Positions 1 through 64,000 of a stretch of DNA of 64,000 nucleotides are shown here, piece after piece. The notes beneath the pieces were generated by a model. The model had not been told where the DNA came from. It worked only from the letters and a program-made list of their open reading frames with translations, and did not search any database. How positions within the stretch are numbered: position 1 is the stretch's first letter; each line of letters starts with the position of its first letter. Both the position numbers and the translations under genes were made by a program. This DNA is from Veillonellales bacterium (lineage in GTDB: Bacteria > Bacillota > Negativicutes > JAAYSF01). The stretch covers positions 1 through 64,000 of the forward strand of contig JBDKTO010000067.1 of assembly GCA_039680175.1 (NCBI GenBank), read 5' to 3'.

Positions 1-268
1 TATAAACAGCTCGCTTATTGACCATGCTCCTAAGCGGACCGACATTACCGCTTATAAAATTCCGGCAAATGATATCGCGGCAGAATTGGGGAATCCCAAG
101 GTAACCAATATGGTGGTTCTTGGCGCAATCATTGCCGCTGCCGGAACAGTGAAGGCCGAGTCAGTACGTAAGGCCTTTGCCAAAATATTTGCGAAAAAAC
201 CGCAGCTGTTTGCAATCAATGAAAAAGCAATTCAAAGCGGTATTGATTATATTTCCGGTAAGCGTTAA
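1..268 (+). CDS. 2-oxoacid:acceptor oxidoreductase, gamma subunit (3' end only)
   Basis: The reading frame is already open at base 2, so the gene starts left of the window and only about 88 C-terminal residues are present. The fragment contains the pattern ending the gamma subunit of 2-oxoacid:ferredoxin oxidoreductases (KorC/PorC type): an internal 'P.ND.A..LGN.K..NMV.LGA' stretch followed by a short helical tail. These enzymes oxidatively decarboxylate 2-oxoacids and pass electrons to ferredoxin in anaerobes. A perfect hairpin terminator follows the stop, so this is the last gene of its operon. The exact substrate (2-oxoglutarate, pyruvate or indolepyruvate) cannot be told from the fragment. 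Confidence 0.8.
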   Translation, partial: INSSLIDHAPKRTDITAYKIPANDIAAELGNPKVTNMVVLGAIIAAAGTVKAESVRKAFAKIFAKKPQLFAINEKAIQSGIDYISGKR

Positions 269-271
269 GTC

Positions 272-307
272 AAAAAATGCTTTGGCTAAAATGCCAAAGC
301 ATTTTTT
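272..307 (+). terminator. Rho-independent terminator after the oxidoreductase operon
   Basis: A perfect 15-bp stem (272-286 with 293-307), a 6-nt loop and a terminal T-run lie 4 bases after the stop of the 2-oxoacid oxidoreductase subunit. The A-run on the left arm means it could also work on the minus strand. Confidence 0.9.
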
Positions 308-355
308 GTAAATTAGTATACGTCTGCCTTCACTTAGAAGAGAAGGATTCTTATT

Positions 356-385
356 TTGTTTAGCGAACATAGTGTAATGTAAAAT
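356..385 (+). promoter_or_regulatory. Candidate sigma-A promoter of the GGDEF gene
   Basis: TTGTTT (356-361), an 18-bp spacer and TAAAAT (380-385) lie about 25 bases upstream of the GTG start at 411. They sit between the preceding terminator and the gene, where a promoter is needed. The assignment rests on consensus only. Confidence 0.45.
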
Positions 386-410
386 TCTAAATTTGAGGTG
401 GTAGATTTAG

Positions 411-1883
411 GTGTCCGATGTCCTCATTGACATGGCCATGATAGAAGCAGTAACAAATGTCATTCCCTCCGCATTTCTAGCTGTGAATATCTCCGGCAGA
501 ATATCCCATGCATATATCTCCCGGCAGTCACCCAACGTACTGCAGCGCCTTATTGGCAAAAAATTCCATTGGGGAATCAATAGGGTATTCCACAGTACAA
601 CCGCCGATACTGTTCTTGAATATTACGAAAAATGTCTTCAATCTAAACAGCCTGTTGAAATAGCAAAATTAAAACATATAGATAGTCATGGATTACTAGA
701 GTATTTAAACTGGCAATTTCTTTTTGTTCTTAGCTGTAACAGTGTTGTAATCTATGTCCGTAATATTACTGAAAGTGTATTAATTGAAGAAGAGTTTACG
801 GATATATCGGAACAGTATGAATCGGTTAACCGTGAATTATATGAGGCTATGTCAAAATTGGATCTTCATTTAATGGATATCGAACAGGCACATAAAAAAA
901 TTGCCGCATTATATCGAGTAACGTCAATTGTACAAAAAACAGTAAATGAACAAGAGGTTTTGGAAGGAATTCTGGATGGTATTAATCGTGAGTTAGGATT
1001 TAACGATGTTGCTATTATGCTATTGGATGAATCCGGTAAAGCGTTAAAAGTTACTGCCTATCGTGGGTGCCAGGATATGAGTATACGAATTCCATTAGGA
1101 ACAGGAATTGCTGGTCATTCGGTTTTAAGCCGGGAATTAATATATGTTGATGATGTCAGTAGAGACACGCAATATAATATGATGGATGAACCTGCCAATG
1201 GTAATAGTGAAGTTGCTGTCCCCTTGATCGTAGGCGATAAAGTGCTTGGTGTGTTAGATATTAGAACGGAAAATGCTCGAACGCTGCAGCCCTATGATCT
1301 TGATTTATTGCGTTCTCTGGCAAGTCATATTGCGATGACAATTGATCATGCTAATCACGTTTCTTATATTGAAAAGCAAGCAATAACCGATGGACTGACA
1401 AATTTATATAATCATTGCCACTTTCGGACAGTACTAGCTCAAGAAATTAAGCGAGCGAATCGCTATAATCGTCCATTAGCCATGCTGATGATTGATATTG
1501 ATTATTTTAAGCATTATAATGATACTAATGGGCACTTAATGGGTGATGAGGCGTTAGCTACGGTTGCGGCTTTAATAAAAGAAAGCTGTCGTGATGTTGA
1601 CGTTGTTGCCCGTTATGGCGGCGAGGAGTTTTCCATATTGCTGCCTGAGACCACAGTAGAAGAAGCCAAAGTGATAGCAGAAAGAATTCGCTTGTCAGTA
1701 GAGGCACATACATTTCCTAATGAAATAACTCAGCCTAATGGAAAGTTAACGATAAGTATCGGCGCAGCGGAATATCCTAAAAATGCCAAATCCCTGGTAG
1801 AGCTTATTGATTATGCGGATATGGCTTTATATCATGCAAAAAGCTCAAACCGTAACTGCATTTCTATTTACCATAGTTCATAA
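411..1883 (+). CDS. Diguanylate cyclase with PAS-like, GAF and GGDEF domains
   Basis: This 490-residue protein should make cyclic di-GMP from two GTP. Residues 1-130 look like a PAS-type sensory fold, 135-165 form a coiled-coil linker, about 165-310 are a GAF domain, and about 320-490 are the GGDEF catalytic domain. The active-site signature is GGEEF (residues 403-407), an active variant. An RxxD inhibitory site (R394-D397) lies exactly five residues before it, so product inhibition is expected. There is no membrane segment, so it is a cytosolic sensor; the ligand is unknown. The start is GTG with a GAGGTGG ribosome site about 10 bases upstream. It appears to be monocistronic or transcribed with the methyltransferase gene downstream. 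Confidence 0.92.
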   Translation: MSDVLIDMAMIEAVTNVIPSAFLAVNISGRISHAYISRQSPNVLQRLIGKKFHWGINRVFHSTTADTVLEYYEKCLQSKQPVEIAKLKHIDSHGLLEYLNWQFLFVLSCNSVVIYVRNITESVLIEEEFTDISEQYESVNRELYEAMSKLDLHLMDIEQAHKKIAALYRVTSIVQKTVNEQEVLEGILDGINRELGFNDVAIMLLDESGKALKVTAYRGCQDMSIRIPLGTGIAGHSVLSRELIYVDDVSRDTQYNMMDEPANGNSEVAVPLIVGDKVLGVLDIRTENARTLQPYDLDLLRSLASHIAMTIDHANHVSYIEKQAITDGLTNLYNHCHFRTVLAQEIKRANRYNRPLAMLMIDIDYFKHYNDTNGHLMGDEALATVAALIKESCRDVDVVARYGGEEFSILLPETTVEEAKVIAERIRLSVEAHTFPNEITQPNGKLTISIGAAEYPKNAKSLVELIDYADMALYHAKSSNRNCISIYHSS

Positions 1884-1952
1884 GTTTATTGCAATCTCCT
1901 GAAGACGTACCTTGCATTCCATACATAATAGTGAATATGTGGTGATGGAAAA

Positions 1953-2672
1953 ATGTTGTCCCAACAAAATTCTGTTGATAATTTAAAATCTTTTTCATTG
2001 GCGGGAACTGAGCAGGAAATTAAATTTATTACTACTGTTCTCGATCTTCCGCCTCAGGCTGCAATTTTAGATTTATATTGCGGTTATGGCCGTCATGCTA
2101 TTGAATTGGCGAAACGCGGCTACAATGTAATTGGCATGGATGCGACACAAGCTTTTTTAGATATGGCAAGTCAAAAAGCTCGCGAAGAAAACGTTAACAT
2201 TGTTTTTCGTCAATGTGATATGCGAGAGTTAGACTATACGCGAAAGTTTCATGCCGTAATTAATATGTTTGCTGCATTCGGCTACTTTTCCGATAAAGAA
2301 AACCAAATGGTACTGCAGCGAATAGCCAATTCCTTAAAGGACGAAGGATTATTCCTTATTGATTTATTGAATCGGGATTGGATGGTCCGCAATAACCTGA
2401 ATCGTTATTGGCGCGAGCCAAACGGCGATTGTGTCTTGTCTTATAAAGTGGAGTTAGTGCATGGCATTGCCACAATGAAACGGCAGCTTATAAATCAAAT
2501 AACTGGCGCGAAGACGCAATATGAATTTACTTTACGAGCCTATTCTCTTACGGAAATGGCTTCTATTTTACAGCAAAGCGGTTTTCAAATCCAAACTACT
2601 TACGGTGGATTTGATAAACGAGAGTATGGTCCGGATACCCCGAGAATGATTATCGTGGCCACACGGCAATAA
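1953..2672 (+). CDS. Class I SAM-dependent methyltransferase
   Basis: A 239-residue cytosolic protein with the Rossmann-like methyltransferase fold. Motif I is visible near residue 40 (LDLYCGYGRH), followed by the acidic ribose-binding turn (IGMDAT) and the 'QCDMREL' region of motif II. Members are typically annotated as methyltransferase domain 25 proteins. The substrate cannot be deduced from sequence. It lies 69 bases downstream of the GGDEF gene and ends at a strong terminator, so the two may be cotranscribed. Confidence 0.85.
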   Translation: MLSQQNSVDNLKSFSLAGTEQEIKFITTVLDLPPQAAILDLYCGYGRHAIELAKRGYNVIGMDATQAFLDMASQKAREENVNIVFRQCDMRELDYTRKFHAVINMFAAFGYFSDKENQMVLQRIANSLKDEGLFLIDLLNRDWMVRNNLNRYWREPNGDCVLSYKVELVHGIATMKRQLINQITGAKTQYEFTLRAYSLTEMASILQQSGFQIQTTYGGFDKREYGPDTPRMIIVATRQ

Positions 2673-2715
2673 AAACACTGTTGAAAGGTTATAAAGCCGA
2701 TTCAACAGTGTTTTT
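2671..2715 (+). terminator. Rho-independent terminator after the methyltransferase gene
   Basis: A 15-bp perfect stem (2671-2685 with 2701-2715), a 15-nt loop and a run of six T begin at the stop codon of the methyltransferase gene. Confidence 0.88.
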
Positions 2716-2774
2716 TGCACCATATCCGCTTCTTATGTCATAACATATACAAGAGATATAAAGGGGAGGATAGG

Positions 2775-3698
2775 ATGCTGGTAAAAATTGGTGGCAGAAA
2801 ACTATCATCAATACTGGGAAAAAGAGTTGGGCTTGCGCTAAGCGGGGGAGGAATTAGAGGTACAACACATATAGGCGTGCTAAAAGCTTTGACTGAAAAT
2901 AATATTCCAATTGATATTATTTCAGGAACGAGTGCAGGAGCAATTGTAGCAGCGATGTATGCTTGCGGTTACACTCCACGGCAAATGCAGCAGATTGTTC
3001 ATACTATTAAACCATCACAATTAATTGATCTAAAAATTACGGTAACTGATCTTTTTAAACACGGCGTAAAATGGTTTATGAGCGGGATGTTCCGTTTTTG
3101 GTCTGTATTACCAACAGGAATGATAAAAGGCGATAAAATTGAACAATTTTTTTCAGAGATATGGCATGAACATACCGTCCGGGATACGAAAATTCCAATT
3201 GCAATCACTGCTGTAGACATTAATTCAGCTGACACGGTGTTTTTTACTACACCGATTCCCGGCAGCCGGGAGATACTGAATGCCCGCTACTACCACAACA
3301 CTCCGTTGACGGATGCAGTCCGCGCCAGCATTTCTATACCGGGGATTTTTTTCCCTAAAAAATACCGCAACATGACATTAGTGGACGGTGCAGTAAAAAA
3401 CAATCTGCCTACTGACATTCTGCGCCACATGGGAGCGGATGTTGTTATCGCTGTTGATTTAGGCTATGCAGGACAGCCAAATTATGATATTAAAACTGTG
3501 GGAGAAATAGTAATACAATGTATTGAAGTTATGGGCCGCGAGGTGACTCTTCTAAAATCAGAACAATATGCCGATGTTATCGTTCGCCCCCCAATTTATG
3601 ATATTGATTTTAAAGATATCAATCAGGCGGATCAATGTATAAAACGCGGTGAAAAAGCATTAAAAGAAAAATTAGCGGAAATAAAAAATTTATTATAA
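2775..3698 (+). CDS. Patatin-like phospholipase / acyl hydrolase
   Basis: This 307-residue protein carries the patatin Ser-Asp dyad: the glycine-rich oxyanion loop GGGIRG (residues 24-29), the nucleophile elbow GTSAG (Ser53) and a VDGA block near residue 205 holding the catalytic Asp. It belongs to the RssA/YlbK group of small bacterial patatins, which hydrolyse lipid acyl esters; the natural substrate is unknown. ATG 2775 is preferred over an upstream in-frame TTG at 2715 because AAGGGGAGGA stands just before it and the upstream codon lies inside a terminator. No signal peptide is seen, so it is probably cytosolic or membrane-peripheral. Confidence 0.88.
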   Translation: MLVKIGGRKLSSILGKRVGLALSGGGIRGTTHIGVLKALTENNIPIDIISGTSAGAIVAAMYACGYTPRQMQQIVHTIKPSQLIDLKITVTDLFKHGVKWFMSGMFRFWSVLPTGMIKGDKIEQFFSEIWHEHTVRDTKIPIAITAVDINSADTVFFTTPIPGSREILNARYYHNTPLTDAVRASISIPGIFFPKKYRNMTLVDGAVKNNLPTDILRHMGADVVIAVDLGYAGQPNYDIKTVGEIVIQCIEVMGREVTLLKSEQYADVIVRPPIYDIDFKDINQADQCIKRGEKALKEKLAEIKNLL

Positions 3699-3774
3699 AA
3701 ATTCCATTGTGTAAACGGCAGACTTTTCCTGGCCGGATTATGATTTTAAAAATTCAGCTATAAATTTTGTCGAT

Positions 3775-3811
3775 TTCAACTTCCGATAATTTATAGTTAT
3801 CGGAAGTTGAA
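3775..3811. other. Long inverted repeat, dif-like; possible recombinase core site
   Basis: Two perfectly complementary 15-base arms (3775-3789 and 3797-3811) flank a 7-base spacer. Tyrosine recombinase core sites have this geometry: arms of about 11-13 bp with a 6-8 bp spacer. The inner arms (ACTTCCGATAA and TTATCGGAAGT) resemble the Bacillus dif arms as I recall them. The site lies 86 bases upstream of a tyrosine recombinase gene. The alternative is a terminator for the patatin gene, 77 bases after its stop, although no clean T-run follows. Confidence 0.5.
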
Positions 3812-3896
3812 CGTAATTTTAAAAGGATTTTGCTAATTAAAGCCAGAATTATATGAGTAGCTGGATTGATTGCTATATTATACGAGGTGTTTCTTT

Positions 3897-4877
3897 ATGA
3901 CTATGGACAATAAAGATTTTGTTCTCCGTAAAAATGATTTTATCCAACAAAATAAAAAGCTTTCGGAAAAAAGTAAAAAACGAATGCAGAAATCCAAAGC
4001 CGAGAACACACTGCGTGCGTATGAAGCCGACTGGCTGGATTACTATGATTGGTGTTCCCACCATAATTATCAAGCACTGCCAGCCGAACCGGAAACGATC
4101 GTGAACTATATCAATGACCTGGCTGATAATGCCAGGGCGAATACTGTATCCAGACGATTAAGCGCTATTTCTGAAAACCATAAAGCTGCCGGTTATCAGA
4201 GCGATAATCCTTGTCGCAGTGGCCTTGTACGGAATGCACTGGATGCTATAAAACGGGAAAAAGGCACAATTCAGCAAGGAAAGACCCCCCTCCTACTGGA
4301 AGATTTACAAGAAATTGCTCCCTATTTTGATGATTCCGATATGATCGGAATGCGAGACAAAGCACTTATGCTCACTGGATTTATGGGGGCGTTTCGTCGT
4401 TCGGAGTTGGTTAAAATCAATGTTGAAGATTTAACATTTTCCCCTGAGGGCGTAACCATTTTAGTCCATCAATCCAAGGGAGATCAAGAAGGTCAAGGTG
4501 AATACGTTGCCATTCCCTGTAACTCCGATTCTACTGTGTGTGCTGTCGCTGCCTTGAAAAATTGGTTGCAGGCCGCTCAACTTAAATCAGGAGCGTTGTT
4601 TCGCCCTTTTAATAAATATAAGCAAATACGGGCAAGACGCTTGACAGATAAATCTGTAGCTCTCATTGTTAAAAAATATGCTTCACTAGCTGGCCGCAAC
4701 GCCGAGAACTTTGCCGGTCATAGCCTGAGACGGGGCTTCGCCACCAGCGCTGCCCAACATGATGTTGACGAGCGCACTATTATGCAGCAAACACGCCATA
4801 AATCCGAAAAGATGGTTCGCAGATATATCGAACAAGGCAACTTGTTTAAGAATAATGCGTTAAATAAGATGTTTTAG
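3897..4877 (+). CDS. Tyrosine recombinase / site-specific integrase, orphan
   Basis: The 326-residue protein has a SAM-like core-binding N-terminal domain (about 30-120) and a catalytic domain (about 130-318). All catalytic residues can be placed: R167, K194, H275-x-x-R278, H301 and the nucleophile Y310. It would cut and rejoin DNA through a 3'-phosphotyrosine. ATG 3897 is preferred because GAGGTGT lies just upstream; an in-frame TTG at 3870 is less likely. No prophage, excisionase or transposition genes surround it. A dif-like inverted repeat lies just upstream, so it may be a single-recombinase Xer-like system or a remnant of a mobile element. It converges on gpsA with 7 bases between stops. 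Confidence 0.88.
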   Translation: MTMDNKDFVLRKNDFIQQNKKLSEKSKKRMQKSKAENTLRAYEADWLDYYDWCSHHNYQALPAEPETIVNYINDLADNARANTVSRRLSAISENHKAAGYQSDNPCRSGLVRNALDAIKREKGTIQQGKTPLLLEDLQEIAPYFDDSDMIGMRDKALMLTGFMGAFRRSELVKINVEDLTFSPEGVTILVHQSKGDQEGQGEYVAIPCNSDSTVCAVAALKNWLQAAQLKSGALFRPFNKYKQIRARRLTDKSVALIVKKYASLAGRNAENFAGHSLRRGFATSAAQHDVDERTIMQQTRHKSEKMVRRYIEQGNLFKNNALNKMF

Positions 4878-4884
4878 AAAAACA

Positions 4885-5913
4885 TTATTTCCATTTTATT
4901 TTATCAAATACAACCTCTTCCACCTCGTGAGTTTTAACACGGGTCATCAAATCAGCAACGGCTTCCCGCGGTGACTTTCCTTCGTATAAAGTAAGAAAAA
5001 TTTGTTCAGTGATGGGCATTTCGATTTCAAGTTGTTTTGACAGCTCATAGGCGGCTTGGGTTGCTTTAATCCCTTCGACCACCATATTGCTTTCAGTTTC
5101 CACCTGTTGAACTGTTTTCCCCTGCGCCAGCAGTATTCCCGCCCGGCAATTCCGGCTGTGCCGACTAGTACATGTAACTATCAGATCGCCAACACCGGAT
5201 AAACCGGCAAAAGTTAAAGGCTGAGCCCCCATAGCTATACCCAAGCGGGAAATTTCGGCAAGGCCTCTGGTCATCAAAGCAGCCTTGGTATTATCACCAA
5301 AGCCTAACCCTTCTATCATGCCGGCTCCTAAGGCAATAATATTTTTAAACGCCCCACCTAATTCCACTCCGATGATATCCGGATTGGTATAAACTCTAAA
5401 ATACGGCAGCATGATTAAATCCTGGATTTTTTCGGCAACCCGGCGAACTGGCGAAGCAACAACAGTAGTCGTTGGAAATCGAAGCCCCACTTCTTCGGCA
5501 TGACTGGGCCCTGAGAGAGCTGCAATCCGATCCGCCGAAGCGGGAATCGTCTCTGCTATGACCTGAGACATTCTTTTCAGTGTTGGGAGTTCCAGCCCCT
5601 TAGCAGCAGTAAGAATAAGCGCATCCTTTGCAACTGATTTTGCAATTTTCCCGGCTGTGGCCCGCACAGCCTGAGATGGCGTGGCAATAACAATTAGATG
5701 GGCATTGGCAACTGCTTCGTTGATATTTTCTGAATAGGATACAGTAATCGGCAAATTCACATCGGGTAAATATTGTTGATTTTGTCTGGCTTCCCGCATT
5801 TGCTTTACCAATGCTTCATTACGGGCCCATAATACAACATGTTCGTGCTGCTGACCCAAAACTCCGGCGATAGCAGTTCCCCAACTGCCAGCGCCAATCA
5901 CAGCTAATTTCAA
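4885..5913 (-). CDS. gpsA: Glycerol-3-phosphate dehydrogenase [NAD(P)+]
   Basis: GpsA reduces dihydroxyacetone phosphate to sn-glycerol 3-phosphate, the backbone for phospholipids. The 342-residue protein has the N-terminal dinucleotide-binding GAGSWG (residues 7-12), the family block 'LSGPSHAEEV' and 'GAFKNIIALGAG' around the catalytic lysine. Length is normal. The start is TTG at 5913 with AGGAG upstream. It lies directly downstream of plsY, which uses its product, and the order der-plsY-gpsA is common in Firmicutes. Confidence 0.96.
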   Translation of the reverse strand: MKLAVIGAGSWGTAIAGVLGQQHEHVVLWARNEALVKQMREARQNQQYLPDVNLPITVSYSENINEAVANAHLIVIATPSQAVRATAGKIAKSVAKDALILTAAKGLELPTLKRMSQVIAETIPASADRIAALSGPSHAEEVGLRFPTTTVVASPVRRVAEKIQDLIMLPYFRVYTNPDIIGVELGGAFKNIIALGAGMIEGLGFGDNTKAALMTRGLAEISRLGIAMGAQPLTFAGLSGVGDLIVTCTSRHSRNCRAGILLAQGKTVQQVETESNMVVEGIKATQAAYELSKQLEIEMPITEQIFLTLYEGKSPREAVADLMTRVKTHEVEEVVFDKIKWK

Positions 5914-5917
5914 GTTA

Positions 5918-6532
5918 TCATTTCTCCTTTTTGCCTTCCGGTTTGATAGCCGTGGTTTTAATTTTCAGTTCTTCACCTTTTATGAGCCGTTGTATATTCG
6001 GTTTATGACGGATGATCACAAATAAAGCAGCCAAAATACCAAATAATAAATACTCCGTTCTTTCACTAAATAACCACATAAGCAACGGCACCAAGGCAGC
6101 TGCGACAATAGATGCCAACGAAACATAACGTGTTAGAAATACAATAATTGCCCATACAATAAATACGATAACCGTTATTTTGGGAACAAGCACAGCGATT
6201 ATACCCAGCCCGGTAGCTACACCCCGTCCGCCCTTAAATCCAAGAAATATTGACCAGTTATGTCCGGCAATGGCGGCAATTCCGCCGCACAATAAGGCGA
6301 AAGGCGTACCCAGGAGGAACTGCCCCACATAAACGCCGCCAATCCCTTTAGCAGCATCAGTGACAAATACCAGCAACGCCGGCCAAGATCCCAATATCCG
6401 GTACGCATTGGTAGCCCCAATATTTTTACTGCCAAACTGTCGCAGGTCAACCCCCCTTAGCGTCTTACCGATAACCAGCCCATTAGGAATGGAGCCAATA
6501 AGATAACTAATTAAAATAATTAACGCGTACAT
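5918..6532 (-). CDS. plsY: Acyl-phosphate:glycerol-3-phosphate acyltransferase
   Basis: PlsY transfers an acyl chain from acyl phosphate to position 1 of glycerol 3-phosphate in the cytoplasmic membrane. The 204-residue protein has about five hydrophobic segments and conserved loops: 'GSIPNGL' at the N terminus, 'GSKNIGATNAYR' and 'GGRGVATG'. The in-frame extension up to 6622 overlaps der and lacks the family pattern; ATG 6532, preceded by GGGAGAAC, fits the family start. It is followed after 4 bases by gpsA. Confidence 0.95.
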   Translation of the reverse strand: MYALIILISYLIGSIPNGLVIGKTLRGVDLRQFGSKNIGATNAYRILGSWPALLVFVTDAAKGIGGVYVGQFLLGTPFALLCGGIAAIAGHNWSIFLGFKGGRGVATGLGIIAVLVPKITVIVFIVWAIIVFLTRYVSLASIVAAALVPLLMWLFSERTEYLLFGILAALFVIIRHKPNIQRLIKGEELKIKTTAIKPEGKKEK

Positions 6533-6554
6533 GTTCTCCCCCTTGATACAGCAC

Positions 6555-7877
6555 TTATTCGTCTTCCTTACGTCCGCGCATGATAAGTTTGATTGGCGTT
6601 CCTTCCAATCCCAAATTTTCACGCAGTTTATTTTCTAAAAACCGCAGATAAGAAAAATGCATAATCTCAGGATCATTAACAAAAAGAATAAATGTAGGTG
6701 GTTTAACTTCCGGCTGCGTGGAAAAATAAATTTTTAACCGTTTACCACGACTTACCGGAGGAGGATTAATTGCTACCGCATCCTCAATGATTTGATTTAG
6801 AACACTGGTAGAAACTCGCAGTGAGTGCTGATCGGCCACATATTTTACTAATTCGGTTACACGATGTACTCGCTGACCGGTCAACGCCGACGTAAAGAGT
6901 ACTGGTGCATATTGCATAAAGGCCAATTCATTACGGATCATCTCAGTAACGCGCAAAGATGTTTTGCTTTCTTTCGCTACTAAGTCCCATTTATTCACAA
7001 CAATAATACAGCCTTTGCCGGCCTCATGGGCGTATCCGGCGATCTTTTTGTCCTGTTCCGTCACACCCTCAACCGCATCGAGAACGATCAGCACGACATC
7101 AGCCCGGTCAACGGCCCGCAGAGAGCGAATAACACTATATCGTTCTACCGGCCAATCAATTTTACCTTTTCGCCTCATGCCGGCAGTATCAATGAGTACA
7201 TAAGGGACTCCGTCTTTGATAAAGTGTGTATCAATCGCATCCCTTGTTGTACCGGGAACAGCGCTGACTATAACCCTTTCCTTCCCAATAAGAGCATTAA
7301 CTAATGATGATTTACCTACATTGGGACGACCAATCACAGCGATCTTAATTTGATCCGCCAGTTCATCAAGTACTGTTTCCTGCGGTAGACATTCAATCAC
7401 TTTATCCAAGAGATCACCAATATTCAACAAATTAGCCGCAGAAATGGGAATCGGATCCCCTAAACCTAACTTATAAAATTCATAAATTTCATTGGCGTCT
7501 TTCATGCTGTCTACTTTATTTACTGCCAGAACAACCGGTTTGCGAGTACTGCGTAAAATGGCAGCGACCTCTTGATCAGAAGAAGTCAGTCCGGCTTTTG
7601 CATCGACAACAAGCAGGACGGCATCCGCTTCTTCAATAGCTAATTTAGCCTGATGGCGCATGGCGGTCAAAATATGATCCGCCGTCTCCAGTTCAATTCC
7701 CCCGGTATCCACTATGGTAAAATTCCGGCCTAACCATTCAGCATCCATATAGATTCTATCCCGGGTTACTCCCGGGATATCTTCGACTATGGACACTCTT
7801 TTTTTACCAATATGATTAAAGAGTGTTGATTTACCCACATTAGGGCGACCAACAATAGCAAGAATCGGTTTGCTCAT
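6555..7877 (-). CDS. der: Ribosome biogenesis GTPase Der (EngA)
   Basis: The 440-residue protein has two tandem GTPase domains, each with its own P-loop ([11 protein letters not shown] near residue 8 and [11 protein letters not shown] near 183), DTGG/DTAG G3 motifs and NKVD/NKWD G4 motifs. A C-terminal KH-like domain follows. Der is essential for 50S subunit maturation. It is translated from ATG 7877 with AGGTGATG upstream, and leads into plsY and gpsA 22 bases on. Confidence 0.97.
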
Positions 7878-7939
7878 AACATCACCTATACCCCTTTATT
7901 CTCCTATTTTTAAAAAAAGCAAAACGTAAAAACGTAGGA

Positions 7940-9253
7940 TTATGGTTGCCATGCGCTAAGCAACTGCCGCAAATCCTGCGCATTATAGGCAATACGAACG
8001 GAAACATCAAGCTGCTGCGCCAGTTGATCGGGTGTTGTATTATCCAAAAAAACGATTTCACCTTTGCGGAGAGCCACACCGGGAATAATGACTCCGGTAC
8101 GGGGACCGATCAAAGATTGCAAAGTATGTAAAATATCCTGCCCGGTCAGCAAACCGGTTACCGTGATAGTTGAACCAAAAAAGCAGTTAACTACCGGAAC
8201 GATTCGAATCATTAGATTGGGAATTTTTAACTTTGACAACAACGGCTGCAAAATTTTTTCGGCAGAAGTCCCGCAAATAACATCAATATAATGGGGTTGT
8301 TTATATTCGAAACTCGCTGCTGAGCTACTCCGCTCCCACTCATCTAAGAAATTGCGCACCATTCCGATGCCATTTTCCAATTGGGGAAAATCATCATACA
8401 TTACCGTATCCGGTATCAATAAATTAGCGGCTAAATAAAATTCATCAGCTAAATAAGCAAAAGATTTACCCGCTTCCTGCCGATACTTTTTCTGCATATC
8501 TGTAATCATTTCAACCACTTGGGCAGCTTCAGCCGGTTCAAATCCCTGCAGGTGATGACAGTTCTCCCGATAACGGCTTAAGCCTACGGGAACCACAGCC
8601 GTTGATAAAATATTCGGGTGCAGTTTATACAAATCATCAATAGTCTGCTTTAATTGCTCGCCATCATTAATACCCGGACACAATACGATCTGGGTATGAA
8701 ATTCAATGCCATAATCAATTAATTCTTTCAGTTGACGTAAAATCTTATCGGCGTTTTTATTGCCTAACATTTTTTGACGCAGGGATCCATTGGTAGTATG
8801 CACCGAAACATACAACGGAGATAAGTGAAACCGTCGAATCCGGTCAATGTCCTGGGGAACAAGGTTGGTTAATGTTATAAAGTTTCCATACAAAAATGAA
8901 AGCCGGTAGTCGTCATCTTTCACATACAAGCTTTTTCGCATATTGGGTGCCATTTGGTCGACAAAACAAAAAATACATTGGTTGGCACAGCAACGAACCC
9001 CATCAAACACAGCGCTTTCAAATTCCAGCCCTATGTCCTCATCGTATTCCTTTTCAATTTCCAGGATTTCCTGTTCATCATTGACTTTTTTAATCAATAA
9101 CTCTATATGATCATCGGCAAAGGCAAAACTCAAATCAACGATATCTTTTACTACTTGTCCATTTACTGTTATAATCTGATCACCTGGCTGAATTCCAAGT
9201 TCCCAGGCGATACTATCCGGCAATACACGGGAAATTACGCCGCAACCTGTCAA
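7940..9253 (-). CDS. PDZ/DUF512 radical-SAM-like Fe-S protein
   Basis: About 437 residues. Residues 1-60 form a PDZ-like module ('GIQPGDQIITVNG'), followed by a radical-SAM-type cysteine cluster CANQCIFC (CxxxCxxC) and a C-terminal DUF512 region. The set matches the conserved family (TIGR03279) found next to der in many clostridia and also in cyanobacteria; no reaction is known. GTG 9262 is a possible start, but TTG 9253 has better spacing to GAGGTGAG. It lies 62 bases upstream of der in the same direction. A role linked to translation or the envelope would be guesswork. Confidence 0.88.
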   Translation of the reverse strand: MTGCGVISRVLPDSIAWELGIQPGDQIITVNGQVVKDIVDLSFAFADDHIELLIKKVNDEQEILEIEKEYDEDIGLEFESAVFDGVRCCANQCIFCFVDQMAPNMRKSLYVKDDDYRLSFLYGNFITLTNLVPQDIDRIRRFHLSPLYVSVHTTNGSLRQKMLGNKNADKILRQLKELIDYGIEFHTQIVLCPGINDGEQLKQTIDDLYKLHPNILSTAVVPVGLSRYRENCHHLQGFEPAEAAQVVEMITDMQKKYRQEAGKSFAYLADEFYLAANLLIPDTVMYDDFPQLENGIGMVRNFLDEWERSSSAASFEYKQPHYIDVICGTSAEKILQPLLSKLKIPNLMIRIVPVVNCFFGSTITVTGLLTGQDILHTLQSLIGPRTGVIIPGVALRKGEIVFLDNTTPDQLAQQLDVSVRIAYNAQDLRQLLSAWQP

Positions 9254-9310
9254 TACTCTCACCTCGTTTCTACATATTCATTATGTCGGCTGTATTTTCC
9301 TGCAAACAAA

Positions 9311-9342
9311 GAAAGAGTGATGGGAAAAAGCATCACTCTTTC
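9311..9342 (-). terminator. Rho-independent terminator after spoIIP
   Basis: A perfect 12-bp stem (9311-9322 with 9331-9342) with an 8-nt loop lies 18 bases beyond the spoIIP stop. A TTTG-rich stretch follows on the minus strand. It separates the DUF1614-spoIIP unit from the radical-SAM/der unit. Confidence 0.8.
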
Positions 9343-9360
9343 TTGCGGTAGCGGCATATG

Positions 9361-10524
9361 TTACTGTTTGTCCTCTTCCTCCTGGTTTTTCCCATCACCC
9401 TTTGTTGTTTTACTTCTCGGTCCAAAAAAATTGGTAAACTCAGTAGTCGCAAATTGTTTAAGCTTAGCCCTCGCTTCTTTGAAGCTGCCTGTACTTAAGA
9501 ATAAAAATCCGGTTACTCCAACAACAAGCAAAATTAAAATCCAGCCAATCGACTTACTGGCACCGGAAAAGCCAGCAGCGGCAGTTCCCAAGCCAGTTGC
9601 ACCATTAGTCGTACCGGCAGCCGCCGCGTTTTTACCAATTATGGATGGCACAATGTCGGCAAATAAGGCAATCCCCCGTTCGGCTGATTGGCGGTCATTG
9701 GTGTGCGAACCTACTTCCAGCAACATAGAGCGGGGAAATAAATCCTGGTTGTAATCACCGCCCTTGGCGAAAAAAATCCCTTTTATCAGCCCGGGATGCT
9801 GATTATCCGCTGCAGCTTTAATCTGTAATGCATAATCTTCAATTTGCTTGCCAGTTGCTCCATATTTTCCTACAACCAGCTGAACTTTGGTGACATCTTG
9901 TCCGTTAATAGTCGTTTTATATACTTCGGGCGGTGTAGAATCACGATGCACATCAAAAATAGCGTCAGGATTCTGTTTTAGCAAGTCCACCGCCGTACGG
10001 CGTGAGCGTTCATACGCCATATCATCATGAGGATCATGTTTGGCAGTAGAATGAACGACTTCCATTCCTTTGGCCTGCAGCGCAGTAGTAAAGGCATCGC
10101 CGACTTTATAAATTCCGCCGGCACCATAGACACTTTCTTGGCCGTCAGTCGGAACATAAGATTCATCAGAATGAGTATGATAGATCGCTACTTTGCCATT
10201 TGTCTGGGCTTGAGCACTACGGATTTCAAGGAATTGCTTTCCCCATCCATGGTAATTCATTCGGCCATACTGCGCTAAGTTTACTTCACCGATAAAGACA
10301 GCGTGAGCAGTATCACCTTCGATACTTTTTACTTCATATCTTTTATTATTCTCGGTAAGGCACTGATCACCTGCCTGGACCTTCCAACCGGTCAAATATA
10401 CCACGTTGCCTGCTTCATCGACAATGCTATAATACCCTCCATCGCTTCGTTCGTGCGCATATCCGCCGATACAAATAAAGCAACTTAACACGAATACAAT
10501 CATCGTTGCAGTAATCCTAGTCAC
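9361..10524 (-). CDS. spoIIP: Stage II sporulation protein P (peptidoglycan hydrolase)
   Basis: SpoIIP acts with SpoIID and SpoIIM to degrade septal peptidoglycan during engulfment, as amidase and endopeptidase. The 387-residue protein has an N-terminal signal/anchor, then the SpoIIP domain with zinc-ligand-like 'YHTHSDESY', 'DVHRDS' and 'LLEVGSHTN' motifs. Unusually there is a second hydrophobic segment near the C terminus (about 325-345) followed by a charged tail. GTG 10524 with AGAGGTG six bases upstream is preferred over GTG 10533. It overlaps the 3' end of the DUF1614 gene, so the two are translationally coupled. Its presence is the best evidence that the organism sporulates. Confidence 0.92.
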   Translation of the reverse strand: MTRITATMIVFVLSCFICIGGYAHERSDGGYYSIVDEAGNVVYLTGWKVQAGDQCLTENNKRYEVKSIEGDTAHAVFIGEVNLAQYGRMNYHGWGKQFLEIRSAQAQTNGKVAIYHTHSDESYVPTDGQESVYGAGGIYKVGDAFTTALQAKGMEVVHSTAKHDPHDDMAYERSRRTAVDLLKQNPDAIFDVHRDSTPPEVYKTTINGQDVTKVQLVVGKYGATGKQIEDYALQIKAAADNQHPGLIKGIFFAKGGDYNQDLFPRSMLLEVGSHTNDRQSAERGIALFADIVPSIIGKNAAAAGTTNGATGLGTAAAGFSGASKSIGWILILLVVGVTGFLFLSTGSFKEARAKLKQFATTEFTNFFGPRSKTTKGDGKNQEEEDKQ

Positions 10525-11293
10525 GTTGTTCACCTCTACCGCTTCGTTCTTCTTCTGCAGGTGAATCTACTTCCTTGGATTCAGTTGTATGTTCAATCGC
10601 TTGCTTTTTATAGCGATTTTGGCCAGTAATATCTTTGCTAAATTCATACAGGCCTTCCGGACGATTCGGTCCAAGAATCGGTCCACCCTGTATTTTTTCT
10701 CTTGTTTCACCTACCAGTTCGGCAACCATAACTGCTACGATCCCGGCAATAATCACCACGTCAAACGCTCCGGCGCCACCAATGTCGGTAGTTCCCGGGA
10801 TACCCAGACGCATAATCGTAATCATGTGCACTATATCACTCAATACAATACCCAGAACACCGCCGACAAAAGCGCTGCGCCGGGAACGTCCGGCCAAATA
10901 GGCTATAAGACCGGCCGAAATACCATAAATTAATTTAGGATCAAGGAACATATTTTCCGGTTCATAGGGCAAGTATCGCGAACCTAAGGATACGGCAGCA
11001 GCAACTAATACTACAGCGATAACAGCCCTAACTTTTTCAAAAGTTTCATCTGCCTTACCAATAAGCCAGATAGCAAGCAATGATGGTAATAAGGCGCCAC
11101 CTACGTTAACACTTACTTCTACCGGACTTGACATTATTGGGATATCAATAAAAGTACCAATAATGATGGCGCCGATAAACAATAAGGCTTGTTTATCTGT
11201 CAGACGCATCCTGTCAAGGATCCTATGGGCTATGCCAAAATAAACTAGTACTCCAATCACCAATAGAAGAATCATTCCTATTGGCATATTCAT
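10517..11293 (-). CDS. DUF1614 integral membrane protein
   Basis: The 258-residue protein has about seven hydrophobic segments and a charged cytosolic tail. The blocks 'IGTFIDIP', 'GGALLPSLLAIWLIGK' and 'GGAGAFDVVIIAGI' match the DUF1614 family of clostridia, whose function is not known. The 3' end overlaps spoIIP by 8 bases, which implies coexpression during sporulation. ATG 11293 is chosen because AGAGGTG stands at the right distance; an upstream GTG at 11302 overlaps that site. Confidence 0.8.
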   Translation of the reverse strand: MNMPIGMILLLVIGVLVYFGIAHRILDRMRLTDKQALLFIGAIIIGTFIDIPIMSSPVEVSVNVGGALLPSLLAIWLIGKADETFEKVRAVIAVVLVAAAVSLGSRYLPYEPENMFLDPKLIYGISAGLIAYLAGRSRRSAFVGGVLGIVLSDIVHMITIMRLGIPGTTDIGGAGAFDVVIIAGIVAVMVAELVGETREKIQGGPILGPNRPEGLYEFSKDITGQNRYKKQAIEHTTESKEVDSPAEEERSGRGEQRD

Positions 11294-11366
11294 ACATTTC
11301 ACCTCTTATGATATGACTTCATAGTATACTGAAGCTTATTTTGTCCGCTAGCCCATTGTTTCATAC

Positions 11367-11392
11367 AAGAAAAGCACGGTATTTAACCGTGC
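11367..11392 (-). terminator. Rho-independent terminator after fni, overlapping its stop codon
   Basis: A 7-bp GC-rich stem (11374-11380 with 11386-11392) with a 5-nt loop is followed by TTTTCTTG on the minus strand. The fni stop codon (11383-11385) lies in the loop, so translation to the end must compete with hairpin formation. Confidence 0.82.
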
Positions 11393-12450
11393 CAGCCTCG
11401 CGAAGCATATTTTGTTAGATCAATATTTCGACTGGTCAACCATTCTTTGGTTTTGCCGCTAATAACCAAAGGTACTGTAGACAACTGAGCAATGCTGGTT
11501 GCACCCATTAATAACATAAACCGTTTTATATCGGTTAATAAAAGCTGAAACCACTCCAGCGTACCTTCCATTCCCAAGGAATGCAGCGATCTAAGAATCG
11601 GATTAGCCATTCCTACAGCCGCAGCACCTAAAGATAAGGATTTTACGATTTCCAGTGGAGTTCGTATGCCGCCAGACACAATTAAATCCGTATTCTGAGG
11701 CGTTAAACAGGAAGAAACTTCAATCGCGCTAATCGCTGTGGGAATTCCCCAATGTAACGTTTCAGGTGTTAATTGCGTACAGCTTCGGGCAGCTTCAATT
11801 GCTAAAAAATTTGTTCCCCCGGCTCCCCCGACATCAATGGCTTTGACGCCTGTCATCGCAATTTGGTAAGCCTGTTCCTTGGCTATACCGCAGCCAACTT
11901 CTTTGACAATAACCGGCACATCAACCTCACGGACAATTCTGGCAATATTATCCAGATAGCCGGAAAAATTCCGGTCTCCTTCCGGCATAAACATCTCCTG
12001 AGCAACATTCAGATGTATTTGAATGGCCCGGGCGCCGATCATGTCTATCGCACGCTTTGCCTGTTCAGAAGTCGCATGTGCCCCTAAATTGGCAAATACG
12101 ATACCATCAGGATTTACTTGGTTGACTATGGTATAAGAATGCCACACCTCCGGATTTTCCAAGGCGGCAAATTGAGAGCCTACTGCCATAACCGAACCGC
12201 TTAACCGAGCAAACTCCGCTAATTGGGCGTTGAAAGGCTGAACATCTGCACCACCGCCGGTAATGGCATTAAGAATTACTGGATGCGGCAATGATATGCC
12301 GGCAACTGATGTGGAAACATCAATATCAGCCCAGGATATATCCGGTAGACAGTTATGAATCAGTGAAATATCATCAAACCCAGTGACAACCGGCCCGTCT
12401 TTTAGCAGCAAAGCATATTTCAAATGATCCAGCTTGCGTGATTGACGCAT
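11383..12450 (-). CDS. fni: Isopentenyl-diphosphate delta-isomerase, type 2 (FMN-dependent)
   Basis: Fni interconverts isopentenyl and dimethylallyl diphosphate using reduced FMN. The 355-residue protein is the normal size, with the type 2 signatures 'ITGGG', 'VGSQ', 'IQIHLNVAQE' and 'VDVGGAGGTNF', and a glycine-rich phosphate site near 'SGGIRTPLE'. It starts 9 bases after the IspH-S1 fusion gene, so isomerase and HMBPP reductase are made from one message. IspH already yields both isomers, so Fni balances the pool. Confidence 0.95.
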   Translation of the reverse strand: MRQSRKLDHLKYALLLKDGPVVTGFDDISLIHNCLPDISWADIDVSTSVAGISLPHPVILNAITGGGADVQPFNAQLAEFARLSGSVMAVGSQFAALENPEVWHSYTIVNQVNPDGIVFANLGAHATSEQAKRAIDMIGARAIQIHLNVAQEMFMPEGDRNFSGYLDNIARIVREVDVPVIVKEVGCGIAKEQAYQIAMTGVKAIDVGGAGGTNFLAIEAARSCTQLTPETLHWGIPTAISAIEVSSCLTPQNTDLIVSGGIRTPLEIVKSLSLGAAAVGMANPILRSLHSLGMEGTLEWFQLLLTDIKRFMLLMGATSIAQLSTVPLVISGKTKEWLTSRNIDLTKYASRGWHG

Positions 12451-12459
12451 AATGAATCC

Positions 12460-14427
12460 TCAATCCTCACGCTTAAATAAATGACCAAACTTCTCACCCA
12501 AGGTAACATGAATTTCATGATGATCATCTAAATAAGATTGAAATTCACTGCGTTCGGCATCCTGCTGGGCTTGTGAAATGCTAAGGCCAATTCGTTTATT
12601 TGATTTGTCAATATCTGTAATTTTAACTTTTACTTCTTGGCCTGCCTTTACTACTTCTTCCGTATTTGTCACTCGGTGATCTGCCAGTTCAGAAAGATGC
12701 ACCAATCCTTCCACACCGGGACAAATTTCCACAAAAGCACCGAATTTAGCAGTTTTACTTACTTTTCCTGTTACAATCATGCCGACGGCAAACTGCTCTA
12801 TCTTGTCAAGCCAGGGATCACGTTCGGCATATTTCAAGCTTAAAGAAATTCTCTTTTTTTCCGGATCAACTTTTAGTACTTGTACAGTCACTTCATCACC
12901 CACACTGACCACATCGGAGGGTGACTTCACTCGCTGCCAGGACATATCGGAGATATGTACTAAACCATCGACACCGCCAATATCAATAAAGGCACCAAAA
13001 TTAGTAATACGTCTGACAATACCTTTTATGATTTGTTTTTCAGCTAAAGTGGCATAAACTTCTGCTTCTCGCTGTTGACGTTGCGCTTGCAGCAGCAATT
13101 TGCGAGAAAGTACAATCCGTTTTTTGCCTTGATCAATTTCCAGCGGAATGAATTCCAATTTCTGTCCAACATAGGAGGATAAATCTTCCACAAATCGCAA
13201 TTCAACATGTGAAGCCGGCACAAAAGCCCGCTGGTCAAAAACTGCAACCAACAAGCCTCCTTTGATTACTTCCAGCACCGTACCTTCTATTGGCTGTTGA
13301 TTCTCCAAGGCAGCCGCAAGTTTCTCCCAAGCTGCTATTTCTTCTGCCTTTACCTTGGATAATTTAATAATTCCCTCGGCAGAATCCGCATCCTCTACCA
13401 ATACATCAATGGTTTGTCCAACGCTAACGATATCTGCCGCATTTTCAGGAACTGGATAAGCCAATTCGGCCAGTGGAATAACCCCCTCTCCTTTATAACC
13501 AATATCAACGAAAATCTCATCTTGTCTAACGTCTACAATTGTACCTTTTACTACCATTCCTGCTTCCAATTTTGTAATATCTTGTTTTATTATTTGGTCA
13601 AATTCTGCCATTTTGCGATATACCTCCTCAATGATCCAGTCAGGTGTTGAAGCCCCGGCGGTAATTCCTACCGTATCGACTCCTTGAAAATCCTGCTGGT
13701 CTAGCTCTTCTGCTGTTTCTATAAGGAAAACCTTACCACCGGCTTGTCGGCATAGATCGGCAAGCCGGCTGGTATTAGCACTGTTTTTTCCACCTACCAC
13801 GATCATCGCATCTACCTCGGCCGCCAATTGAACGGCAGACTGTTGTCTGATTTCGGTAGCAGTACAGATGGTTTTATTAATTTTGAGATCTTCTGTTTTT
13901 GTTTTTAAAATAGCGGTAATCTCTGTAAATAGTTTTCCGGCAAATGTTGTCTGCGATACAACTCCCAGGCGAGGATAGCAAGAAAGGGCCTGAGCCTGCT
14001 CCGGCGTTTCTACTACTAAAGCCTGATTATGAGTCCACGCAACGATACTTTTTATCTCCGGATGATGTGCCTCACCGACAACAACGACAGTATAGCCATC
14101 CTTCAAAAGCTGCTGAGCTGCTTGCTGCGCTTTTTTGACATGGGGACAAGTGGCATCAATAATTTTAATTCCATTTTTCTCTGCCGCAGCGTAGACTTGT
14201 GGTCCTACTCCATGCGAGCGAATAATGATCGTTCCATCGGAAACTTCAGCTACATCCTTTACTGCCCGTATTCCCTGTTCCTCCAGCTTTTTAACGAATT
14301 GAGGATTATGGATGATGGGTCCAAGTGTATAGTGTTTTCCCTCACAGCCAATGCAATTCCGGGCCATTTCCACTGCGCGTTTCACACCATAACAAAATCC
14401 TCGGTGTTCTGCTAATAAGATTTTCAT
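12460..14427 (-). CDS. ispH: IspH (HMBPP reductase) fused to four S1 RNA-binding domains (RpsA-like)
   Basis: A 655-residue fusion. Residues 1 to about 280 are 4-hydroxy-3-methylbut-2-enyl diphosphate reductase, the last MEP-pathway enzyme; the three [4Fe-4S] cysteines are in 'GFCYGV', 'DATCPH' and 'KTICTAT'. After a short linker come four S1 OB-fold repeats (starting near 'GMVVKGTIVD', 'QPIEGTVLEV', 'IIKGIVRRIT' and 'GMIVTGKVSK'), as in ribosomal protein S1. The fusion is known from clostridia and Negativicutes. ATG 14427 sits behind a GCGGGGGG site; the extension to 14577 is discarded. It is followed by fni. Whether the S1 half works on ribosomes is not established here. Confidence 0.95.
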   Translation of the reverse strand: MKILLAEHRGFCYGVKRAVEMARNCIGCEGKHYTLGPIIHNPQFVKKLEEQGIRAVKDVAEVSDGTIIIRSHGVGPQVYAAAEKNGIKIIDATCPHVKKAQQAAQQLLKDGYTVVVVGEAHHPEIKSIVAWTHNQALVVETPEQAQALSCYPRLGVVSQTTFAGKLFTEITAILKTKTEDLKINKTICTATEIRQQSAVQLAAEVDAMIVVGGKNSANTSRLADLCRQAGGKVFLIETAEELDQQDFQGVDTVGITAGASTPDWIIEEVYRKMAEFDQIIKQDITKLEAGMVVKGTIVDVRQDEIFVDIGYKGEGVIPLAELAYPVPENAADIVSVGQTIDVLVEDADSAEGIIKLSKVKAEEIAAWEKLAAALENQQPIEGTVLEVIKGGLLVAVFDQRAFVPASHVELRFVEDLSSYVGQKLEFIPLEIDQGKKRIVLSRKLLLQAQRQQREAEVYATLAEKQIIKGIVRRITNFGAFIDIGGVDGLVHISDMSWQRVKSPSDVVSVGDEVTVQVLKVDPEKKRISLSLKYAERDPWLDKIEQFAVGMIVTGKVSKTAKFGAFVEICPGVEGLVHLSELADHRVTNTEEVVKAGQEVKVKITDIDKSNKRIGLSISQAQQDAERSEFQSYLDDHHEIHVTLGEKFGHLFKRED

Positions 14428-14454
14428 GTAAGCCCCCCGCTTTTTAGAATATCT

Positions 14455-14501
14455 ATAGTATTCGCATACAGTGAATACTATTCCTTTTTTTATGAAGGAA
14501 T
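14455..14501 (-). promoter_or_regulatory. Two palindromes upstream of ispH-rpsA
   Basis: A 9-bp perfect inverted repeat with a 9-base centre (14455-14463 and 14473-14481) is directly followed by a second one, 7 bp around an A/T-rich loop (14480-14486 and 14495-14501). Both lie within 75 bases of the ATG. They could be an operator, or leader hairpins autoregulating an S1-containing protein. No known operator is recognised. Confidence 0.35.
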
Positions 14502-14529
14502 GACCGTGATTATTTAGTCTCACCCAGCA

Positions 14530-14565
14530 GCAGCACAAAAAAAGAGAGCCATAAGACTCTCTTTT
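14530..14565 (-). terminator. Rho-independent terminator after cstA
   Basis: A 9-bp stem (14540-14548 with 14557-14565), an 8-base loop and a run of T on the minus strand end the cstA message, 29 bases after its stop. Confidence 0.85.
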
Positions 14566-14593
14566 AAAGCAAGTCAAGATTTTGTCGGTGCGG

Positions 14594-16447
14594 TCACGGA
14601 GTAATGTTAGGACGGGTATTATTATATTCGCAATAATTTGTAATTTCAGTATTCATGCCAACCGGTTTATCAAGCTTCAACAGTTCAGCCCATTTACGGA
14701 AGGAATCGAACAAGGTAATAACAACCAAAATGATCAACACAATGCTGATTATACCGTTCGTATTGCCCAGTGTATCGCCCCGCGTAAAAAACATTCCAAT
14801 GTTCATAACGCCGGCGGCAATTACGGTAACGGTTAGAAATGCTAAGGGGGCCGCGGTTACCCAGGCATAAGATTTTTTCGGAGCAATCTTAAGAATAATG
14901 GTGGTCCCAATAGCCAGAGCAATAACGGCCAGCAGCTGATTGGCAACCCCAAACAACGGCCAAATGGAGGCAACATCACCGCTATACAGCAGATAACCCC
15001 ACAAATAGCTTACTAATGCACTGGTAAACAGGATACCGGGCCACCAGCTGGTTTTTTTAAGGGGAGCGTACAGATAGGTGCCGATAATATCCTGTAGGAT
15101 GTATCTGGCAACACGGGTTCCCGCATCAATCGTAGTCAGGATAAATAAGGCTTCAAACATAATCGCAAATTGATACCAATAGTTCATTAAATGTTTCATA
15201 CCACCAATGCTGGAAAAAACATGAGCCATACCAACCGCCAAAGATACAGCACCGCCAGGGCGATGGGCCACATCCATACCAACCAAGCGGGATAATTCAT
15301 TTAATTCTACCGGCGGTATATTCAATTTTGCGAATACGGCTGCCGGTGTGTTGATGGCGAAATAGTCGCCAGGCAGTAAAACTACGGCAGAAATTAACGC
15401 CATTATGCCGACAAATCCCTCTACAAGCATACCACCGTAAGCAATCATACGGGCCTGTGATTCCAATTCAATCATCTTAGGGGTAGTACCGGAACTGATT
15501 AAAGAATGGAACCCGGAAATAGCACCGCAGGCAATAGTAATAAATACATAGGGCCACCATGGACCGGGAATAATAGGTCCGCCGCCATCCATAAAACGAG
15601 TAGTCATACCCATGTGTACCGTCGGCTGAACAATTAAAATTCCAAGAGCTAAAGCGCCGATTGTTCCAATTTTCATATATGAACTTAAATAATCACGCGG
15701 TGCCAACAGCAGCCAAACTGGAAGTACGGCGGCAAAAAAACCATATAAGGGCAGTGCCACTGCTAATTGGTTTTTCGTAAAATTAAAGGCGCTGGCAAGA
15801 GCTTCAAAGGGTTGACCAGGACTCAGCCAGTGTCCGGTAAAAACAGCCCCCAGGACTAATAAAAAACCTATAATGGATCCGGAACGAATGGACCCGGGAG
15901 CGATCTTGAACATGTACAATCCGATGACAATCGCAATGGGAATCGTCATGGTCAAAGTATATAAACCCCAGGGATTCTTAAATAAAGCATTCACGACAAC
16001 AATAGCCAGACCCGCTAACGCAACGATGATAATAAAAAAGATCGCCAAAGAGGTGGTAACACCGGTAAGCGGTCCAACTTCACGACGGGCAATCACTGCT
16101 AAAGACTGACCGTTATGCCGGATGGAAGCAAACAGAATAATGAAATCATGCACCGCACCGGCAAAAACAGAACCCAGCAAAATCCACACAAAACCAGGAC
16201 CCCATCCATACTGAGCAGCCAATACCGGACCTACCAAAGGACCGGCACCGGCAATTGCCGCAAAATGATGACCAAAAAGAACCCATTTATTCGTAGGTAC
16301 AAATTCACGCCCATCATTACAGCGATACGCAGGTGTCACATAAGAATCATTCAAGGCAAAAATTTTTGCAGAAATGAATGCGGAGTAATAGCGATAAGCC
16401 AAGACAAATACACAGGCAGAAACAATCAGCAAGAGAACTGAATTCAT
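14594..16447 (-). CDS. cstA: Carbon starvation protein A family transporter
   Basis: A 617-residue membrane protein with about 16-18 hydrophobic segments and the CstA signatures 'FGHHFAAIAGAGPLVGP', 'GWGPGFVWIL' and 'GAVHDFI' near the N terminus. CstA and BtsT import pyruvate, and CstA was first linked to peptide uptake. ATG 16447 follows AAGGAGG; longer in-frame starts are rejected. The gene lies directly downstream of a LytS/LytTR two-component pair, matching the pyruvate-sensing BtsSR-BtsT arrangement of enterobacteria. Its own promoter is visible upstream. Confidence 0.93.
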   Translation of the reverse strand: MNSVLLLIVSACVFVLAYRYYSAFISAKIFALNDSYVTPAYRCNDGREFVPTNKWVLFGHHFAAIAGAGPLVGPVLAAQYGWGPGFVWILLGSVFAGAVHDFIILFASIRHNGQSLAVIARREVGPLTGVTTSLAIFFIIIVALAGLAIVVVNALFKNPWGLYTLTMTIPIAIVIGLYMFKIAPGSIRSGSIIGFLLVLGAVFTGHWLSPGQPFEALASAFNFTKNQLAVALPLYGFFAAVLPVWLLLAPRDYLSSYMKIGTIGALALGILIVQPTVHMGMTTRFMDGGGPIIPGPWWPYVFITIACGAISGFHSLISSGTTPKMIELESQARMIAYGGMLVEGFVGIMALISAVVLLPGDYFAINTPAAVFAKLNIPPVELNELSRLVGMDVAHRPGGAVSLAVGMAHVFSSIGGMKHLMNYWYQFAIMFEALFILTTIDAGTRVARYILQDIIGTYLYAPLKKTSWWPGILFTSALVSYLWGYLLYSGDVASIWPLFGVANQLLAVIALAIGTTIILKIAPKKSYAWVTAAPLAFLTVTVIAAGVMNIGMFFTRGDTLGNTNGIISIVLIILVVITLFDSFRKWAELLKLDKPVGMNTEITNYCEYNNTRPNITP

Positions 16448-16538
16448 AAACATCCTCCTTTTTTCTTTTTTACCCGACCTGTGTGCTAAATGGCACCTCC
16501 CTTCAATTATTTTTGTAAAGTTCTGACTATTATATTTA

Positions 16539-16567
16539 ATCATATGCGATTTTTTTGAATCCAGCAA
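16539..16567 (-). promoter_or_regulatory. Promoter of cstA
   Basis: On the minus strand TTGCTG (16562-16567), a 17-bp spacer and TATGAT (16539-16544) give a good sigma-A promoter and a leader of about 85 bases before cstA. Two similar 9-mers (ATGCATTTC and ATGTATTGC, 16 bases start to start) lie at and above the -35 element and are a possible LytTR regulator site. Confidence 0.6.
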
Positions 16568-16629
16568 TACATTTTGGTTGAAATGCATCAAATACAGGCT
16601 GAATAACAACTATTACCGTCTTAATTACA

Positions 16630-17409
16630 CTAGAGAGCAAATATTTTTTTTAAATAGGCAGCTTGCTGCCGGCTGACAGGCACTTCCATATCAGGGATCC
16701 CCTCCATAACCAAATTATAAGTTCCGTTAAACCAGGGGATCACTTCTTTAATTTTTTCTAGATTCACTAAATAAGAACGGTGACTGCGGAAAAAATTGTG
16801 GGATAAAAGTTTAGCCTGTAAATCCTGCAGCGCCATATTGCACTTGTAGTTCTTGTTTTCAGTGTATATACAAAGCTGTCCATCCGAGCAGCAAGCTAAA
16901 ATAATATTATTTATGTTAAGTATAACAGCTTTACCATGATTCTCAATGGCTAATCTTTTCCAGGAATTTAGAACTGGATTGTCGGTTGTTCCCTTGGATC
17001 CATAAGAAAATTCTATTGGGGCATAATTCATTAACAGGCTACGAACGCGATTAAGACATTGGTCAAGCCGTCGCTGCGAAAAAGGCTTTAATAAATAATC
17101 TACCGCATCCAGGTCAAAAGCTTTTACGGCAAACTCATCATGGGCAGTTGCAAAAACCAGTAGCGGGGAGATATCCGCAGCAAGAATTTTTTCCACCAGT
17201 TTAATGCCATTCATTCCCGGCATCTGAATATCCATAAAAATCAGATGAGGCTGGCAGCGCTGAATGGAATCAAGGGCTTGTCGATAATTGGCAGCAACGC
17301 ATACTAACTTTACATCCTGGTACTGGTTTAATAAATACTGAAGCTCATTACGGGCATGCTCTTCATCATCAACAATCATGACCCGGATTGTCCGTATTAA
17401 TTCCCTCAC
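16630..17409 (-). CDS. LytTR-family response regulator
   Basis: The 259-residue protein has an N-terminal receiver domain (acidic pair in 'VDDEEHA', phosphoacceptor Asp in 'IFMDIQMPG', Lys in 'LLKPF') and a C-terminal LytTR DNA-binding domain from about 165 ('FFRSHRSYLVNLEKI'). The GTG start overlaps the kinase stop as GTGA, so the pair is translationally coupled. The gene is followed by cstA and its promoter, so it most likely activates cstA, as BtsR and YpdB do for their transporter genes. Confidence 0.92.
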   Translation of the reverse strand: MRELIRTIRVMIVDDEEHARNELQYLLNQYQDVKLVCVAANYRQALDSIQRCQPHLIFMDIQMPGMNGIKLVEKILAADISPLLVFATAHDEFAVKAFDLDAVDYLLKPFSQRRLDQCLNRVRSLLMNYAPIEFSYGSKGTTDNPVLNSWKRLAIENHGKAVILNINNIILACCSDGQLCIYTENKNYKCNMALQDLQAKLLSHNFFRSHRSYLVNLEKIKEVIPWFNGTYNLVMEGIPDMEVPVSRQQAAYLKKIFAL

Positions 17410-19103
17410 GGGCTTATCCCCTCACTTTTCATAGGAATAGACAACTTAATTACTGTTCCTTTACCAACAACGCTATCAATTGCCAAAGCATATTGAGGTC
17501 CATATATTGTTTTTAGCCGCTCATTTACATTGCTTAAACCGACACCCGTTCCTTTGCCAAAACCGTGAACCAGTACTTTTTGTATAATTTCCGGCGGGAT
17601 TCCTACCCCATCGTCACAGATAGTAATTTCAACATGTATGTCGGATCTTTGGGCTGAAATACGAACTGTTCCTCCATGTTCCTTAGCCTGCAATCCATGT
17701 TTAACCGCATTTTCTACTAACGGCTGTAATGTAAAGCAAGGAATTTGAGTATCCAGTACATTCTCATCGATCTGTTTTTCGATAATCAGTCTCTGACCGA
17801 ATCTGGCTTTTTCCAATATTAAATAAGAATCTACATGATCCAGCTCTTCTTGAAGCGTAACAAAATCCCGTGCAGTTTTTAAACTCCGGCGAAAAAAGTC
17901 GCTTAATTCTACTAGTAATCGTCTGGCCTCCTCGGAATTGGTACGGCACAAAGAAACAATGGTATTCAGCGCATTAAATAAAAAGTGAGGATTAACCTGG
18001 GCCTGTAACGCTTTTAGTTCCGCTTTGGTTGTTAATTCCGCCATATGCTGCAGCTTTGCCAATTCCAGCTGCGTACTGAAAATTTGTCCCAAGCCCTGGG
18101 TGAATTCTATATCTAATTCGGACATGGCATCTTCTGAGGTATAATAAATTTTTAGCGTGCCAACAAGTTCTTCCTGGCAATAAAGCGGAGCAATCAATGA
18201 TGATTTAAAGGGGCAGTTTTTATGTCGGCAGCCGATTTCACCGTCATGCTGGAGTTTAATAGTTTCCCCGGCTGAGAAACAGTCTCGAATATCAGTGGCA
18301 AGCAAGCTGTCACCGGCCCGATGGTGATCCTCGCCTAAACCGACATGAGACAAAACCTCATCACAGTTGGTGATAGCAACTGCTGCTGCAGAAGTCATAG
18401 TTTGAATGGCAGCGGCTACCTTACCGGCAGAATGAATCGTCAAACCTTGTCGAAAAAAAGGTAAAGTAGCATTGGCAATGCGCAGCGCTTTATTCGTCTG
18501 CAGCGCCCCAATTTTAGTTTGATGTTCTCTGGCGTTATGAACAATAATCATGAAAGTAGCGATCCCCAGGATATTTGCCAATACCATGGGGATAGTAATT
18601 TGATATACTAATGACACTGCCGCGGCATGGGGTTCGGCAAAGAATAAAATAAGGATCATACTGAGTAAAATAATGCTGATGCCAATTAGAATTCCGGTAA
18701 TAAAATCCGGCGTTTTGGGTTTCATCCGCTGATGAATGCAACCGGAAATAACGCCGCCCAGTATAGTGACTACGCCGCATTGTACCGCCGTAAATCCCCC
18801 CAGGGATATCCTATGCAGGCCACTGATCAATCCGGTAACAGTACCAACCAGAGGACCGCCTAATAATCCGGCAACAATACTGCCTGTATCCCGGACATTT
18901 GCCAGTGCATCTCCCACAGGTATGCCAAAATAAGTACCGGCAATCGATATGCCGGAAAAAGCAATCACTAAAATAACCTGTTCCCGCGAAGTAATCTGCT
19001 CTTTAAATAAAGAACGAAAAGCCCGCGTTTGAGAAAAGACATAAGCAATAACAGCGATAAATGCAATACGCTGGAGTAATATCATCGACAAGCTTTCTTG
19101 CAT
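17406..19103 (-). CDS. LytS-type sensor histidine kinase
   Basis: A 565-residue membrane kinase. About 1-200 form the 5TM-5TMR_LYT sensor with transmembrane segments, followed by a GAF-like domain (about 210-350), the His_kinase domain with phosphoacceptor in 'QVNPHFLFNALNTI', and an HATPase domain with 'LVENAVKHGL' and 'DDGVGIP'. This is the BtsS/YpdA/LytS class; BtsS is known to sense pyruvate. It lies 6 bases downstream of plsC and overlaps the regulator gene. Pyruvate sensing is inferred from the cstA neighbour. Confidence 0.92.
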   Translation of the reverse strand: MQESLSMILLQRIAFIAVIAYVFSQTRAFRSLFKEQITSREQVILVIAFSGISIAGTYFGIPVGDALANVRDTGSIVAGLLGGPLVGTVTGLISGLHRISLGGFTAVQCGVVTILGGVISGCIHQRMKPKTPDFITGILIGISIILLSMILILFFAEPHAAAVSLVYQITIPMVLANILGIATFMIIVHNAREHQTKIGALQTNKALRIANATLPFFRQGLTIHSAGKVAAAIQTMTSAAAVAITNCDEVLSHVGLGEDHHRAGDSLLATDIRDCFSAGETIKLQHDGEIGCRHKNCPFKSSLIAPLYCQEELVGTLKIYYTSEDAMSELDIEFTQGLGQIFSTQLELAKLQHMAELTTKAELKALQAQVNPHFLFNALNTIVSLCRTNSEEARRLLVELSDFFRRSLKTARDFVTLQEELDHVDSYLILEKARFGQRLIIEKQIDENVLDTQIPCFTLQPLVENAVKHGLQAKEHGGTVRISAQRSDIHVEITICDDGVGIPPEIIQKVLVHGFGKGTGVGLSNVNERLKTIYGPQYALAIDSVVGKGTVIKLSIPMKSEGISP

Positions 19104-19109
19104 AGTATC

Positions 19110-19700
19110 TTACCCCTCTTCAAGTAAGCGGGAAATTGCTTCCATCATGCGGGTACTAAGATCCTCCAGCATTTCTTTATCTACTTTCCCGGCTGCAGCA
19201 TAAATTGGCTGACCAAATTTAACCCGAAACTGAGGTAAAAAACAGCCATGAGAAAATACCCTGTTCGTACCGATCACTGCTGCCGGAATAATCGGAGCAC
19301 CGGCCTTGGCAGCGATTAGCGCGACTCCGGGAGCTGGGTTCCCCAGCTTACCTGTTCTACTGCGTGTTCCTTCAGGGAATATGCCCACTATTTTTCCCTG
19401 ATTCAGTAATTCAATGGCAGTCCGAATAGCGGTGCGGTCAGCAATTCCCCGTCGCACTGGAAAGGAGTTCAATTTTCGAATGATCCAGCCCAATACAGGT
19501 ATGTTAAACAATTCTTTTTTTGCCATAAAATAAACTGGTCGGGGACTGGGGGTGCCAATTACCGGTGGATCCCATAGACTGATATGATTAGCGGCAATGA
19601 TTACACCGCCATTGAGCGGAATATTTTCCAAACCGGTAATTTCCCAGCGAAAAAGTACTGTAAACAAACAACAGAAAAAATTTCTAATCAAATTATACAA
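19110..19700 (-). CDS. plsC: 1-acyl-sn-glycerol-3-phosphate acyltransferase
   Basis: PlsC acylates position 2 of lysophosphatidic acid to give phosphatidic acid. The 196-residue protein has the catalytic NHxxxxD motif ('NHISLWD') and the substrate-binding 'FPEGTRSR'. A hydrophobic N-terminal segment probably anchors it to the membrane. The start is taken as TTG 19700, which overlaps the cmk stop and has AGGGAGAG upstream; the longer frame to 19751 runs inside cmk. cmk-plsC coupling is frequent in clostridia. Confidence 0.92.
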   Translation of the reverse strand: MYNLIRNFFCCLFTVLFRWEITGLENIPLNGGVIIAANHISLWDPPVIGTPSPRPVYFMAKKELFNIPVLGWIIRKLNSFPVRRGIADRTAIRTAIELLNQGKIVGIFPEGTRSRTGKLGNPAPGVALIAAKAGAPIIPAAVIGTNRVFSHGCFLPQFRVKFGQPIYAAAGKVDKEMLEDLSTRMMEAISRLLEEG

Positions 19701-20370
19701 TTTCTGCTCTCTCCCTGCAGATTTGCAAAATGGCCTGTACGGTTTCTTCAATTGATAAATGAGTAGTGTCTAAAAAGACGGCGTCTGGCGCTTGAACTAG
19801 GGGGGCAATGTCCCGCTCACAATCCATCTGATCCCGACAGGTAATTTCTTGTTTTAACTGTTCAAAGTCAACTTCCATCCCCTTTGCCCGCAGTTCCCGC
19901 CAGCGGCGTTCAGCCCTTTTCTCAATGGATGCAGTCAAAAACAGCTTAATATCTGCATTCGGTAATACATAGGTACCTATGTCCCTGCCGTCCATTACTA
20001 CCCCGCCAGCCTTTGCCATGTCCCGTTGTAAATGCAGCATCGCCTCCCGTACTGTCGAAATTTGAGCAACTCCTGCAACCATCCGGGTAACTTCCGGGCT
20101 GCGAATTTCCAAAGTTATATCCTTTTCTTCCAGTAATACTTTCGTTTTACCACCTACATATTGTAACCGAATAGCATAATTACGGGCAATCCTGGCAATT
20201 TGTTCTGTCTGGGCGCAAGTTAGATTATGCGCCAGGGCCTGCCACGTTACTGCACGGTACATAGCCCCGGTATCAATATAAGTATAATTAAGACGCTGGG
20301 CTACGATTTGAGCCACTGTACTCTTGCCAGCTCCTGCCGGACCATCAATAGCCATAATTAACTTTTTCAT
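19693..20370 (-). CDS. cmk: Cytidylate kinase
   Basis: Cmk phosphorylates CMP and dCMP. The 225-residue protein begins with the P-loop 'IDGPAGAGKST' and has 'YIDTGAMYRAVT' and the 'DGRDIGT' CMP-binding block. ATG 20370, directly behind GGAGG, is the family start. An open frame continues for 44 codons upstream (to 20502) without a ribosome site and is treated as non-coding. It overlaps plsC by 8 bases. Confidence 0.95.
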   Translation of the reverse strand: MKKLIMAIDGPAGAGKSTVAQIVAQRLNYTYIDTGAMYRAVTWQALAHNLTCAQTEQIARIARNYAIRLQYVGGKTKVLLEEKDITLEIRSPEVTRMVAGVAQISTVREAMLHLQRDMAKAGGVVMDGRDIGTYVLPNADIKLFLTASIEKRAERRWRELRAKGMEVDFEQLKQEITCRDQMDCERDIAPLVQAPDAVFLDTTHLSIEETVQAILQICRERAEIV

Positions 20371-20513
20371 AGACTCCTCCATCGCCTTCATAATGATTGA
20401 TCCTGAGCCTCCAGACAAATTAAGAAGCAAAAAATCATTATATATATTTCCCTGTAAAATGCGAATATCCTCTTCGTTAAGAGAATCCTGTGGTGTAATC
20501 ATAACAGCAGCAC

Positions 20514-21038
20514 TTAATTTTTAAATTTCACCTTACCAACTGCGGTAATGGTTCCTCGACTTTCCACTATAAGTCCATTCAGGGGTGAAACCACTTTACT
20601 GCCGGGAACATTAACAATATATTGAGATGGCTGCTGTAACGCAGTGGCGTTTATTTCGACATAGTCGCCATCATAAACATGCAGCTGGACTTCACCCTTG
20701 TAGAAATCTTCCGCTTTTTTACCGTTAATAGCAGCAAAGACGCCATGATGATTTACCGGGGTAATCATACGGATAATTATGACCTGACTGTTGCGAAAAA
20801 GCTGTAGAGGATTTGTTACATTCTGCGAATCAATGATTTTTATTGGCTCATTATAGCCAGGGGGAATGTCTAAGGAAAGTTGTTCTCCCTCCAATTGGTC
20901 AATTCTTGACAATTGAACTCTGCCAGCTTGAAATAACAATATAATTTGGGAAACAAGCAGCAGGCTTAAACAAAAAAAAGTTAGATACAATAATAAACGG
21001 TCTCTTTGTTGAATCCATTGCCAATTGGAGTTTTTCAC
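20514..21038 (-). CDS. Hypothetical single-pass membrane protein
   Basis: I do not recognise this 174-residue protein. Residues 15-37 form a hydrophobic anchor with a basic, aromatic N-terminal flank, giving an N-in, C-out topology. The rest is a beta-rich extracytoplasmic domain with no cysteines. It lies 143 bases upstream of cmk and 80 bases after a flavoprotein gene. It could be an envelope protein; nothing gives a specific role. Confidence 0.6.
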   Translation of the reverse strand: MKNSNWQWIQQRDRLLLYLTFFCLSLLLVSQIILLFQAGRVQLSRIDQLEGEQLSLDIPPGYNEPIKIIDSQNVTNPLQLFRNSQVIIIRMITPVNHHGVFAAINGKKAEDFYKGEVQLHVYDGDYVEINATALQQPSQYIVNVPGSKVVSPLNGLIVESRGTITAVGKVKFKN

Positions 21039-21118
21039 TACTTATCCCCCATCAATTTACTTATTTAGTTGTATTATGCTCACATTCTGTTCTGCCTAGT
21101 ACCTCTTTCCCCTTCCAA

Positions 21119-22354
21119 TTAGTAAGCTGCGTTCTTCCCTGCCACATATCCGGTGGAAAAAGCCGCTTGCAGATTAAATCCACCGGTATATCCGTCAATA
21201 TCAATCACTTCACCGGCAAAAAACAATCCTTGTACCAGTTTTGACTGCATAGTGGCCGGATTGATCTCCTTAGTACTTACCCCACCGGCAGTAACAATAG
21301 CTTCGTTAATAGACCGTGTCGAAGTAACGGTGAAAGTCAAATGGGAAAGTGTAGCAACTAACCGAGAACGTTCTTGTTTAGTAATTTGATGCACCGGTTT
21401 ATCGGGATCAAGAAAGGCTATATCCATAACCACCGGGATTATTTTTGCCGGTAATAATTCGTGGAGTGAGTTTTTCAGCTGCTTACGAGAAAATTTTTCA
21501 AAATCCCGTTGTAGGCGTTTATCGAGAACTTCTTCCGTTAATGCCGGTTTCAAATTGACTTCCAAAAGCGCTTCCTTTTTTTTACTTAGCAAGTCGGCAA
21601 CCACTTTGCTGAGTGACAAAATAATCGGTCCCGATAAGCCAAAATGAGTAAACAACATTTCACCAAATTCTTCAGCAGTCTTACGTCCCTCGGTTATTAC
21701 GGCAGCTGTCACATTTTTTAATGACAATCCCTGTAATTCAGTAATCCACTCCTCTGCAACTTCTAAAGGCACCAGTGAAGGTTTTAATGGAACAATATGA
21801 TGACCAACCTCCCGGGCCATAACATACCCGTCACCCGAAGATCCGGTTGCCGGGTAGGATGCACCGCCGGAGCAGAGAATAACCGCATCGCTATGATAAA
21901 CAGTACCCGCTGTCGTTATAATACCGGTAATCCGGTTATTTTCAACAAGGATTCGTTGAGCCCTCTGCTCAGTTAAAATTTTTACTTTGTGATTCGCCAG
22001 AACTCGAAGAAAAGCGTTGACGACATCAATTGCCTTATCACTTACCGGGAATATACGACCACCTCGTTCGCACTTAGTAGGTACATTATATTTTGCCAAA
22101 AAATCAATCATAGCCTGATTATTGAAAGCATTCAGTGCACTATATAAAAAGGACCCATTCCCCGGCATGTTCTTTATAAATGTTTGCATATCGCCGCTAT
22201 TGGTCACATTGCAGCGTCCTTTTCCGGTTATTAATAGTTTTCGACCGACTTTAGGCATTTTTTCCAAAATGATTACTTCGGTATCATTTTCTGCTGCCGC
22301 AATAGCTGCCATCATTCCCGCTGCACCGGCACCAATTACAATTACTTTTTTCAT
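21119..22354 (-). CDS. NAD(P)/FAD-dependent oxidoreductase, HI0933/YhiN/BaiN family
   Basis: The 411-residue flavoprotein has an N-terminal FAD-binding GAGAAGMMAA, the family signature 'GKGRCNVTNSGD', 'GGASYPATGSSGDGY' in the middle, and the C-terminal FAD block 'GLFFAGEVIDIDGYTGGFN'. BaiN members act in bile-acid dehydroxylation in gut clostridia, but most relatives have no known substrate. ATG 22354 is preferred over GTG 22363 because AAGGTG overlaps the latter. It follows a terminator, so it probably begins a transcript. Confidence 0.9.
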   Translation of the reverse strand: MKKVIVIGAGAAGMMAAIAAAENDTEVIILEKMPKVGRKLLITGKGRCNVTNSGDMQTFIKNMPGNGSFLYSALNAFNNQAMIDFLAKYNVPTKCERGGRIFPVSDKAIDVVNAFLRVLANHKVKILTEQRAQRILVENNRITGIITTAGTVYHSDAVILCSGGASYPATGSSGDGYVMAREVGHHIVPLKPSLVPLEVAEEWITELQGLSLKNVTAAVITEGRKTAEEFGEMLFTHFGLSGPIILSLSKVVADLLSKKKEALLEVNLKPALTEEVLDKRLQRDFEKFSRKQLKNSLHELLPAKIIPVVMDIAFLDPDKPVHQITKQERSRLVATLSHLTFTVTSTRSINEAIVTAGGVSTKEINPATMQSKLVQGLFFAGEVIDIDGYTGGFNLQAAFSTGYVAGKNAAY

Positions 22355-22400
22355 TGTATTCACCTTTATATCGCAATATTTTCTTTTTTATTATAAACAT

Positions 22401-22428
22401 AAAACCCCTATTTGTATAAATAGGAGTT
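22401..22428 (-). terminator. Rho-independent terminator after the pseudouridine synthase gene
   Basis: On the minus strand CTCCTATTT, a 4-base loop and AAATAGGGG form a 9-pair stem (one G-T pair) followed by TTTTATG. It lies just past the pseudouridine synthase stop. Confidence 0.72.
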
Positions 22429-22434
22429 CAAATT

Positions 22435-23163
22435 TTATTCATTTTCAGCTAACTTTTTTAGTTCCGCTATTTCTTCAGGAGTAAGGTGGCGATACTTACC
22501 TCTTCGCAAACCGCTCAAGGTCAAAAAAGCAAATTTCACCCGCTTCAATTGTTTTACCGGATGTCCGATAGTATCAAACATCCGGCGAATTTGCCGATTT
22601 TTCCCTTCATGAATGGTGATTTCTACCGTTGTAATGTTCTTTTCGCGATCAATATCCATTCGCTGCATCTTGGCCGGAGATGTCATTCCATCAGATAATT
22701 TTATTCCCATGCGTAATAAATCCAGTTTTTCTTCTGCCGGTATGCCAGTGACTTTGGCTAGGTAGGTTTTATCTATTTTTTTACTGGGGTGAATCAATGA
22801 ATGGGTCAACTCTCCGTCATTGGTCATGATTAATAAGCCCTCAGTATTATAATCCAGCCTGCCGACGGGATAAATTCTCTCGGGAATATCGCGAACCAGG
22901 TCTATAACCGTTTTTCGCCCCTGAGGATCCTGACTGGTAGACATGACACCCTTAGGTTTGTATAGTAAAACATATACGCTTTTTTCGGCGGTGATAGGGT
23001 TCCCATCAATTTTAATCCGATCTCTTCTCGGCTGTGCTTTCGTTCCAAGTTCGGTGACAATCTTTCCATTGACCGAAACGCGCCCTGCCAGGATTATTTT
23101 TTCAGCTTCACGGCGGGAAGCGATACCGGCCTGACTTATTATTTTCTGTAATCGTTCCAGCAT
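22435..23163 (-). CDS. rluB: Pseudouridine synthase, RluB/RsuA family
   Basis: The 242-residue protein has an N-terminal S4 RNA-binding domain ('LQKIISQAGIASRREAE') and a RluB/E/F-type catalytic domain with catalytic Asp in 'VGRLDYNTEGLL'. It isomerises uridine in 23S rRNA, or in 16S rRNA if it is RsuA-like; the family cannot be resolved by eye. It starts 16 bases after the PyrK-like gene. Confidence 0.92.
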   Translation of the reverse strand: MLERLQKIISQAGIASRREAEKIILAGRVSVNGKIVTELGTKAQPRRDRIKIDGNPITAEKSVYVLLYKPKGVMSTSQDPQGRKTVIDLVRDIPERIYPVGRLDYNTEGLLIMTNDGELTHSLIHPSKKIDKTYLAKVTGIPAEEKLDLLRMGIKLSDGMTSPAKMQRMDIDREKNITTVEITIHEGKNRQIRRMFDTIGHPVKQLKRVKFAFLTLSGLRRGKYRHLTPEEIAELKKLAENE

Positions 23164-23179
23164 AAATTACTCCTTTTAT

Positions 23180-24151
23180 TCAATCATTCAATAGTTCCTC
23201 AAAACGGGTTTGAACTTTACAAGTTCTAATTCTGCCATCACGACGTGTTTCCTGTTCACAACTGCCGCAAATTCCTTCACCACAGCACATCGTAGCGTTA
23301 TTGGTTGCAGCCATTGGTATATTCACACCTGCATTCCCCATGGCTTCCATAATACCGTAATGCTGTTCATCCGGTCCGGCACTGACGATTAAGTCCGGTA
23401 CCGAGGAAAGTTTTTGCTTTAGCAGCGTCATGCCTTCTCGTCGCAGGGATTCAACGACATGCACCTGAACTCCTAATCGGCGCATCTCATCTGCAATAAA
23501 AACTTTTCCCATATGTCCGGGAGCAAGAATAGCAAGCACTTGATTTCCCCGGCTTACCAATTTACTGGCAATCGCGAAAGCCGGCGCCTGGCCAATTCCT
23601 CCAGCTACCAATATTATCTCACCATGGGTAACATTGTCAATCCATGGCTGGCCAAATATTCCGTTATAGTAAGGTCCCCTCACCAAAAGAAGGTGCTCTT
23701 TGTCATCAAATATTCGAGCTGACTTCGGGCCTACCGTTTCCACTACTAGCTGTATCATAGTATTGGAAACTTTCATTACTCCAACTGGAAAATGATAAAA
23801 ATAGGGATCCTGCGGTCGACGTAAAAATACAAACGCTCCAGTCTTATTCAGTTGATTGGTAAAATCAGCAGGAAGGGAAAGCTCCAAAAGAAAGGCAGTC
23901 TCACTAATCTGCTGCAAAAGTTTAAACTTAGTTTCTACCTCAGTCCTTATGGGAGCACTTTCCTCATCGCGCCAACGATTTTTCTTAGACTGCCAATGTT
24001 TCTCATATAATATACATACGCCGGTCCAATTACAATCACAGGTTATTTTCCCCTTCAGATGACTGCAAAATACGCAGTGATTGGTTTCGGCTAATAAACA
24101 AGGACAATATTGAGTATTAATGTCAATACAATGGCTAATTATATTATTCAT
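23180..24151 (-). CDS. PyrK-like FAD/NAD-binding [2Fe-2S] protein with cysteine-rich N terminus
   Basis: A 323-residue protein resembling the electron-transfer subunit of dihydroorotate dehydrogenase (PyrK) and sulfide dehydrogenase. About 65-160 form the ferredoxin-reductase FAD barrel, 170-285 the NAD-binding fold ('LVAGGIGQAPAF'), and 285-315 a [2Fe-2S] cluster site (CCGEGICGSC then a later C). Unusually, residues 1-50 carry eight cysteines (8, 16, 18, 26, 29, 38, 40, 46), suggesting a second metal or Fe-S site. No pyrD or other pyr gene is near, so it is probably not pyrimidine-specific. It follows a 77-residue gene by 15 bases. The redox partner is unknown. Confidence 0.82.
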   Translation of the reverse strand: MNNIISHCIDINTQYCPCLLAETNHCVFCSHLKGKITCDCNWTGVCILYEKHWQSKKNRWRDEESAPIRTEVETKFKLLQQISETAFLLELSLPADFTNQLNKTGAFVFLRRPQDPYFYHFPVGVMKVSNTMIQLVVETVGPKSARIFDDKEHLLLVRGPYYNGIFGQPWIDNVTHGEIILVAGGIGQAPAFAIASKLVSRGNQVLAILAPGHMGKVFIADEMRRLGVQVHVVESLRREGMTLLKQKLSSVPDLIVSAGPDEQHYGIMEAMGNAGVNIPMAATNNATMCCGEGICGSCEQETRRDGRIRTCKVQTRFEELLND

Positions 24152-24166
24152 ATTTTGCTCTTCCTC

Positions 24167-24400
24167 CTAAACCAAACACATATTATATATATCCGTTAGC
24201 TTTGCTTTTGCCACACGTGCATTAATCTCTGCCCGGCTTGTAGAATATAACGATAGATCTTTCATCCGTTGAAAATATACCGACCCGGCAAATGTATAGC
24301 GCATGCGCAGCCCTTTTTCTGATGCCATTTGTTCGCGGGTAAAAGTAATAAAATCACCACTGGCCAAGCTGCGTGGTAGCTCAAGATACTGCATATCCAA
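24167..24400 (-). CDS. Small hypothetical protein next to the PyrK-like gene
   Basis: A 77-residue protein I do not recognise. It is soluble, with charged and hydrophobic residues alternating, one cysteine near the end and no clear motif. It probably starts at TTG 24400 or ATG 24394, although no good ribosome site is seen. A TATAAT at 24418-24423 on the minus strand lies close upstream and leaves only a very short leader. The stop is 15 bases from the PyrK-like gene, so a functional link is plausible. Confidence 0.5.
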   Translation of the reverse strand: MDMQYLELPRSLASGDFITFTREQMASEKGLRMRYTFAGSVYFQRMKDLSLYSTSRAEINARVAKAKLTDIYNMCLV

Positions 24401-24539
24401 ACAATGACGTACAGTATATTATACAAAACGGGATGCAAAATGCATCATATATTATCACTTTATTAACTCACAGGTGTGTAATTATTCCGAGAGGTTATAA
24501 AAATAAAATGCCAATCAAAATATATACTTGTTAACCATG

Positions 24540-25616
24540 CTACTTTATCTTAATATCTTTACAGTCAATTCCTTCGATACATATTCTTTCCTTTTGCAGA
24601 TTCAGAATATCGCCATTATATAAACAAACAAGTGGCTTAATAAAACATTTTTCTTTGGTATTAAAACCTATAATTTTTGCTTGCTGTCCATTGCTTAATA
24701 TTACGCTATTCCCTATAAAATAATTTTCCATATGCTCCATGAAGGTCATACAGACAACAGGATCCAGCTTTTTAAACATATCTTCCGCCAATATGTCAAG
24801 TGCTTCTAGTGGTGTTTTTTTATGGTGATATATCCGTTCAGATGTTATTGCATCGTATGCATCAGCAATGGAAATAATTTTTGCGACAGCAAAAATCTCA
24901 TTCCCGACCAGTCCACGCGGATATCCGCTACCATCCAACCGCTCATGATGCTGCCAAATACCCAGTTTAATATCATTAGAAATCCGAGCATCCTCGTTAA
25001 TCATTTGATAACCTTCTTGAGGATGCTTCTTAATGACAGCGAATTCTTCATCCGACAAACGTCCTGGTTTATTCAGTATAGATAACGGAACACTCAATTT
25101 GCCGATATCGTGGAGCAAGGCGCTTAAAATTATATTTTTCAATTCAGCATTTCTGTAGTTGCACCATTTACCCAAAATCCCGGCAATTACAGCAACATTC
25201 AATGAGTGTGAAAAGGTATTATCACTATAAGACCGCATCTCGTTAAAATGCGCTATACCACCTATTGATTCAACCAAAAGAATAATTTTTTGATCCACAA
25301 GCTCATTCATTTCAGCAATTGGAACCTCGCCAAATCTTTTAATATGCCGAAATCCATGAACAATTCTATTAAGCGTTTCTGCATAACCATATGTAAACTC
25401 GGCCTTTGTCATTTGAACGCCCATTACTTGTTCCTTCATATTCTCAGCAGAGTCTTCAATATAAATAGATGACAATCCCCAATTTCTGATGCTGTCTATT
25501 TGCGATTGGTTAAGAACAATTCCTTGGGCCAATAGCTTTATTACGCCATCCTGAGCGATCACTTCTTCACCTGTACACATACCAGGAATTAAATTTTTCG
25601 TAAATATCAATTTCAT
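24540..25616 (-). CDS. HD-GYP domain c-di-GMP phosphodiesterase
   Basis: The 358-residue protein should hydrolyse cyclic di-GMP. An N-terminal domain of about 120 residues (DUF3391-like) precedes an HD-GYP domain with the metal-binding HD pair (His169-Asp170 in 'LLHDIGKL') and the intact GYP signature (residues 231-233, 'RLDGSGYPRG'). All key motifs are present, so it should be active. There is no membrane segment. The gene is preceded by a promoter, a c-di-GMP-I riboswitch and a terminator, so its own substrate or product pool controls its expression. Confidence 0.93.
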   Translation of the reverse strand: MKLIFTKNLIPGMCTGEEVIAQDGVIKLLAQGIVLNQSQIDSIRNWGLSSIYIEDSAENMKEQVMGVQMTKAEFTYGYAETLNRIVHGFRHIKRFGEVPIAEMNELVDQKIILLVESIGGIAHFNEMRSYSDNTFSHSLNVAVIAGILGKWCNYRNAELKNIILSALLHDIGKLSVPLSILNKPGRLSDEEFAVIKKHPQEGYQMINEDARISNDIKLGIWQHHERLDGSGYPRGLVGNEIFAVAKIISIADAYDAITSERIYHHKKTPLEALDILAEDMFKKLDPVVCMTFMEHMENYFIGNSVILSNGQQAKIIGFNTKEKCFIKPLVCLYNGDILNLQKERICIEGIDCKDIKIK

Positions 25617-25684
25617 AAGGAACCTCCTGATTTAACATAAAGCAATAATCAGTCAGCGTTGATATCCATTTTAACTTCATAATC

Positions 25685-25720
25685 AAAAATGGCACCAGCC
25701 TTTTTAGATGCTGATACCAT
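25685..25720 (-). terminator. Expression-platform terminator of the c-di-GMP riboswitch
   Basis: On the minus strand a 10-pair stem (arms 25690-25699 and 25710-25719, with G-U pairs), a 10-base loop and a T-run (25685-25689) sit between the aptamer and the HD-GYP gene. The gene begins 69 bases later, so read-through of this hairpin sets expression. Confidence 0.85.
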
Positions 25721-25739
25721 TCTACACTTCATTTAAAGC

Positions 25740-25811
25740 GGCAACTTGGCAATCATAGACCATCGTCTTTAGACCCATAGCTTTGCGCCCCTACCTTTCG
25801 ATAAGTTAGCC
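25740..25811 (-). ncRNA. c-di-GMP-I (GEMM) riboswitch aptamer
   Basis: On the minus strand, GGCTAACTT (25803-25811) pairs with AAGTTGCC (25740-25747) to form P1. P2 is TATC-GAAA-GGTA with the GNRA loop that docks on the receptor. It is followed by the highly conserved GGGGCGCAAAGCTATGGG block and the 'GGTCTAAAG' of P3. These are the hallmarks of GEMM class I. It lies between a sigma-A promoter and a terminator in front of an HD-GYP gene, a typical target. Confidence 0.9.
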
Positions 25812-25832
25812 AGATATTAATAATATTTATAT

Positions 25833-25861
25833 ATATTACCATGAATGTATTCAATTGTAAA
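25833..25861 (-). promoter_or_regulatory. Promoter of the riboswitch/HD-GYP transcript
   Basis: TTTACA (25856-25861) with a 17-bp spacer and TAATAT (25833-25838) on the minus strand predict a start near 25826, about 15 bases before the aptamer. The spacing to the aptamer is ideal. Confidence 0.72.
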
Positions 25862-26211
25862 GTATAATTTTTATAATATATCTATGAAAATGTTCGAGGT
25901 AATCAGTCAATAATCCCATTCCTTTAGACGTGTGTAATGCAGATTATTTGTCATTTCATTTAACACAGCATCGTTAATCACGACCCCGCCGAAAAGCTGC
26001 AAAAAAAGAGTTTCTGTCTTATTGACTTCACATTATAGTAATTTTTATAAAGCCCCAGGAAATTTTGAAGGAAATAAGCGAAAACATTAATGAAAGCATT
26101 AAAGATAAACCATCCTGAAAATAATATATACTTTGATTATTCTTCGACTGGCCTAAAATATTGAATGTACTATTATTTGAATATTACTCAATGTTTACCA
26201 CTAGTTTACAG
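25862..26211. other. AT-rich intergenic region without a recognised gene
   Basis: About 350 bases separate the divergent HD-GYP riboswitch promoter from the starch-binding-module gene. It is AT-rich, and no open frame with a ribosome site, hairpin or repeat is convincing. Confidence 0.5.
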
Positions 26212-26240
26212 GAATGATAATTTTAAATTGTGTCATACTA
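26212..26240 (+). promoter_or_regulatory. Candidate sigma-G (forespore) promoter
   Basis: GAATG (26212-26216), a 17-base spacer and CATACTA (26234-26240) match the Bacillus sigma-G consensus (GHATR and CATnMTA) at every specified position. The predicted start is about 35 bases upstream of the carbohydrate-binding gene. The motif is short, so chance occurrence is possible in this AT-rich DNA. Confidence 0.4.
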
Positions 26241-26282
26241 AATTATGAATCTACAGTATCCAAATTATAAGGAGGAGATATA

Positions 26283-26603
26283 ATGCTTTTTAAAGCAAAC
26301 AGCAACGAGTATTTAGCCAATAGTGTAATTGTCAGCCCGACTAATCCCCATCCGGGTGAAGATGTGAAAATCAGTTATAATGGATTATTGCCCCAAAGTG
26401 GTGCTTCCTGTATTCAGGCCCATGTTGGGTTTGGCTTTGAGTGGCAGAATACTCAAGATGTGCATATGACTAGAACACCAGCTGGTTTTGAAGCTACTGT
26501 TATAGCTAACAATAACGATGCATTATGTGTCGCTTTTAAAGATTCAGCAAATAATTGGGACAATAACAACGGACTGAACTATAATTTTAATATCCACCAA
26601 TGA
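26283..26603 (+). CDS. Single-domain carbohydrate-binding protein (CBM25/53 starch-binding type)
   Basis: A 106-residue protein made only of one module. The 'SPTNPHPGEDVKISYNG' opening, the 'VGFGFEWQ' strand, 'MTRTPAGFEA' and the C-terminal 'NNWDNNNGLNYNF' are typical of starch-binding CBM25/CBM53 domains, with the aromatic residues that stack on glucan. There is no catalytic domain and no signal peptide, so it may act on intracellular glycogen or a spore polysaccharide. AGGAGGAG gives a very strong ribosome site. It has its own terminator and a sigma-G-like promoter. Confidence 0.85.
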   Translation: MLFKANSNEYLANSVIVSPTNPHPGEDVKISYNGLLPQSGASCIQAHVGFGFEWQNTQDVHMTRTPAGFEATVIANNNDALCVAFKDSANNWDNNNGLNYNFNIHQ

Positions 26604-26610
26604 GTGTAAA

Positions 26611-26646
26611 AGCCTGCCGCTTAAACTTGCGACAGGCTTAGTTTTT
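26611..26646 (+). terminator. Rho-independent terminator after the carbohydrate-binding gene
   Basis: GCCTGCCGC and GCGACAGGC pair with one mismatch around an 8-base loop and are followed by TTAGTTTTT. It lies 8 bases after the stop. Confidence 0.82.
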
Positions 26647-26664
26647 ATCATGCCTCTTCGGTGA

Positions 26665-26696
26665 CAAAAAAAATCCCGACAGCATTGTGCCGGGAT
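26665..26696 (-). terminator. Minus-strand terminator with no annotated gene above it
   Basis: Read on the minus strand, TCCCGGCA and TGTCGGGA pair fully (one G-U) around CAATGC and are followed by eight T. On the plus strand the same arms contain an A-C mismatch, which argues for minus-strand use. The nearest minus-strand features upstream are a candidate promoter at 26790-26819 and then a second terminator. Confidence 0.75.
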
Positions 26697-26783
26697 AAAA
26701 AGAGTGGATATGAATATTGGGGTGTCTAAGGTTTATAATAGACGGTGATTTTTAGAATTAATTTAGAATTCGCTAGCTAAAAT
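26665..26783 (-). ncRNA. Candidate small RNA
   Basis: A possible promoter (TTGTGA 26814-26819, 18-bp spacer, TATCAT 26790-26795, minus strand) starts transcription near 26783. A strong terminator ends it at about 26665, giving a transcript of about 118 bases with no credible coding frame. A second minus-strand terminator just upstream (26828-26859) would insulate it. This is inference from signals only. Confidence 0.3.
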
Positions 26784-26827
26784 AACAGTATGATAGGATA
26801 TTAAAGCCGCAAGTCACAATTTAATAC

Positions 26828-26859
26828 AAAAAAATCGCCCCATCCCGAAGGACAGAGCG
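26828..26859 (-). terminator. Strong minus-strand terminator with UUCG loop
   Basis: On the minus strand CGCTCTGTCC, TTCG, GGATGGGGCG pair over ten positions (G-U pairs included) and are followed by seven T. No intact minus-strand gene lies above it; it may mark a lost gene or end transcripts coming from the polymerase remnant. Confidence 0.78.
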
Positions 26860-27030
26860 GTAACTCTCATTTGTTGTCTAAGTGATCGGCAATACGTTTT
26901 GGCGTTGCTATTGGTTATTTATTTGAAGAAATAAAATCATGGATTGTTATATGTAAAAATTTATATTTTTTACTAACACTGCAGGGATTTATTACCAAAT
27001 GTAGAATTATGGAAATCAGGAGGTGGTTAT

Positions 27031-27625
27031 GTGCATAAAAGCACTTTATTTTTGTTAGTGGCCTGTTTAGTAGCTATGATTTAATTGAATATGCGAAAGA
27101 ACATCCAAGTAAAGTAAAGTTTGGCCATGCAGGCTTGCACATTCTACTAATACTAATATAGAACAAGTTCCCTTCCGCAGTGCAAGTGAATCAACCGCGG
27201 CTTTACTTGGCGGACATATTCAAGCAGCCCTTGCGTCTCAAACTATATTCAATGAATACATAAAATCAGGCACTATTAAAATTCTAGCAACAACAGGAGC
27301 AGAACGAGCAAAGGATCCATTATGGTCAAAAATACCTACTTTTAGTGAATAAGGATACAATATAATTATTAGCAACCGATTTGGAGTAGCAGCGTCTAAG
27401 GAATTGCCGATGGAAGTAAAAACCAAGCTGCTTAAAGGATTAAAAAAGATGATCGCTGATCCCGAATTTCAAAAGGATGTAGAAGGTCTAGGGTTGCAAG
27501 TGGAATATTCTGAATTGGATGAAACTCAAGCATATTTATTATCTGATAAACAAAATTTAGACAAAGCCGTGAATGAATCAGGTGTTATCGACCTAATCAA
27601 GAGTCAAAAAAATAGTAAAAACTAA
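27031..27625 (+). pseudogene. Decayed TctC-family tricarboxylate-binding protein
   Basis: A strong AGGAGGTGG site and a GTG (27031) begin a signal-peptide-like stretch (HKSTLFLLVACLVAM) that runs into a stop. It is followed at once by a TctC/Bug middle segment ('IEYAKEHPSKVKFGHAG', then 'TAALLGGHIQAAL'), an in-frame stop after 'WSKIPTFSE', and the C-terminal part (27404-27625). The N-terminal lobe is deleted and the ends are frameshifted. TctC proteins are periplasmic binders for tripartite tricarboxylate transporters; no tctA or tctB is present. Confidence 0.8.
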
Positions 27626-28123
27626 ACCCATACACAGCTGGGGAGAGGGGGGTTGTTTGTTGCTGCAACTGATTCGGCCAATACATAAACGCTCACTTTT
27701 ACATCTTCAATATTTATAAGGTCCCTAACCGTGCGGGTGCTATTCCCAACATAGAGTAAGCTCCCTATTAGCAACGGCCAAACTATTTCCTGGAAATTAT
27801 TTGCATTAACAATAGTTGTAGCGTCCGATTTTTTCATATCGCTGCCCAGTTTGCAAATACTTTATTCCATGAAACGCCGACGGATGAGGTTAGCCCGATT
27901 TCACTTTTAAACCGCTGCCGATTTTATCTGCGATTTGCTGACCATAAACTAACATCCGCACGGAACCGTGTTCACATCGATGTAGGCTAAGTACATAGCG
28001 CTTTACTATGTGTGTCGCCATCCAAAGTCCAATCAAACGCCCCCCTCTCCTTATGAATGATTTTCCGCAGCTGTAAGTATCAGCGCAACTCCGGACCATT
28101 TTTTCCTGTTGGTAGTTGTCCAA
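27622..28123 (-). pseudogene. Remnant of a Y-family DNA polymerase (DinB/UmuC, UvrX-like)
   Basis: Joining three minus-strand frames restores a stretch reading 'VYGQQIADKI', then 'RFKSEIGLTSSVGVSWNKV', then 'FAKLGSDMKKSDATT' and 'EIVWPLLIGSLLYVG'. This is the palm/thumb junction of translesion polymerases. Two single-base deletions break the frame: one in the codons after 'ADKI' and one in the lysine codon of 'FAKLG'. The N-terminal catalytic part and the little-finger domain are missing or unrecognisable. The 3' end touches the TctC pseudogene. Confidence 0.75.
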
Positions 28124-28139
28124 GTTTTAAGCTGGCCGA

Positions 28140-28283
28140 TTACTCGGCCTTTTTGAGTAAGTCCTTAGGCTCCGGGGTAAAAGCCCGTTCTAAATCATCC
28201 CAAAATATTTGTGGAGGCTTTTCCGGGGGATAACTCACTCCGTTTACAATAAAACCTTTAAAGACAATCTTTTTATCTTTCAT
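28140..28283 (-). CDS. Small hypothetical protein (47 aa) above the polymerase remnant
   Basis: A 47-residue basic/proline-containing protein begins at ATG 28283 behind a strong GGAGGGGTGAGG site. It has the string 'NGVSYPPEKPPQIFWDDL' and no known motif. It lies just upstream of the Y-family polymerase remnant, the position in which small YolD-like partners are found in Firmicutes, although no similarity to YolD can be claimed. A GGCCGA/TCGGCC hairpin overlaps its stop. Confidence 0.5.
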   Translation of the reverse strand: MKDKKIVFKGFIVNGVSYPPEKPPQIFWDDLERAFTPEPKDLLKKAE

Positions 28284-28643
28284 CCTCACCCCTCCCATAA
28301 AAGATATGCGGCTGATGATTGTCCACTTGAACATAATTTTTTAAAATCGGAAAATATCCGGTAACAATTATTTATAACTTGTATTTATAACTTGGTAGGA
28401 CATTTTTACTGATTACAGGAATGCTCCTCTACCCTTAACAGGATGAAATTCACGCTCAAAGCTGCTCGGGATCACTCATCCCGTCTACATCTGGTCAATC
28501 AGATTTTGAAGGTAGCCTCATCGTTCGCCGTGAGAAACGGATGAAAGCAGCGGATAAACTACTAGGAATATGTCCACCAAAAAATGATGCCAAAATATAA
28601 AAAAAGACACAGCATAATATATATGCATCTGGAGGTTATATCA
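28284..28643. other. Intergenic region between the small gene and the serine recombinase
   Basis: About 360 bases. It contains a 13-bp tandem repeat (28369-28394) and a plus-strand open stretch ending near 28601 ('SDFEGSLIVRREKRMKAADK') that reads like a protein tail but has no start or ribosome site. It may hold the recombinase promoter or the remnant of a lost gene. Confidence 0.4.
28369..28394. repeat. 13-bp perfect tandem direct repeat
   Basis: TATTTATAACTTG occurs twice head to tail (28369-28381 and 28382-28394) in the gap upstream of the serine recombinase. Possible meanings are slippage or a protein-binding pair. Confidence 0.7.
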
Positions 28644-30095
28644 ATGAACGCAATATACTGCCGGGTGTCAACCGATATACAGGCCGAACAAGGGTATTCT
28701 ATAGGTGACCAGATAAGAACATGCCACGCCCATGCTGCCAAACTCGGCCTAGAAGCTGTCGAATATATAGATGATGGGTATTCGGGCGAGTATCTAGAAA
28801 GGCCGGCACTAGACCATCTTAGAGATGATTTAAGGGCCAAACTAATACAGAACGTTATTATATATGACCCGGACCGGTTGAGCCGTAACCTGACAAACCA
28901 GCTCCTGCTTGCCGATGAAATAGAGAAAGCCGGCGCAAAACTATTTTTCGTCACTGGGGATTATGATGCCAGCCCTGAAGGAAGGCTATTTTTTTCTATT
29001 CGCGGAGCCATATCAGCATTTGAGAAGGCGAAAATCCGCGAACGTACTCTTCGGGGAAAGCGTTCAAAAGCACTATCAGGCAAGATCATTCAGAATGGAA
29101 AAGCCTATGGTTACAATTGGGATAAAGAAAACAGCATTTATATTGTCAACGATGAAGAAGCCGAAACGGTTAAGATTATCTACGAACTTTATTTAAGTCA
29201 GCGATTAACGGTAAAGGATATCGCAATATTGTTTCGCAGCAAGGGTATTGTAAACCGGCAGGGTAAGCCTTTCAGCATTTCCCATATTCATCGTATATTG
29301 AGCGACGAAAAATACGCCGGCACAAAGTGGTCATTCAAATATTATGAGAAAAAAATAAGCCAGTATAAAACTCATAAGACGAAACGGGACGAAAAAGAAT
29401 GGATCCGAATTTCTATCCCCCCTATCGTCACAGAGGAACAATTTAGAGCGGCCGAGAAAATATTAGATGCAAACCGCAGACGCAGCCCCCGTAATACAAA
29501 ACAGGAATACCTGCTCCGGGGATTTTTAAAGTGCGGCGTGTGCGGATACGGGTTGTCATCACACTACAAACTAAAACCATCGGGGAAGGAATACCGCTGG
29601 TACTCATGCAACTCAGGAACGATCGACAAAGCTCTCCACCCTTGCGGAAATCCTACTATTCAGTGTGAAAAGTTAGATAATTTCGTCTGGGAAATCTTTT
29701 GCAAGTACGCAAAACAAAAGGAAGGGATTTATTCTCTTCTGAGCGAAGAATCAACCGATAACAGCGAAAATTCCAGCAAGTTGATAAAGTATCAAGACCA
29801 GCTAAAAAAGCGTCAGCAAACGCTCACCAAGTGGGTTAGAACCGGAATGATTGAACCGGAAGATGCTGACAAAGAGATAGTAAGCATCGCAAAAGAACTG
29901 CGACAGATAAATGAAAGCGTCGCAAAATTATCTGTTCAGAAAAAGGAAAAGCAGCTCAAGGTAACAGCCAAAGAAATACTTGCGGCAAAATCATTTCAAG
30001 AGCGCCGTACCATTATAGAAAAACTAAATTGGGTGTTCGTGGTGGACAACACCGGACTCGAGACGATAGTTGAGTTTACCCTTGGTACCGTTTGA
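28644..30095 (+). CDS. Large serine recombinase (site-specific integrase)
   Basis: The 483-residue protein has a resolvase N-terminal domain with nucleophile Ser9 ('YCRVSTDIQ') and the 'DRLSRN' block, a recombinase domain ('YAGTKWSFKYY'), a zinc-ribbon ('CGVCGYGLS' and later cysteines) and a C-terminal coiled coil (about 390-460). This is the integrase type of Firmicutes prophages and conjugative elements, related to SpoIVCA and TnpX. ATG 28644 with GGAGG upstream is chosen. Its 3' end lies directly on the break in feoB, so this is the edge of an inserted element. No other element genes are recognisable nearby. Confidence 0.93.
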   Translation: MNAIYCRVSTDIQAEQGYSIGDQIRTCHAHAAKLGLEAVEYIDDGYSGEYLERPALDHLRDDLRAKLIQNVIIYDPDRLSRNLTNQLLLADEIEKAGAKLFFVTGDYDASPEGRLFFSIRGAISAFEKAKIRERTLRGKRSKALSGKIIQNGKAYGYNWDKENSIYIVNDEEAETVKIIYELYLSQRLTVKDIAILFRSKGIVNRQGKPFSISHIHRILSDEKYAGTKWSFKYYEKKISQYKTHKTKRDEKEWIRISIPPIVTEEQFRAAEKILDANRRRSPRNTKQEYLLRGFLKCGVCGYGLSSHYKLKPSGKEYRWYSCNSGTIDKALHPCGNPTIQCEKLDNFVWEIFCKYAKQKEGIYSLLSEESTDNSENSSKLIKYQDQLKKRQQTLTKWVRTGMIEPEDADKEIVSIAKELRQINESVAKLSVQKKEKQLKVTAKEILAAKSFQERRTIIEKLNWVFVVDNTGLETIVEFTLGTV

Positions 30096-31348
30096 ATTGT
30101 ACGGCTTACCATAATAGCCATTGTGCCGCAGCCGAGTCCCAAAGTAATCGGAATCACGGCGCGCCCATTTAAGCCAAAATATTTGAATAATTTGTCAACC
30201 AGCATCGCCAACCGAGGCAGATAACCGCAGTCCTCCAGAATGGCAAAAACAAAAAAAAACGTACCGACAATTGGTAAAATAATGGCAACAGCATACCGAA
30301 TCCCCAGTGAAAATATACCGTATTCTCCGACCAGCATGGACTGAACCCATTCCCAAGGAATATAATCATCTGCCATAGCTTCGGCGATAGGATTTATAAT
30401 TTCGGAAAAAAGATAGGTGTCTAGATAATCAACTAAGAATCCGGCACCAAATTTACCAACAAATTGATACAAGCCAAAATATAAAATCAATATCAAAATG
30501 GGAATTCCTGTTGCCGGCTCCCGTGCCCAGCGACCTAACTGCTCATATTTATTTTCTCGTTTTCCCTGACTATATTTCACAGTGCAACTTAAAATTTTAT
30601 CAATCATTTTCTGCCGTTCTAACGTCAATACACATTCCAGATTATGTTGATATTGCTCTGCCAGGGTTTGAATAATCGTTGTTATTTCAGCAATTCTTTC
30701 TTCCTGCTGTACAAATTTTAGCATTGCCTCATCCTCTTGAATCAGAAGCAACGATACCATGCGTTTTGATATTCCATAATCCGCCAGCAGTATACTGCTG
30801 ATTTCGGTAATGCTTGCTTCAATATCTTCAGAAAAATTCAAATGGAGGGCCGCCCCATATTTATATTGGTAAACTTCCTGCTTCAATTTGCCAATTCCAA
30901 TTTTTTTAACTGCCACAGTAGCATTTACGGGAATCCCTAACAGGGAAGCTAATCGCTCACTATCAATATGTATTCCCATTTGACGGGCCTCATCGATCAG
31001 ATTAAGATTTAAAATCACCGGAAAACCTGCATCCAGCAACTGCAGCGTTAGAAACAGCATCCGGCGAATATTTTTCGCATCAATTACATGAATGACTATA
31101 TCCGGATGTTCCCGGCAAAGCAATTTACGGGTTACCCGCTCCTCGTCAGTAATAGGCATGAAGGAATAGAGCCCCGGAGTATCAATAACTTCATAGGTTT
31201 TACCATAAATTCGACATTGACCGCGAGACACATCAACGGTTGTCCCCGGATAGTTAGATACCGTTACATACGTTCCTGTCAGCTCATTGAATAGTACACT
31301 TTTTCCCACATTCGGCGACCCCACCAGGACAATCTTCTCCAACTTCAT
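30096..31348 (-). pseudogene. feoB: Ferrous iron transporter FeoB, truncated by the recombinase element
   Basis: The minus-strand frame encodes the NFeoB GTPase domain (P-loop 'GSPNVGKSVLFNELTG', G3 'DTPG', G4 'NLID') and the start of the permease with the first Gate segment. Similarity ends at 'GTMAIMVSRT'. Beyond it the frame runs antisense through the recombinase gene and stops at 29996. The second Gate domain and C terminus, roughly the last 200 residues, are absent and not found elsewhere in the window. FeoB imports Fe2+ using GTP. The start is ATG 31348 or ATG 31360. Confidence 0.88.
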
Positions 31349-31433
31349 TCCCCCGCCCATTCTTCAGTGATCCGATATCCTGCTATTTTCTATTCAATCG
31401 TCACCTGAAATATGAACAAAGAATGATCAATAT

Positions 31434-31470
31434 AAAAGCGCGCATTCCGTGTGCGGAGATACGCGCTTTT
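31434..31470 (-). terminator. Rho-independent terminator after proS
   Basis: AAAAGCGCG and CGCGCTTTT pair over nine positions around a loop that contains a second small stem. It lies just past the proS stop and ends the ispG-proS transcript before feoB. Confidence 0.85.
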
Positions 31471-31479
31471 ATTTCCTGA

Positions 31480-33183
31480 TTAGAGAACAGCCAACAAAGA
31501 CTGAATCTGCGTAATATAATCTTCCCTGCCATAATAAAAAACTTCACCGGTACGACGCACTTTTACTTCGATTGCGTTTTCATTCATGGCTTTCGGACCA
31601 ATAGTAACTTTTAGCGGATAACCAATCAGATCCGCATCTTTAAATTTAACGCCAGGCCGCTCATTGCGGTCATCCAACACGGTTTCGACTCCCGCGTCGC
31701 TTAATTCCTGGTATACTTTTTCAGCCAATGCCATTTGTCCGGCATCCTTACTGCTGATGGGTATAACAGCTGCATGAAAAGGCGCTATCGCTGCCGGCCA
31801 GATGATCCCATGTTCATCATTATTTTGTTCAATCGCCGCCGCCATCGTTCTGCTGACTCCAATGCCATAGCATCCCATAACCATCGGTTTTTCCTTGCCG
31901 TTTACATCCAAATAAGTGGCTTTTAGTGCCTCGCTATATTTTGTATGCAGTTTGAATACTTGTCCCACCTCAATTCCACGGGCAGTTTGGAGTGGAGCGC
32001 CGCAATGAGGACAAGGATCGTTTTTTTGAATCAGGCGAATATCGGAAACTATCGTAGCGCTAAAGTCACGGGCAGGATTGACATTAACATAATGTTGATC
32101 CTGCTTATTGGCGCCGCATACGGCATTATACATTCCCATAACGGTCGGATCCGCAATAATGGTGGCGTTCTGTATTCCAACCGGTCCGATAAATCCGGCG
32201 AAACTCCCAAGAACATCATGAATCGCTTTCCCCGAAGCCAGTTCAATAAACAGACAATTCAAGGCGTTTTTCACTTTGATGTCATTCACTTCATGATCGC
32301 CCCGCACCAAGGCTAACACCAAACCTTTATCGGTCTCATACGCAATTGTTTTTATGGTTTTCTCCGGTTTGATTTTTAAAAATCCGGTAACATCATGAAT
32401 GGATTTTGTTCCCGGTGTATCCTTGATTGTTAGGGGATTTAACGGCTCTGCTGCCGCAGGGATCAGCTGTAGTTCAGCCTTCTCAACATTGGCGGCATAA
32501 TCACACTGAGGACAATATACGATGGCCGCCTCACCGGAATCGGCGATCACCATGAACTCATGAGTACCGCTGCCGCCGATTGCGCCGGCATCCGCTTCTA
32601 CGGCACGGAATTTCAGTCCGCAGCGAGTGAATATTTTAGTGTATGCATCATACATCTTTTTATAACTTATATCCAGACCGGCTTCATCCAAATCAAAAGA
32701 ATACAGATCCTTCATCACAAACTCCCGACCACGCATTAATCCAAACCGCGGCCGGATCTCATCCCGATACTTGTTCTGAATTTGATATAACAGCAGCGGC
32801 AATTGCCGATAAGAACGAACATCTGTTCTTACTAAAGCTGTAATCATCTCTTCATGGGTAGGGCCAAGACAAAAGTTACGGTCATGCCGATCTTTTAACC
32901 GGAACATCTCGTCCCCATAGACACTCCAGCGCCCGGTTTCCTGCCACATTTCAGCCGGTTGGATAATCGGCATCAACAATTCTTGCCCGCCCTGCGCATC
33001 CATTTCTTCTCGGACAATAGTTTCAATCTTTTTCAAAACCCGCCAGGTTAGCGGCAGATACGTATAGATGCCACCAGCTGCTTTACGGAGCATGCCGGCC
33101 CGTAACATAAGCTGATGACTTACCACTTCGGCTTCTGCGGGCGTTTCCCGCAAAGTCGGAGCATATAGCTGTGAAACTCGCAT
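31480..33183 (-). CDS. proS: Prolyl-tRNA synthetase
   Basis: Charges tRNA-Pro. The 567-residue protein is the bacterial class II type with the editing insertion between motifs 2 and 3. Motif 2 is visible as '[17 protein letters not shown]' and motif 3 near '[14 protein letters not shown]', followed by the anticodon-binding domain. It begins 3 bases after ispG, in the conserved rseP-ispG-proS order of clostridia. Confidence 0.97.
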
Positions 33184-33186
33184 CTT

Positions 33187-34266
33187 TTATTTTTCCTCCT
33201 TGAGTATTTTATCAATTTCCTGAAAAAGTGCTGACAATAATTCGTTTTCCGGTACTTTTTTAAGAACTTTGCCCTTTCGGAACACCAAGCCCTCGCCTTT
33301 ACCACCGGCGATACCGATATCTGCTTCTTGGGCTTCCCCCGGTCCATTGACTACGCACCCCATTACAGCTACTTTCAATGGAGATTTAATCCGGGCAAGA
33401 CGTTCCTCCACCTGGCGGGCTATCACCGCCAAATCAATTCCGCAGCGACCGCAAGTCGGACAGGATATTAAAGTAGGTCCATATTCTCTTAGACCTAAAG
33501 ATTGCAGGATTTCTTTAGCAATATAAACTTCTTCCACCGGATCACCGGTCAGTGAAACCCGGATGGTATCACCAATGCCCTGAGCCAATAAAGCTCCGAT
33601 TCCAACTGCCGATTTGACTACTCCTGATTTAATGGTTCCTGCCTCAGTAATGCCTAAATGAAGTGGATAATCCACCGTCTCGGACATTAGCCGATAAGCA
33701 CCGATTGTTAAGGGCACGTCATGGGCTTTTAAAGATACTTTTATATCATGAAAATCCAATCTCTCCAAAATAGCAATATGGTGCAACGCACTTTCCACCA
33801 ATGCTTCGGGAGTCGGATGTCCACCATGCTTCACGAGTATTTTTTTATCTAAAGAACCGGCATTTACACCAATTCGAATGGGAATATGCCGTTTTTTTGC
33901 CATTTTAACAACAATGGCAATCTGTTCCGGATCGCCAATATTCCCGGGATTCAATCGTAGTGCATCAATACCGCTGTCCATGGCTGCCATTGCCAAACGA
34001 TAGTCAAAATGTATATCTGCAATCAACGGTAAATCGACGCAATTTTTGATTTGTTCCAGTGCCTTTGCCGCTGCCATATCCGGCACCGCCAGCCTGACAA
34101 TATCGCAGCCTGCCTGAGCCAGCTGTTTAATTTGGGCTACGGTTGCAGCGACATGATCCGTCTTGGTATTTGTCATAGATTGTACGGAAACAGGAGCGTT
34201 CCCACCTACCGCTACTTTCCCGATATATACAGTTTTTGTCTGTTTACGTTCTATCATTTCATTCAT
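33187..34266 (-). CDS. ispG: 4-hydroxy-3-methylbut-2-en-1-yl diphosphate synthase
   Basis: IspG makes HMBPP from methylerythritol cyclodiphosphate. The 359-residue protein has the N-terminal TIM barrel opening 'VSVQSMTNT', the 'LNPGNIGD' block, and the C-terminal [4Fe-4S] ligands in 'SCPTCGRC' with '[10 protein letters not shown]'. ATG 34266 and 34257 are both possible. It is coexpressed with dxr, the pathway's committed step, across rseP. Confidence 0.96.
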
Positions 34267-34280
34267 CCCGTTTCAAAGTA

Positions 34281-35312
34281 TTAAAAGAGCTTTAATCTGG
34301 CCACATCACTAAAAGTAGCAACCACCATGAGCAGCATCAGCAGCGCAAAGCCAATCATCTGGATAATTTGCATACTGGATTTGTTCATAGGCTTACCGCG
34401 AATTCCCTCTATCGTAAGAGCAACCACATGCCCTCCATCTAACACCGGCACTGGTAATAGATTGATTAATCCTAAATTAATGCTTAAAAACGCCGTAAAC
34501 TGCAGCAAGGGAATCACTCCCAGCTGAGCAACCTCACCGGCCATCTGGGCTACGCCAATAGGGCCTGCCACTTCAGCCGCGATTTTCCCAGTAATCATCT
34601 GAGCAATACCGACTACCATGCTGTTAGCTACCATATAAGTCTGTTTTAATGCCAGTCCAACCGATTCCAGCACCCCCGGCTGATAATTATTGATAATCGG
34701 CATAATACCAATAATACCCCGATTGAGTTTTTGATCATATTCCGGCACAAGGGTTACATCATACGCTGACCCGTCACGTTGAAAACGAATCGCCAGATTG
34801 TTACCGGCATTGCTTTGAATAGCGGTAACAAAATCCTTCCATTCTTCCACCGGAACATTATTAATTGTCAAAACTTGATCACCGGGAAGCATACCAGCCT
34901 GAGCCGCCGGCTTATCCGGCATAATACTACCCACAATCGGTTGATTGGAAGGCGTATCAATACCCGCACTGACAAAAACAAGAAAAAATAAAATGACCGG
35001 TAAAATAAAATTCATCGCCGACCCTGCCACGATAACAATCATCCTGGACAAAACCGATTTGGCAAAAAAAGAACGCTCATCCTGCTCTTCATCCGGATCC
35101 ATGCCCGCAATTTTATTGAAACCGCCTAACGGTATAATTCGCAGTGAATATAAAGTTTCACCATATTGTCGGCTCAATAATTTAGGACCGAACCCAATTG
35201 CAAACTCATCTACCCGCATTCCCACAAGCTTCGCCGTCATGAAATGCCCCAGCTCGTGAAAAAAAATCAAGATACCAAACACAAAAATGGTGGCAATAAG
35301 GGTTGTCGACAT
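34281..35312 (-). CDS. rseP: Site-2 intramembrane metalloprotease RseP
   Basis: The 343-residue polytopic membrane zinc protease has HELGH in its first helix (residues 19-23), a central PDZ domain ('AGMLPGDQVLTINN') and the third zinc ligand in 'VPVLDGGH'. It cleaves transmembrane segments such as anti-sigma factors, as RasP does in Bacillus. ATG 35312 is preceded by AGGTGA; a TTG at 35318 is less likely. It is embedded between dxr and ispG. Confidence 0.95.
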   Translation of the reverse strand: MSTTLIATIFVFGILIFFHELGHFMTAKLVGMRVDEFAIGFGPKLLSRQYGETLYSLRIIPLGGFNKIAGMDPDEEQDERSFFAKSVLSRMIVIVAGSAMNFILPVILFFLVFVSAGIDTPSNQPIVGSIMPDKPAAQAGMLPGDQVLTINNVPVEEWKDFVTAIQSNAGNNLAIRFQRDGSAYDVTLVPEYDQKLNRGIIGIMPIINNYQPGVLESVGLALKQTYMVANSMVVGIAQMITGKIAAEVAGPIGVAQMAGEVAQLGVIPLLQFTAFLSINLGLINLLPVPVLDGGHVVALTIEGIRGKPMNKSSMQIIQMIGFALLMLLMVVATFSDVARLKLF

Positions 35313-35346
35313 GAACAATCACCTGCCTGCTAATATTTTTTCAAGA

Positions 35347-36501
35347 TCACTTCATCATTTTTACAAGTTCCCTTGCCTTATGGCGAGCCCAAAAATCGGC
35401 AGTACAAATAGCCTCTATATCCGGATGCTGCATGGCAGAATGGCTGTGCATTGTTTCCTTTACCACTGCCGTGATCTTAGAAAATCCAATTTTCTCCTGT
35501 AAAAAAGCGTAAACCGCCACTTCGTTGGCAGCATTAAATACACAGGGTAAAGTACCTCCCACACGTCCTGCCTGATAGGCTAATGCCAAGGCAGGAAAGG
35601 TATTTTTATCCGGTGATTCAAATGTCAGTGCCGATAGTGTTTTGAAATCCATTTTAGGAAAATCAGCTGTAATCCGTTCCGGATAAGTCAGGGCGTACTG
35701 AATCGGTACCCGCATATCCGGTCTGCCTAATTGAGCCATAACTGCTCCATCGACAAACTCCACCATGGAATGAATCATGCTTTGGGGATGTACGACCACC
35801 TCAATTTGATCATAATCAATATCAAACAGCCATTTTGCTTCCATAACTTCCAGCCCTTTATTGGCAAGGGTAGCAGAATCAACTGTAATCTTTCTACCCA
35901 TAGTCCAGGTAGGATGACAAAGGCAATCCTCAACGGATACATTCTCCAATTGTTCAGTTGTAAAACCGCGAAACGGTCCACCGGAAGCGGTAACAAGCAA
36001 ACGACGGATACTCTTGTTCTCTTCTCCTTGTAAACACTGCAAAATGGCACTATGCTCACTGTCAACCGGTAATATTGATACATGATTGGCTTTTGCGGCC
36101 GCAGTAACAATTTCACCGGCGGAAACGAGGGTCTCTTTGTTGGCCAAGGCGATCGTTTTACCGGCACGAATAGCCGCCATGGTTGGCTTAAGTCCCGCAA
36201 AACCAACTATGGCAGTCAATACGGTATCGGCTTTATGATAGGTGGCTGCTTCCAGCAGTCCTTCTTCACCAGCTAAAATCTTTGTAGTCCCCTGATAGCG
36301 CCGTGCCAAACGATCAGCAGCCTGCTTATCAACCAACACTGCCACGTCAGGATGAAATTTTTCAATTTGTGTTTCCAGTAATTGATCCTTTTGTAAAGCA
36401 GCCAACGCTGAAACTGCAAACCGGTTAGGGTTTGCGGCAATGACGTCTAACGCCTGCCTGCCAATTGATCCAGTACTGCCTAAAATAGCGATATGCCGCA
36501 T
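35347..36501 (-). CDS. dxr: 1-deoxy-D-xylulose 5-phosphate reductoisomerase
   Basis: The first committed MEP-pathway enzyme, NADPH-dependent. The 384-residue protein has the NADPH loop 'GSTGSIGRQALDV', metal-site 'PVDSEHSA' and the substrate loop 'GWERLEV'-type region ('LANKGLEVMEA'), with normal length. It lies between cdsA and rseP, as in most Firmicutes. Confidence 0.97.
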   Translation of the reverse strand: MRHIAILGSTGSIGRQALDVIAANPNRFAVSALAALQKDQLLETQIEKFHPDVAVLVDKQAADRLARRYQGTTKILAGEEGLLEAATYHKADTVLTAIVGFAGLKPTMAAIRAGKTIALANKETLVSAGEIVTAAAKANHVSILPVDSEHSAILQCLQGEENKSIRRLLVTASGGPFRGFTTEQLENVSVEDCLCHPTWTMGRKITVDSATLANKGLEVMEAKWLFDIDYDQIEVVVHPQSMIHSMVEFVDGAVMAQLGRPDMRVPIQYALTYPERITADFPKMDFKTLSALTFESPDKNTFPALALAYQAGRVGGTLPCVFNAANEVAVYAFLQEKIGFSKITAVVKETMHSHSAMQHPDIEAICTADFWARHKARELVKMMK

Positions 36502-36534
36502 AGAAACTCTCCTTTATAACAGGAACTACTATCA

Positions 36535-37368
36535 CTAATACTGATATAACAAAATAATCTGAACATAATAATAAACCGCCGGAACCGTGAATAAAATACT
36601 GTCAAAACGATCCAAAATTCCCCCGTGGCCAGGTAAAACTCTGCCTGAGTCTTTTACCCCGGCAAATCGTTTCAAAGCCGACTCAACTAAATCACCGACC
36701 GGTGCGATAATAGCGATTAATACTCCGAGAAATAGGCTGTGAATAGTCGAAAGCTGCATCCAAATACCCAAAAAGGTTATAATCAATATACAACCCGCTA
36801 TGCCGCCAATAGCACCTTCTACTGTTTTTTGGGGACTAATCGTCGGACATAATTTGTGCTTACCAAATTGTGTCCCGATAAAATAGGCAAAAGTATCACT
36901 TGACCAAGTTCCGATCAATGCAACCCATAAAAAAGCGGTTCCCGGTGATAAAAAATTCAATGTATTCGGTAGTTGTAAAGAAAGATCACTAAATCGCAAT
37001 AAAACTAAATAAGTAAATAACAGCCCTATATAAATAAGTCCGAATATCGTAAGCCCTGCATCTACAATGCTTATACCCTTGGCAGAAATAACTGTATGGA
37101 GTAAAGCGAAGACAGTAACAGCCACAATAACCAGCACAGTCTCCTGAGAATTTCCCAGCCAAGCACACCCAAACAATAAAAGGATCGCACAAAATCCCAA
37201 ATTACGCAGTATACTGAATTTTTTAACTTGCAGCATGGCACAATATTCATACCATGCTGTTAATGAAAGACCGGCGACTGTCATCGTAAATAACCACTGT
37301 CCGTATTGAATAACGAAAGCAGCAACAGCTACACCGATGATAGCCGTTAAAATTCTTTTGCTAAGCAT
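36535..37368 (-). CDS. cdsA: Phosphatidate cytidylyltransferase
   Basis: CdsA makes CDP-diacylglycerol from phosphatidic acid and CTP. The 277-residue protein has about eight transmembrane segments and the C-terminal family signature around 'RFAGVKDSGRVLPGHGG..DR'. It is placed after uppS and before dxr. Confidence 0.96.
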   Translation of the reverse strand: MLSKRILTAIIGVAVAAFVIQYGQWLFTMTVAGLSLTAWYEYCAMLQVKKFSILRNLGFCAILLLFGCAWLGNSQETVLVIVAVTVFALLHTVISAKGISIVDAGLTIFGLIYIGLLFTYLVLLRFSDLSLQLPNTLNFLSPGTAFLWVALIGTWSSDTFAYFIGTQFGKHKLCPTISPQKTVEGAIGGIAGCILIITFLGIWMQLSTIHSLFLGVLIAIIAPVGDLVESALKRFAGVKDSGRVLPGHGGILDRFDSILFTVPAVYYYVQIILLYQY

Positions 37369-37395
37369 ATGACACCTACTTTATAATCTGTACCT

Positions 37396-38172
37396 CTATT
37401 TTTTTAAGCCGCCAAAGCGGCGGTCGCGCTTCTGAAAATCAACTATTGCCTGAATGAAATCTACCGGCTTAAAATCAGGCCAATTGATTTTTGTAAACCA
37501 GAATTCCGTATAAGCCAACTGCCATAAAAGAAAATTACTGATTCGCAAGTCACCGCTAGGCCTGATCAACAAATCCGGATCCGGTAAATCACTGGAATAT
37601 AAATACCGCTGAATCGTAGCCTCATTAATATCCTGAAGAGTCATTTCCCCTTTGCCGACTTTCCCGGCAATTATCTGAACAGCGCGCGTAATCTCAGATC
37701 GTCCGCCATAATTGACAGCCAAGTTAAGAACTAAGCCTGTGTTAGCAGCTGTTTGCGCCTGAGCCTTTTCAATTTTATGCTGTAAATAATCAGCCAATCC
37801 ATTAATTTTTCCAATAAACCTAATTTGTACATTATTTGCATGTAATTCATTAATTTCACTATCCAAATAATCGGATAACAACCTCATTAATAAATTAACC
37901 TCATCAATCGGCCTTTTCCAATTTTCCGTAGAAAAAGCATAAGCAGTTAACGCCCCCACACCAATTTCAGAAGCTGTTTTCACAATTTGCCGCAAACTTT
38001 CCACTCCGGCACGATGTCCGAAATTACGGGGCAGTCCACGTTTTTGCGCCCAGCGTCCATTGCCATCCATAATGATGGCAATATGCCGGGGAATTCTGGA
38101 TTGGTCCAGTAATCCATATGTTTGTGCCCTATTTTGCTGATTCTGCTTACCAAACCACTTTTTCCACCACAC
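37396..38172 (-). CDS. uppS: Isoprenyl transferase (undecaprenyl diphosphate synthase)
   Basis: UppS builds the C55 carrier lipid for peptidoglycan. The 258-residue cis-prenyltransferase carries the 'MDGNGRWAQKRG' substrate loop and the 'RPSGDLRISNFLLWQ' block. GTG 38172 is chosen with GGAGGG upstream; the longer frame to 38292 crosses a terminator and the ferredoxin gene. It starts a block with cdsA. Confidence 0.96.
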   Translation of the reverse strand: MWWKKWFGKQNQQNRAQTYGLLDQSRIPRHIAIIMDGNGRWAQKRGLPRNFGHRAGVESLRQIVKTASEIGVGALTAYAFSTENWKRPIDEVNLLMRLLSDYLDSEINELHANNVQIRFIGKINGLADYLQHKIEKAQAQTAANTGLVLNLAVNYGGRSEITRAVQIIAGKVGKGEMTLQDINEATIQRYLYSSDLPDPDLLIRPSGDLRISNFLLWQLAYTEFWFTKINWPDFKPVDFIQAIVDFQKRDRRFGGLKK

Positions 38173-38207
38173 AGGCCAACCCTCCAACTCCAAATAACCG
38201 GATAAGA

Positions 38208-38235
38208 AACTAAACCCCCTCACTAGAGAGGGGGT
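38208..38235 (-). terminator. Rho-independent terminator after the ferredoxin gene
   Basis: ACCCCCTC and GAGGGGGT form a perfect 8-bp stem with a 6-base loop (38214-38235), followed by TTAGTTT on the minus strand. It would end the frr/ferredoxin transcript shortly before uppS. Confidence 0.82.
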
Positions 38236-38240
38236 CCCAA

Positions 38241-38405
38241 TCACGGAGCCTGAATTGCACCAACCGGGCAAACTGCCGCACAGGCACCACATTCAACACA
38301 CTCATCGGAAATTACATATTTATCTCCTTCTGAGATTGCGCCAACCGGGCAAGAAGCAGCACAAGTACCACATGCAATACATTCATCACTAATTTTATAA
38401 GCCAT
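38241..38405 (-). CDS. 2x[4Fe-4S] ferredoxin
   Basis: A 54-residue clostridial-type ferredoxin. Two CxxCxxCxxxCP motifs (CIACGTCAASCP at residue 9 and CVECGACAAVCP at 36) each bind a [4Fe-4S] cluster. It carries low-potential electrons in anaerobic metabolism and could serve IspG and IspH, which need them. It lies between a small gene and uppS, 3 bases after the former. Confidence 0.95.
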   Translation of the reverse strand: MAYKISDECIACGTCAASCPVGAISEGDKYVISDECVECGACAAVCPVGAIQAP

Positions 38406-38408
38406 GAC

Positions 38409-38612
38409 TTAAAACACCTCCTTTCCCATTTTACCAGCAGCTACCAAATGATAAATACCATCAGCATCAATATGCTGCCGAATAACATAGAGACAATCTT
38501 CCTGCAATTTAAAGAATTTGCGTGTAGGATGGGTTACTGAAACTGTATATTGAATCTTTGCTTTGTCCAATTCTTGCTGAACCAATGCCAAAGATTGAGC
38601 AACTGTATCCAA
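38409..38612 (-). CDS. Conserved-looking small protein between frr and ferredoxin
   Basis: A 67-residue protein from TTG 38612, 3 bases after frr and 3 before the ferredoxin gene. It has a helical N terminus and a basic 'THPTRKFFKLQEDCLYVIRQH' type beta segment with one cysteine; I do not recognise a family. Tight spacing on both sides is the main evidence that it is real. Confidence 0.6.
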   Translation of the reverse strand: MDTVAQSLALVQQELDKAKIQYTVSVTHPTRKFFKLQEDCLYVIRQHIDADGIYHLVAAGKMGKEVF

Positions 38613-38615
38613 ATT

Positions 38616-39903
<1,288 letters not shown>

Positions 39904-39977
39904 TCAGCCCCCATTCTTCCGTTAAATTCTACATATTTCAATATAATCCTTTCAAGCTGCGCAGGTAAATTCTAAAA

Positions 39978-40004
39978 TAAGAGAACACTGAGGGTGTTCT
40001 CTTA
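39978..40004 (-). terminator. Hairpin after tsf, overlapping its stop codon
   Basis: An 11-bp stem (39978-39988 with 39994-40004) with a 5-base loop is followed by TTTTAG on the minus strand. It includes the tsf stop codon and probably attenuates transcription between tsf and pyrH, since pyrH has no other visible promoter. Confidence 0.7.
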
Positions 40005-40649
40005 TTTTTTAACTGCCGCCATTACTTCCGCAGCAAAATCATTCGATCTTTTCTCAAGCCCCTCACCAAGCTGATATCTGGTAAATCTACGGATAGAAAT
40101 ATTTTCGCCAATTTTTGCGATGTTTTCATTAATCAATTGAGTAATCGTTCTATCAGTATCTTTTATAAACGGCTGCTCCATCAAACAAACTTCTTTATAA
40201 TATTTTTCGATTCGTCCCACAATCATCTTCTCAACAATTTTAGCCGGTTTGCCTTCATTTAAGGCTTGTGCTTTCAACACTTCTCGTTCATGATTCAAAA
40301 TTTCTTCCGGAACTTCTTCCCGACGAACATAACTGGGATTTTCCGCAGCAATCTGCATCGCAATATCTTTTGCTAACGCTTTAAAGCCATCGGTTTTGGC
40401 AACAAAATCCGTTTCACAATTAATTTCAACCATAACGCCAATGCGACCGGCACCATGTATGTATGCTTCCACTAACCCTTCGGCTGCAATTCGTCCAGCC
40501 TTTTTGGCTGCTGCCGCCAGTCCTTTTTCTCGCAGAAAATCAATTGCTTTATCAATATCACCATTTGTTTCCGTTAAAGCTTTTTTACAATCCATCATGC
40601 CTGCGCCGCTACGTTCGCGCAATTCCTTTACCATGCCAGCGGTTATCAT
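40002..40649 (-). CDS. tsf: Elongation factor Ts
   Basis: Nucleotide-exchange factor for EF-Tu. The 215-residue protein is the short form, about 70 residues shorter than the E. coli one. It has '[18 protein letters not shown]' at the N terminus and '[10 protein letters not shown]' in the core. RBS AGGAGG; it follows rpsB across a hairpin. Confidence 0.97.
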
Positions 40650-40674
40650 CTTTGAAATCCTCCTGTCTACTATT

Positions 40675-40710
40675 AAAGGTAAGGGTGCAACTCACTGTCC
40701 CCTTACCTTT
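40675..40710 (-). promoter_or_regulatory. Intercistronic hairpin between rpsB and tsf
   Basis: AAAGGTAAGGG and CCCTTACCTTT pair perfectly over 11 bp around a 14-base loop, 12 bases after rpsB. No T-run follows. It is likely an RNA processing or stability element that sets the S2:EF-Ts ratio. Confidence 0.6.
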
Positions 40711-40721
40711 ATATCTATGAA

Positions 40722-41429
40722 TTACTCAGCCGCAGCAGTTTCCTGTTCACCTTGGTGACCCTCTAAAACAGCATCCGCCATTTTAGCGGTAAGCAGTTTA
40801 ACTGCACGAATTGCATCGTCATTTCCAGGAATGACGTAATCAATTTCATCCGGATCGCAGTTGGTATCAACGATTGCCACAATAGGAATACCAAGATTGC
40901 GGGCTTCAGTAACGGCAATCCGTTCCTTCCGCGGATCAATGATAAATAAAGCACCCGGTAATTTGTTCATATTTTTAATACCGCCAAGAAACTTTTGCAG
41001 TCTTTCCATTTCATGACGCAGTGTAAGCACTTCTTTTTTCGGTAGCACTTCAAATATTCCTTTTTCTTCCATACCTTCTAGTTCGCGTAACCGACTAATC
41101 CGTTTTTGGATTGTTTGGAAATTAGTCATCATACCGCCTAGCCATCTTTCGTTCACGTAGTACATATCACAGCGGAGGGCTTCTTCTTTTACTGCTTCCT
41201 GTGCTTGTTTTTTGGTACCAACAAATAAAACAGTCTGTCCCTGTTCAGCGACTTCACGCACAAAATTGTAGGCGTCCTCCACCTTTTTTACTGTTTTCTG
41301 TAAATCAATAATGTAGATACCATTACGCTCCGTAAAAATATAGGGAGCCATTTTAGGATTCCATCTTCTTGTTTGATGACCGAAATGAACTCCGGCCTCC
41401 AAAAGTTGTTTCATTGAAATTACTGACAT
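40722..41429 (-). CDS. rpsB: Ribosomal protein S2
   Basis: The 235-residue small-subunit protein has '[19 protein letters not shown]' at the N terminus and '[17 protein letters not shown]' near the C terminus, with normal length. ATG 41429 follows AGAAGGAG. It begins the rpsB-tsf-pyrH-frr operon from a clear promoter. Confidence 0.98.
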
Positions 41430-41482
41430 ATCTGTCACTCCTTCTGTTAAATTACCGCCGCAAACCGCATTTTCTGTCTTCA

Positions 41483-41496
41483 CCAAGTATTCTTGG
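41483..41496 (-). promoter_or_regulatory. Small hairpin in the rpsB leader
   Basis: CCAAG-AATA-CTTGG forms a compact stem in the 5' leader, about 55 bases before the rpsB start. S2 commonly autoregulates through its leader RNA; the match to known S2 leaders was not tested. Confidence 0.3.
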
Positions 41497-41540
41497 CACA
41501 GCAACAAAATTAATCTGCGTGTGGATTTACAACGAAAATT

Positions 41541-41569
41541 AGTATACCATACCTTTTAAAATATCACAA
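41541..41569 (-). promoter_or_regulatory. Promoter of the rpsB-tsf-pyrH-frr operon
   Basis: TTGTGA (41564-41569), a 17-base spacer and TATACT (41541-41546) on the minus strand form a strong sigma-A promoter about 110 bases before rpsB. Confidence 0.75.
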
Positions 41570-41610
41570 GCCAGTTTCTTGCTAATTCATGATTAGTATG
41601 CATATTTTTC

Positions 41611-42180
41611 TCACTTTTTATTCAACTGCAACAGCAGCATAATGGCTCCTTTTCCCGTACCGGTCGCTTTTGAAATTTCAGTGACATTATAGCCTTGATC
41701 GGCCATTGCCAAAATAAGTCGCTGCTTATCATCGCTCACATTCTGTTTCATACTACCCTGGGTTTCGCTTTCCGGATTTTTTTCACTGTTCTCAAATTTA
41801 GAATCTGAAATCGAATGATTCCAGATTGCCCCGTATTCTTGGCCGGTATATGCTTTCACAATCTGATGCGGTATTGGTATTTGCGGTAAGCCTGCCGTTA
41901 CCGAATGTGTTTGTGTCATTTCTTTGACCTCTATAATTTGCTTTTCCAATTTAGCTATCTTTTCATCGGCAGCTTCCAATAAATATTCCAAATGAGCAAT
42001 TTTATTTTCCATCTGCTCAATGACGGCATCCCCTGTCTGCTCTAACTGCTGCTGCAATTGAGTGGTCGGTGCTGTCATATTGATCGACAGCACCCGTAAT
42101 AATAACTTTCTCTTATATACAATAAAAAAGCCAGCAAAAAAAACAAGTACAATTGTAAGAATTATAGTGGTAAGCATCAT
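41611..42180 (-). CDS. DUF6115/SwrB-like membrane protein of the flagellar operon
   Basis: The 189-residue protein has an N-terminal membrane anchor, a long coiled coil (about 45-85), a polar linker and a C-terminal helix-turn-helix-like tail ('LAMADQGYNVTEISKATG'). It is the last gene of the fla/che operon, between sigD/fapA and rpsB, exactly where Bacillus has swrB (ylxL), a regulator of flagellar assembly. The fold and position match, but the sequence cannot be called orthologous by eye. Confidence 0.65.
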   Translation of the reverse strand: MMLTTIILTIVLVFFAGFFIVYKRKLLLRVLSINMTAPTTQLQQQLEQTGDAVIEQMENKIAHLEYLLEAADEKIAKLEKQIIEVKEMTQTHSVTAGLPQIPIPHQIVKAYTGQEYGAIWNHSISDSKFENSEKNPESETQGSMKQNVSDDKQRLILAMADQGYNVTEISKATGTGKGAIMLLLQLNKK

Positions 42181-42204
42181 AACACCTCAAAAAAAGCTGT
42201 TTTA

Positions 42205-42543
42205 TTACAGTTTAATATCAATGACATGACCGCGTACAGGATCAGAACTCAATACTTGATTAGATTGCTTTTCTGAATCCTGTGATTTTTTGTCGGCAGA
42301 ATGACTTTGTTGACTCGTTCCCTGCCCCTGATTTTGCGATTGCTCAGACTGACGGCGAATTTTTCCGCCTTCACTCTTAGGCGTATTTTGAACTTTCTGC
42401 TGACGACTATCGGTAATTTGCTGCCATTGTTCGGCAAACTGCTGTTGTTGATTTATGGTTTGGTGATCGGTTACTTGCTGTGCTTTGCCAACTTCAGTTG
42501 CACGTGGGATGAGGACCTGCAAGTCGATTGGTCTAATGCTCAT
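42205..42543 (-). CDS. Glutamine-rich hypothetical flagellar-operon protein
   Basis: A 112-residue hydrophilic protein beginning 'MSIRPIDLQVLIPRATEVGK' at ATG 42543 (AGGAGTGG upstream). The middle is Gln/Ser/Lys-rich and probably disordered. Short proteins opening with 'RP.D.Q....T.EV' are seen in clostridial flagellar operons; no function is known. Confidence 0.6.
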   Translation of the reverse strand: MSIRPIDLQVLIPRATEVGKAQQVTDHQTINQQQQFAEQWQQITDSRQQKVQNTPKSEGGKIRRQSEQSQNQGQGTSQQSHSADKKSQDSEKQSNQVLSSDPVRGHVIDIKL

Positions 42544-42584
42544 TTGTCCCACCACTCCTGTCCTGTTGTACTGACGAACAACAA

Positions 42585-44207
42585 TTATTTATAGAGGCCA
42601 CTCTTAATTTCTCCTTCTTCCGCAAAAAAAGAAACATATTTGAGCGGCTCACGAATCGGTTTAATTAATGTTCCAATCATGATCTTCACGCCTGGATAAA
42701 TATTTTCCGCTACCCTGATGCGGCCATGACGCATTTCATCCAATAACAATTCAATATCCGTGATTCGGTTATGCTTTGCTTCAACCTGGCCGACAAGATG
42801 AAACTGCGCTTTGGTAAGTTTTAGCTGCATTTCCCGTTTATCCTTTGGCATTGTTGCTGGATTCATAATCTTTAAAATATTCAAAGCTTTCTGCGTCTGT
42901 TCTAGACTCTGCTCCAGTTTTTTGATTTCCTTGCGAATCACTTGATATTCCTCACGCAATAAAGGATTGATGCCAACTCCCAACTCTGTATTGGTTGCCA
43001 TATGTGTCCCCACGATTTTAGCGCGAATTTCATCACCGGCAATGATACTTCCGCCGGCAATCAATCCCCTGCGTCCTTCCACCACTACCTTTTGTCCGGC
43101 ATTTATTTTCGAGTGCAAAATAACATCACTAGCCACTACGTCATTTCCGGCATAAACTGTCGCATTCTCAATAAACTTTGCAGTAACATTCTCAACCGCT
43201 TTAATATAACCCCGATGCATTCCCTGTATGCCCATTCTTACCACAACATTTTTACCTTCAACGATACCACCGCTTACCGTTCCGGCTATTTCCACATCGC
43301 CTTCCGCTTTTACGGTAAACCCTTCCTGTACAGAACCCCGAACAACCACACTACCGACAAACTCAATATTTCCTGTCGATAAATCCACATTTTCCTTAAC
43401 TTCAATTACCGGCACAACACTAAGTTTTTTGTTCGCAATAAGAAGTTGACCGGCAATCGCTGCTACCAGCTTATTTTCTTCAAGAATTTTAACATTTTTC
43501 CCTGCCGGCGGTATCATATCCTTGCCATGCTTGGCAGCCACTGTTTGTCCCAAAACATCTATTCCGGCAGTTCCCGCCGTAGCAGGAATTTTTTCTGCTA
43601 GCAATTCTCCTTCACGTACCGTAGTAAATACATTGAGATCCTTAAAATCTACCCGGCCGTCTTCTTGTTCAACCGGACGACCTTTATTTTCCATGTCCAC
43701 ATGATATTGAATATAAGCATTCTCGCCATTGACCGGCTGCTGGCCGCGAGCGCAGACTATACGCCGTCCCGGCTGTTCAAATGCCTTTTTAACGGCATTA
43801 TCGTCTACGCCAAATACGACGCCGCTTTGTGCCAATTCATTTACGACTTCTTCAAATTGCAGCGGCCGGCAATTCTTGGGGATAACAATTTCCAACGATG
43901 CTTCCATTCGATCCCGGGCTACCAATATTTGAACCTCAGGTTCAGCGTCCGGTTGAGGCGGTTCAGCAATTTTTACCGCTGTTCCCGCTGCCTCTCTAAC
44001 GGTACGAATCAATAAGGCGTTGTCAAATTCCTTGATCTGCCGCTGCTTTAACTCGGCATAAATTGCCGGCTCAACAACTCGTGCACCGTCACCCTCCGGC
44101 GAAAAAACGGTCAAATGTACACCTGTATCATTGATTGCAATTACGTAATACCCATCGAGCTGAGCGACCGCTTGTTCAGCTTCATTTATAATGCGTTCGT
44201 CTTGCAT
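42585..44207 (-). CDS. FapA-family (DUF342) polymer-forming protein
   Basis: The 540-residue protein has an N-terminal region of about 250 residues and then a beta-helix-like FapA domain (repeated 'G.V..G.V..G' strands such as 'GSVVVRGSVQEGFTV' and 'AGTVSGGIVEGKNVVV'), ending with a helical coiled coil. FapA relatives are common beside sigD in flagellar operons of Firmicutes; one has been linked to flagellar/cell-surface control. The start is ATG 44207 behind GAGGGG. Confidence 0.82.
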   Translation of the reverse strand: MQDERIINEAEQAVAQLDGYYVIAINDTGVHLTVFSPEGDGARVVEPAIYAELKQRQIKEFDNALLIRTVREAAGTAVKIAEPPQPDAEPEVQILVARDRMEASLEIVIPKNCRPLQFEEVVNELAQSGVVFGVDDNAVKKAFEQPGRRIVCARGQQPVNGENAYIQYHVDMENKGRPVEQEDGRVDFKDLNVFTTVREGELLAEKIPATAGTAGIDVLGQTVAAKHGKDMIPPAGKNVKILEENKLVAAIAGQLLIANKKLSVVPVIEVKENVDLSTGNIEFVGSVVVRGSVQEGFTVKAEGDVEIAGTVSGGIVEGKNVVVRMGIQGMHRGYIKAVENVTAKFIENATVYAGNDVVASDVILHSKINAGQKVVVEGRRGLIAGGSIIAGDEIRAKIVGTHMATNTELGVGINPLLREEYQVIRKEIKKLEQSLEQTQKALNILKIMNPATMPKDKREMQLKLTKAQFHLVGQVEAKHNRITDIELLLDEMRHGRIRVAENIYPGVKIMIGTLIKPIREPLKYVSFFAEEGEIKSGLYK

Positions 44208-44216
44208 ATTATCCCC

Positions 44217-44975
44217 TCAAATTAAACTCGATTTTATTCGCGACAAAGCACCTCGAAGCCGAAACACTGCTTTCGTATGAAGCTGCGATATACGTGCTTC
44301 CGATAATTTTAAAACCAGGCTAATTTCCTTTAACGTTAATCCTTCATAATAATATAAAGTAATTACTATCCGTTCCTTTTCCGGCAACTTGTCAATTGCC
44401 TTGGCTAATGTGTCCTTTACCTCTGCTTCTTCAATATTCTGAGTTGGATTCACTTGTGAATTGGCTAGCGACTCCGTCATGGAAAATTCTTCCAACGGCA
44501 TAATAGTTGCGGTATTTAGTTTATTCACTAGGGTTGTTAATTCCGTTAGAGAAATTCCCATTGCCTCCGCGATTTCAGCATCAGAAGCCGATCGTCCTAA
44601 ACTATTTTCCAATTGTAATACCGTTTTCTCATACTCCCGGGCCTTTTGCCGAATGGTAGTAGGAACCCAGTCTTGAGCCCTTATGGCATCAAGCATAGCA
44701 CCCCGGATACGCACCACAGCATACGTTTCAAATTTGATCCCACGGTTTGGATCATAACGTTCAATCGCTTCTAGCAGTCCAAAAAAACCATTACTAATCA
44801 AATCGTCCTTGTCTACATGCTGTGGTAATCCAATTGCAAGCCTTCCGGCTACCAGTTTAACGAGCGACAAATAATTTTCAATCAACTTATCGCGTACCGA
44901 AGAATTTTGATTTTGTTGATATTCCAGCCATGCTTTCGTGATCTCTTCATTTTGAGATAAAATTTTTTCTGTCAC
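44217..44975 (-). CDS. sigD: Flagellar sigma factor (FliA/SigD/WhiG family)
   Basis: The 252-residue sigma-28 factor has regions 2 ('DDLISNGFFGLLEAIERYDP'), 3 and 4 ('LTLKEISLVLKLSEARISQL'). It directs transcription of late flagellar and chemotaxis genes, normally held back by FlgM. GTG 44975. Placement after the che genes is as in Bacillus. Confidence 0.95.
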   Translation of the reverse strand: MTEKILSQNEEITKAWLEYQQNQNSSVRDKLIENYLSLVKLVAGRLAIGLPQHVDKDDLISNGFFGLLEAIERYDPNRGIKFETYAVVRIRGAMLDAIRAQDWVPTTIRQKAREYEKTVLQLENSLGRSASDAEIAEAMGISLTELTTLVNKLNTATIMPLEEFSMTESLANSQVNPTQNIEEAEVKDTLAKAIDKLPEKERIVITLYYYEGLTLKEISLVLKLSEARISQLHTKAVFRLRGALSRIKSSLI

Positions 44976-45002
44976 GCTCCATTACCCCCAAACTACTTGC
45001 AA

Positions 45003-45323
45003 TCACTTATCAGGGCGCGAAACCCGTTCTAGCTTTTCCGGGGCCAATGGAACAAACGCACTTTTGCTATCGCCTGCATGAACCGGTTGCTGTTGACTGA
45101 CAATATCAACTTTTTGCCCTTTTTCTTCCTGCTCCCGCAACAAAGTGCCAATAAATTGCTCACCGAATTTTCCAATAAGATAACCAAAAGCACTAAAAAC
45201 TAAAAGGGACATACAGGTACGATAGAGAACAGTCATCAGCCTGGCACCCAACAAAATACCGACGAGACAGGTCATGGCACTGCTAATGAGTGCTAAATAC
45301 AAAGCAATCCGCAACTTAGCCAT
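45003..45323 (-). CDS. Small membrane protein between cheD and sigD
   Basis: A 106-residue protein with two hydrophobic segments (about 7-28 and 35-55) and a charged cytosolic tail. ATG 45323 follows GGGGTGAG. I do not recognise a family. It is in frame with the operon, 11 bases after cheD and 28 before sigD, so coexpression with motility genes is sure. Confidence 0.65.
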   Translation of the reverse strand: MAKLRIALYLALISSAMTCLVGILLGARLMTVLYRTCMSLLVFSAFGYLIGKFGEQFIGTLLREQEEKGQKVDIVSQQQPVHAGDSKSAFVPLAPEKLERVSRPDK

Positions 45324-45333
45324 TTTCTCACCC

Positions 45334-45819
45334 CTACAATTCCTTCTCGCCCTGATTAATCGTTTTTATTCTATACTTTCCTGCGTCCAGCTTTAACTCT
45401 ACCGTTCGGCCATAGTTTCCTCCCGTATCATCGGCAATAATCCGAATATCAAGCTTTCGCAACACTGCGCGCACAGCTTCGGCATTCCGTTCACCGACCC
45501 GCATGATATCAGTAGCATTGGCAAAGGTAAACATTTGCGCCCCACCGGCAATCTTAGCAGTAATACGCGATTTGGAAGCACCTAGCTTCATCATCTCATC
45601 CAGCATCAACGGCAATGCCGTATCGGCAAATTTCGCCGGATTTTCCGCTGAACGGGCTTGTTTGCTGTCAGGAAGCATAATATGAGACAAGCCGCCAATT
45701 TTTGTCATTGAATCATACAGGGCTATGCCGACACAAGATCCTAACCCATAACTAATCAAGCTGTCTGGGGCCCGCCCCACCTTATAATCTGCCATTCCAA
45801 CTTTAATGAGTTCTGGCAT
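45334..45819 (-). CDS. cheD: Chemoreceptor glutamine deamidase CheD
   Basis: The 161-residue CheD deamidates receptor glutamines and activates CheC. The catalytic cysteine lies in 'GLGSCVGIA' and the histidine in 'GGLSHIMLP'. It overlaps cheC by one base, which fits their direct protein interaction. Confidence 0.95.
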   Translation of the reverse strand: MPELIKVGMADYKVGRAPDSLISYGLGSCVGIALYDSMTKIGGLSHIMLPDSKQARSAENPAKFADTALPLMLDEMMKLGASKSRITAKIAGGAQMFTFANATDIMRVGERNAEAVRAVLRKLDIRIIADDTGGNYGRTVELKLDAGKYRIKTINQGEKEL

Positions 45820-46448
45820 TATTCCTTCACCCCTATTGCAGCCAAAATGGTACTTAATGATCCGGGGTCCGGAATAAGAAAGAAGTGACCTTTAACGCCA
45901 TTCGAATCAGTGGTAAATTCTGTCTCAATAACCAAGGCATGATCACCCATTTGCCCCAACTGAGCCAAAATAACACTCAAAATTGCCCCAGCCATATCCA
46001 TGGCCAGTGCAGGAATCGACGGCAACATTGTCATGTTTGTAAAGTAAGATAAAGCATTTAAATAAGCTCCGGCTAATATATTGCCAATTTCCATAAGGGC
46101 AGATTCGTCCATAGAGCTTAATGACGTCGTATATCCTTCCTGCCGTCCCATAAGCATATCGACTAAATAAAATGCACTGTCCCGGGGAAGTAAAAACAAG
46201 ATACTACTTGGTGCTGCGCCAAAAACGCGCAAATATACACCGGCAACCATTGCATCTGGCCCTCCCACCACATCCGGCACTTCCCCCAGTGGCATAATGG
46301 CAACCTGCGGAACTGTCATATCTATTTTCTGATTGATAATTTGAGATAAGGCAGTAGCCGCATTCCCTGCACCAACATTGCCGACTTCCCTCAGTGCATC
46401 TAATTGCAGCGTCGATAATTTTAACATATCATCGGACAATCTTTCCAC
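45819..46448 (-). CDS. cheC: CheY-P phosphatase CheC
   Basis: The 209-residue protein has two copies of the CheC/FliY active-site pattern: 'LREVGNVGAGNAATAL' and 'LMEIGNILAGAYLNAL', each with the Glu and Asn pair. It dephosphorylates CheY-P, helped by CheD. The start is uncertain: GTG 46448 or ATG 46427. Confidence 0.93.
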   Translation of the reverse strand: MERLSDDMLKLSTLQLDALREVGNVGAGNAATALSQIINQKIDMTVPQVAIMPLGEVPDVVGGPDAMVAGVYLRVFGAAPSSILFLLPRDSAFYLVDMLMGRQEGYTTSLSSMDESALMEIGNILAGAYLNALSYFTNMTMLPSIPALAMDMAGAILSVILAQLGQMGDHALVIETEFTTDSNGVKGHFFLIPDPGSLSTILAAIGVKE

Positions 46449-46492
46449 CCCACTTGAACTAAAATTCTTGCTTTTTTTAGCGCTTTTTAACG

Positions 46493-46960
46493 TTAGCTTA
46501 CTTTAACCTCTTGTCCAATTCCAATAATCGCTTCTAAATTCAACAAAATCAGCAGTCGGTTGTCCTGTTTTCCCACGCCGCTGAGATATTTAGTCGAAAC
46601 GCCACCGACAACAGTATCCGGCGATTCGATATTCTCCCTGCTAATGGCAATCACTTCCGACACTGCATCCACAATCATTCCCACTGCAATGTCCTCGACT
46701 TTTACAATAATAATGCGAGTATCTTCCGTATCATCCTGATGCGGTAAATCAAGCCGTTTTTTTAAGTCAATTACCGGTAAAACACTGCCACGTAAATTAA
46801 TAACTCCTTCAATATAATCCGGAGTACGGGGCACCCGGGTAATATCCGTCATCCGTTTGATCTCCTGCACCTGTAAAATACTTATCCCGTATTCCTCGCG
46901 TCCTAATTTAAAAACAACGAGCTGTATTTCATCAGATGAATAAGTTTGTTCAGCCATCAT
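46493..46960 (-). CDS. cheW: Chemotaxis coupling protein CheW
   Basis: The 155-residue adaptor links receptors to CheA. It shows 'VVFKLGREEYGISILQVQEI' and 'VINLRGSVLPVIDL'. GGAGG precedes ATG 46960. It lies 14 bases after cheA. Confidence 0.96.
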   Translation of the reverse strand: MMAEQTYSSDEIQLVVFKLGREEYGISILQVQEIKRMTDITRVPRTPDYIEGVINLRGSVLPVIDLKKRLDLPHQDDTEDTRIIIVKVEDIAVGMIVDAVSEVIAISRENIESPDTVVGGVSTKYLSGVGKQDNRLLILLNLEAIIGIGQEVKVS

Positions 46961-46974
46961 TATTCCTCCCTTTA

Positions 46975-49017
46975 CTACATTAAGGAACCAATATCCAGAA
47001 TGAGCGCTACTTGCCCGTTACCAAGAATGGTGGCACCGGCAATTATTTTAATCCCCGCTAATAATTTCCCTAAGGTTTTGATTACAATTTCCTGCTGACC
47101 AATCAAGTTGTCAACGATAATTCCTGCTTTACTTTCTCCCATATGAACAATGACTACAAATAATTCTTCCTGCGGCTGACCGGATTCCTGGATATTCAAA
47201 ACATTTGCCAGACGAATAATCGGAATAATCTGTCCCCTTAATAAAATGACTTCCTGATTTTGAATCGTTTTAATATCATCAGTCGTAATATTTATGGTAC
47301 TGTCAATGGACCCTAAAGGAATCGCATAGATTTCCTTACTCACCTTAATAAGCAGGGCTTGAATAATGGCGAGAGTTAAAGGCAATCGAATCTTAAACCG
47401 GCTTCCCCCATTAATTTTTGTTTCTACGTCAACCATCCCGCCTAACGATTCAATTTTATTCTTGACAACATCCATCCCCACACCACGTCCGGAAACATCG
47501 GTAACGACCTCTGAAGTTGAAAATCCGGGCAAAAAGACTAACCGGACAGCCTCATTAGTATCCATTTTATCCGCATCTGCCTGAGAAATAAGCTCCTTTT
47601 CCACGGCTTTTTTCTTAATGATATCCGGATTAATACCCTTGCCGTCATCTTCCACCATAATAATCACATTATTACCTTCGTGGCGGGCGATCAGGCGAAT
47701 TTCACCAACAGGATCCTTCCCCTGTGCCTGCCGCTCTTCAGGATGCTCAACGCCGTGATCAATAGCATTTCGCAATAAATGCACTAAAGGATCGCCAATT
47801 TCATCAATAACTGTACGATCCAATTCCGTTTCTTCCCCCTGCATAATGAAATTTACTTCCTTATTTAATTCCCGTGACAGATCTCGAATCATCCGGGGAA
47901 AACGATTGAAAACCTGTCCTACAGGAACCATGCGTACTTTCATTACAACAGACTGAAGATCCGTTGTTACACGATCCATCTGCTCAATGGTTTCTACTAA
48001 ATCAGTCAACCGGTGAGTCAAGCCAATCTGCGCCAGCCGTGTCTTATTGATGACTAATTCTCCTACCAGGTTCAACAGTGAATCCAGCTTGTCAATATCA
48101 ACTCGAACCGACTGCCCGCCTTTGAGTCTTTTCTCCGTCCCGTTATGAACTACCGGGCGATGATTGGAATTATGCTCTGGCGTATGTTGTTCATTTTCCG
48201 CTTTGGCAGCTGCCTTAGCTTCAACCTTTTGTTCGGTAGGCGTTTCAGGCCGACTAGTCTCAGTCGGCTGCAAAGAAAGAACCGTAACTTCCTCTATTTC
48301 GGAAATAGATAAAATCGTTTGACGAACTTTATCCGGCTCGGAAGCAGTAATAAGAACAGCCTGGAAACTAAAATCAAAGTTCTCTTTTTCCAAATCTTCT
48401 ACCGGTGGTATACTGCGGATTACTTCACCGAGTTCATCCAATGCGTTCATCACCATATAAGCCCGCGCCGATTTAAGCAGGCAGCCCTCACGCAGATTGA
48501 TCTTCACTTCATAAGTTGCAAGGCCCTGCCCTTTCGCTGTTTCCATCAAAGAAAGCTCTTCCTCACTCAGCGTAAGCTTTGAAGTCCCAGCCGCCTCTTC
48601 TTTTTTTATCACCGGCTGCTGCGATGGTTTAGCTTCTTCCGTCTTGGACAGCAGCCGCAGTTTATTTAACAGCGGCTGGATATCTGCTGCCGAATCCTCG
48701 CCATTTGCCACACTTTCGATTAACTGTTCCAATGTATCAACACACTTAAATATTGTGTCAATAATATCGTGCCCGGCTTCCAGTTCCCCCTTGCGCAACA
48801 AATCCAAAACATTTTCCATCTCATGGGTTAGTTCCGCAATCGTATTGAATCCCATCGTTGCCGACATTCCCTTGATGGTGTGAGCACTGCGAAATATTTC
48901 ATCAAGCACTGATAAATTGCCAGGATCGTTCTCCAAATCAAGTATGCTGCGATTGAGTGCTTGCAAATGCTCACGCGATTCTTCGAGAAACATCCCCATA
49001 TATTGATTCATATCCAT
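46975..49017 (-). CDS. cheA: Chemotaxis histidine kinase CheA
   Basis: The 680-residue protein has the full set: P1 HPt with phospho-His46 ('RSAHTIKGMSATMG'), P2 and a linker, P3 dimerisation ('LDSLLNLVGELVINK'), P4 ATPase ('LLRNAIDHG' and 'GRGVGMDVV') and a P5 CheW-like domain. ATG 49017 is preferred over the upstream TTG. It phosphorylates CheY and CheB. Confidence 0.97.
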   Translation of the reverse strand: MDMNQYMGMFLEESREHLQALNRSILDLENDPGNLSVLDEIFRSAHTIKGMSATMGFNTIAELTHEMENVLDLLRKGELEAGHDIIDTIFKCVDTLEQLIESVANGEDSAADIQPLLNKLRLLSKTEEAKPSQQPVIKKEEAAGTSKLTLSEEELSLMETAKGQGLATYEVKINLREGCLLKSARAYMVMNALDELGEVIRSIPPVEDLEKENFDFSFQAVLITASEPDKVRQTILSISEIEEVTVLSLQPTETSRPETPTEQKVEAKAAAKAENEQHTPEHNSNHRPVVHNGTEKRLKGGQSVRVDIDKLDSLLNLVGELVINKTRLAQIGLTHRLTDLVETIEQMDRVTTDLQSVVMKVRMVPVGQVFNRFPRMIRDLSRELNKEVNFIMQGEETELDRTVIDEIGDPLVHLLRNAIDHGVEHPEERQAQGKDPVGEIRLIARHEGNNVIIMVEDDGKGINPDIIKKKAVEKELISQADADKMDTNEAVRLVFLPGFSTSEVVTDVSGRGVGMDVVKNKIESLGGMVDVETKINGGSRFKIRLPLTLAIIQALLIKVSKEIYAIPLGSIDSTINITTDDIKTIQNQEVILLRGQIIPIIRLANVLNIQESGQPQEELFVVIVHMGESKAGIIVDNLIGQQEIVIKTLGKLLAGIKIIAGATILGNGQVALILDIGSLM

Positions 49018-49034
49018 ATTGCCAACCCCCAATA

Positions 49035-50084
49035 TTATTTAGTCACTGACCTCACAATTTCTGCTGCAATATCAGATAACGGCGCCACTTTGTCGATTAC
49101 ACCAAGCTCAATAGCCGACTTCGGCATGCCGAAGACCACTGCAGTGGACTGATCTTCAGCAATCGTATAACCGCGTTGCTGTTTAATCAACTGCATCCCT
49201 TTTGACCCATCATGTCCCATACCTGTTAAAATTACTCCCACTGCCCGCTGCCCATACACTTTTGCCACTGATTCCAGCATAGGATCAACGGCCGGACGAT
49301 GACCGCCTACAGACGGATCCCGATTTAGCTTAACTACTTTCTGATTTCCCTCCTGCCTAACAATCATGTGATAATCGCCTGGCGCTATCAAAACCACTCC
49401 TGGCCGAATCACATCATTATTTTCAGCTTCTTTTACCCTTAAGGATGATAACGAATTTAACCGTTCTGCTAAAGATTTTGTAAAACCGGGAGGCATATGC
49501 TGCACAATAACAACACCGCAGGGGAGACTGCTTGGTAGCTTAGTAATAATCTCTTGCAAAGCTCGTGGTCCACCGGTTGATGTCCCAATTGCAATAATCT
49601 GATCACTATTTGCCATAGCCGGTGAAGGCGCAGCCTGCATCGGTCGAACAACTGCCGGCTCATCCGGTGATCTCTTCTTCAATTGTATAACATTCGCTTT
49701 TACAGCAGCACGACATTTAGCCAATATCTCCGTTTTAATTCCGGCGATACTGGATATCGAGCCTGCCGTCTTGGCCACAAAATCAACGGCACCCAGTTCT
49801 AACGCACGAATGGTTGCATCCGCACCATCACGGGTCAGACTGCTGATCATAACAACCGGGGTTGGCACATCCCGCATAATCACTTCCAGTGCCTTGATAC
49901 CATCCAAAACTGGCATCTCTACATCCATAGTGATCAAATCCGGCTTAAACCATTTTACTTTCTCAATTGCATCCTTACCATTTCGCGCCGCATCGACTAC
50001 AGTAAAATCAGGTTCAGCGGTAAAAAAATCCGACAATAGTTTACGCATAAAGGCAGAATCATCAACAATTAATATTTTTATCAT
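49035..50084 (-). CDS. cheB: Protein-glutamate methylesterase CheB
   Basis: The 349-residue protein has a receiver domain (phospho-Asp54 in 'ITMDVEMPVLDG') joined to the methylesterase with Ser in 'GTSTGGPRAL', His in 'VQHMPPGFT' and Asp in 'GMGHDGSKG'. It resets receptor methylation. Confidence 0.97.
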   Translation of the reverse strand: MIKILIVDDSAFMRKLLSDFFTAEPDFTVVDAARNGKDAIEKVKWFKPDLITMDVEMPVLDGIKALEVIMRDVPTPVVMISSLTRDGADATIRALELGAVDFVAKTAGSISSIAGIKTEILAKCRAAVKANVIQLKKRSPDEPAVVRPMQAAPSPAMANSDQIIAIGTSTGGPRALQEIITKLPSSLPCGVVIVQHMPPGFTKSLAERLNSLSSLRVKEAENNDVIRPGVVLIAPGDYHMIVRQEGNQKVVKLNRDPSVGGHRPAVDPMLESVAKVYGQRAVGVILTGMGHDGSKGMQLIKQQRGYTIAEDQSTAVVFGMPKSAIELGVIDKVAPLSDIAAEIVRSVTK

Positions 50085-50106
50085 ATATCTCCCACCATTT
50101 AATAAA

Positions 50107-50757
50107 TTATAAGCCTTTTTGCCGATGCTCCAATTGTTTTTTAAATATAAATTTAATGATTTTACGGCGAATCCCTTCCGGAATATCGATAAATTTTATA
50201 CTTATCCAAAATAAATTTCTTAAATCTTGAGGTTGTTCCATTCGAACAACTTTTCCTATCGTTTCTACTCTGCCAAATTCAGGAATATCAATCTGCAACC
50301 GAAGCTGAGAACCCAGTTTAAGCGGTTCTTTACAAATCGCCTGTATTCCTCCACCGCTAATATCTCTGGTAAAAACTTGCAGCAGACGCACCGAATTTTC
50401 CTCTGCTTCATCCTCAATTTCAATATTTACTGGTAAAACGGCATCAATACGGACAAAAGCACGTTGCTGGATTTTCCGGATATCCCGTGGCGGCGATGCA
50501 ATCCATACTGGCAGCGGTAAAATTTTTTTATCAATAAATGTGCTGGTAAAATGATATACAGCGCCATTATCAATCGCTTTTCCAAAAAATACAGTACCAG
50601 GACTTAGCAAAACAGGAACACTTTTATCCATTGGCATTGCCAGAATGATAGTTGTCGGGGTAATATCTTCAATACGGCTATGGTATTGCTGCTCACTTTT
50701 TTTCCCAAACATAATTTCCACTCGTTGATTAATTTTTAGAATGCGTTCCTCCGTAAT
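50107..50757 (-). CDS. YcgR/PilZ flagellar brake protein, probable ATT start
   Basis: A c-di-GMP receptor of about 216 residues: a YcgR-like N-terminal barrel ('RVEDIT'-like 'RIEDITPTTIILAMPMD') and a C-terminal PilZ domain with RxxxR ('QQRAFVRID') and D-x-S-x-x-G ('DISGGG'). It would slow or redirect flagella when c-di-GMP rises. No ATG, GTG or TTG stands behind the perfect AAGGAGG (50767-50773); the first suitable codon in frame is ATT 50757, giving 'ITEERILKINQRVEI', the family opening. The only upstream Met codons lie inside flhG. Confidence 0.85.
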   Translation of the reverse strand: MTEERILKINQRVEIMFGKKSEQQYHSRIEDITPTTIILAMPMDKSVPVLLSPGTVFFGKAIDNGAVYHFTSTFIDKKILPLPVWIASPPRDIRKIQQRAFVRIDAVLPVNIEIEDEAEENSVRLLQVFTRDISGGGIQAICKEPLKLGSQLRLQIDIPEFGRVETIGKVVRMEQPQDLRNLFWISIKFIDIPEGIRRKIIKFIFKKQLEHRQKGL

Positions 50758-50785
50758 GACATTTCTCCTCCTTGCCAGATTAAAA

Positions 50786-51673
50786 TTATCCCAGCATTCC
50801 CAAAAATCGGCGAAAAAATCCTTTAATTCCATTCGGCTGCGGCACATTGTCACCGTAGAGTAATCGGTAGGCAATATGTTCAATACAGCGAGCCGAAATT
50901 GTATCGGGAAAAGACAATAGCAGGGGTATTTGCTTTTTTACCGCTTTAATCATATTTCTATCTTCATAAATAAAACCTAGACTGTCTAATGGTAACCGCA
51001 AAAAACGAAAAGCGACTTTTATCAGTTTATCGACAACGACTTGTCCTTCGTCCATTTCTACAACACGATTGATTACCAAACGCAACGGAGCTGTGCCTTG
51101 ATGAGTCGCATAAGTTTTCATCATAGCATACGCATCCGTAATCGCCGTTGGCTCCGGCGTTGTAACAATAATCACTTCGTCGGCCGCCGTCACAAATTTT
51201 AACACGTTGCGATTTAAACCTGCCCCCGTATCAATCAGAATGATGTCCGCCCACTCGTCAAACGAGATGATTTGATTCATGAGATATAACAGCTGAGAAT
51301 CGTTTAAATTAGCCAGGTGGTAAATCCCGGAGCCGCCGGACATAAACTTTATACCTCTAGGTCCATCGGTGATTACATCAACCAGCTGCACTCCCTCTTC
51401 CAATAAATTCAAGATATTATAGGGTGTCGAACATCCTAAGACAACATCTACATTTGCCATGCCTAAATCAGCATCAATCACCAGCACCTTTTGGCCTAAC
51501 CCAGCCAGCGCCAATGCCAAATTAACGGTGAAATTAGTTTTACCAACTCCGCCCTTGCCGCTGGTAACAGTAATTACCCGTGATTTGGATTCATGATGCT
51601 TTATAATTGGACTCTTCAAACCCGCATTGGCGTTTTGCGCCATTTGCCGTAATTTCTCTGCTTGATCTCGCAT
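50786..51673 (-). CDS. flhG: MinD-like ATPase FlhG (YlxH)
   Basis: The 295-residue P-loop ATPase has the deviant Walker A 'SGKGGVGKTNFTVNLA' and 'VIDADLGMANVDV'. With FlhF it controls flagellar number and position. It lies 1 base downstream of flhF and before the PilZ gene. Confidence 0.95.
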   Translation of the reverse strand: MRDQAEKLRQMAQNANAGLKSPIIKHHESKSRVITVTSGKGGVGKTNFTVNLALALAGLGQKVLVIDADLGMANVDVVLGCSTPYNILNLLEEGVQLVDVITDGPRGIKFMSGGSGIYHLANLNDSQLLYLMNQIISFDEWADIILIDTGAGLNRNVLKFVTAADEVIIVTTPEPTAITDAYAMMKTYATHQGTAPLRLVINRVVEMDEGQVVVDKLIKVAFRFLRLPLDSLGFIYEDRNMIKAVKKQIPLLLSFPDTISARCIEHIAYRLLYGDNVPQPNGIKGFFRRFLGMLG

Positions 51674-51674
51674 A

Positions 51675-52769
51675 TTAATCCCTCAAAATCAGATTTGCCA
51701 ATTTATTCGGGCTGGCCAATTCAATATCATCAGGCACATTTTGCCCTGTGGTTACATATGACAGAGTCGTTGGAAACCGATACAGCAAATTTAAGACCGT
51801 CCCCAAATTACTGGCCTCATCTACCTTAGTAAATAAAAACTTTTGGGGTGAGCAAACAGAAAATTTATTGACAATTTCCAAAGCATCCTTATACTTGGTC
51901 GTTGTACTCAGGACAAGATGAGTTTCAATATAAGGATCTGCCCCTAGCAATGCTTGCAATTCAGCAAGCTGATACTGGTTGCGGGGACTTCGTCCCGCCG
52001 TATCAATCAGAATTAAATTTTTGTCCTGATGACGGTACAATGCAGCTTTCAATTCATCGGGAGAATATACAATCTCCAAGGGAACGCCAATAATATCCGA
52101 ATATGTCTTAAGCTGCTCGACTGCGGAAATGCGGTAAGTATCGGCGGTAATTAAGGCCACCTTGCACCCTTCTTTTAAGGCAAAATTTGCCGCCAATTTT
52201 GCAACAGTTGTTGTTTTTCCTACTCCGGTGGGCCCGATCAGCGCCACTGTCTTACATCCGGCAACCGGAATTGTAATTCCATCAACCTTTTGCAGGTAAT
52301 TCATGATACGGTCAATAAGCAGCTGGCGAATCATTCCGGAATCGCTGCCAATAATCGATTTTTCATCCGGCAGCCCTTTGATTAAGTTCTCAGCAATTTG
52401 TCTATCAATATCATTTCGGACCAATGTATCCAAAAATGGTGAAATTTGTTTATCCGAATTAGGCATTTTATATAATACCTGTTCCAGCATTTTACGCATA
52501 TTCGCAATTTCCAGCTGAAGTGCCGTAACTTTTGTATTGCTTTCTTCTCTTACAGGTTGTGCCCCACGCGATTCTTTTACTTCCATAGCAGCGGCAGCAG
52601 GCGTATCAATCGCAGCCATCACCTCCACCATTTCTTTGGAAAAAAATCCTAAAAAGCCTCCCTTACGCAACCGCCTGGTGTGAAGAATGACGGCATCGCG
52701 GCCTAAATCACTTTTTACTTGGGTCATTGCATCCTGCATGGAGCAAGCGGTGAATACTTTAACTTTCAA
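51675..52769 (-). CDS. flhF: Flagellar SRP-like GTPase FlhF
   Basis: The 364-residue protein has an N-terminal B region and the SRP-type NG GTPase domain ('GPTGVGKTTTVAKLAA', 'LITADTYRISAVEQL', 'LIDTAGRSP'). It sets flagellar position. The TTG start overlaps the flhA stop. Confidence 0.95.
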   Translation of the reverse strand: MKVKVFTACSMQDAMTQVKSDLGRDAVILHTRRLRKGGFLGFFSKEMVEVMAAIDTPAAAAMEVKESRGAQPVREESNTKVTALQLEIANMRKMLEQVLYKMPNSDKQISPFLDTLVRNDIDRQIAENLIKGLPDEKSIIGSDSGMIRQLLIDRIMNYLQKVDGITIPVAGCKTVALIGPTGVGKTTTVAKLAANFALKEGCKVALITADTYRISAVEQLKTYSDIIGVPLEIVYSPDELKAALYRHQDKNLILIDTAGRSPRNQYQLAELQALLGADPYIETHLVLSTTTKYKDALEIVNKFSVCSPQKFLFTKVDEASNLGTVLNLLYRFPTTLSYVTTGQNVPDDIELASPNKLANLILRD

Positions 52770-52770
52770 T

Positions 52771-54834
52771 TTATAATTTCACCATCCCCAGTGCCTGCAC
52801 CTCTATTTTTGATTCCAGTTCGGAGTAAGACAATACAATCAGATTCGGTGCAACACGGTCAGTTAATTTATGAAAATATAGTCTTACAGAAGGATTTGTC
52901 AGCACAATGGGCTGATAACCCAATCCGGTTAATTTAGGAAGTTCCTTGGTGAGACTGTTTATAACTGCTTGCATGGTATTAGGTTCCAAAGCTACATAGG
53001 AGCCGCGTTCCGTACGCTGAACCGCGGCAGAAATCTTCTCTTCCAGCTGGGGATCAACCGTTAAGCAAGTTACCATATTGTTTTGCGCATATTGACGGGA
53101 AATCTGCCTGCCTAAAGCATGGCGAACATATTCGGTTAATATTTCCGTATCTTTGGTTATCTGGGCATAGTCCGCCAATGTTTCCAGAATCGTAACCATG
53201 TCCCGTATGGAAACTCTTTCCTCTAAAAGGTTTGCCAAAACCTTCTGAATATCTCCAATAGATAATAGACCGGGCGTCAACTCTTCTACAACCGCAGGGT
53301 TACTCTGTTTTACCGCATCAACCAGGGTTTGTGCTTCCTGGCGGCCAAGAATTTCAGCTGCATGAGCTTTAATCACTTCTGTCAGATGAGTCGTCAATAC
53401 AGAAACCGGATCAACAACCGTATACCCTGCCAATTCCGCTTGCTCCCGGCTGGCTTCCTGAATCCAAAGAGCCGGCAAGCCAAAAGCAGGCTCGACTGTC
53501 TCGACTCCCGCCAGTTCTTCGGTAACCGATCCGGGATTCATTGCCAAATAGTGATCAAGTAATAATTCGCCCTTGGCAATCTCTATCCCTTTTAATTTTA
53601 TAACATATACATTGGGTTTCAGCTGGATATTATCGCGAATACGGATTGTAGGAACAATAAGTCCCAATTCCAAAGCGCACTGGCGACGAATCATAACAAC
53701 CCGATCCAGCAAGTCGCCACCCTGACCGACATCAACCATGGGAATTAAACTATAGCCAATCTCCAGCTCCATGGGATCTACCTGGAGCAGAGAAATAATA
53801 TTTTCCGGCTTGCGGACTTCTTCTTTTTCCTGTTCCTCCTGCTGGGCTAATTCGGTTTGAGTAGCGGAATGAACCGATTTATGCAAGGAATAACCGATGC
53901 CCCCGGCTAAAAGGCTGAGCACAAAGAAAGGAATTCCGGGTAATCCTGGTACCAGCCCTAATAATGCCAACACTCCGGCGGCAACGAGAAATACTCGGGG
54001 ATTCGTAAAAATTTGGCTGACGATATCATAACCGAGATTCGCATCAGAGGACGCTCTGGTAACAACAATCCCAGTCGCAGTAGAAATCATTAATGCCGGT
54101 ATTTGATTGACCAGGCCCTCGCCTACTGTTAACAGCGTATAACTCTGCAAAGCCTGCAGCACATCCAAATGGCGCTGCACCATTCCAATCACAAAGCCAC
54201 CGACAATATTAATAATAATAATAATAATGGCAGCGATGGCATCCCCTTTTACAAACTTACTGGCACCATCCATAGCTCCATAAAAATCAGCTTCCCGTTG
54301 AATCTTTTTTCTTCGCTGCCTCGCCTCGGCATCCGTAATGGCGCCTGAATTCAAATCGGCATCAATGCTCATCTGCTTACCGGGCATGGCATCCAAAGTA
54401 AAACGAGCGGCAACCTCGGCCACCCGCTCTGCCCCGCGGGTAATTACGATAAACTGAATAATAATAAGAATAACAAATACGATAAATCCGACAACCGCAT
54501 TACCACCTACAACAAAATTGCCAAAAGCCATAATGACTTCTCCCGCATAGCCATTCAGCAAAATCAAACGGGTGGAAGAAACATTAAGGGCTAAACGAAA
54601 TAATGTGGTAATTAATAATAAGGAAGGAAATACGGAAAATTGCAGTGGTTCCACATTATAAATAGCCACCATTACAATAACGAGAGCAAAGGTGATATTA
54701 AATGATAATAACAAATCCAGCAAAAAGGCCGGCAGCGGAATAATCATCATGATAACTACCGTAATAATGGCAACTGCGATCATAATATCACTATATTTTA
54801 ACAGCTTGGTAAATGGTGAGGCTTGAGTAGCCAA
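52771..54834 (-). CDS. flhA: Flagellar export component FlhA
   Basis: The 687-residue protein has about eight transmembrane helices in the first half and a large cytosolic domain. The signatures 'RFTLDAMPGKQMSIDADL' and 'KGDAIAAIIIIIINIVGG' belong to the FHIPEP family. It is the core of the type III export gate. TTG 54834 behind AAGGAG. Confidence 0.97.
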   Translation of the reverse strand: MATQASPFTKLLKYSDIMIAVAIITVVIMMIIPLPAFLLDLLLSFNITFALVIVMVAIYNVEPLQFSVFPSLLLITTLFRLALNVSSTRLILLNGYAGEVIMAFGNFVVGGNAVVGFIVFVILIIIQFIVITRGAERVAEVAARFTLDAMPGKQMSIDADLNSGAITDAEARQRRKKIQREADFYGAMDGASKFVKGDAIAAIIIIIINIVGGFVIGMVQRHLDVLQALQSYTLLTVGEGLVNQIPALMISTATGIVVTRASSDANLGYDIVSQIFTNPRVFLVAAGVLALLGLVPGLPGIPFFVLSLLAGGIGYSLHKSVHSATQTELAQQEEQEKEEVRKPENIISLLQVDPMELEIGYSLIPMVDVGQGGDLLDRVVMIRRQCALELGLIVPTIRIRDNIQLKPNVYVIKLKGIEIAKGELLLDHYLAMNPGSVTEELAGVETVEPAFGLPALWIQEASREQAELAGYTVVDPVSVLTTHLTEVIKAHAAEILGRQEAQTLVDAVKQSNPAVVEELTPGLLSIGDIQKVLANLLEERVSIRDMVTILETLADYAQITKDTEILTEYVRHALGRQISRQYAQNNMVTCLTVDPQLEEKISAAVQRTERGSYVALEPNTMQAVINSLTKELPKLTGLGYQPIVLTNPSVRLYFHKLTDRVAPNLIVLSYSELESKIEVQALGMVKL

Positions 54835-54852
54835 ATGACTTCGCTCCTTCTA

Positions 54853-55983
54853 TTATGACAACCGTTTTTTGAGGCGGTATACATAGGCCAGAACTTCGGC
54901 GACCGCCTTATATAATTCCGGCGGTACGCTGTCCCCGATTTCAGCTGCGCTGTACAGAGCCCGGGCCAAAGGTTTATTTTCAACAATGGCAACACGATAT
55001 TCCTTCGCCGTTTCTTTAATCCGCTGTGCCATAAAATCCTGCCCTTTTGCCACAACGATGGGTGCCGCCATGCTTTTTTCGTATTTCAGCGCAATGGCAA
55101 GGTGAGTAGGGTTGGTCACAATTACATCCGCTTTTGGTACTTCCTGCATCATACGCTGCATGGCCATTGCCCGCTGGCGTTCTTTAATCTTGCCCTTAAT
55201 TTGCGGATCACCTTCGGATTGTTTAAATTCCTGTTTGATTTCGTGTTTTGTCATTTTAATACTTTCACGATACTCCCAGCCTTGATATAAATAATCCAAT
55301 GCAGCCAGAATAATCATAACGGCACTAACTTGAAAGGCTAAATCAAGTATTAACTCAGCCACAAAATGTAGCGAATCAATCAATTCTATCTCAATTAAAT
55401 TCGGCAGCTCCACCGTTTCTTTTGAAATAAAGCGATAAATAAAATATCCGATAATTGCTATTTTAAATAAAGACTTAAAAAGTTCCACAAGAGATCGTTT
55501 GGAAAAAAGTCTGCCAAAACCGGATATGGGATTTAACCGATCAAGCTGGGGCATTAAAGGTTCGAGGGAAAAAACAAAACCGACCTGAACAAAATTCACC
55601 GCTAATGCTGTGACTAATATAGCCAGCATCACCGGCAGCGCCGTTTTTAGAAGAACAATAGAGCCGTTAATAAATAGAAGCTGTACCGAATTGATTGTGA
55701 AATCTGCAGTGTAACAATTGGAAAATATTAACTGCATGTACCCGGTAAGCTCCTCATAGATAAAGGAACCTACCACCTTAAGTGTAAAAAAAGCTACTAA
55801 TAAAATAAAGGCTGAATTCAATTCCAGACTGTGGGCAACTTGTCCTTTGTTTCGTGCTTCCTCTTTGCGTTTAGGTGTTGCTTCTTCGGTTTTTTCCTCG
55901 TTAAAAAGCTGTAAATCAAAAGAGTAGCCCCTAACTTCATTGAAAACTGGATAAGAGACGGTAAATGTCTTTATACATTCCAT
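54853..55983 (-). CDS. flhB: Flagellar export switch protein FlhB
   Basis: The 376-residue protein has four membrane helices and a cytosolic domain with the NPTH autocleavage motif ('VIVTNPTHLA'), which switches export from hook to filament. It opens with 'DLQLFNEEKTEEATPKR'. ATG 55983 overlaps fliR by 47 bases, and no later start codon precedes the conserved opening. Confidence 0.95.
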   Translation of the reverse strand: MECIKTFTVSYPVFNEVRGYSFDLQLFNEEKTEEATPKRKEEARNKGQVAHSLELNSAFILLVAFFTLKVVGSFIYEELTGYMQLIFSNCYTADFTINSVQLLFINGSIVLLKTALPVMLAILVTALAVNFVQVGFVFSLEPLMPQLDRLNPISGFGRLFSKRSLVELFKSLFKIAIIGYFIYRFISKETVELPNLIEIELIDSLHFVAELILDLAFQVSAVMIILAALDYLYQGWEYRESIKMTKHEIKQEFKQSEGDPQIKGKIKERQRAMAMQRMMQEVPKADVIVTNPTHLAIALKYEKSMAAPIVVAKGQDFMAQRIKETAKEYRVAIVENKPLARALYSAAEIGDSVPPELYKAVAEVLAYVYRLKKRLS

Positions 55984-56719
55984 TAAATGCCACATCCAAA
56001 AAGGTGATATAAACCGGTAATGCAAGGGAAAGAACAAATAAGCCCACTAAAATCTTTCCCGGAATCCCCACCATAAAAATATTCATCTGGGGCATAGTGC
56101 GGGCTAATATTCCCAGTGCAATATCGGTGAGCAGCAGCGCTACCAGTACCGGCAAACTTATTTTTAAAGCAATAACAAAGGTTCCGGCAACCATGTCGAC
56201 CATAAGATCAGCCAGACTTTCTGCCTGAAACACCGCTCCTGTAACCGGAATCAGTTTGAAACTGCCAAACAATGCGGCCAATAACAGATGATGACTATTG
56301 GTAACCAAAAAAATTAATAGGGCCAAGATATATTGGAAATTACCAACAAGCGGTATTTGCTGTCCTGATTGGGGATCAAAAATATTGACAATACCAAAAC
56401 CAATCTGCATATCTAAAATTTGCCCTGCCATTTGAACGGCGGAAAAAACCAGTGAACTGGCAAAGCCGAAAATTAAACCAATTAAGAATTCTCCGATTAC
56501 CAGAAATATATAGCTGAAAAAATTTTCTGGCAGTACAGCAGCCGAATTAAATACTAAAGGAAACAGAATAAAAGCAATCAGCAGTGACAGTCCTGCTTTA
56601 ATATACACGGAAACATTACGGCTGCCAAAAACAGGAGCAGTGCTGAAAATTCCGCTGATACGAGTAAAGATTAATAAAAAAAACCCAATTTGATTTTGCA
56701 TCAGCTGAAATAAATCCAA
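55937..56719 (-). CDS. fliR: Flagellar export protein FliR
   Basis: The 260-residue membrane protein has about six helices, with 'ISGIFSTAPVFGSRNV' near the N terminus and 'VGIPGKILVGL' near the C terminus. It joins FliP and FliQ in the export gate. TTG 56719. Confidence 0.95.
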   Translation of the reverse strand: MDLFQLMQNQIGFFLLIFTRISGIFSTAPVFGSRNVSVYIKAGLSLLIAFILFPLVFNSAAVLPENFFSYIFLVIGEFLIGLIFGFASSLVFSAVQMAGQILDMQIGFGIVNIFDPQSGQQIPLVGNFQYILALLIFLVTNSHHLLLAALFGSFKLIPVTGAVFQAESLADLMVDMVAGTFVIALKISLPVLVALLLTDIALGILARTMPQMNIFMVGIPGKILVGLFVLSLALPVYITFLDVAFNGMYKDIYRLLSSFQ

Positions 56720-56736
56720 GGCAATACCACCCTAAC

Positions 56737-57006
56737 TCAACGTATCATCTGCGGCAGACTGATAAATATCTCCCGGGTATAATCTACCATTATACTTAAC
56801 ATCCATGGACCGAAAATTAAAATAGCAACAAAAACAGCGATAATCTTGGGTATAAACGCCAGTGTCTGCTCCTGAATTTGTGTTGTAGCCTGGAAAATAC
56901 TGACTAGGATGCCAACCAATAGCCCCAACCCCAGCATCGGCGCTGATACCAGCATAACCATTGATAAAGCGTCACGGCTAATTTGAATTGCCATATCACC
57001 TGACAT
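56737..57006 (-). CDS. fliQ: Flagellar export protein FliQ
   Basis: An 89-residue protein of two membrane helices with the FliQ pattern 'LGLLVGILVSIFQATTQIQE' and 'LAFIPKI'. GGAGAAG precedes ATG 57006. Confidence 0.95.
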   Translation of the reverse strand: MSGDMAIQISRDALSMVMLVSAPMLGLGLLVGILVSIFQATTQIQEQTLAFIPKIIAVFVAILIFGPWMLSIMVDYTREIFISLPQMIR

Positions 57007-57017
57007 ACTCTTCTCCT

Positions 57018-57782
57018 TTAGTTAAAGCTGGTTATCAGCGACCGGATAATTAAATGCCACCCGTCGACTAAGATAAACAGCAGTATTTTAAACGGCAGTG
57101 AAATCATCGATGGCGGTACCATCATCATGCCCATTGACATCAATGTACTGGCAACAATCATATCAATTACAATAAAGGGAATATAAATCAAAAACCCAAT
57201 TTGAAAAGCTGTCTTCAGTTCACTGATAATGAACGAAGGTATTAACGTAGCCGTTGGCACATCCTCCTGAGAGTTCGGACGGGGCAGCTCCGACAAATTT
57301 ACAAACAAGGCTAAATCATTTTCCCTGGTTTGCTTAAACATGAATTCCCGCATCGGCTTCATAACTTCCGTCATCGCCGACTCCTGGGAAATCGTGCCCG
57401 CCAAATATGGCTGCAGCCCATTTTGATTCGCCTGACCAAGATAGGGAGACATCGTAAAAAAAGTCAGAAAAAGCGCTAATCCAACCAATACCTGATTGGG
57501 AGGCATTTGCTGCGTAGCCAGAGCGCTGCGCAAAAAAGACAGCACCACAATAATCCGGGTAAAAGAAGTCATCATTATTAAAATTGACGGTGCCAAAGAC
57601 AGCACTGTCAAAGTAAATAGCACCTGTAAACTCAAAGCAACATCTTGCGGCGTATTGGCAGATTCCACACCAATGTTAATATTAGGCACCGGAATTAACG
57701 GAGCAGCCATCGCTGAATGGGGAAACATCCCGACGGTTATAGCTGCCGCCATAACGGCTGCAATCATTCTTGGCTTAGACAC
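57018..57782 (-). CDS. fliP: Flagellar export protein FliP
   Basis: The 254-residue protein has an N-terminal signal segment and four helices, with 'MMTSFTRIIVVLSFLRSALA', 'PPNQVLVGLALFLTFF' and 'MGMMMVPPSMISLPFKI' signatures. It forms the core of the export gate. GTG 57782. Confidence 0.96.
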   Translation of the reverse strand: MSKPRMIAAVMAAAITVGMFPHSAMAAPLIPVPNINIGVESANTPQDVALSLQVLFTLTVLSLAPSILIMMTSFTRIIVVLSFLRSALATQQMPPNQVLVGLALFLTFFTMSPYLGQANQNGLQPYLAGTISQESAMTEVMKPMREFMFKQTRENDLALFVNLSELPRPNSQEDVPTATLIPSFIISELKTAFQIGFLIYIPFIVIDMIVASTLMSMGMMMVPPSMISLPFKILLFILVDGWHLIIRSLITSFN

Positions 57783-57787
57783 TTGCT

Positions 57788-58357
57788 TTACCTCTTCTCA
57801 CGATCATTTTTGGGCTCACTTGATTTATTGTAAGCGTCAAAAACAGCAGGAAATTTTTGCGTCATATGCTGCAGGGAAGCAAGTTGTCGTTGAAAGATAC
57901 TATCAAATCCGGCTGCCGGAGCTGCCGGCAGATGTGCTCTCATTTTTTCAATTTGTTCCGATTCCGTCAATTCCTGCAACAGAGAAATGGAATGATCAGT
58001 AACCCCCAGCACCAAACATTTACCGGCAATCTCAACCACGTACACAGCCCGATTAGGTCCCAGAGGCAACGTAGCCAATATTTTTTGATCGTCCGTAACT
58101 GACAAACGCCCCATTTTCTGGCCAAGAAACCGGGAGGTAAAATAGGCCAGCCCAATCACCAAAGCAAAAGTTAGCAGCAATGAAAACACATAACCAATTG
58201 TCGACCACCAGGAAAAGGACGCGGTTAGCTGCGGTTCCTGATATGTAAGATACTCCCCGTTTGAGTCTGCGGCAAAAGCTGCACTACTAAAAATTATCGC
58301 AGCAACCAGGCAGCAAATCACGCATAATGTCCAAAAACGGCCTGCTTTCTGTCTCAT
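57788..58357 (-). CDS. fliO: Flagellar biosynthesis protein FliO
   Basis: The 189-residue protein has a signal-like N terminus, an external stretch, a helix (about 48-70) and a cytosolic domain with 'RFLGQKMGRLSV'. FliO assists FliP assembly. It overlaps the cheY stop by one base and lies 6 bases before fliP. Confidence 0.9.
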   Translation of the reverse strand: MRQKAGRFWTLCVICCLVAAIIFSSAAFAADSNGEYLTYQEPQLTASFSWWSTIGYVFSLLLTFALVIGLAYFTSRFLGQKMGRLSVTDDQKILATLPLGPNRAVYVVEIAGKCLVLGVTDHSISLLQELTESEQIEKMRAHLPAAPAAGFDSIFQRQLASLQHMTQKFPAVFDAYNKSSEPKNDREKR

Positions 58358-58719
58358 TAACCGACTGCTTTACGAACAGCTTCAAGCACCCTGTCCGGTT
58401 GAAAAGGTTTAACGATAAAGTCACGGGCACCTGATTGTATCGCTTCAATGACCATGGCTTGCTGTCCCATGGCACTGCACATAATAACCTTTGCATTCGG
58501 ATCTATTTTTTTGATTTCCTTTACGGCGGTAATACCATCCATCTCCGGCATCGTGATATCCATCGTCGTAAGATCCGGTTTTAAATCCTGATATTTTTCT
58601 AACGCCTTCGCCCCATTCTCAGCCTCACCCACAATTTCATACCCGTTTTTCGATAAAATATCTTTTATCATCATTCTCATAAACGCCGCGTCATCGACAA
58701 CCAAAACTTTTATTGCCAT
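58357..58719 (-). CDS. cheY: Chemotaxis response regulator CheY
   Basis: A 120-residue single receiver domain with 'VDDAAFMR' acidic pocket, phospho-Asp in 'TTMDITMPEMDG' and Lys in 'FIVKPFQ'. When phosphorylated it binds FliM/FliY. It sits between fliY and fliO, as in Bacillus. Confidence 0.96.
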   Translation of the reverse strand: MAIKVLVVDDAAFMRMMIKDILSKNGYEIVGEAENGAKALEKYQDLKPDLTTMDITMPEMDGITAVKEIKKIDPNAKVIMCSAMGQQAMVIEAIQSGARDFIVKPFQPDRVLEAVRKAVG

Positions 58720-58814
58720 GAATATATCTCTCCTCGTCTACATTTTAGTTTCCTCTATTGTGATCTTCAACCGCCTTGCTCTGACTCTGTTAAAAACAGA
58801 TGCCGGGCAATAAG

Positions 58815-59951
58815 CTACTGAAGATTTTTAGCGCGTTCCAAGGGACTTACTATATCCGTAATCCGCACGCCAAAATTTTCGTCAATGACAACAACTTCCC
58901 CTTTGGCAATAAGCTTGCCGTTTACCAAAATATCAACAGGCTCACCTGCTAATTTATCCAGTTCAACGACTGAACCGGGTGAGAGTTCCAGAATATCCCG
59001 AATTAATTTTCGGGTACGTCCCAACTCTACAGTAACCTGAAGCGGTACATCCATAATCAAATTAATGTTGCCTTCGTTAGCCCGCATTGCCGGCTGAGAC
59101 AAGGGAGCAAATTGTACCGGCTGCACCGAGATATTCGGTGCGGACTGAGCTGGAGACGGTTGTTGGACATACGTTGCTGAAGACGGTGCAGTCGGAGCCG
59201 GTTGAGCAGGCTGCGGTGAACCAGCAGGAGGAGCCGTCGGAGAAGACGCGGCAGCCTGCTGTGCCTGATCTTCAGCCGGCTGCTGCACTGCCGACATTAG
59301 ACTTTCGACCATTTCTTTCGCTACATTCACCGGCAGTATCTGCATAATTTCGCTGTCAATTAAATCTTCCACTTCCATTCGAAAAGCAATTTTCACAATA
59401 CTGCCATCATCCGCTAATGAACTGGTAATGGCAGAATCGGTAGCAAAATCTACCAGATTTACATTAGGCGGTGAAATATCAATTTTTTTCTTAAACACCG
59501 TTGACATCGAAGTAGCAACCGAACCCATCATTTGGTTCATGGCTTCCCCGACAGCACTCATATATAACTCGTTTAACTCTGTTGGAGGATTAGTTCCGTC
59601 CCCGCCCATCATAAGGTCGGCAATGATGAGTGCATCGGCTTCGCGAATCGCCAGTAAGTTTGTACCCAAGATTCCATGAGTATAACCCACTTCAATCACC
59701 AAATAAGGCAATGGATACTCATTTTGAATCGTCTTTAAATCAGTTACTGAAACCCTTGGCGTAGTAATGGATACGCGCCGGCCAAGTAAAATTGACAGTG
59801 TAGTAGCGGCGCCTCCCATAGAAATATTACCGATCTCACCGAGAGCATCTTTTTCCATATCGGATAAATCGGCTACCGCATCCGGCGATGCCGCCGGTTC
59901 ACCCCGCAGCAGCGCATCTATTTCCTCTTGGGAAAGAAATCCGTCACTCAT
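58815..59951 (-). CDS. fliY: Motor switch/CheY-P phosphatase FliY (CheC-FliN fusion)
   Basis: A 378-residue protein: an N-terminal CheY-P-binding peptide ('SQEEIDALLRG'), a CheC-like phosphatase domain ('LGEIGNISMGGAATTL'), a Pro/Gln/Ala-rich linker (about 220-285) and a C-terminal FliN/SpoA domain ('VPLQVTVELGRTRKLI'). It forms the C ring and removes phosphate from CheY. It overlaps fliM by 8 bases. ATG 59951 is preferred. Confidence 0.95.
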   Translation of the reverse strand: MSDGFLSQEEIDALLRGEPAASPDAVADLSDMEKDALGEIGNISMGGAATTLSILLGRRVSITTPRVSVTDLKTIQNEYPLPYLVIEVGYTHGILGTNLLAIREADALIIADLMMGGDGTNPPTELNELYMSAVGEAMNQMMGSVATSMSTVFKKKIDISPPNVNLVDFATDSAITSSLADDGSIVKIAFRMEVEDLIDSEIMQILPVNVAKEMVESLMSAVQQPAEDQAQQAAASSPTAPPAGSPQPAQPAPTAPSSATYVQQPSPAQSAPNISVQPVQFAPLSQPAMRANEGNINLIMDVPLQVTVELGRTRKLIRDILELSPGSVVELDKLAGEPVDILVNGKLIAKGEVVVIDENFGVRITDIVSPLERAKNLQ

Positions 59952-60948
59952 CATTCTCATCTCCTTCAGAAATTATTTGCGTAATTTGTACCGCGATCGT
60001 ATGATTGGATAATCCGGGCTTGCACTTGAATTTTTCACGCTGCCCGATCAAGACATTCAATTCATCGTCGACTTTAGTGCCTAAAGAAAGCACGTCGCCG
60101 ACAGATAAATCCAAAAGTTCATGCACCGTAACATTAACCCGTCCAAGTTCCACATTCAAGGGAATAAGCGCCTGTTCTAACTTCTTCTGAATCGCGCTGA
60201 CATGTTCCGGCAAGGATTGTTTTGCCACTGAAGATGCAACCCAAAAAGTTGTTGTCAATTTAGGCATAATCGGTTCCAAAACAAAATAAGGTATGCAAAT
60301 ATTAATAAGCCCTTCTGCCTGTCCAATCTTTGCCTGCAGAGTAATAATAACCACCATATCGTTAGGTGGAACTATTTGGGTAAACTGAGGATTAGTTTCT
60401 ATCGCTTCCAGATGCGGTTCTATGGCAACCACTTGTTTCCAGGCTTCCGTAAAACTATCTAACGCCCGGTTAATAACCCGGCGCACAATGGCTTCTTCAA
60501 TGTCCGTCAGAGAACGGGCTTTAGCCGGCGGCAGACCGGGACCGCCAAACAGCCGGTCAATAATCGAAAAAACGATATTCGGATTCAGCTCCAATATGGC
60601 GTTCCCTTTTAAGGGCTCCATATTAAAAACACTGATTACACTGGGACTGGGAAGTGAGCGAATAAATTCTTCATAAGTTAATTGATCGACAGACGCTACA
60701 TTAATATGGACAAGAGCCCGCAGATGAGCGGAAAGAAACGTATTGACAAGACGGGCAAAATTTTCATGCAGCATATGCAAAGTGCGAATTTGGTCTTTGG
60801 AAAATTTATCAGGGCGCCTAAAATCATAAACTTTAATTTTTCGCTGTTTTTCTTCGGTTTGCATATCTTCGGCGGATACAACGCCCGTCGACAGCGCCGA
60901 TAATAATTCGTCAATCTCCGATTGGGATAAAACGTCAGGCCCCGACAT
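59944..60948 (-). CDS. fliM: Flagellar motor switch protein FliM
   Basis: The 334-residue protein has the CheY-P-binding 'LSQSEIDELLSAL' at residues 6-18, a central CheC-like domain ('PLKGNAILELNPNIVFSIID') and a C-terminal SpoA domain. ATG 60948 follows AAAGGAGGGGG. Confidence 0.96.
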   Translation of the reverse strand: MSGPDVLSQSEIDELLSALSTGVVSAEDMQTEEKQRKIKVYDFRRPDKFSKDQIRTLHMLHENFARLVNTFLSAHLRALVHINVASVDQLTYEEFIRSLPSPSVISVFNMEPLKGNAILELNPNIVFSIIDRLFGGPGLPPAKARSLTDIEEAIVRRVINRALDSFTEAWKQVVAIEPHLEAIETNPQFTQIVPPNDMVVIITLQAKIGQAEGLINICIPYFVLEPIMPKLTTTFWVASSVAKQSLPEHVSAIQKKLEQALIPLNVELGRVNVTVHELLDLSVGDVLSLGTKVDDELNVLIGQREKFKCKPGLSNHTIAVQITQIISEGDENDE

Positions 60949-61009
60949 TATTCCCCCTCCTTTCACACCATTTTATTATACAACTTCCAACTCAATGCAA
61001 CTATAAACT

Positions 61010-61483
61010 TTATTGCAAAACGAAGTTAGTAATATAGACCTCATAAACCCGATCCTCGCCTAGCGTCTTGTTGACTTCGGTCTTAATTAAATCCTTCAAT
61101 TGCTCCTGCTTCGCCGGATCAAAATCCTCTATTTTTTGTGAACGTAAAATATGGACTACCGTATCCTGAATTTTAACTTCCTCAGGCGATAGCGCTTTTC
61201 CTTCTTTTGGAGCAGCTTTCTTATCCGGTTTTAACTCAAGAATCATCCCAATCTTCAAAAACCGGCCGCTGCTAGAGCCGCCAATATTTAAGACTAATCC
61301 GTCTTTAGCATCGCCCAATTTCATAAATACTCCCGGCTCCCGCTGGGCAGCTGCCTTATCTGATGCTTTGTCGCTTACAATTTTGGTGGCTATAAAATAA
61401 GAAATTCCTCCTGCCAGCAGCAGACCGACTACTACCATGCCGACAATCAGCATCATTGAAACCTTCTTTTCTCCTTCTGCCAC
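61010..61483 (-). CDS. fliL: Flagellar basal body-associated protein FliL
   Basis: The 157-residue protein has one N-terminal membrane helix (about 12-32) and an external stomatin-like domain ending in 'VYEVYITNFVLQ'. It modulates the stator. GTG 61483 follows GGAGGTGAG; the longer frame is discarded. Confidence 0.92.
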   Translation of the reverse strand: MAEGEKKVSMMLIVGMVVVGLLLAGGISYFIATKIVSDKASDKAAAQREPGVFMKLGDAKDGLVLNIGGSSSGRFLKIGMILELKPDKKAAPKEGKALSPEEVKIQDTVVHILRSQKIEDFDPAKQEQLKDLIKTEVNKTLGEDRVYEVYITNFVLQ

Positions 61484-61531
61484 TACCTCACCTCCAATTA
61501 ACCAATAAATGCTGCCTACAAATTTATACAA

Positions 61532-61729
61532 CTAACGAAACTTACCGAAAATTGCCCGGCGATAATCCATAACTTTGCGAACCAGCTCATCCATAGATTC
61601 TTCCACAATTAGTTTTTTTCCGTTTACCAGGGTAATCACTGTGTCCGGAGTTTCCTCAATCGTTTCAATCAGTTCGGCATTCAATACAAAATCATGATCC
61701 TTGGATTTTAAACGGGTTATTTTAATCAT
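61532..61729 (-). CDS. flbD: Flagellar FlbD-family protein
   Basis: A 65-residue protein with the family pattern 'MIKITRL' and 'LIETIEETPDTVITLVNGKK', found between flgE and the motor genes in many Firmicutes. Its role is not well established. AAGGAGG precedes ATG 61729. Confidence 0.9.
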   Translation of the reverse strand: MIKITRLKSKDHDFVLNAELIETIEETPDTVITLVNGKKLIVEESMDELVRKVMDYRRAIFGKFR

Positions 61730-61757
61730 ATTGGGACATCCTCCTTAAAAATCAAGT

Positions 61758-61789
61758 TACATCTGGGGGGATATTTCCCCCCAGATGTA
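61758..61789 (-). promoter_or_regulatory. Very stable hairpin between flgE and flbD
   Basis: A perfect 14-bp G/C-rich stem with a 4-base loop starts 5 bases after the flgE stop. There is only a weak T-stretch after it. It may end part of the transcripts or protect the flgE message, so hook protein is made in excess of downstream products. Confidence 0.7.
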
Positions 61790-61793
61790 TCTA

Positions 61794-63677
61794 TTACCGT
61801 TTCAGATTCGTCAAATCCTGCAGCATCTCATCAGCAACCGTAATAATCTTCGAATTTGCCTGGAATCCCCGTTCAGTAATAATCATATTACTGAATTCTG
61901 ACGACAAATCCACATTCGACATTTCCAAAGCACCCACGGTCATGGTTGAATCTTTTAGAACATCCATTTTCCCGGAATTGCTGGACTCGCTATATAAATT
62001 ATCGCCGACTTTTGTCAAACCTCCCGGATTATCGCACATCATAGTAACAACCTGACCCAGATTCCGCTCCTGGCCATTGGTAAATTTGCCAACGATTACC
62101 CCATTTGAATCAATCACCGTATTATTCAATTTGCCATCGCTATAGCCATTAGCGTCACTGGTAACCGAGGTAGCAGATGAGAACTGGGTTAATCCGGTCA
62201 TATCCACAGTCAGAGTCGAACTGTTTGCGCCATTGGTAAAGGAAAGCGGCAGATTCCCGCCACCAGTGGAATAACCCCCATTCTGGGTAAAGGTAACCTT
62301 ATTGGCCGGAGGAAGCGGACTGGTAACTGTCATTCCCGAATCAGAACTATTGGCTGCCCAGTACCAAGTATTTGCAGCGGGCGGTGCCGTATTGGTTGGA
62401 GTCGCGGCACCGGCTGCATACGTTCCGTGCCCGGAATACACGAGATTAAAGTTGATATTCTTGCCATCGTTAATATTTATACCAGTACCTGTGGTCATGT
62501 CGGCTACACTCTGACTGTTTAAGGTCGTTATCGTGGCCCCTTTTTCATCTTTCACTGTAATATTCCAGGTAGGTCCCGTAGCTGTAGCAATTGTAACATT
62601 CAAGTTTCTTGTTACTCCTCGATCGTCGAGAACCTTAATTGTTTCATTGTGAGTGCTACTGAGAGTATCATCAAGCGTAGTACTATCGGAAACTGAAGTT
62701 GTCTTTATCGGTTCCGCATCGGTATAGGCCACAGTACCTGCTTTGTAGCTGCCAACACCGGCCCCAGGATAAGTTAATGTAAAATCAAGGTCTCCCGCTT
62801 TAATACCCAAACCCGTACTGTTCATTTGCGCTAATGTTTGTCCAGTCAACGTAGTAAGTGTCGCACCATTCTCTTTCACCGCTACATCCCAGGTTTGCGG
62901 CGATGCGGCAGGGTTCGGCGTGACTTCAATCGTCAATGCATGCAATACTCCATTTTTATCACCAACATAAATTTGCTGGCTGGATGGAGTAGTCGAAGTG
63001 TTATCCAAAGTCGCGCCGTTAAATTGCACCGCACTGGTGATCATGGGTTTAGCAAAAACCGTGTCAACCGAATAGGCATTGCCCTTAGCGTCGTACACTT
63101 CTTTCGTTGTCGCAAATTCACGGGTACCGACTGCATCCTTGTCCGATAAATTAGCTTTAATGGTCAGCGCATCGGTTGCCTTGGCAGGAACAGTCGCCGA
63201 AGTCGGTATTTTAATCGGCACAATTGCTGACCTATCAATAACTCCGGTATCGACATTCCCCAAATACCCCATTACATGTTCACCTGTACCAGGAACAACA
63301 AAATTACCCGAAGTATCAAAGTTGAAATTGCCTGCACGAGTGTAATATGTATCCCTACCATTCTGAATCGCAAAAAAGCCCTGCCCGTTTAAGCATAAAT
63401 CCGTTGGATTGCCTGTTGGCTGCGGGCTGCCGGGAGTAAACACGGTATCGACACTAGCAACACCCATGCCGAGACCAATCTGCATCGGATTCGAGCCGCC
63501 GGTGGTGGCGCTCCCACCTGAAGCTCCTTGCAATGTTTGGCTCAAAGTATCCTGAAAAGTAACCCGGCTGCCTTTAAAACCAATTGTATTAACATTGGCA
63601 ATATTATTGCCGATAACATCCATACGGGTTTGGTGATTTTTCAATCCGGAAACAGCGGAAAATAAAGAACGCATCAT
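61794..63677 (-). CDS. flgE: Flagellar hook protein FlgE, enlarged central domain
   Basis: The 627-residue protein starts with the rod/hook pattern 'VSGLKNHQTRMDVIGNNIAN' and ends with 'ITERGFQANSKIITVADEML'. The middle (residues 190-425) carries three consecutive segments with a 'V-D-x-x-G-x-x-x-x-L' beginning, two of which are clear copies of about 80 residues each. It is longer than typical FlgE (about 400-500). AGGAGG stands before ATG 63677; a second ATG follows at once. Confidence 0.93.
   Translation of the reverse strand: MMRSLFSAVSGLKNHQTRMDVIGNNIANVNTIGFKGSRVTFQDTLSQTLQGASGGSATTGGSNPMQIGLGMGVASVDTVFTPGSPQPTGNPTDLCLNGQGFFAIQNGRDTYYTRAGNFNFDTSGNFVVPGTGEHVMGYLGNVDTGVIDRSAIVPIKIPTSATVPAKATDALTIKANLSDKDAVGTREFATTKEVYDAKGNAYSVDTVFAKPMITSAVQFNGATLDNTSTTPSSQQIYVGDKNGVLHALTIEVTPNPAASPQTWDVAVKENGATLTTLTGQTLAQMNSTGLGIKAGDLDFTLTYPGAGVGSYKAGTVAYTDAEPIKTTSVSDSTTLDDTLSSTHNETIKVLDDRGVTRNLNVTIATATGPTWNITVKDEKGATITTLNSQSVADMTTGTGININDGKNINFNLVYSGHGTYAAGAATPTNTAPPAANTWYWAANSSDSGMTVTSPLPPANKVTFTQNGGYSTGGGNLPLSFTNGANSSTLTVDMTGLTQFSSATSVTSDANGYSDGKLNNTVIDSNGVIVGKFTNGQERNLGQVVTMMCDNPGGLTKVGDNLYSESSNSGKMDVLKDSTMTVGALEMSNVDLSSEFSNMIITERGFQANSKIITVADEMLQDLTNLKR
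62406..62645 (-). repeat. Hook protein module, copy 2
   Basis: Residues about 345-424 of FlgE repeat the pattern of copy 1: 'D..G...NLNV', 'TWNITVKDEKGATITTLNSQ', then 'TGTGIN' and 'NFNLVYSGHGTYAAG'. Divergence is clear, so the duplication is not recent. Confidence 0.7.
62730..62969 (-). repeat. Hook protein module, copy 1
   Basis: Residues about 237-316 of FlgE: 'D.NGVLHALTI', 'TWDVAVKENGATLTTLTGQ', then 'STGLGI' and 'DFTLTYPGAGVGSYKAG', aligning with copy 2 without a large gap. Confidence 0.7.
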
Positions 63678-63764
63678 AATAAAACAACCTCCCTATGATT
63701 TCATTTTTATCGTTGCTGCCTCAATCAGTCGGCAGCCTGCAGGGCTTCCTCGAGAGGTCCGGCC

Positions 63765-64000
63765 CTAAACAATTACAGCACTGTCAATATTGGTAAAAAC
63801 ATTATTCTTCATACTGGCTCCATCCATCGCGGTAATCACGGTTTTGTTTTTGACGCTCACCACTAACGCCAAGTTGTTATTCATCAGCACCAAGGATTCC
63901 CTGGCGCCCTTTTGTGCCGCTTTTTCAACTGCAACATTCAGCTTATTGAGTTCCGCCTGATCAAACTGAATGTTACGGCTCTCCAACCGCTGCAACGCAT
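63765..64000 (-). CDS. Flagellar operon protein, TIGR02530 family (3' end only)
   Basis: The open frame runs to the right edge, so the N terminus is outside. The 78 visible residues include 'LESRNIQFDQAELNKLNVAV' and 'KGARESLVLMNNNLALVVSV', the pattern of the small TIGR02530 proteins encoded between flgD and flgE in Firmicutes. The function is unknown. Confidence 0.85.
   Translation of the reverse strand, partial: ALQRLESRNIQFDQAELNKLNVAVEKAAQKGARESLVLMNNNLALVVSVKNKTVITAMDGASMKNNVFTNIDSAVIV

Follow-up and report, generated by a model that had tools for sequence, protein, structure and literature searches.

The window, the 64,000-nucleotide (64-kb) stretch of DNA that was analysed as a whole, carries on its minus strand a gene of the HD-GYP phosphodiesterase family (25616-24540). 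The gene begins with an ATG at 25616, encodes a protein of 358 aa, and is preceded by a Shine-Dalgarno sequence, AGGAGG (25628-25623), 6 nt before the ATG. A sequence-only reading of the same DNA had already called an HD-GYP gene here, and the call is borne out by a match of the protein to the HD_5 domain (PF13487, E=5e-32) and by two signature motifs, HD at residues 169-170 and HHERLDGSGYP, an instance of HHExxDGxGYP, at residues 223-233. Both motifs are kept in two homologues, a paralogue from the same genome (54% identical) and a homologue from another family (52% identical). The nearest solved relatives of the protein are PmGH (4mcw), followed by the cGAMP phosphodiesterase V-cGAP3 (5z7c). 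An Asn aligns with a Glu of the PmGH metal site, which we take to be Glu185. The remaining metal ligands of the alignment are in place, and the Asn points to a site with two metals instead of three.

Upstream of the gene lies a full-length aptamer of the c-di-GMP-I (GEMM) riboswitch class (25821-25737, minus strand). The earlier reading had claimed a GEMM class I aptamer and proposed a covariance search for RF01051 as a check. The search (cmscan, 64-kb window) returned a match of 70.2 bits (E=1e-11) against a gathering score of 35 bits. The match covers 87 of 87 model positions, the posterior of the full-length alignment is about 0.99, and no second Rfam match besides RF01051 rose above threshold in the window. 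The finer details of the claim hold as well, as a GAAA tetraloop (25799-25796) caps a hairpin in the manner of the GNRA loop that had been described, and both strands of the conserved core are present. The ligand-contact columns of the alignment are occupied by G, A, and C, like in the rest of the family; these columns are presumably G20, A47, and C92 in Vc2 numbering. The A that marks GEMM-Ib, or cGAMP-type, aptamers at the G20 position is absent, and a G is found in that column. The element adds one more ordinary aptamer to an established riboswitch class. It departs from the family in one core strand, which reads GGCUAAC where the conserved strand is GGCAAA. The U at 25808, right after GGC, is found only here, and the other 198 of the 199 aptamers sampled from the same bacterial class have an A. 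This A-to-U change in the core could lower the affinity of the aptamer for its ligand.

The aptamer is flanked by a candidate promoter on one side and an intrinsic terminator on the other. The candidate promoter (25861-25833, minus strand), located by a motif scan directly upstream of the aptamer, consists of TTTACA (25861-25856), a 17-nt spacer, and TAATAT (25838-25833), and a TG precedes the -10 box. The promoter that had been read here therefore stands in the right place, but its sequence is no better than chance, because a scan of the region found 9 promoter-like sites when 9.2 were expected. In other words, the promoter sequence alone is not evidence, and the promoter, though well placed, is the weakest element of the unit. 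The terminator (25722-25685, minus strand) is a hairpin at 25722-25687 that overlaps the start of a UUUUU tract at 25689-25685. With its 10-nt loop it escaped a simple built-in scan, so terminators were called with a custom scan. The hairpin has a predicted stability of -17.1 kcal/mol. When the 120-nt leader was shuffled 500 times with its dinucleotides preserved, an equally stable terminator arose once, which upholds the earlier terminator call. The hairpin begins 14 nt past the end of the aptamer, has no nucleotides in common with it, and coexists with the folded aptamer in predicted folds. Aptamer, terminator, AGGAGG, and gene thus follow one another on the minus strand in the order and spacing originally described.

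Two other loci of the window deserve mention. An open reading frame of 106 aa (26283-26603) with a match to a CBM53/CBM25 starch-binding module stands alone upstream of the riboswitch. Farther away, a feoB gene (29996-31360, minus strand) stops after the Gate domain, and its end is overlapped by a gene for a large serine recombinase (28584-30095, plus strand). A separate FeoB_C fragment occurs in a 240-aa frame on another contig (C77:938-1093). The feoB gene was probably split by an integrated element.

Folding of the growing transcript predicts that the leader also forms an antiterminator. In these folds, the helix of the aptamer forms first. For transcripts whose 3' ends lie between 25709 and 25694, the minimum-free-energy state is a predicted, transient pairing between a segment of the aptamer 3' strand, GAU(U)GCCA (25754-25747, minus strand), and UGGUAUC in the 5' arm of the terminator (25719-25713, minus strand). 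Constrained folding placed the ensemble that keeps the aptamer 4.3-4.7 kcal/mol higher over the same range of 3' ends. From 25690 on, when the 3' arm of the terminator has emerged, the terminator together with the aptamer is the best state and the antiterminator is displaced. These folds ignore tertiary contacts and kinetics. The antiterminator duplex alone is not statistically unusual, as 27% of shuffled arms pair equally well with the aptamer strand. The same antiterminator is predicted in the leader of the 52% identical homologue (genome G017), in which a G.U pair of the present leader is replaced by a G-C pair; other short genes lie between the riboswitch and the HD-GYP gene there. Furthermore, the shuffle fractions of 24 HD-GYP-linked platforms average about 0.31 versus an expected 0.5, which suggests that antiterminators exist in such platforms as a group.

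How would this leader respond to c-di-GMP? A terminator located wholly downstream of the aptamer, combined with an antiterminator that competes with the aptamer, is the layout of the Cd1 riboswitch. The first is present here and the second is predicted, and in this layout the ligand should raise termination. The riboswitch is therefore probably a transcriptional OFF switch on the HD-GYP gene that closes a double-negative, self-reinforcing loop. At low c-di-GMP, the ligand-free aptamer would give up its 3' strand to pairing with the terminator 5' arm, RNA polymerase would read through, and the HD-GYP enzyme would be made and would keep c-di-GMP low. When c-di-GMP is high, the ligand would lock the aptamer and free the terminator arm, so that transcription would end before the HD-GYP gene and c-di-GMP would remain high. 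In other words, c-di-GMP would repress its own phosphodiesterase, and such a double negative amounts to positive rather than homeostatic feedback. The response to the ligand, the activity of the enzyme on c-di-GMP, and any bistability are what we infer from this arrangement. Bistability in particular would depend, we speculate, on the strength of the enzyme and on the other HD-GYP-like genes of the genome, which has 26 matches of this kind. The sequence-only reading had also proposed a feedback loop. A loop of some kind remains the most likely reading, but the earlier reading gave no sign, and the homeostatic sense of its wording does not agree with the platform, which predicts an OFF switch and positive feedback.

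The opposite sign would make the riboswitch an ON switch, in which c-di-GMP blocks termination and induces the phosphodiesterase in a homeostatic negative feedback. ON layouts do occur often in this genome (L003, L004, L006, L008, L009, L014, L015), and 3 of 27 HD-GYP-linked platforms elsewhere were called ON. However, the terminator of this leader shares no nucleotides with the aptamer and folds beside it while it stays intact. Because the two are disjoint, ligand binding cannot directly disrupt the terminator. A homeostatic loop was thus rejected on the anatomy of the platform, and we regard an ON switch here as very improbable.

Two further explanations leave the layout as it is and question one of its partners. 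The riboswitch itself may be degenerate or weak, owing to the A-to-U change after GGC, so that the terminator mainly attenuates transcription regardless of c-di-GMP. The uniqueness of this U among 199 aptamers and the ease with which shuffled arms match the antiterminator pairing speak for such decay. It nevertheless appears unlikely, since the 70.2-bit score is spread across the whole model, the ligand-contact columns are intact, and the HD-GYP linkage recurs outside this locus, both in the paralogue and in further families. Likewise, the HD-GYP protein may not cleave c-di-GMP at all, being specific for another cyclic dinucleotide or an inert receiver, in which case there would be no metabolic feedback. 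The second-best solved relative is specific for cGAMP, and the Asn that suggests a two-metal site is in keeping with this idea. Against it, the protein retains HD, HHE, GYP, and its remaining aligned metal ligands, as do the two homologues, and we consider a non-cleaving protein a rather doubtful explanation. The OFF switch on a c-di-GMP-degrading enzyme thus remains the preferred reading.

The genome to which the window belongs (G000) contains many related elements. There are 15 copies of RF01051 above cut-off and 1 weaker copy, together with 1 copy of RF01786 above cut-off. Both ON and OFF layouts occur among the aptamers of this genome, and the 3 that precede HD-GYP genes are all of the OFF type. 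In the ON layout, the aptamer strand doubles as the terminator 5' arm (GAUUGCCAGGCUGC...UCUGGCAAUUUUU). The genes linked to these riboswitches encode chemoreceptors, a response regulator with a CheC-like partner, a prepilin-type protein, ShlB-type secretion proteins, a GGDEF-HD_5 fusion (L013), and two HD-GYP proteins. One of the latter is the 54% identical paralogue, whose gene also stands behind a c-di-GMP-I aptamer (G000:C43:26207-26291, L010/L053). This aptamer scores higher with RF03167 (c-di-GMP-I-GGC) than with RF01051, and no antiterminator competing with the aptamer was found in folds of the C43 leader, so folding does not settle the sign of the C43 switch. The fusion protein is preceded by an OFF-layout c-di-GMP-I riboswitch (G000:C112:15954-16042), and one switch may therefore govern domains that make and domains that break c-di-GMP. 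Elsewhere, tandem c-di-GMP-I aptamers (L001 and L002, G000:C65:50844-51101), each followed by a terminator-like hairpin, precede a small secreted-looking protein. The weaker copy (L016, G000:C8:92238-92315) is an aptamer-like remnant that scores 34.4 bits, just under the cut-off, and has no terminator. It sits upstream of a transposase-like stretch and a ShlB-type gene and is possibly a decayed riboswitch. The genome also encodes LpxC, which marks the host as an LPS-type diderm.

A survey of aptamers from the same bacterial class addressed how often the OFF layout accompanies HD-GYP genes. A first batch comprised 119 aptamers from 16 genomes, and a second batch added 80 from further genomes, giving 199 in total. 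A platform was called OFF when its terminator was compatible with the folded aptamer and ON when the terminator needed an aptamer strand, and HD-GYP linkage was scored by an HD-GYP domain encoded downstream of the platform. The layouts so called are predictions rather than measured signs. In the first batch, 15 of 16 HD-GYP-linked platforms were OFF, compared to 43 of 99 others (p=1.2e-4). The second batch, which includes some genomes from genera sampled before, was scored with the rule fixed beforehand and pointed in the same direction without reaching significance (9 of 11 versus 38 of 67, p=0.10). This first rule erred by picking long, incidental hairpins whose start lies in the aptamer ('ON?') and, in one case, a wrong U-run (G038:C2:2217388). 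With these errors known, a second rule was written, which gave 10 of 11 versus 38 of 65 for the second batch (p=0.036) and left the pooled result the same. Pooled under the second rule, OFF layouts account for 24 of 27 HD-GYP-linked platforms and 84 of 164 others (Fisher one-sided p=1.3e-4). The difference persists after clustering at 70% identity (20 of 23 versus 58 of 124, p=2.7e-4) and in a genome-stratified permutation, that is, within genomes (p=0.0018).

An independent Pfam count agrees in direction. HD_5 occurs in 12 of 54 OFF-group proteins, whereas in the 56 ON-group proteins it does not rank within the 25 most frequent families. For GGDEF no clear polarity emerged: the domain occurs in 8 of 54 proteins of the OFF group and 3 of 56 of the ON group, and of the eight in the OFF group at least one (L013) is a GGDEF-HD fusion. 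Altogether, an HD-GYP gene lies downstream of 27 of the 199 aptamers sampled. Viewed from the side of the enzymes, an Rfam search of 20 HD-GYP loci found riboswitches upstream of only 3 of the best relatives, the C43 paralogue included. The link is thus frequent among riboswitches and not general among HD-GYP genes. It is this class-wide wiring, which we infer from the survey, that is the interesting part. We propose tentatively, and with somewhat less than even confidence, that in this LPS-bearing (LpxC-positive) class c-di-GMP-I riboswitches have repeatedly been wired OFF to HD-GYP phosphodiesterases, so that the leader alone creates a double-negative loop and possibly a bistable switch between high and low c-di-GMP.

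If true, such wiring would be at odds with the literature, in which control of c-di-GMP metabolism by c-di-GMP riboswitches is described as rare. A literature search, with most subscription papers outside its reach, found no report of riboswitch-borne positive feedback through a phosphodiesterase. Should the mostly-OFF layout of HD-GYP platforms be confirmed in vitro, it would amount to positive feedback built from RNA alone, a compact switch for the decision between motile and sessile life. The sign of the loop, on which accounts are usually silent, would be open to a direct test.

OFF platforms as such are already known. In Cd1 (Cdi1_3), which belongs to the flgB operon of Clostridioides difficile, aptamer and terminator form side by side, in competition with an antiterminator, and the switch is OFF (PMC9262584). 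Cd1 resembles the HD-GYP leader in its aptamer class and its aptamer-compatible terminator, and also in the antiterminator drawn from an aptamer strand and the OFF logic, both of which are predicted for the HD-GYP leader (PMC9262584, PMC6200980). The two differ in what they control, as Cd1 governs flagellar genes whereas the HD-GYP leader precedes a predicted c-di-GMP-degrading enzyme. OFF switches usually serve genes of the motile state, such as flgB in C. difficile (PMC6200980), and by analogy an OFF switch on a phosphodiesterase would fit this use. The pilM riboswitch of Geobacter metallireducens, a GEMM-Ib (cGAMP) element, has a related aptamer fold and likewise acts on transcription through an intrinsic terminator. 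Unlike the HD-GYP leader, its terminator uses an aptamer strand, so that terminator and aptamer are mutually exclusive and the switch is ON (PMC9262584), and the HD-GYP-leader aptamer has a G, not an A, at the selectivity position. A phosphodiesterase that falls as c-di-GMP rises is also found in C. difficile, where the transcript of the GGDEF-EAL protein CD630_07570 drops 5.1-fold when c-di-GMP is raised; this gene is apparently not among the riboswitch-linked ones (PMC6200980). A double-negative loop of this kind has a precedent in principle in two trigger phosphodiesterases of Escherichia coli, PdeL and PdeR. There c-di-GMP antagonises its own degrading enzyme, so that the feedback is positive and a bistable switch may result (PMC5052742). 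In that system the EAL proteins themselves sense c-di-GMP (PMC5052742), whereas in the HD-GYP unit this role would fall to the mRNA leader. The class-wide OFF wiring, if true, would be an RNA counterpart of the trigger phosphodiesterases.
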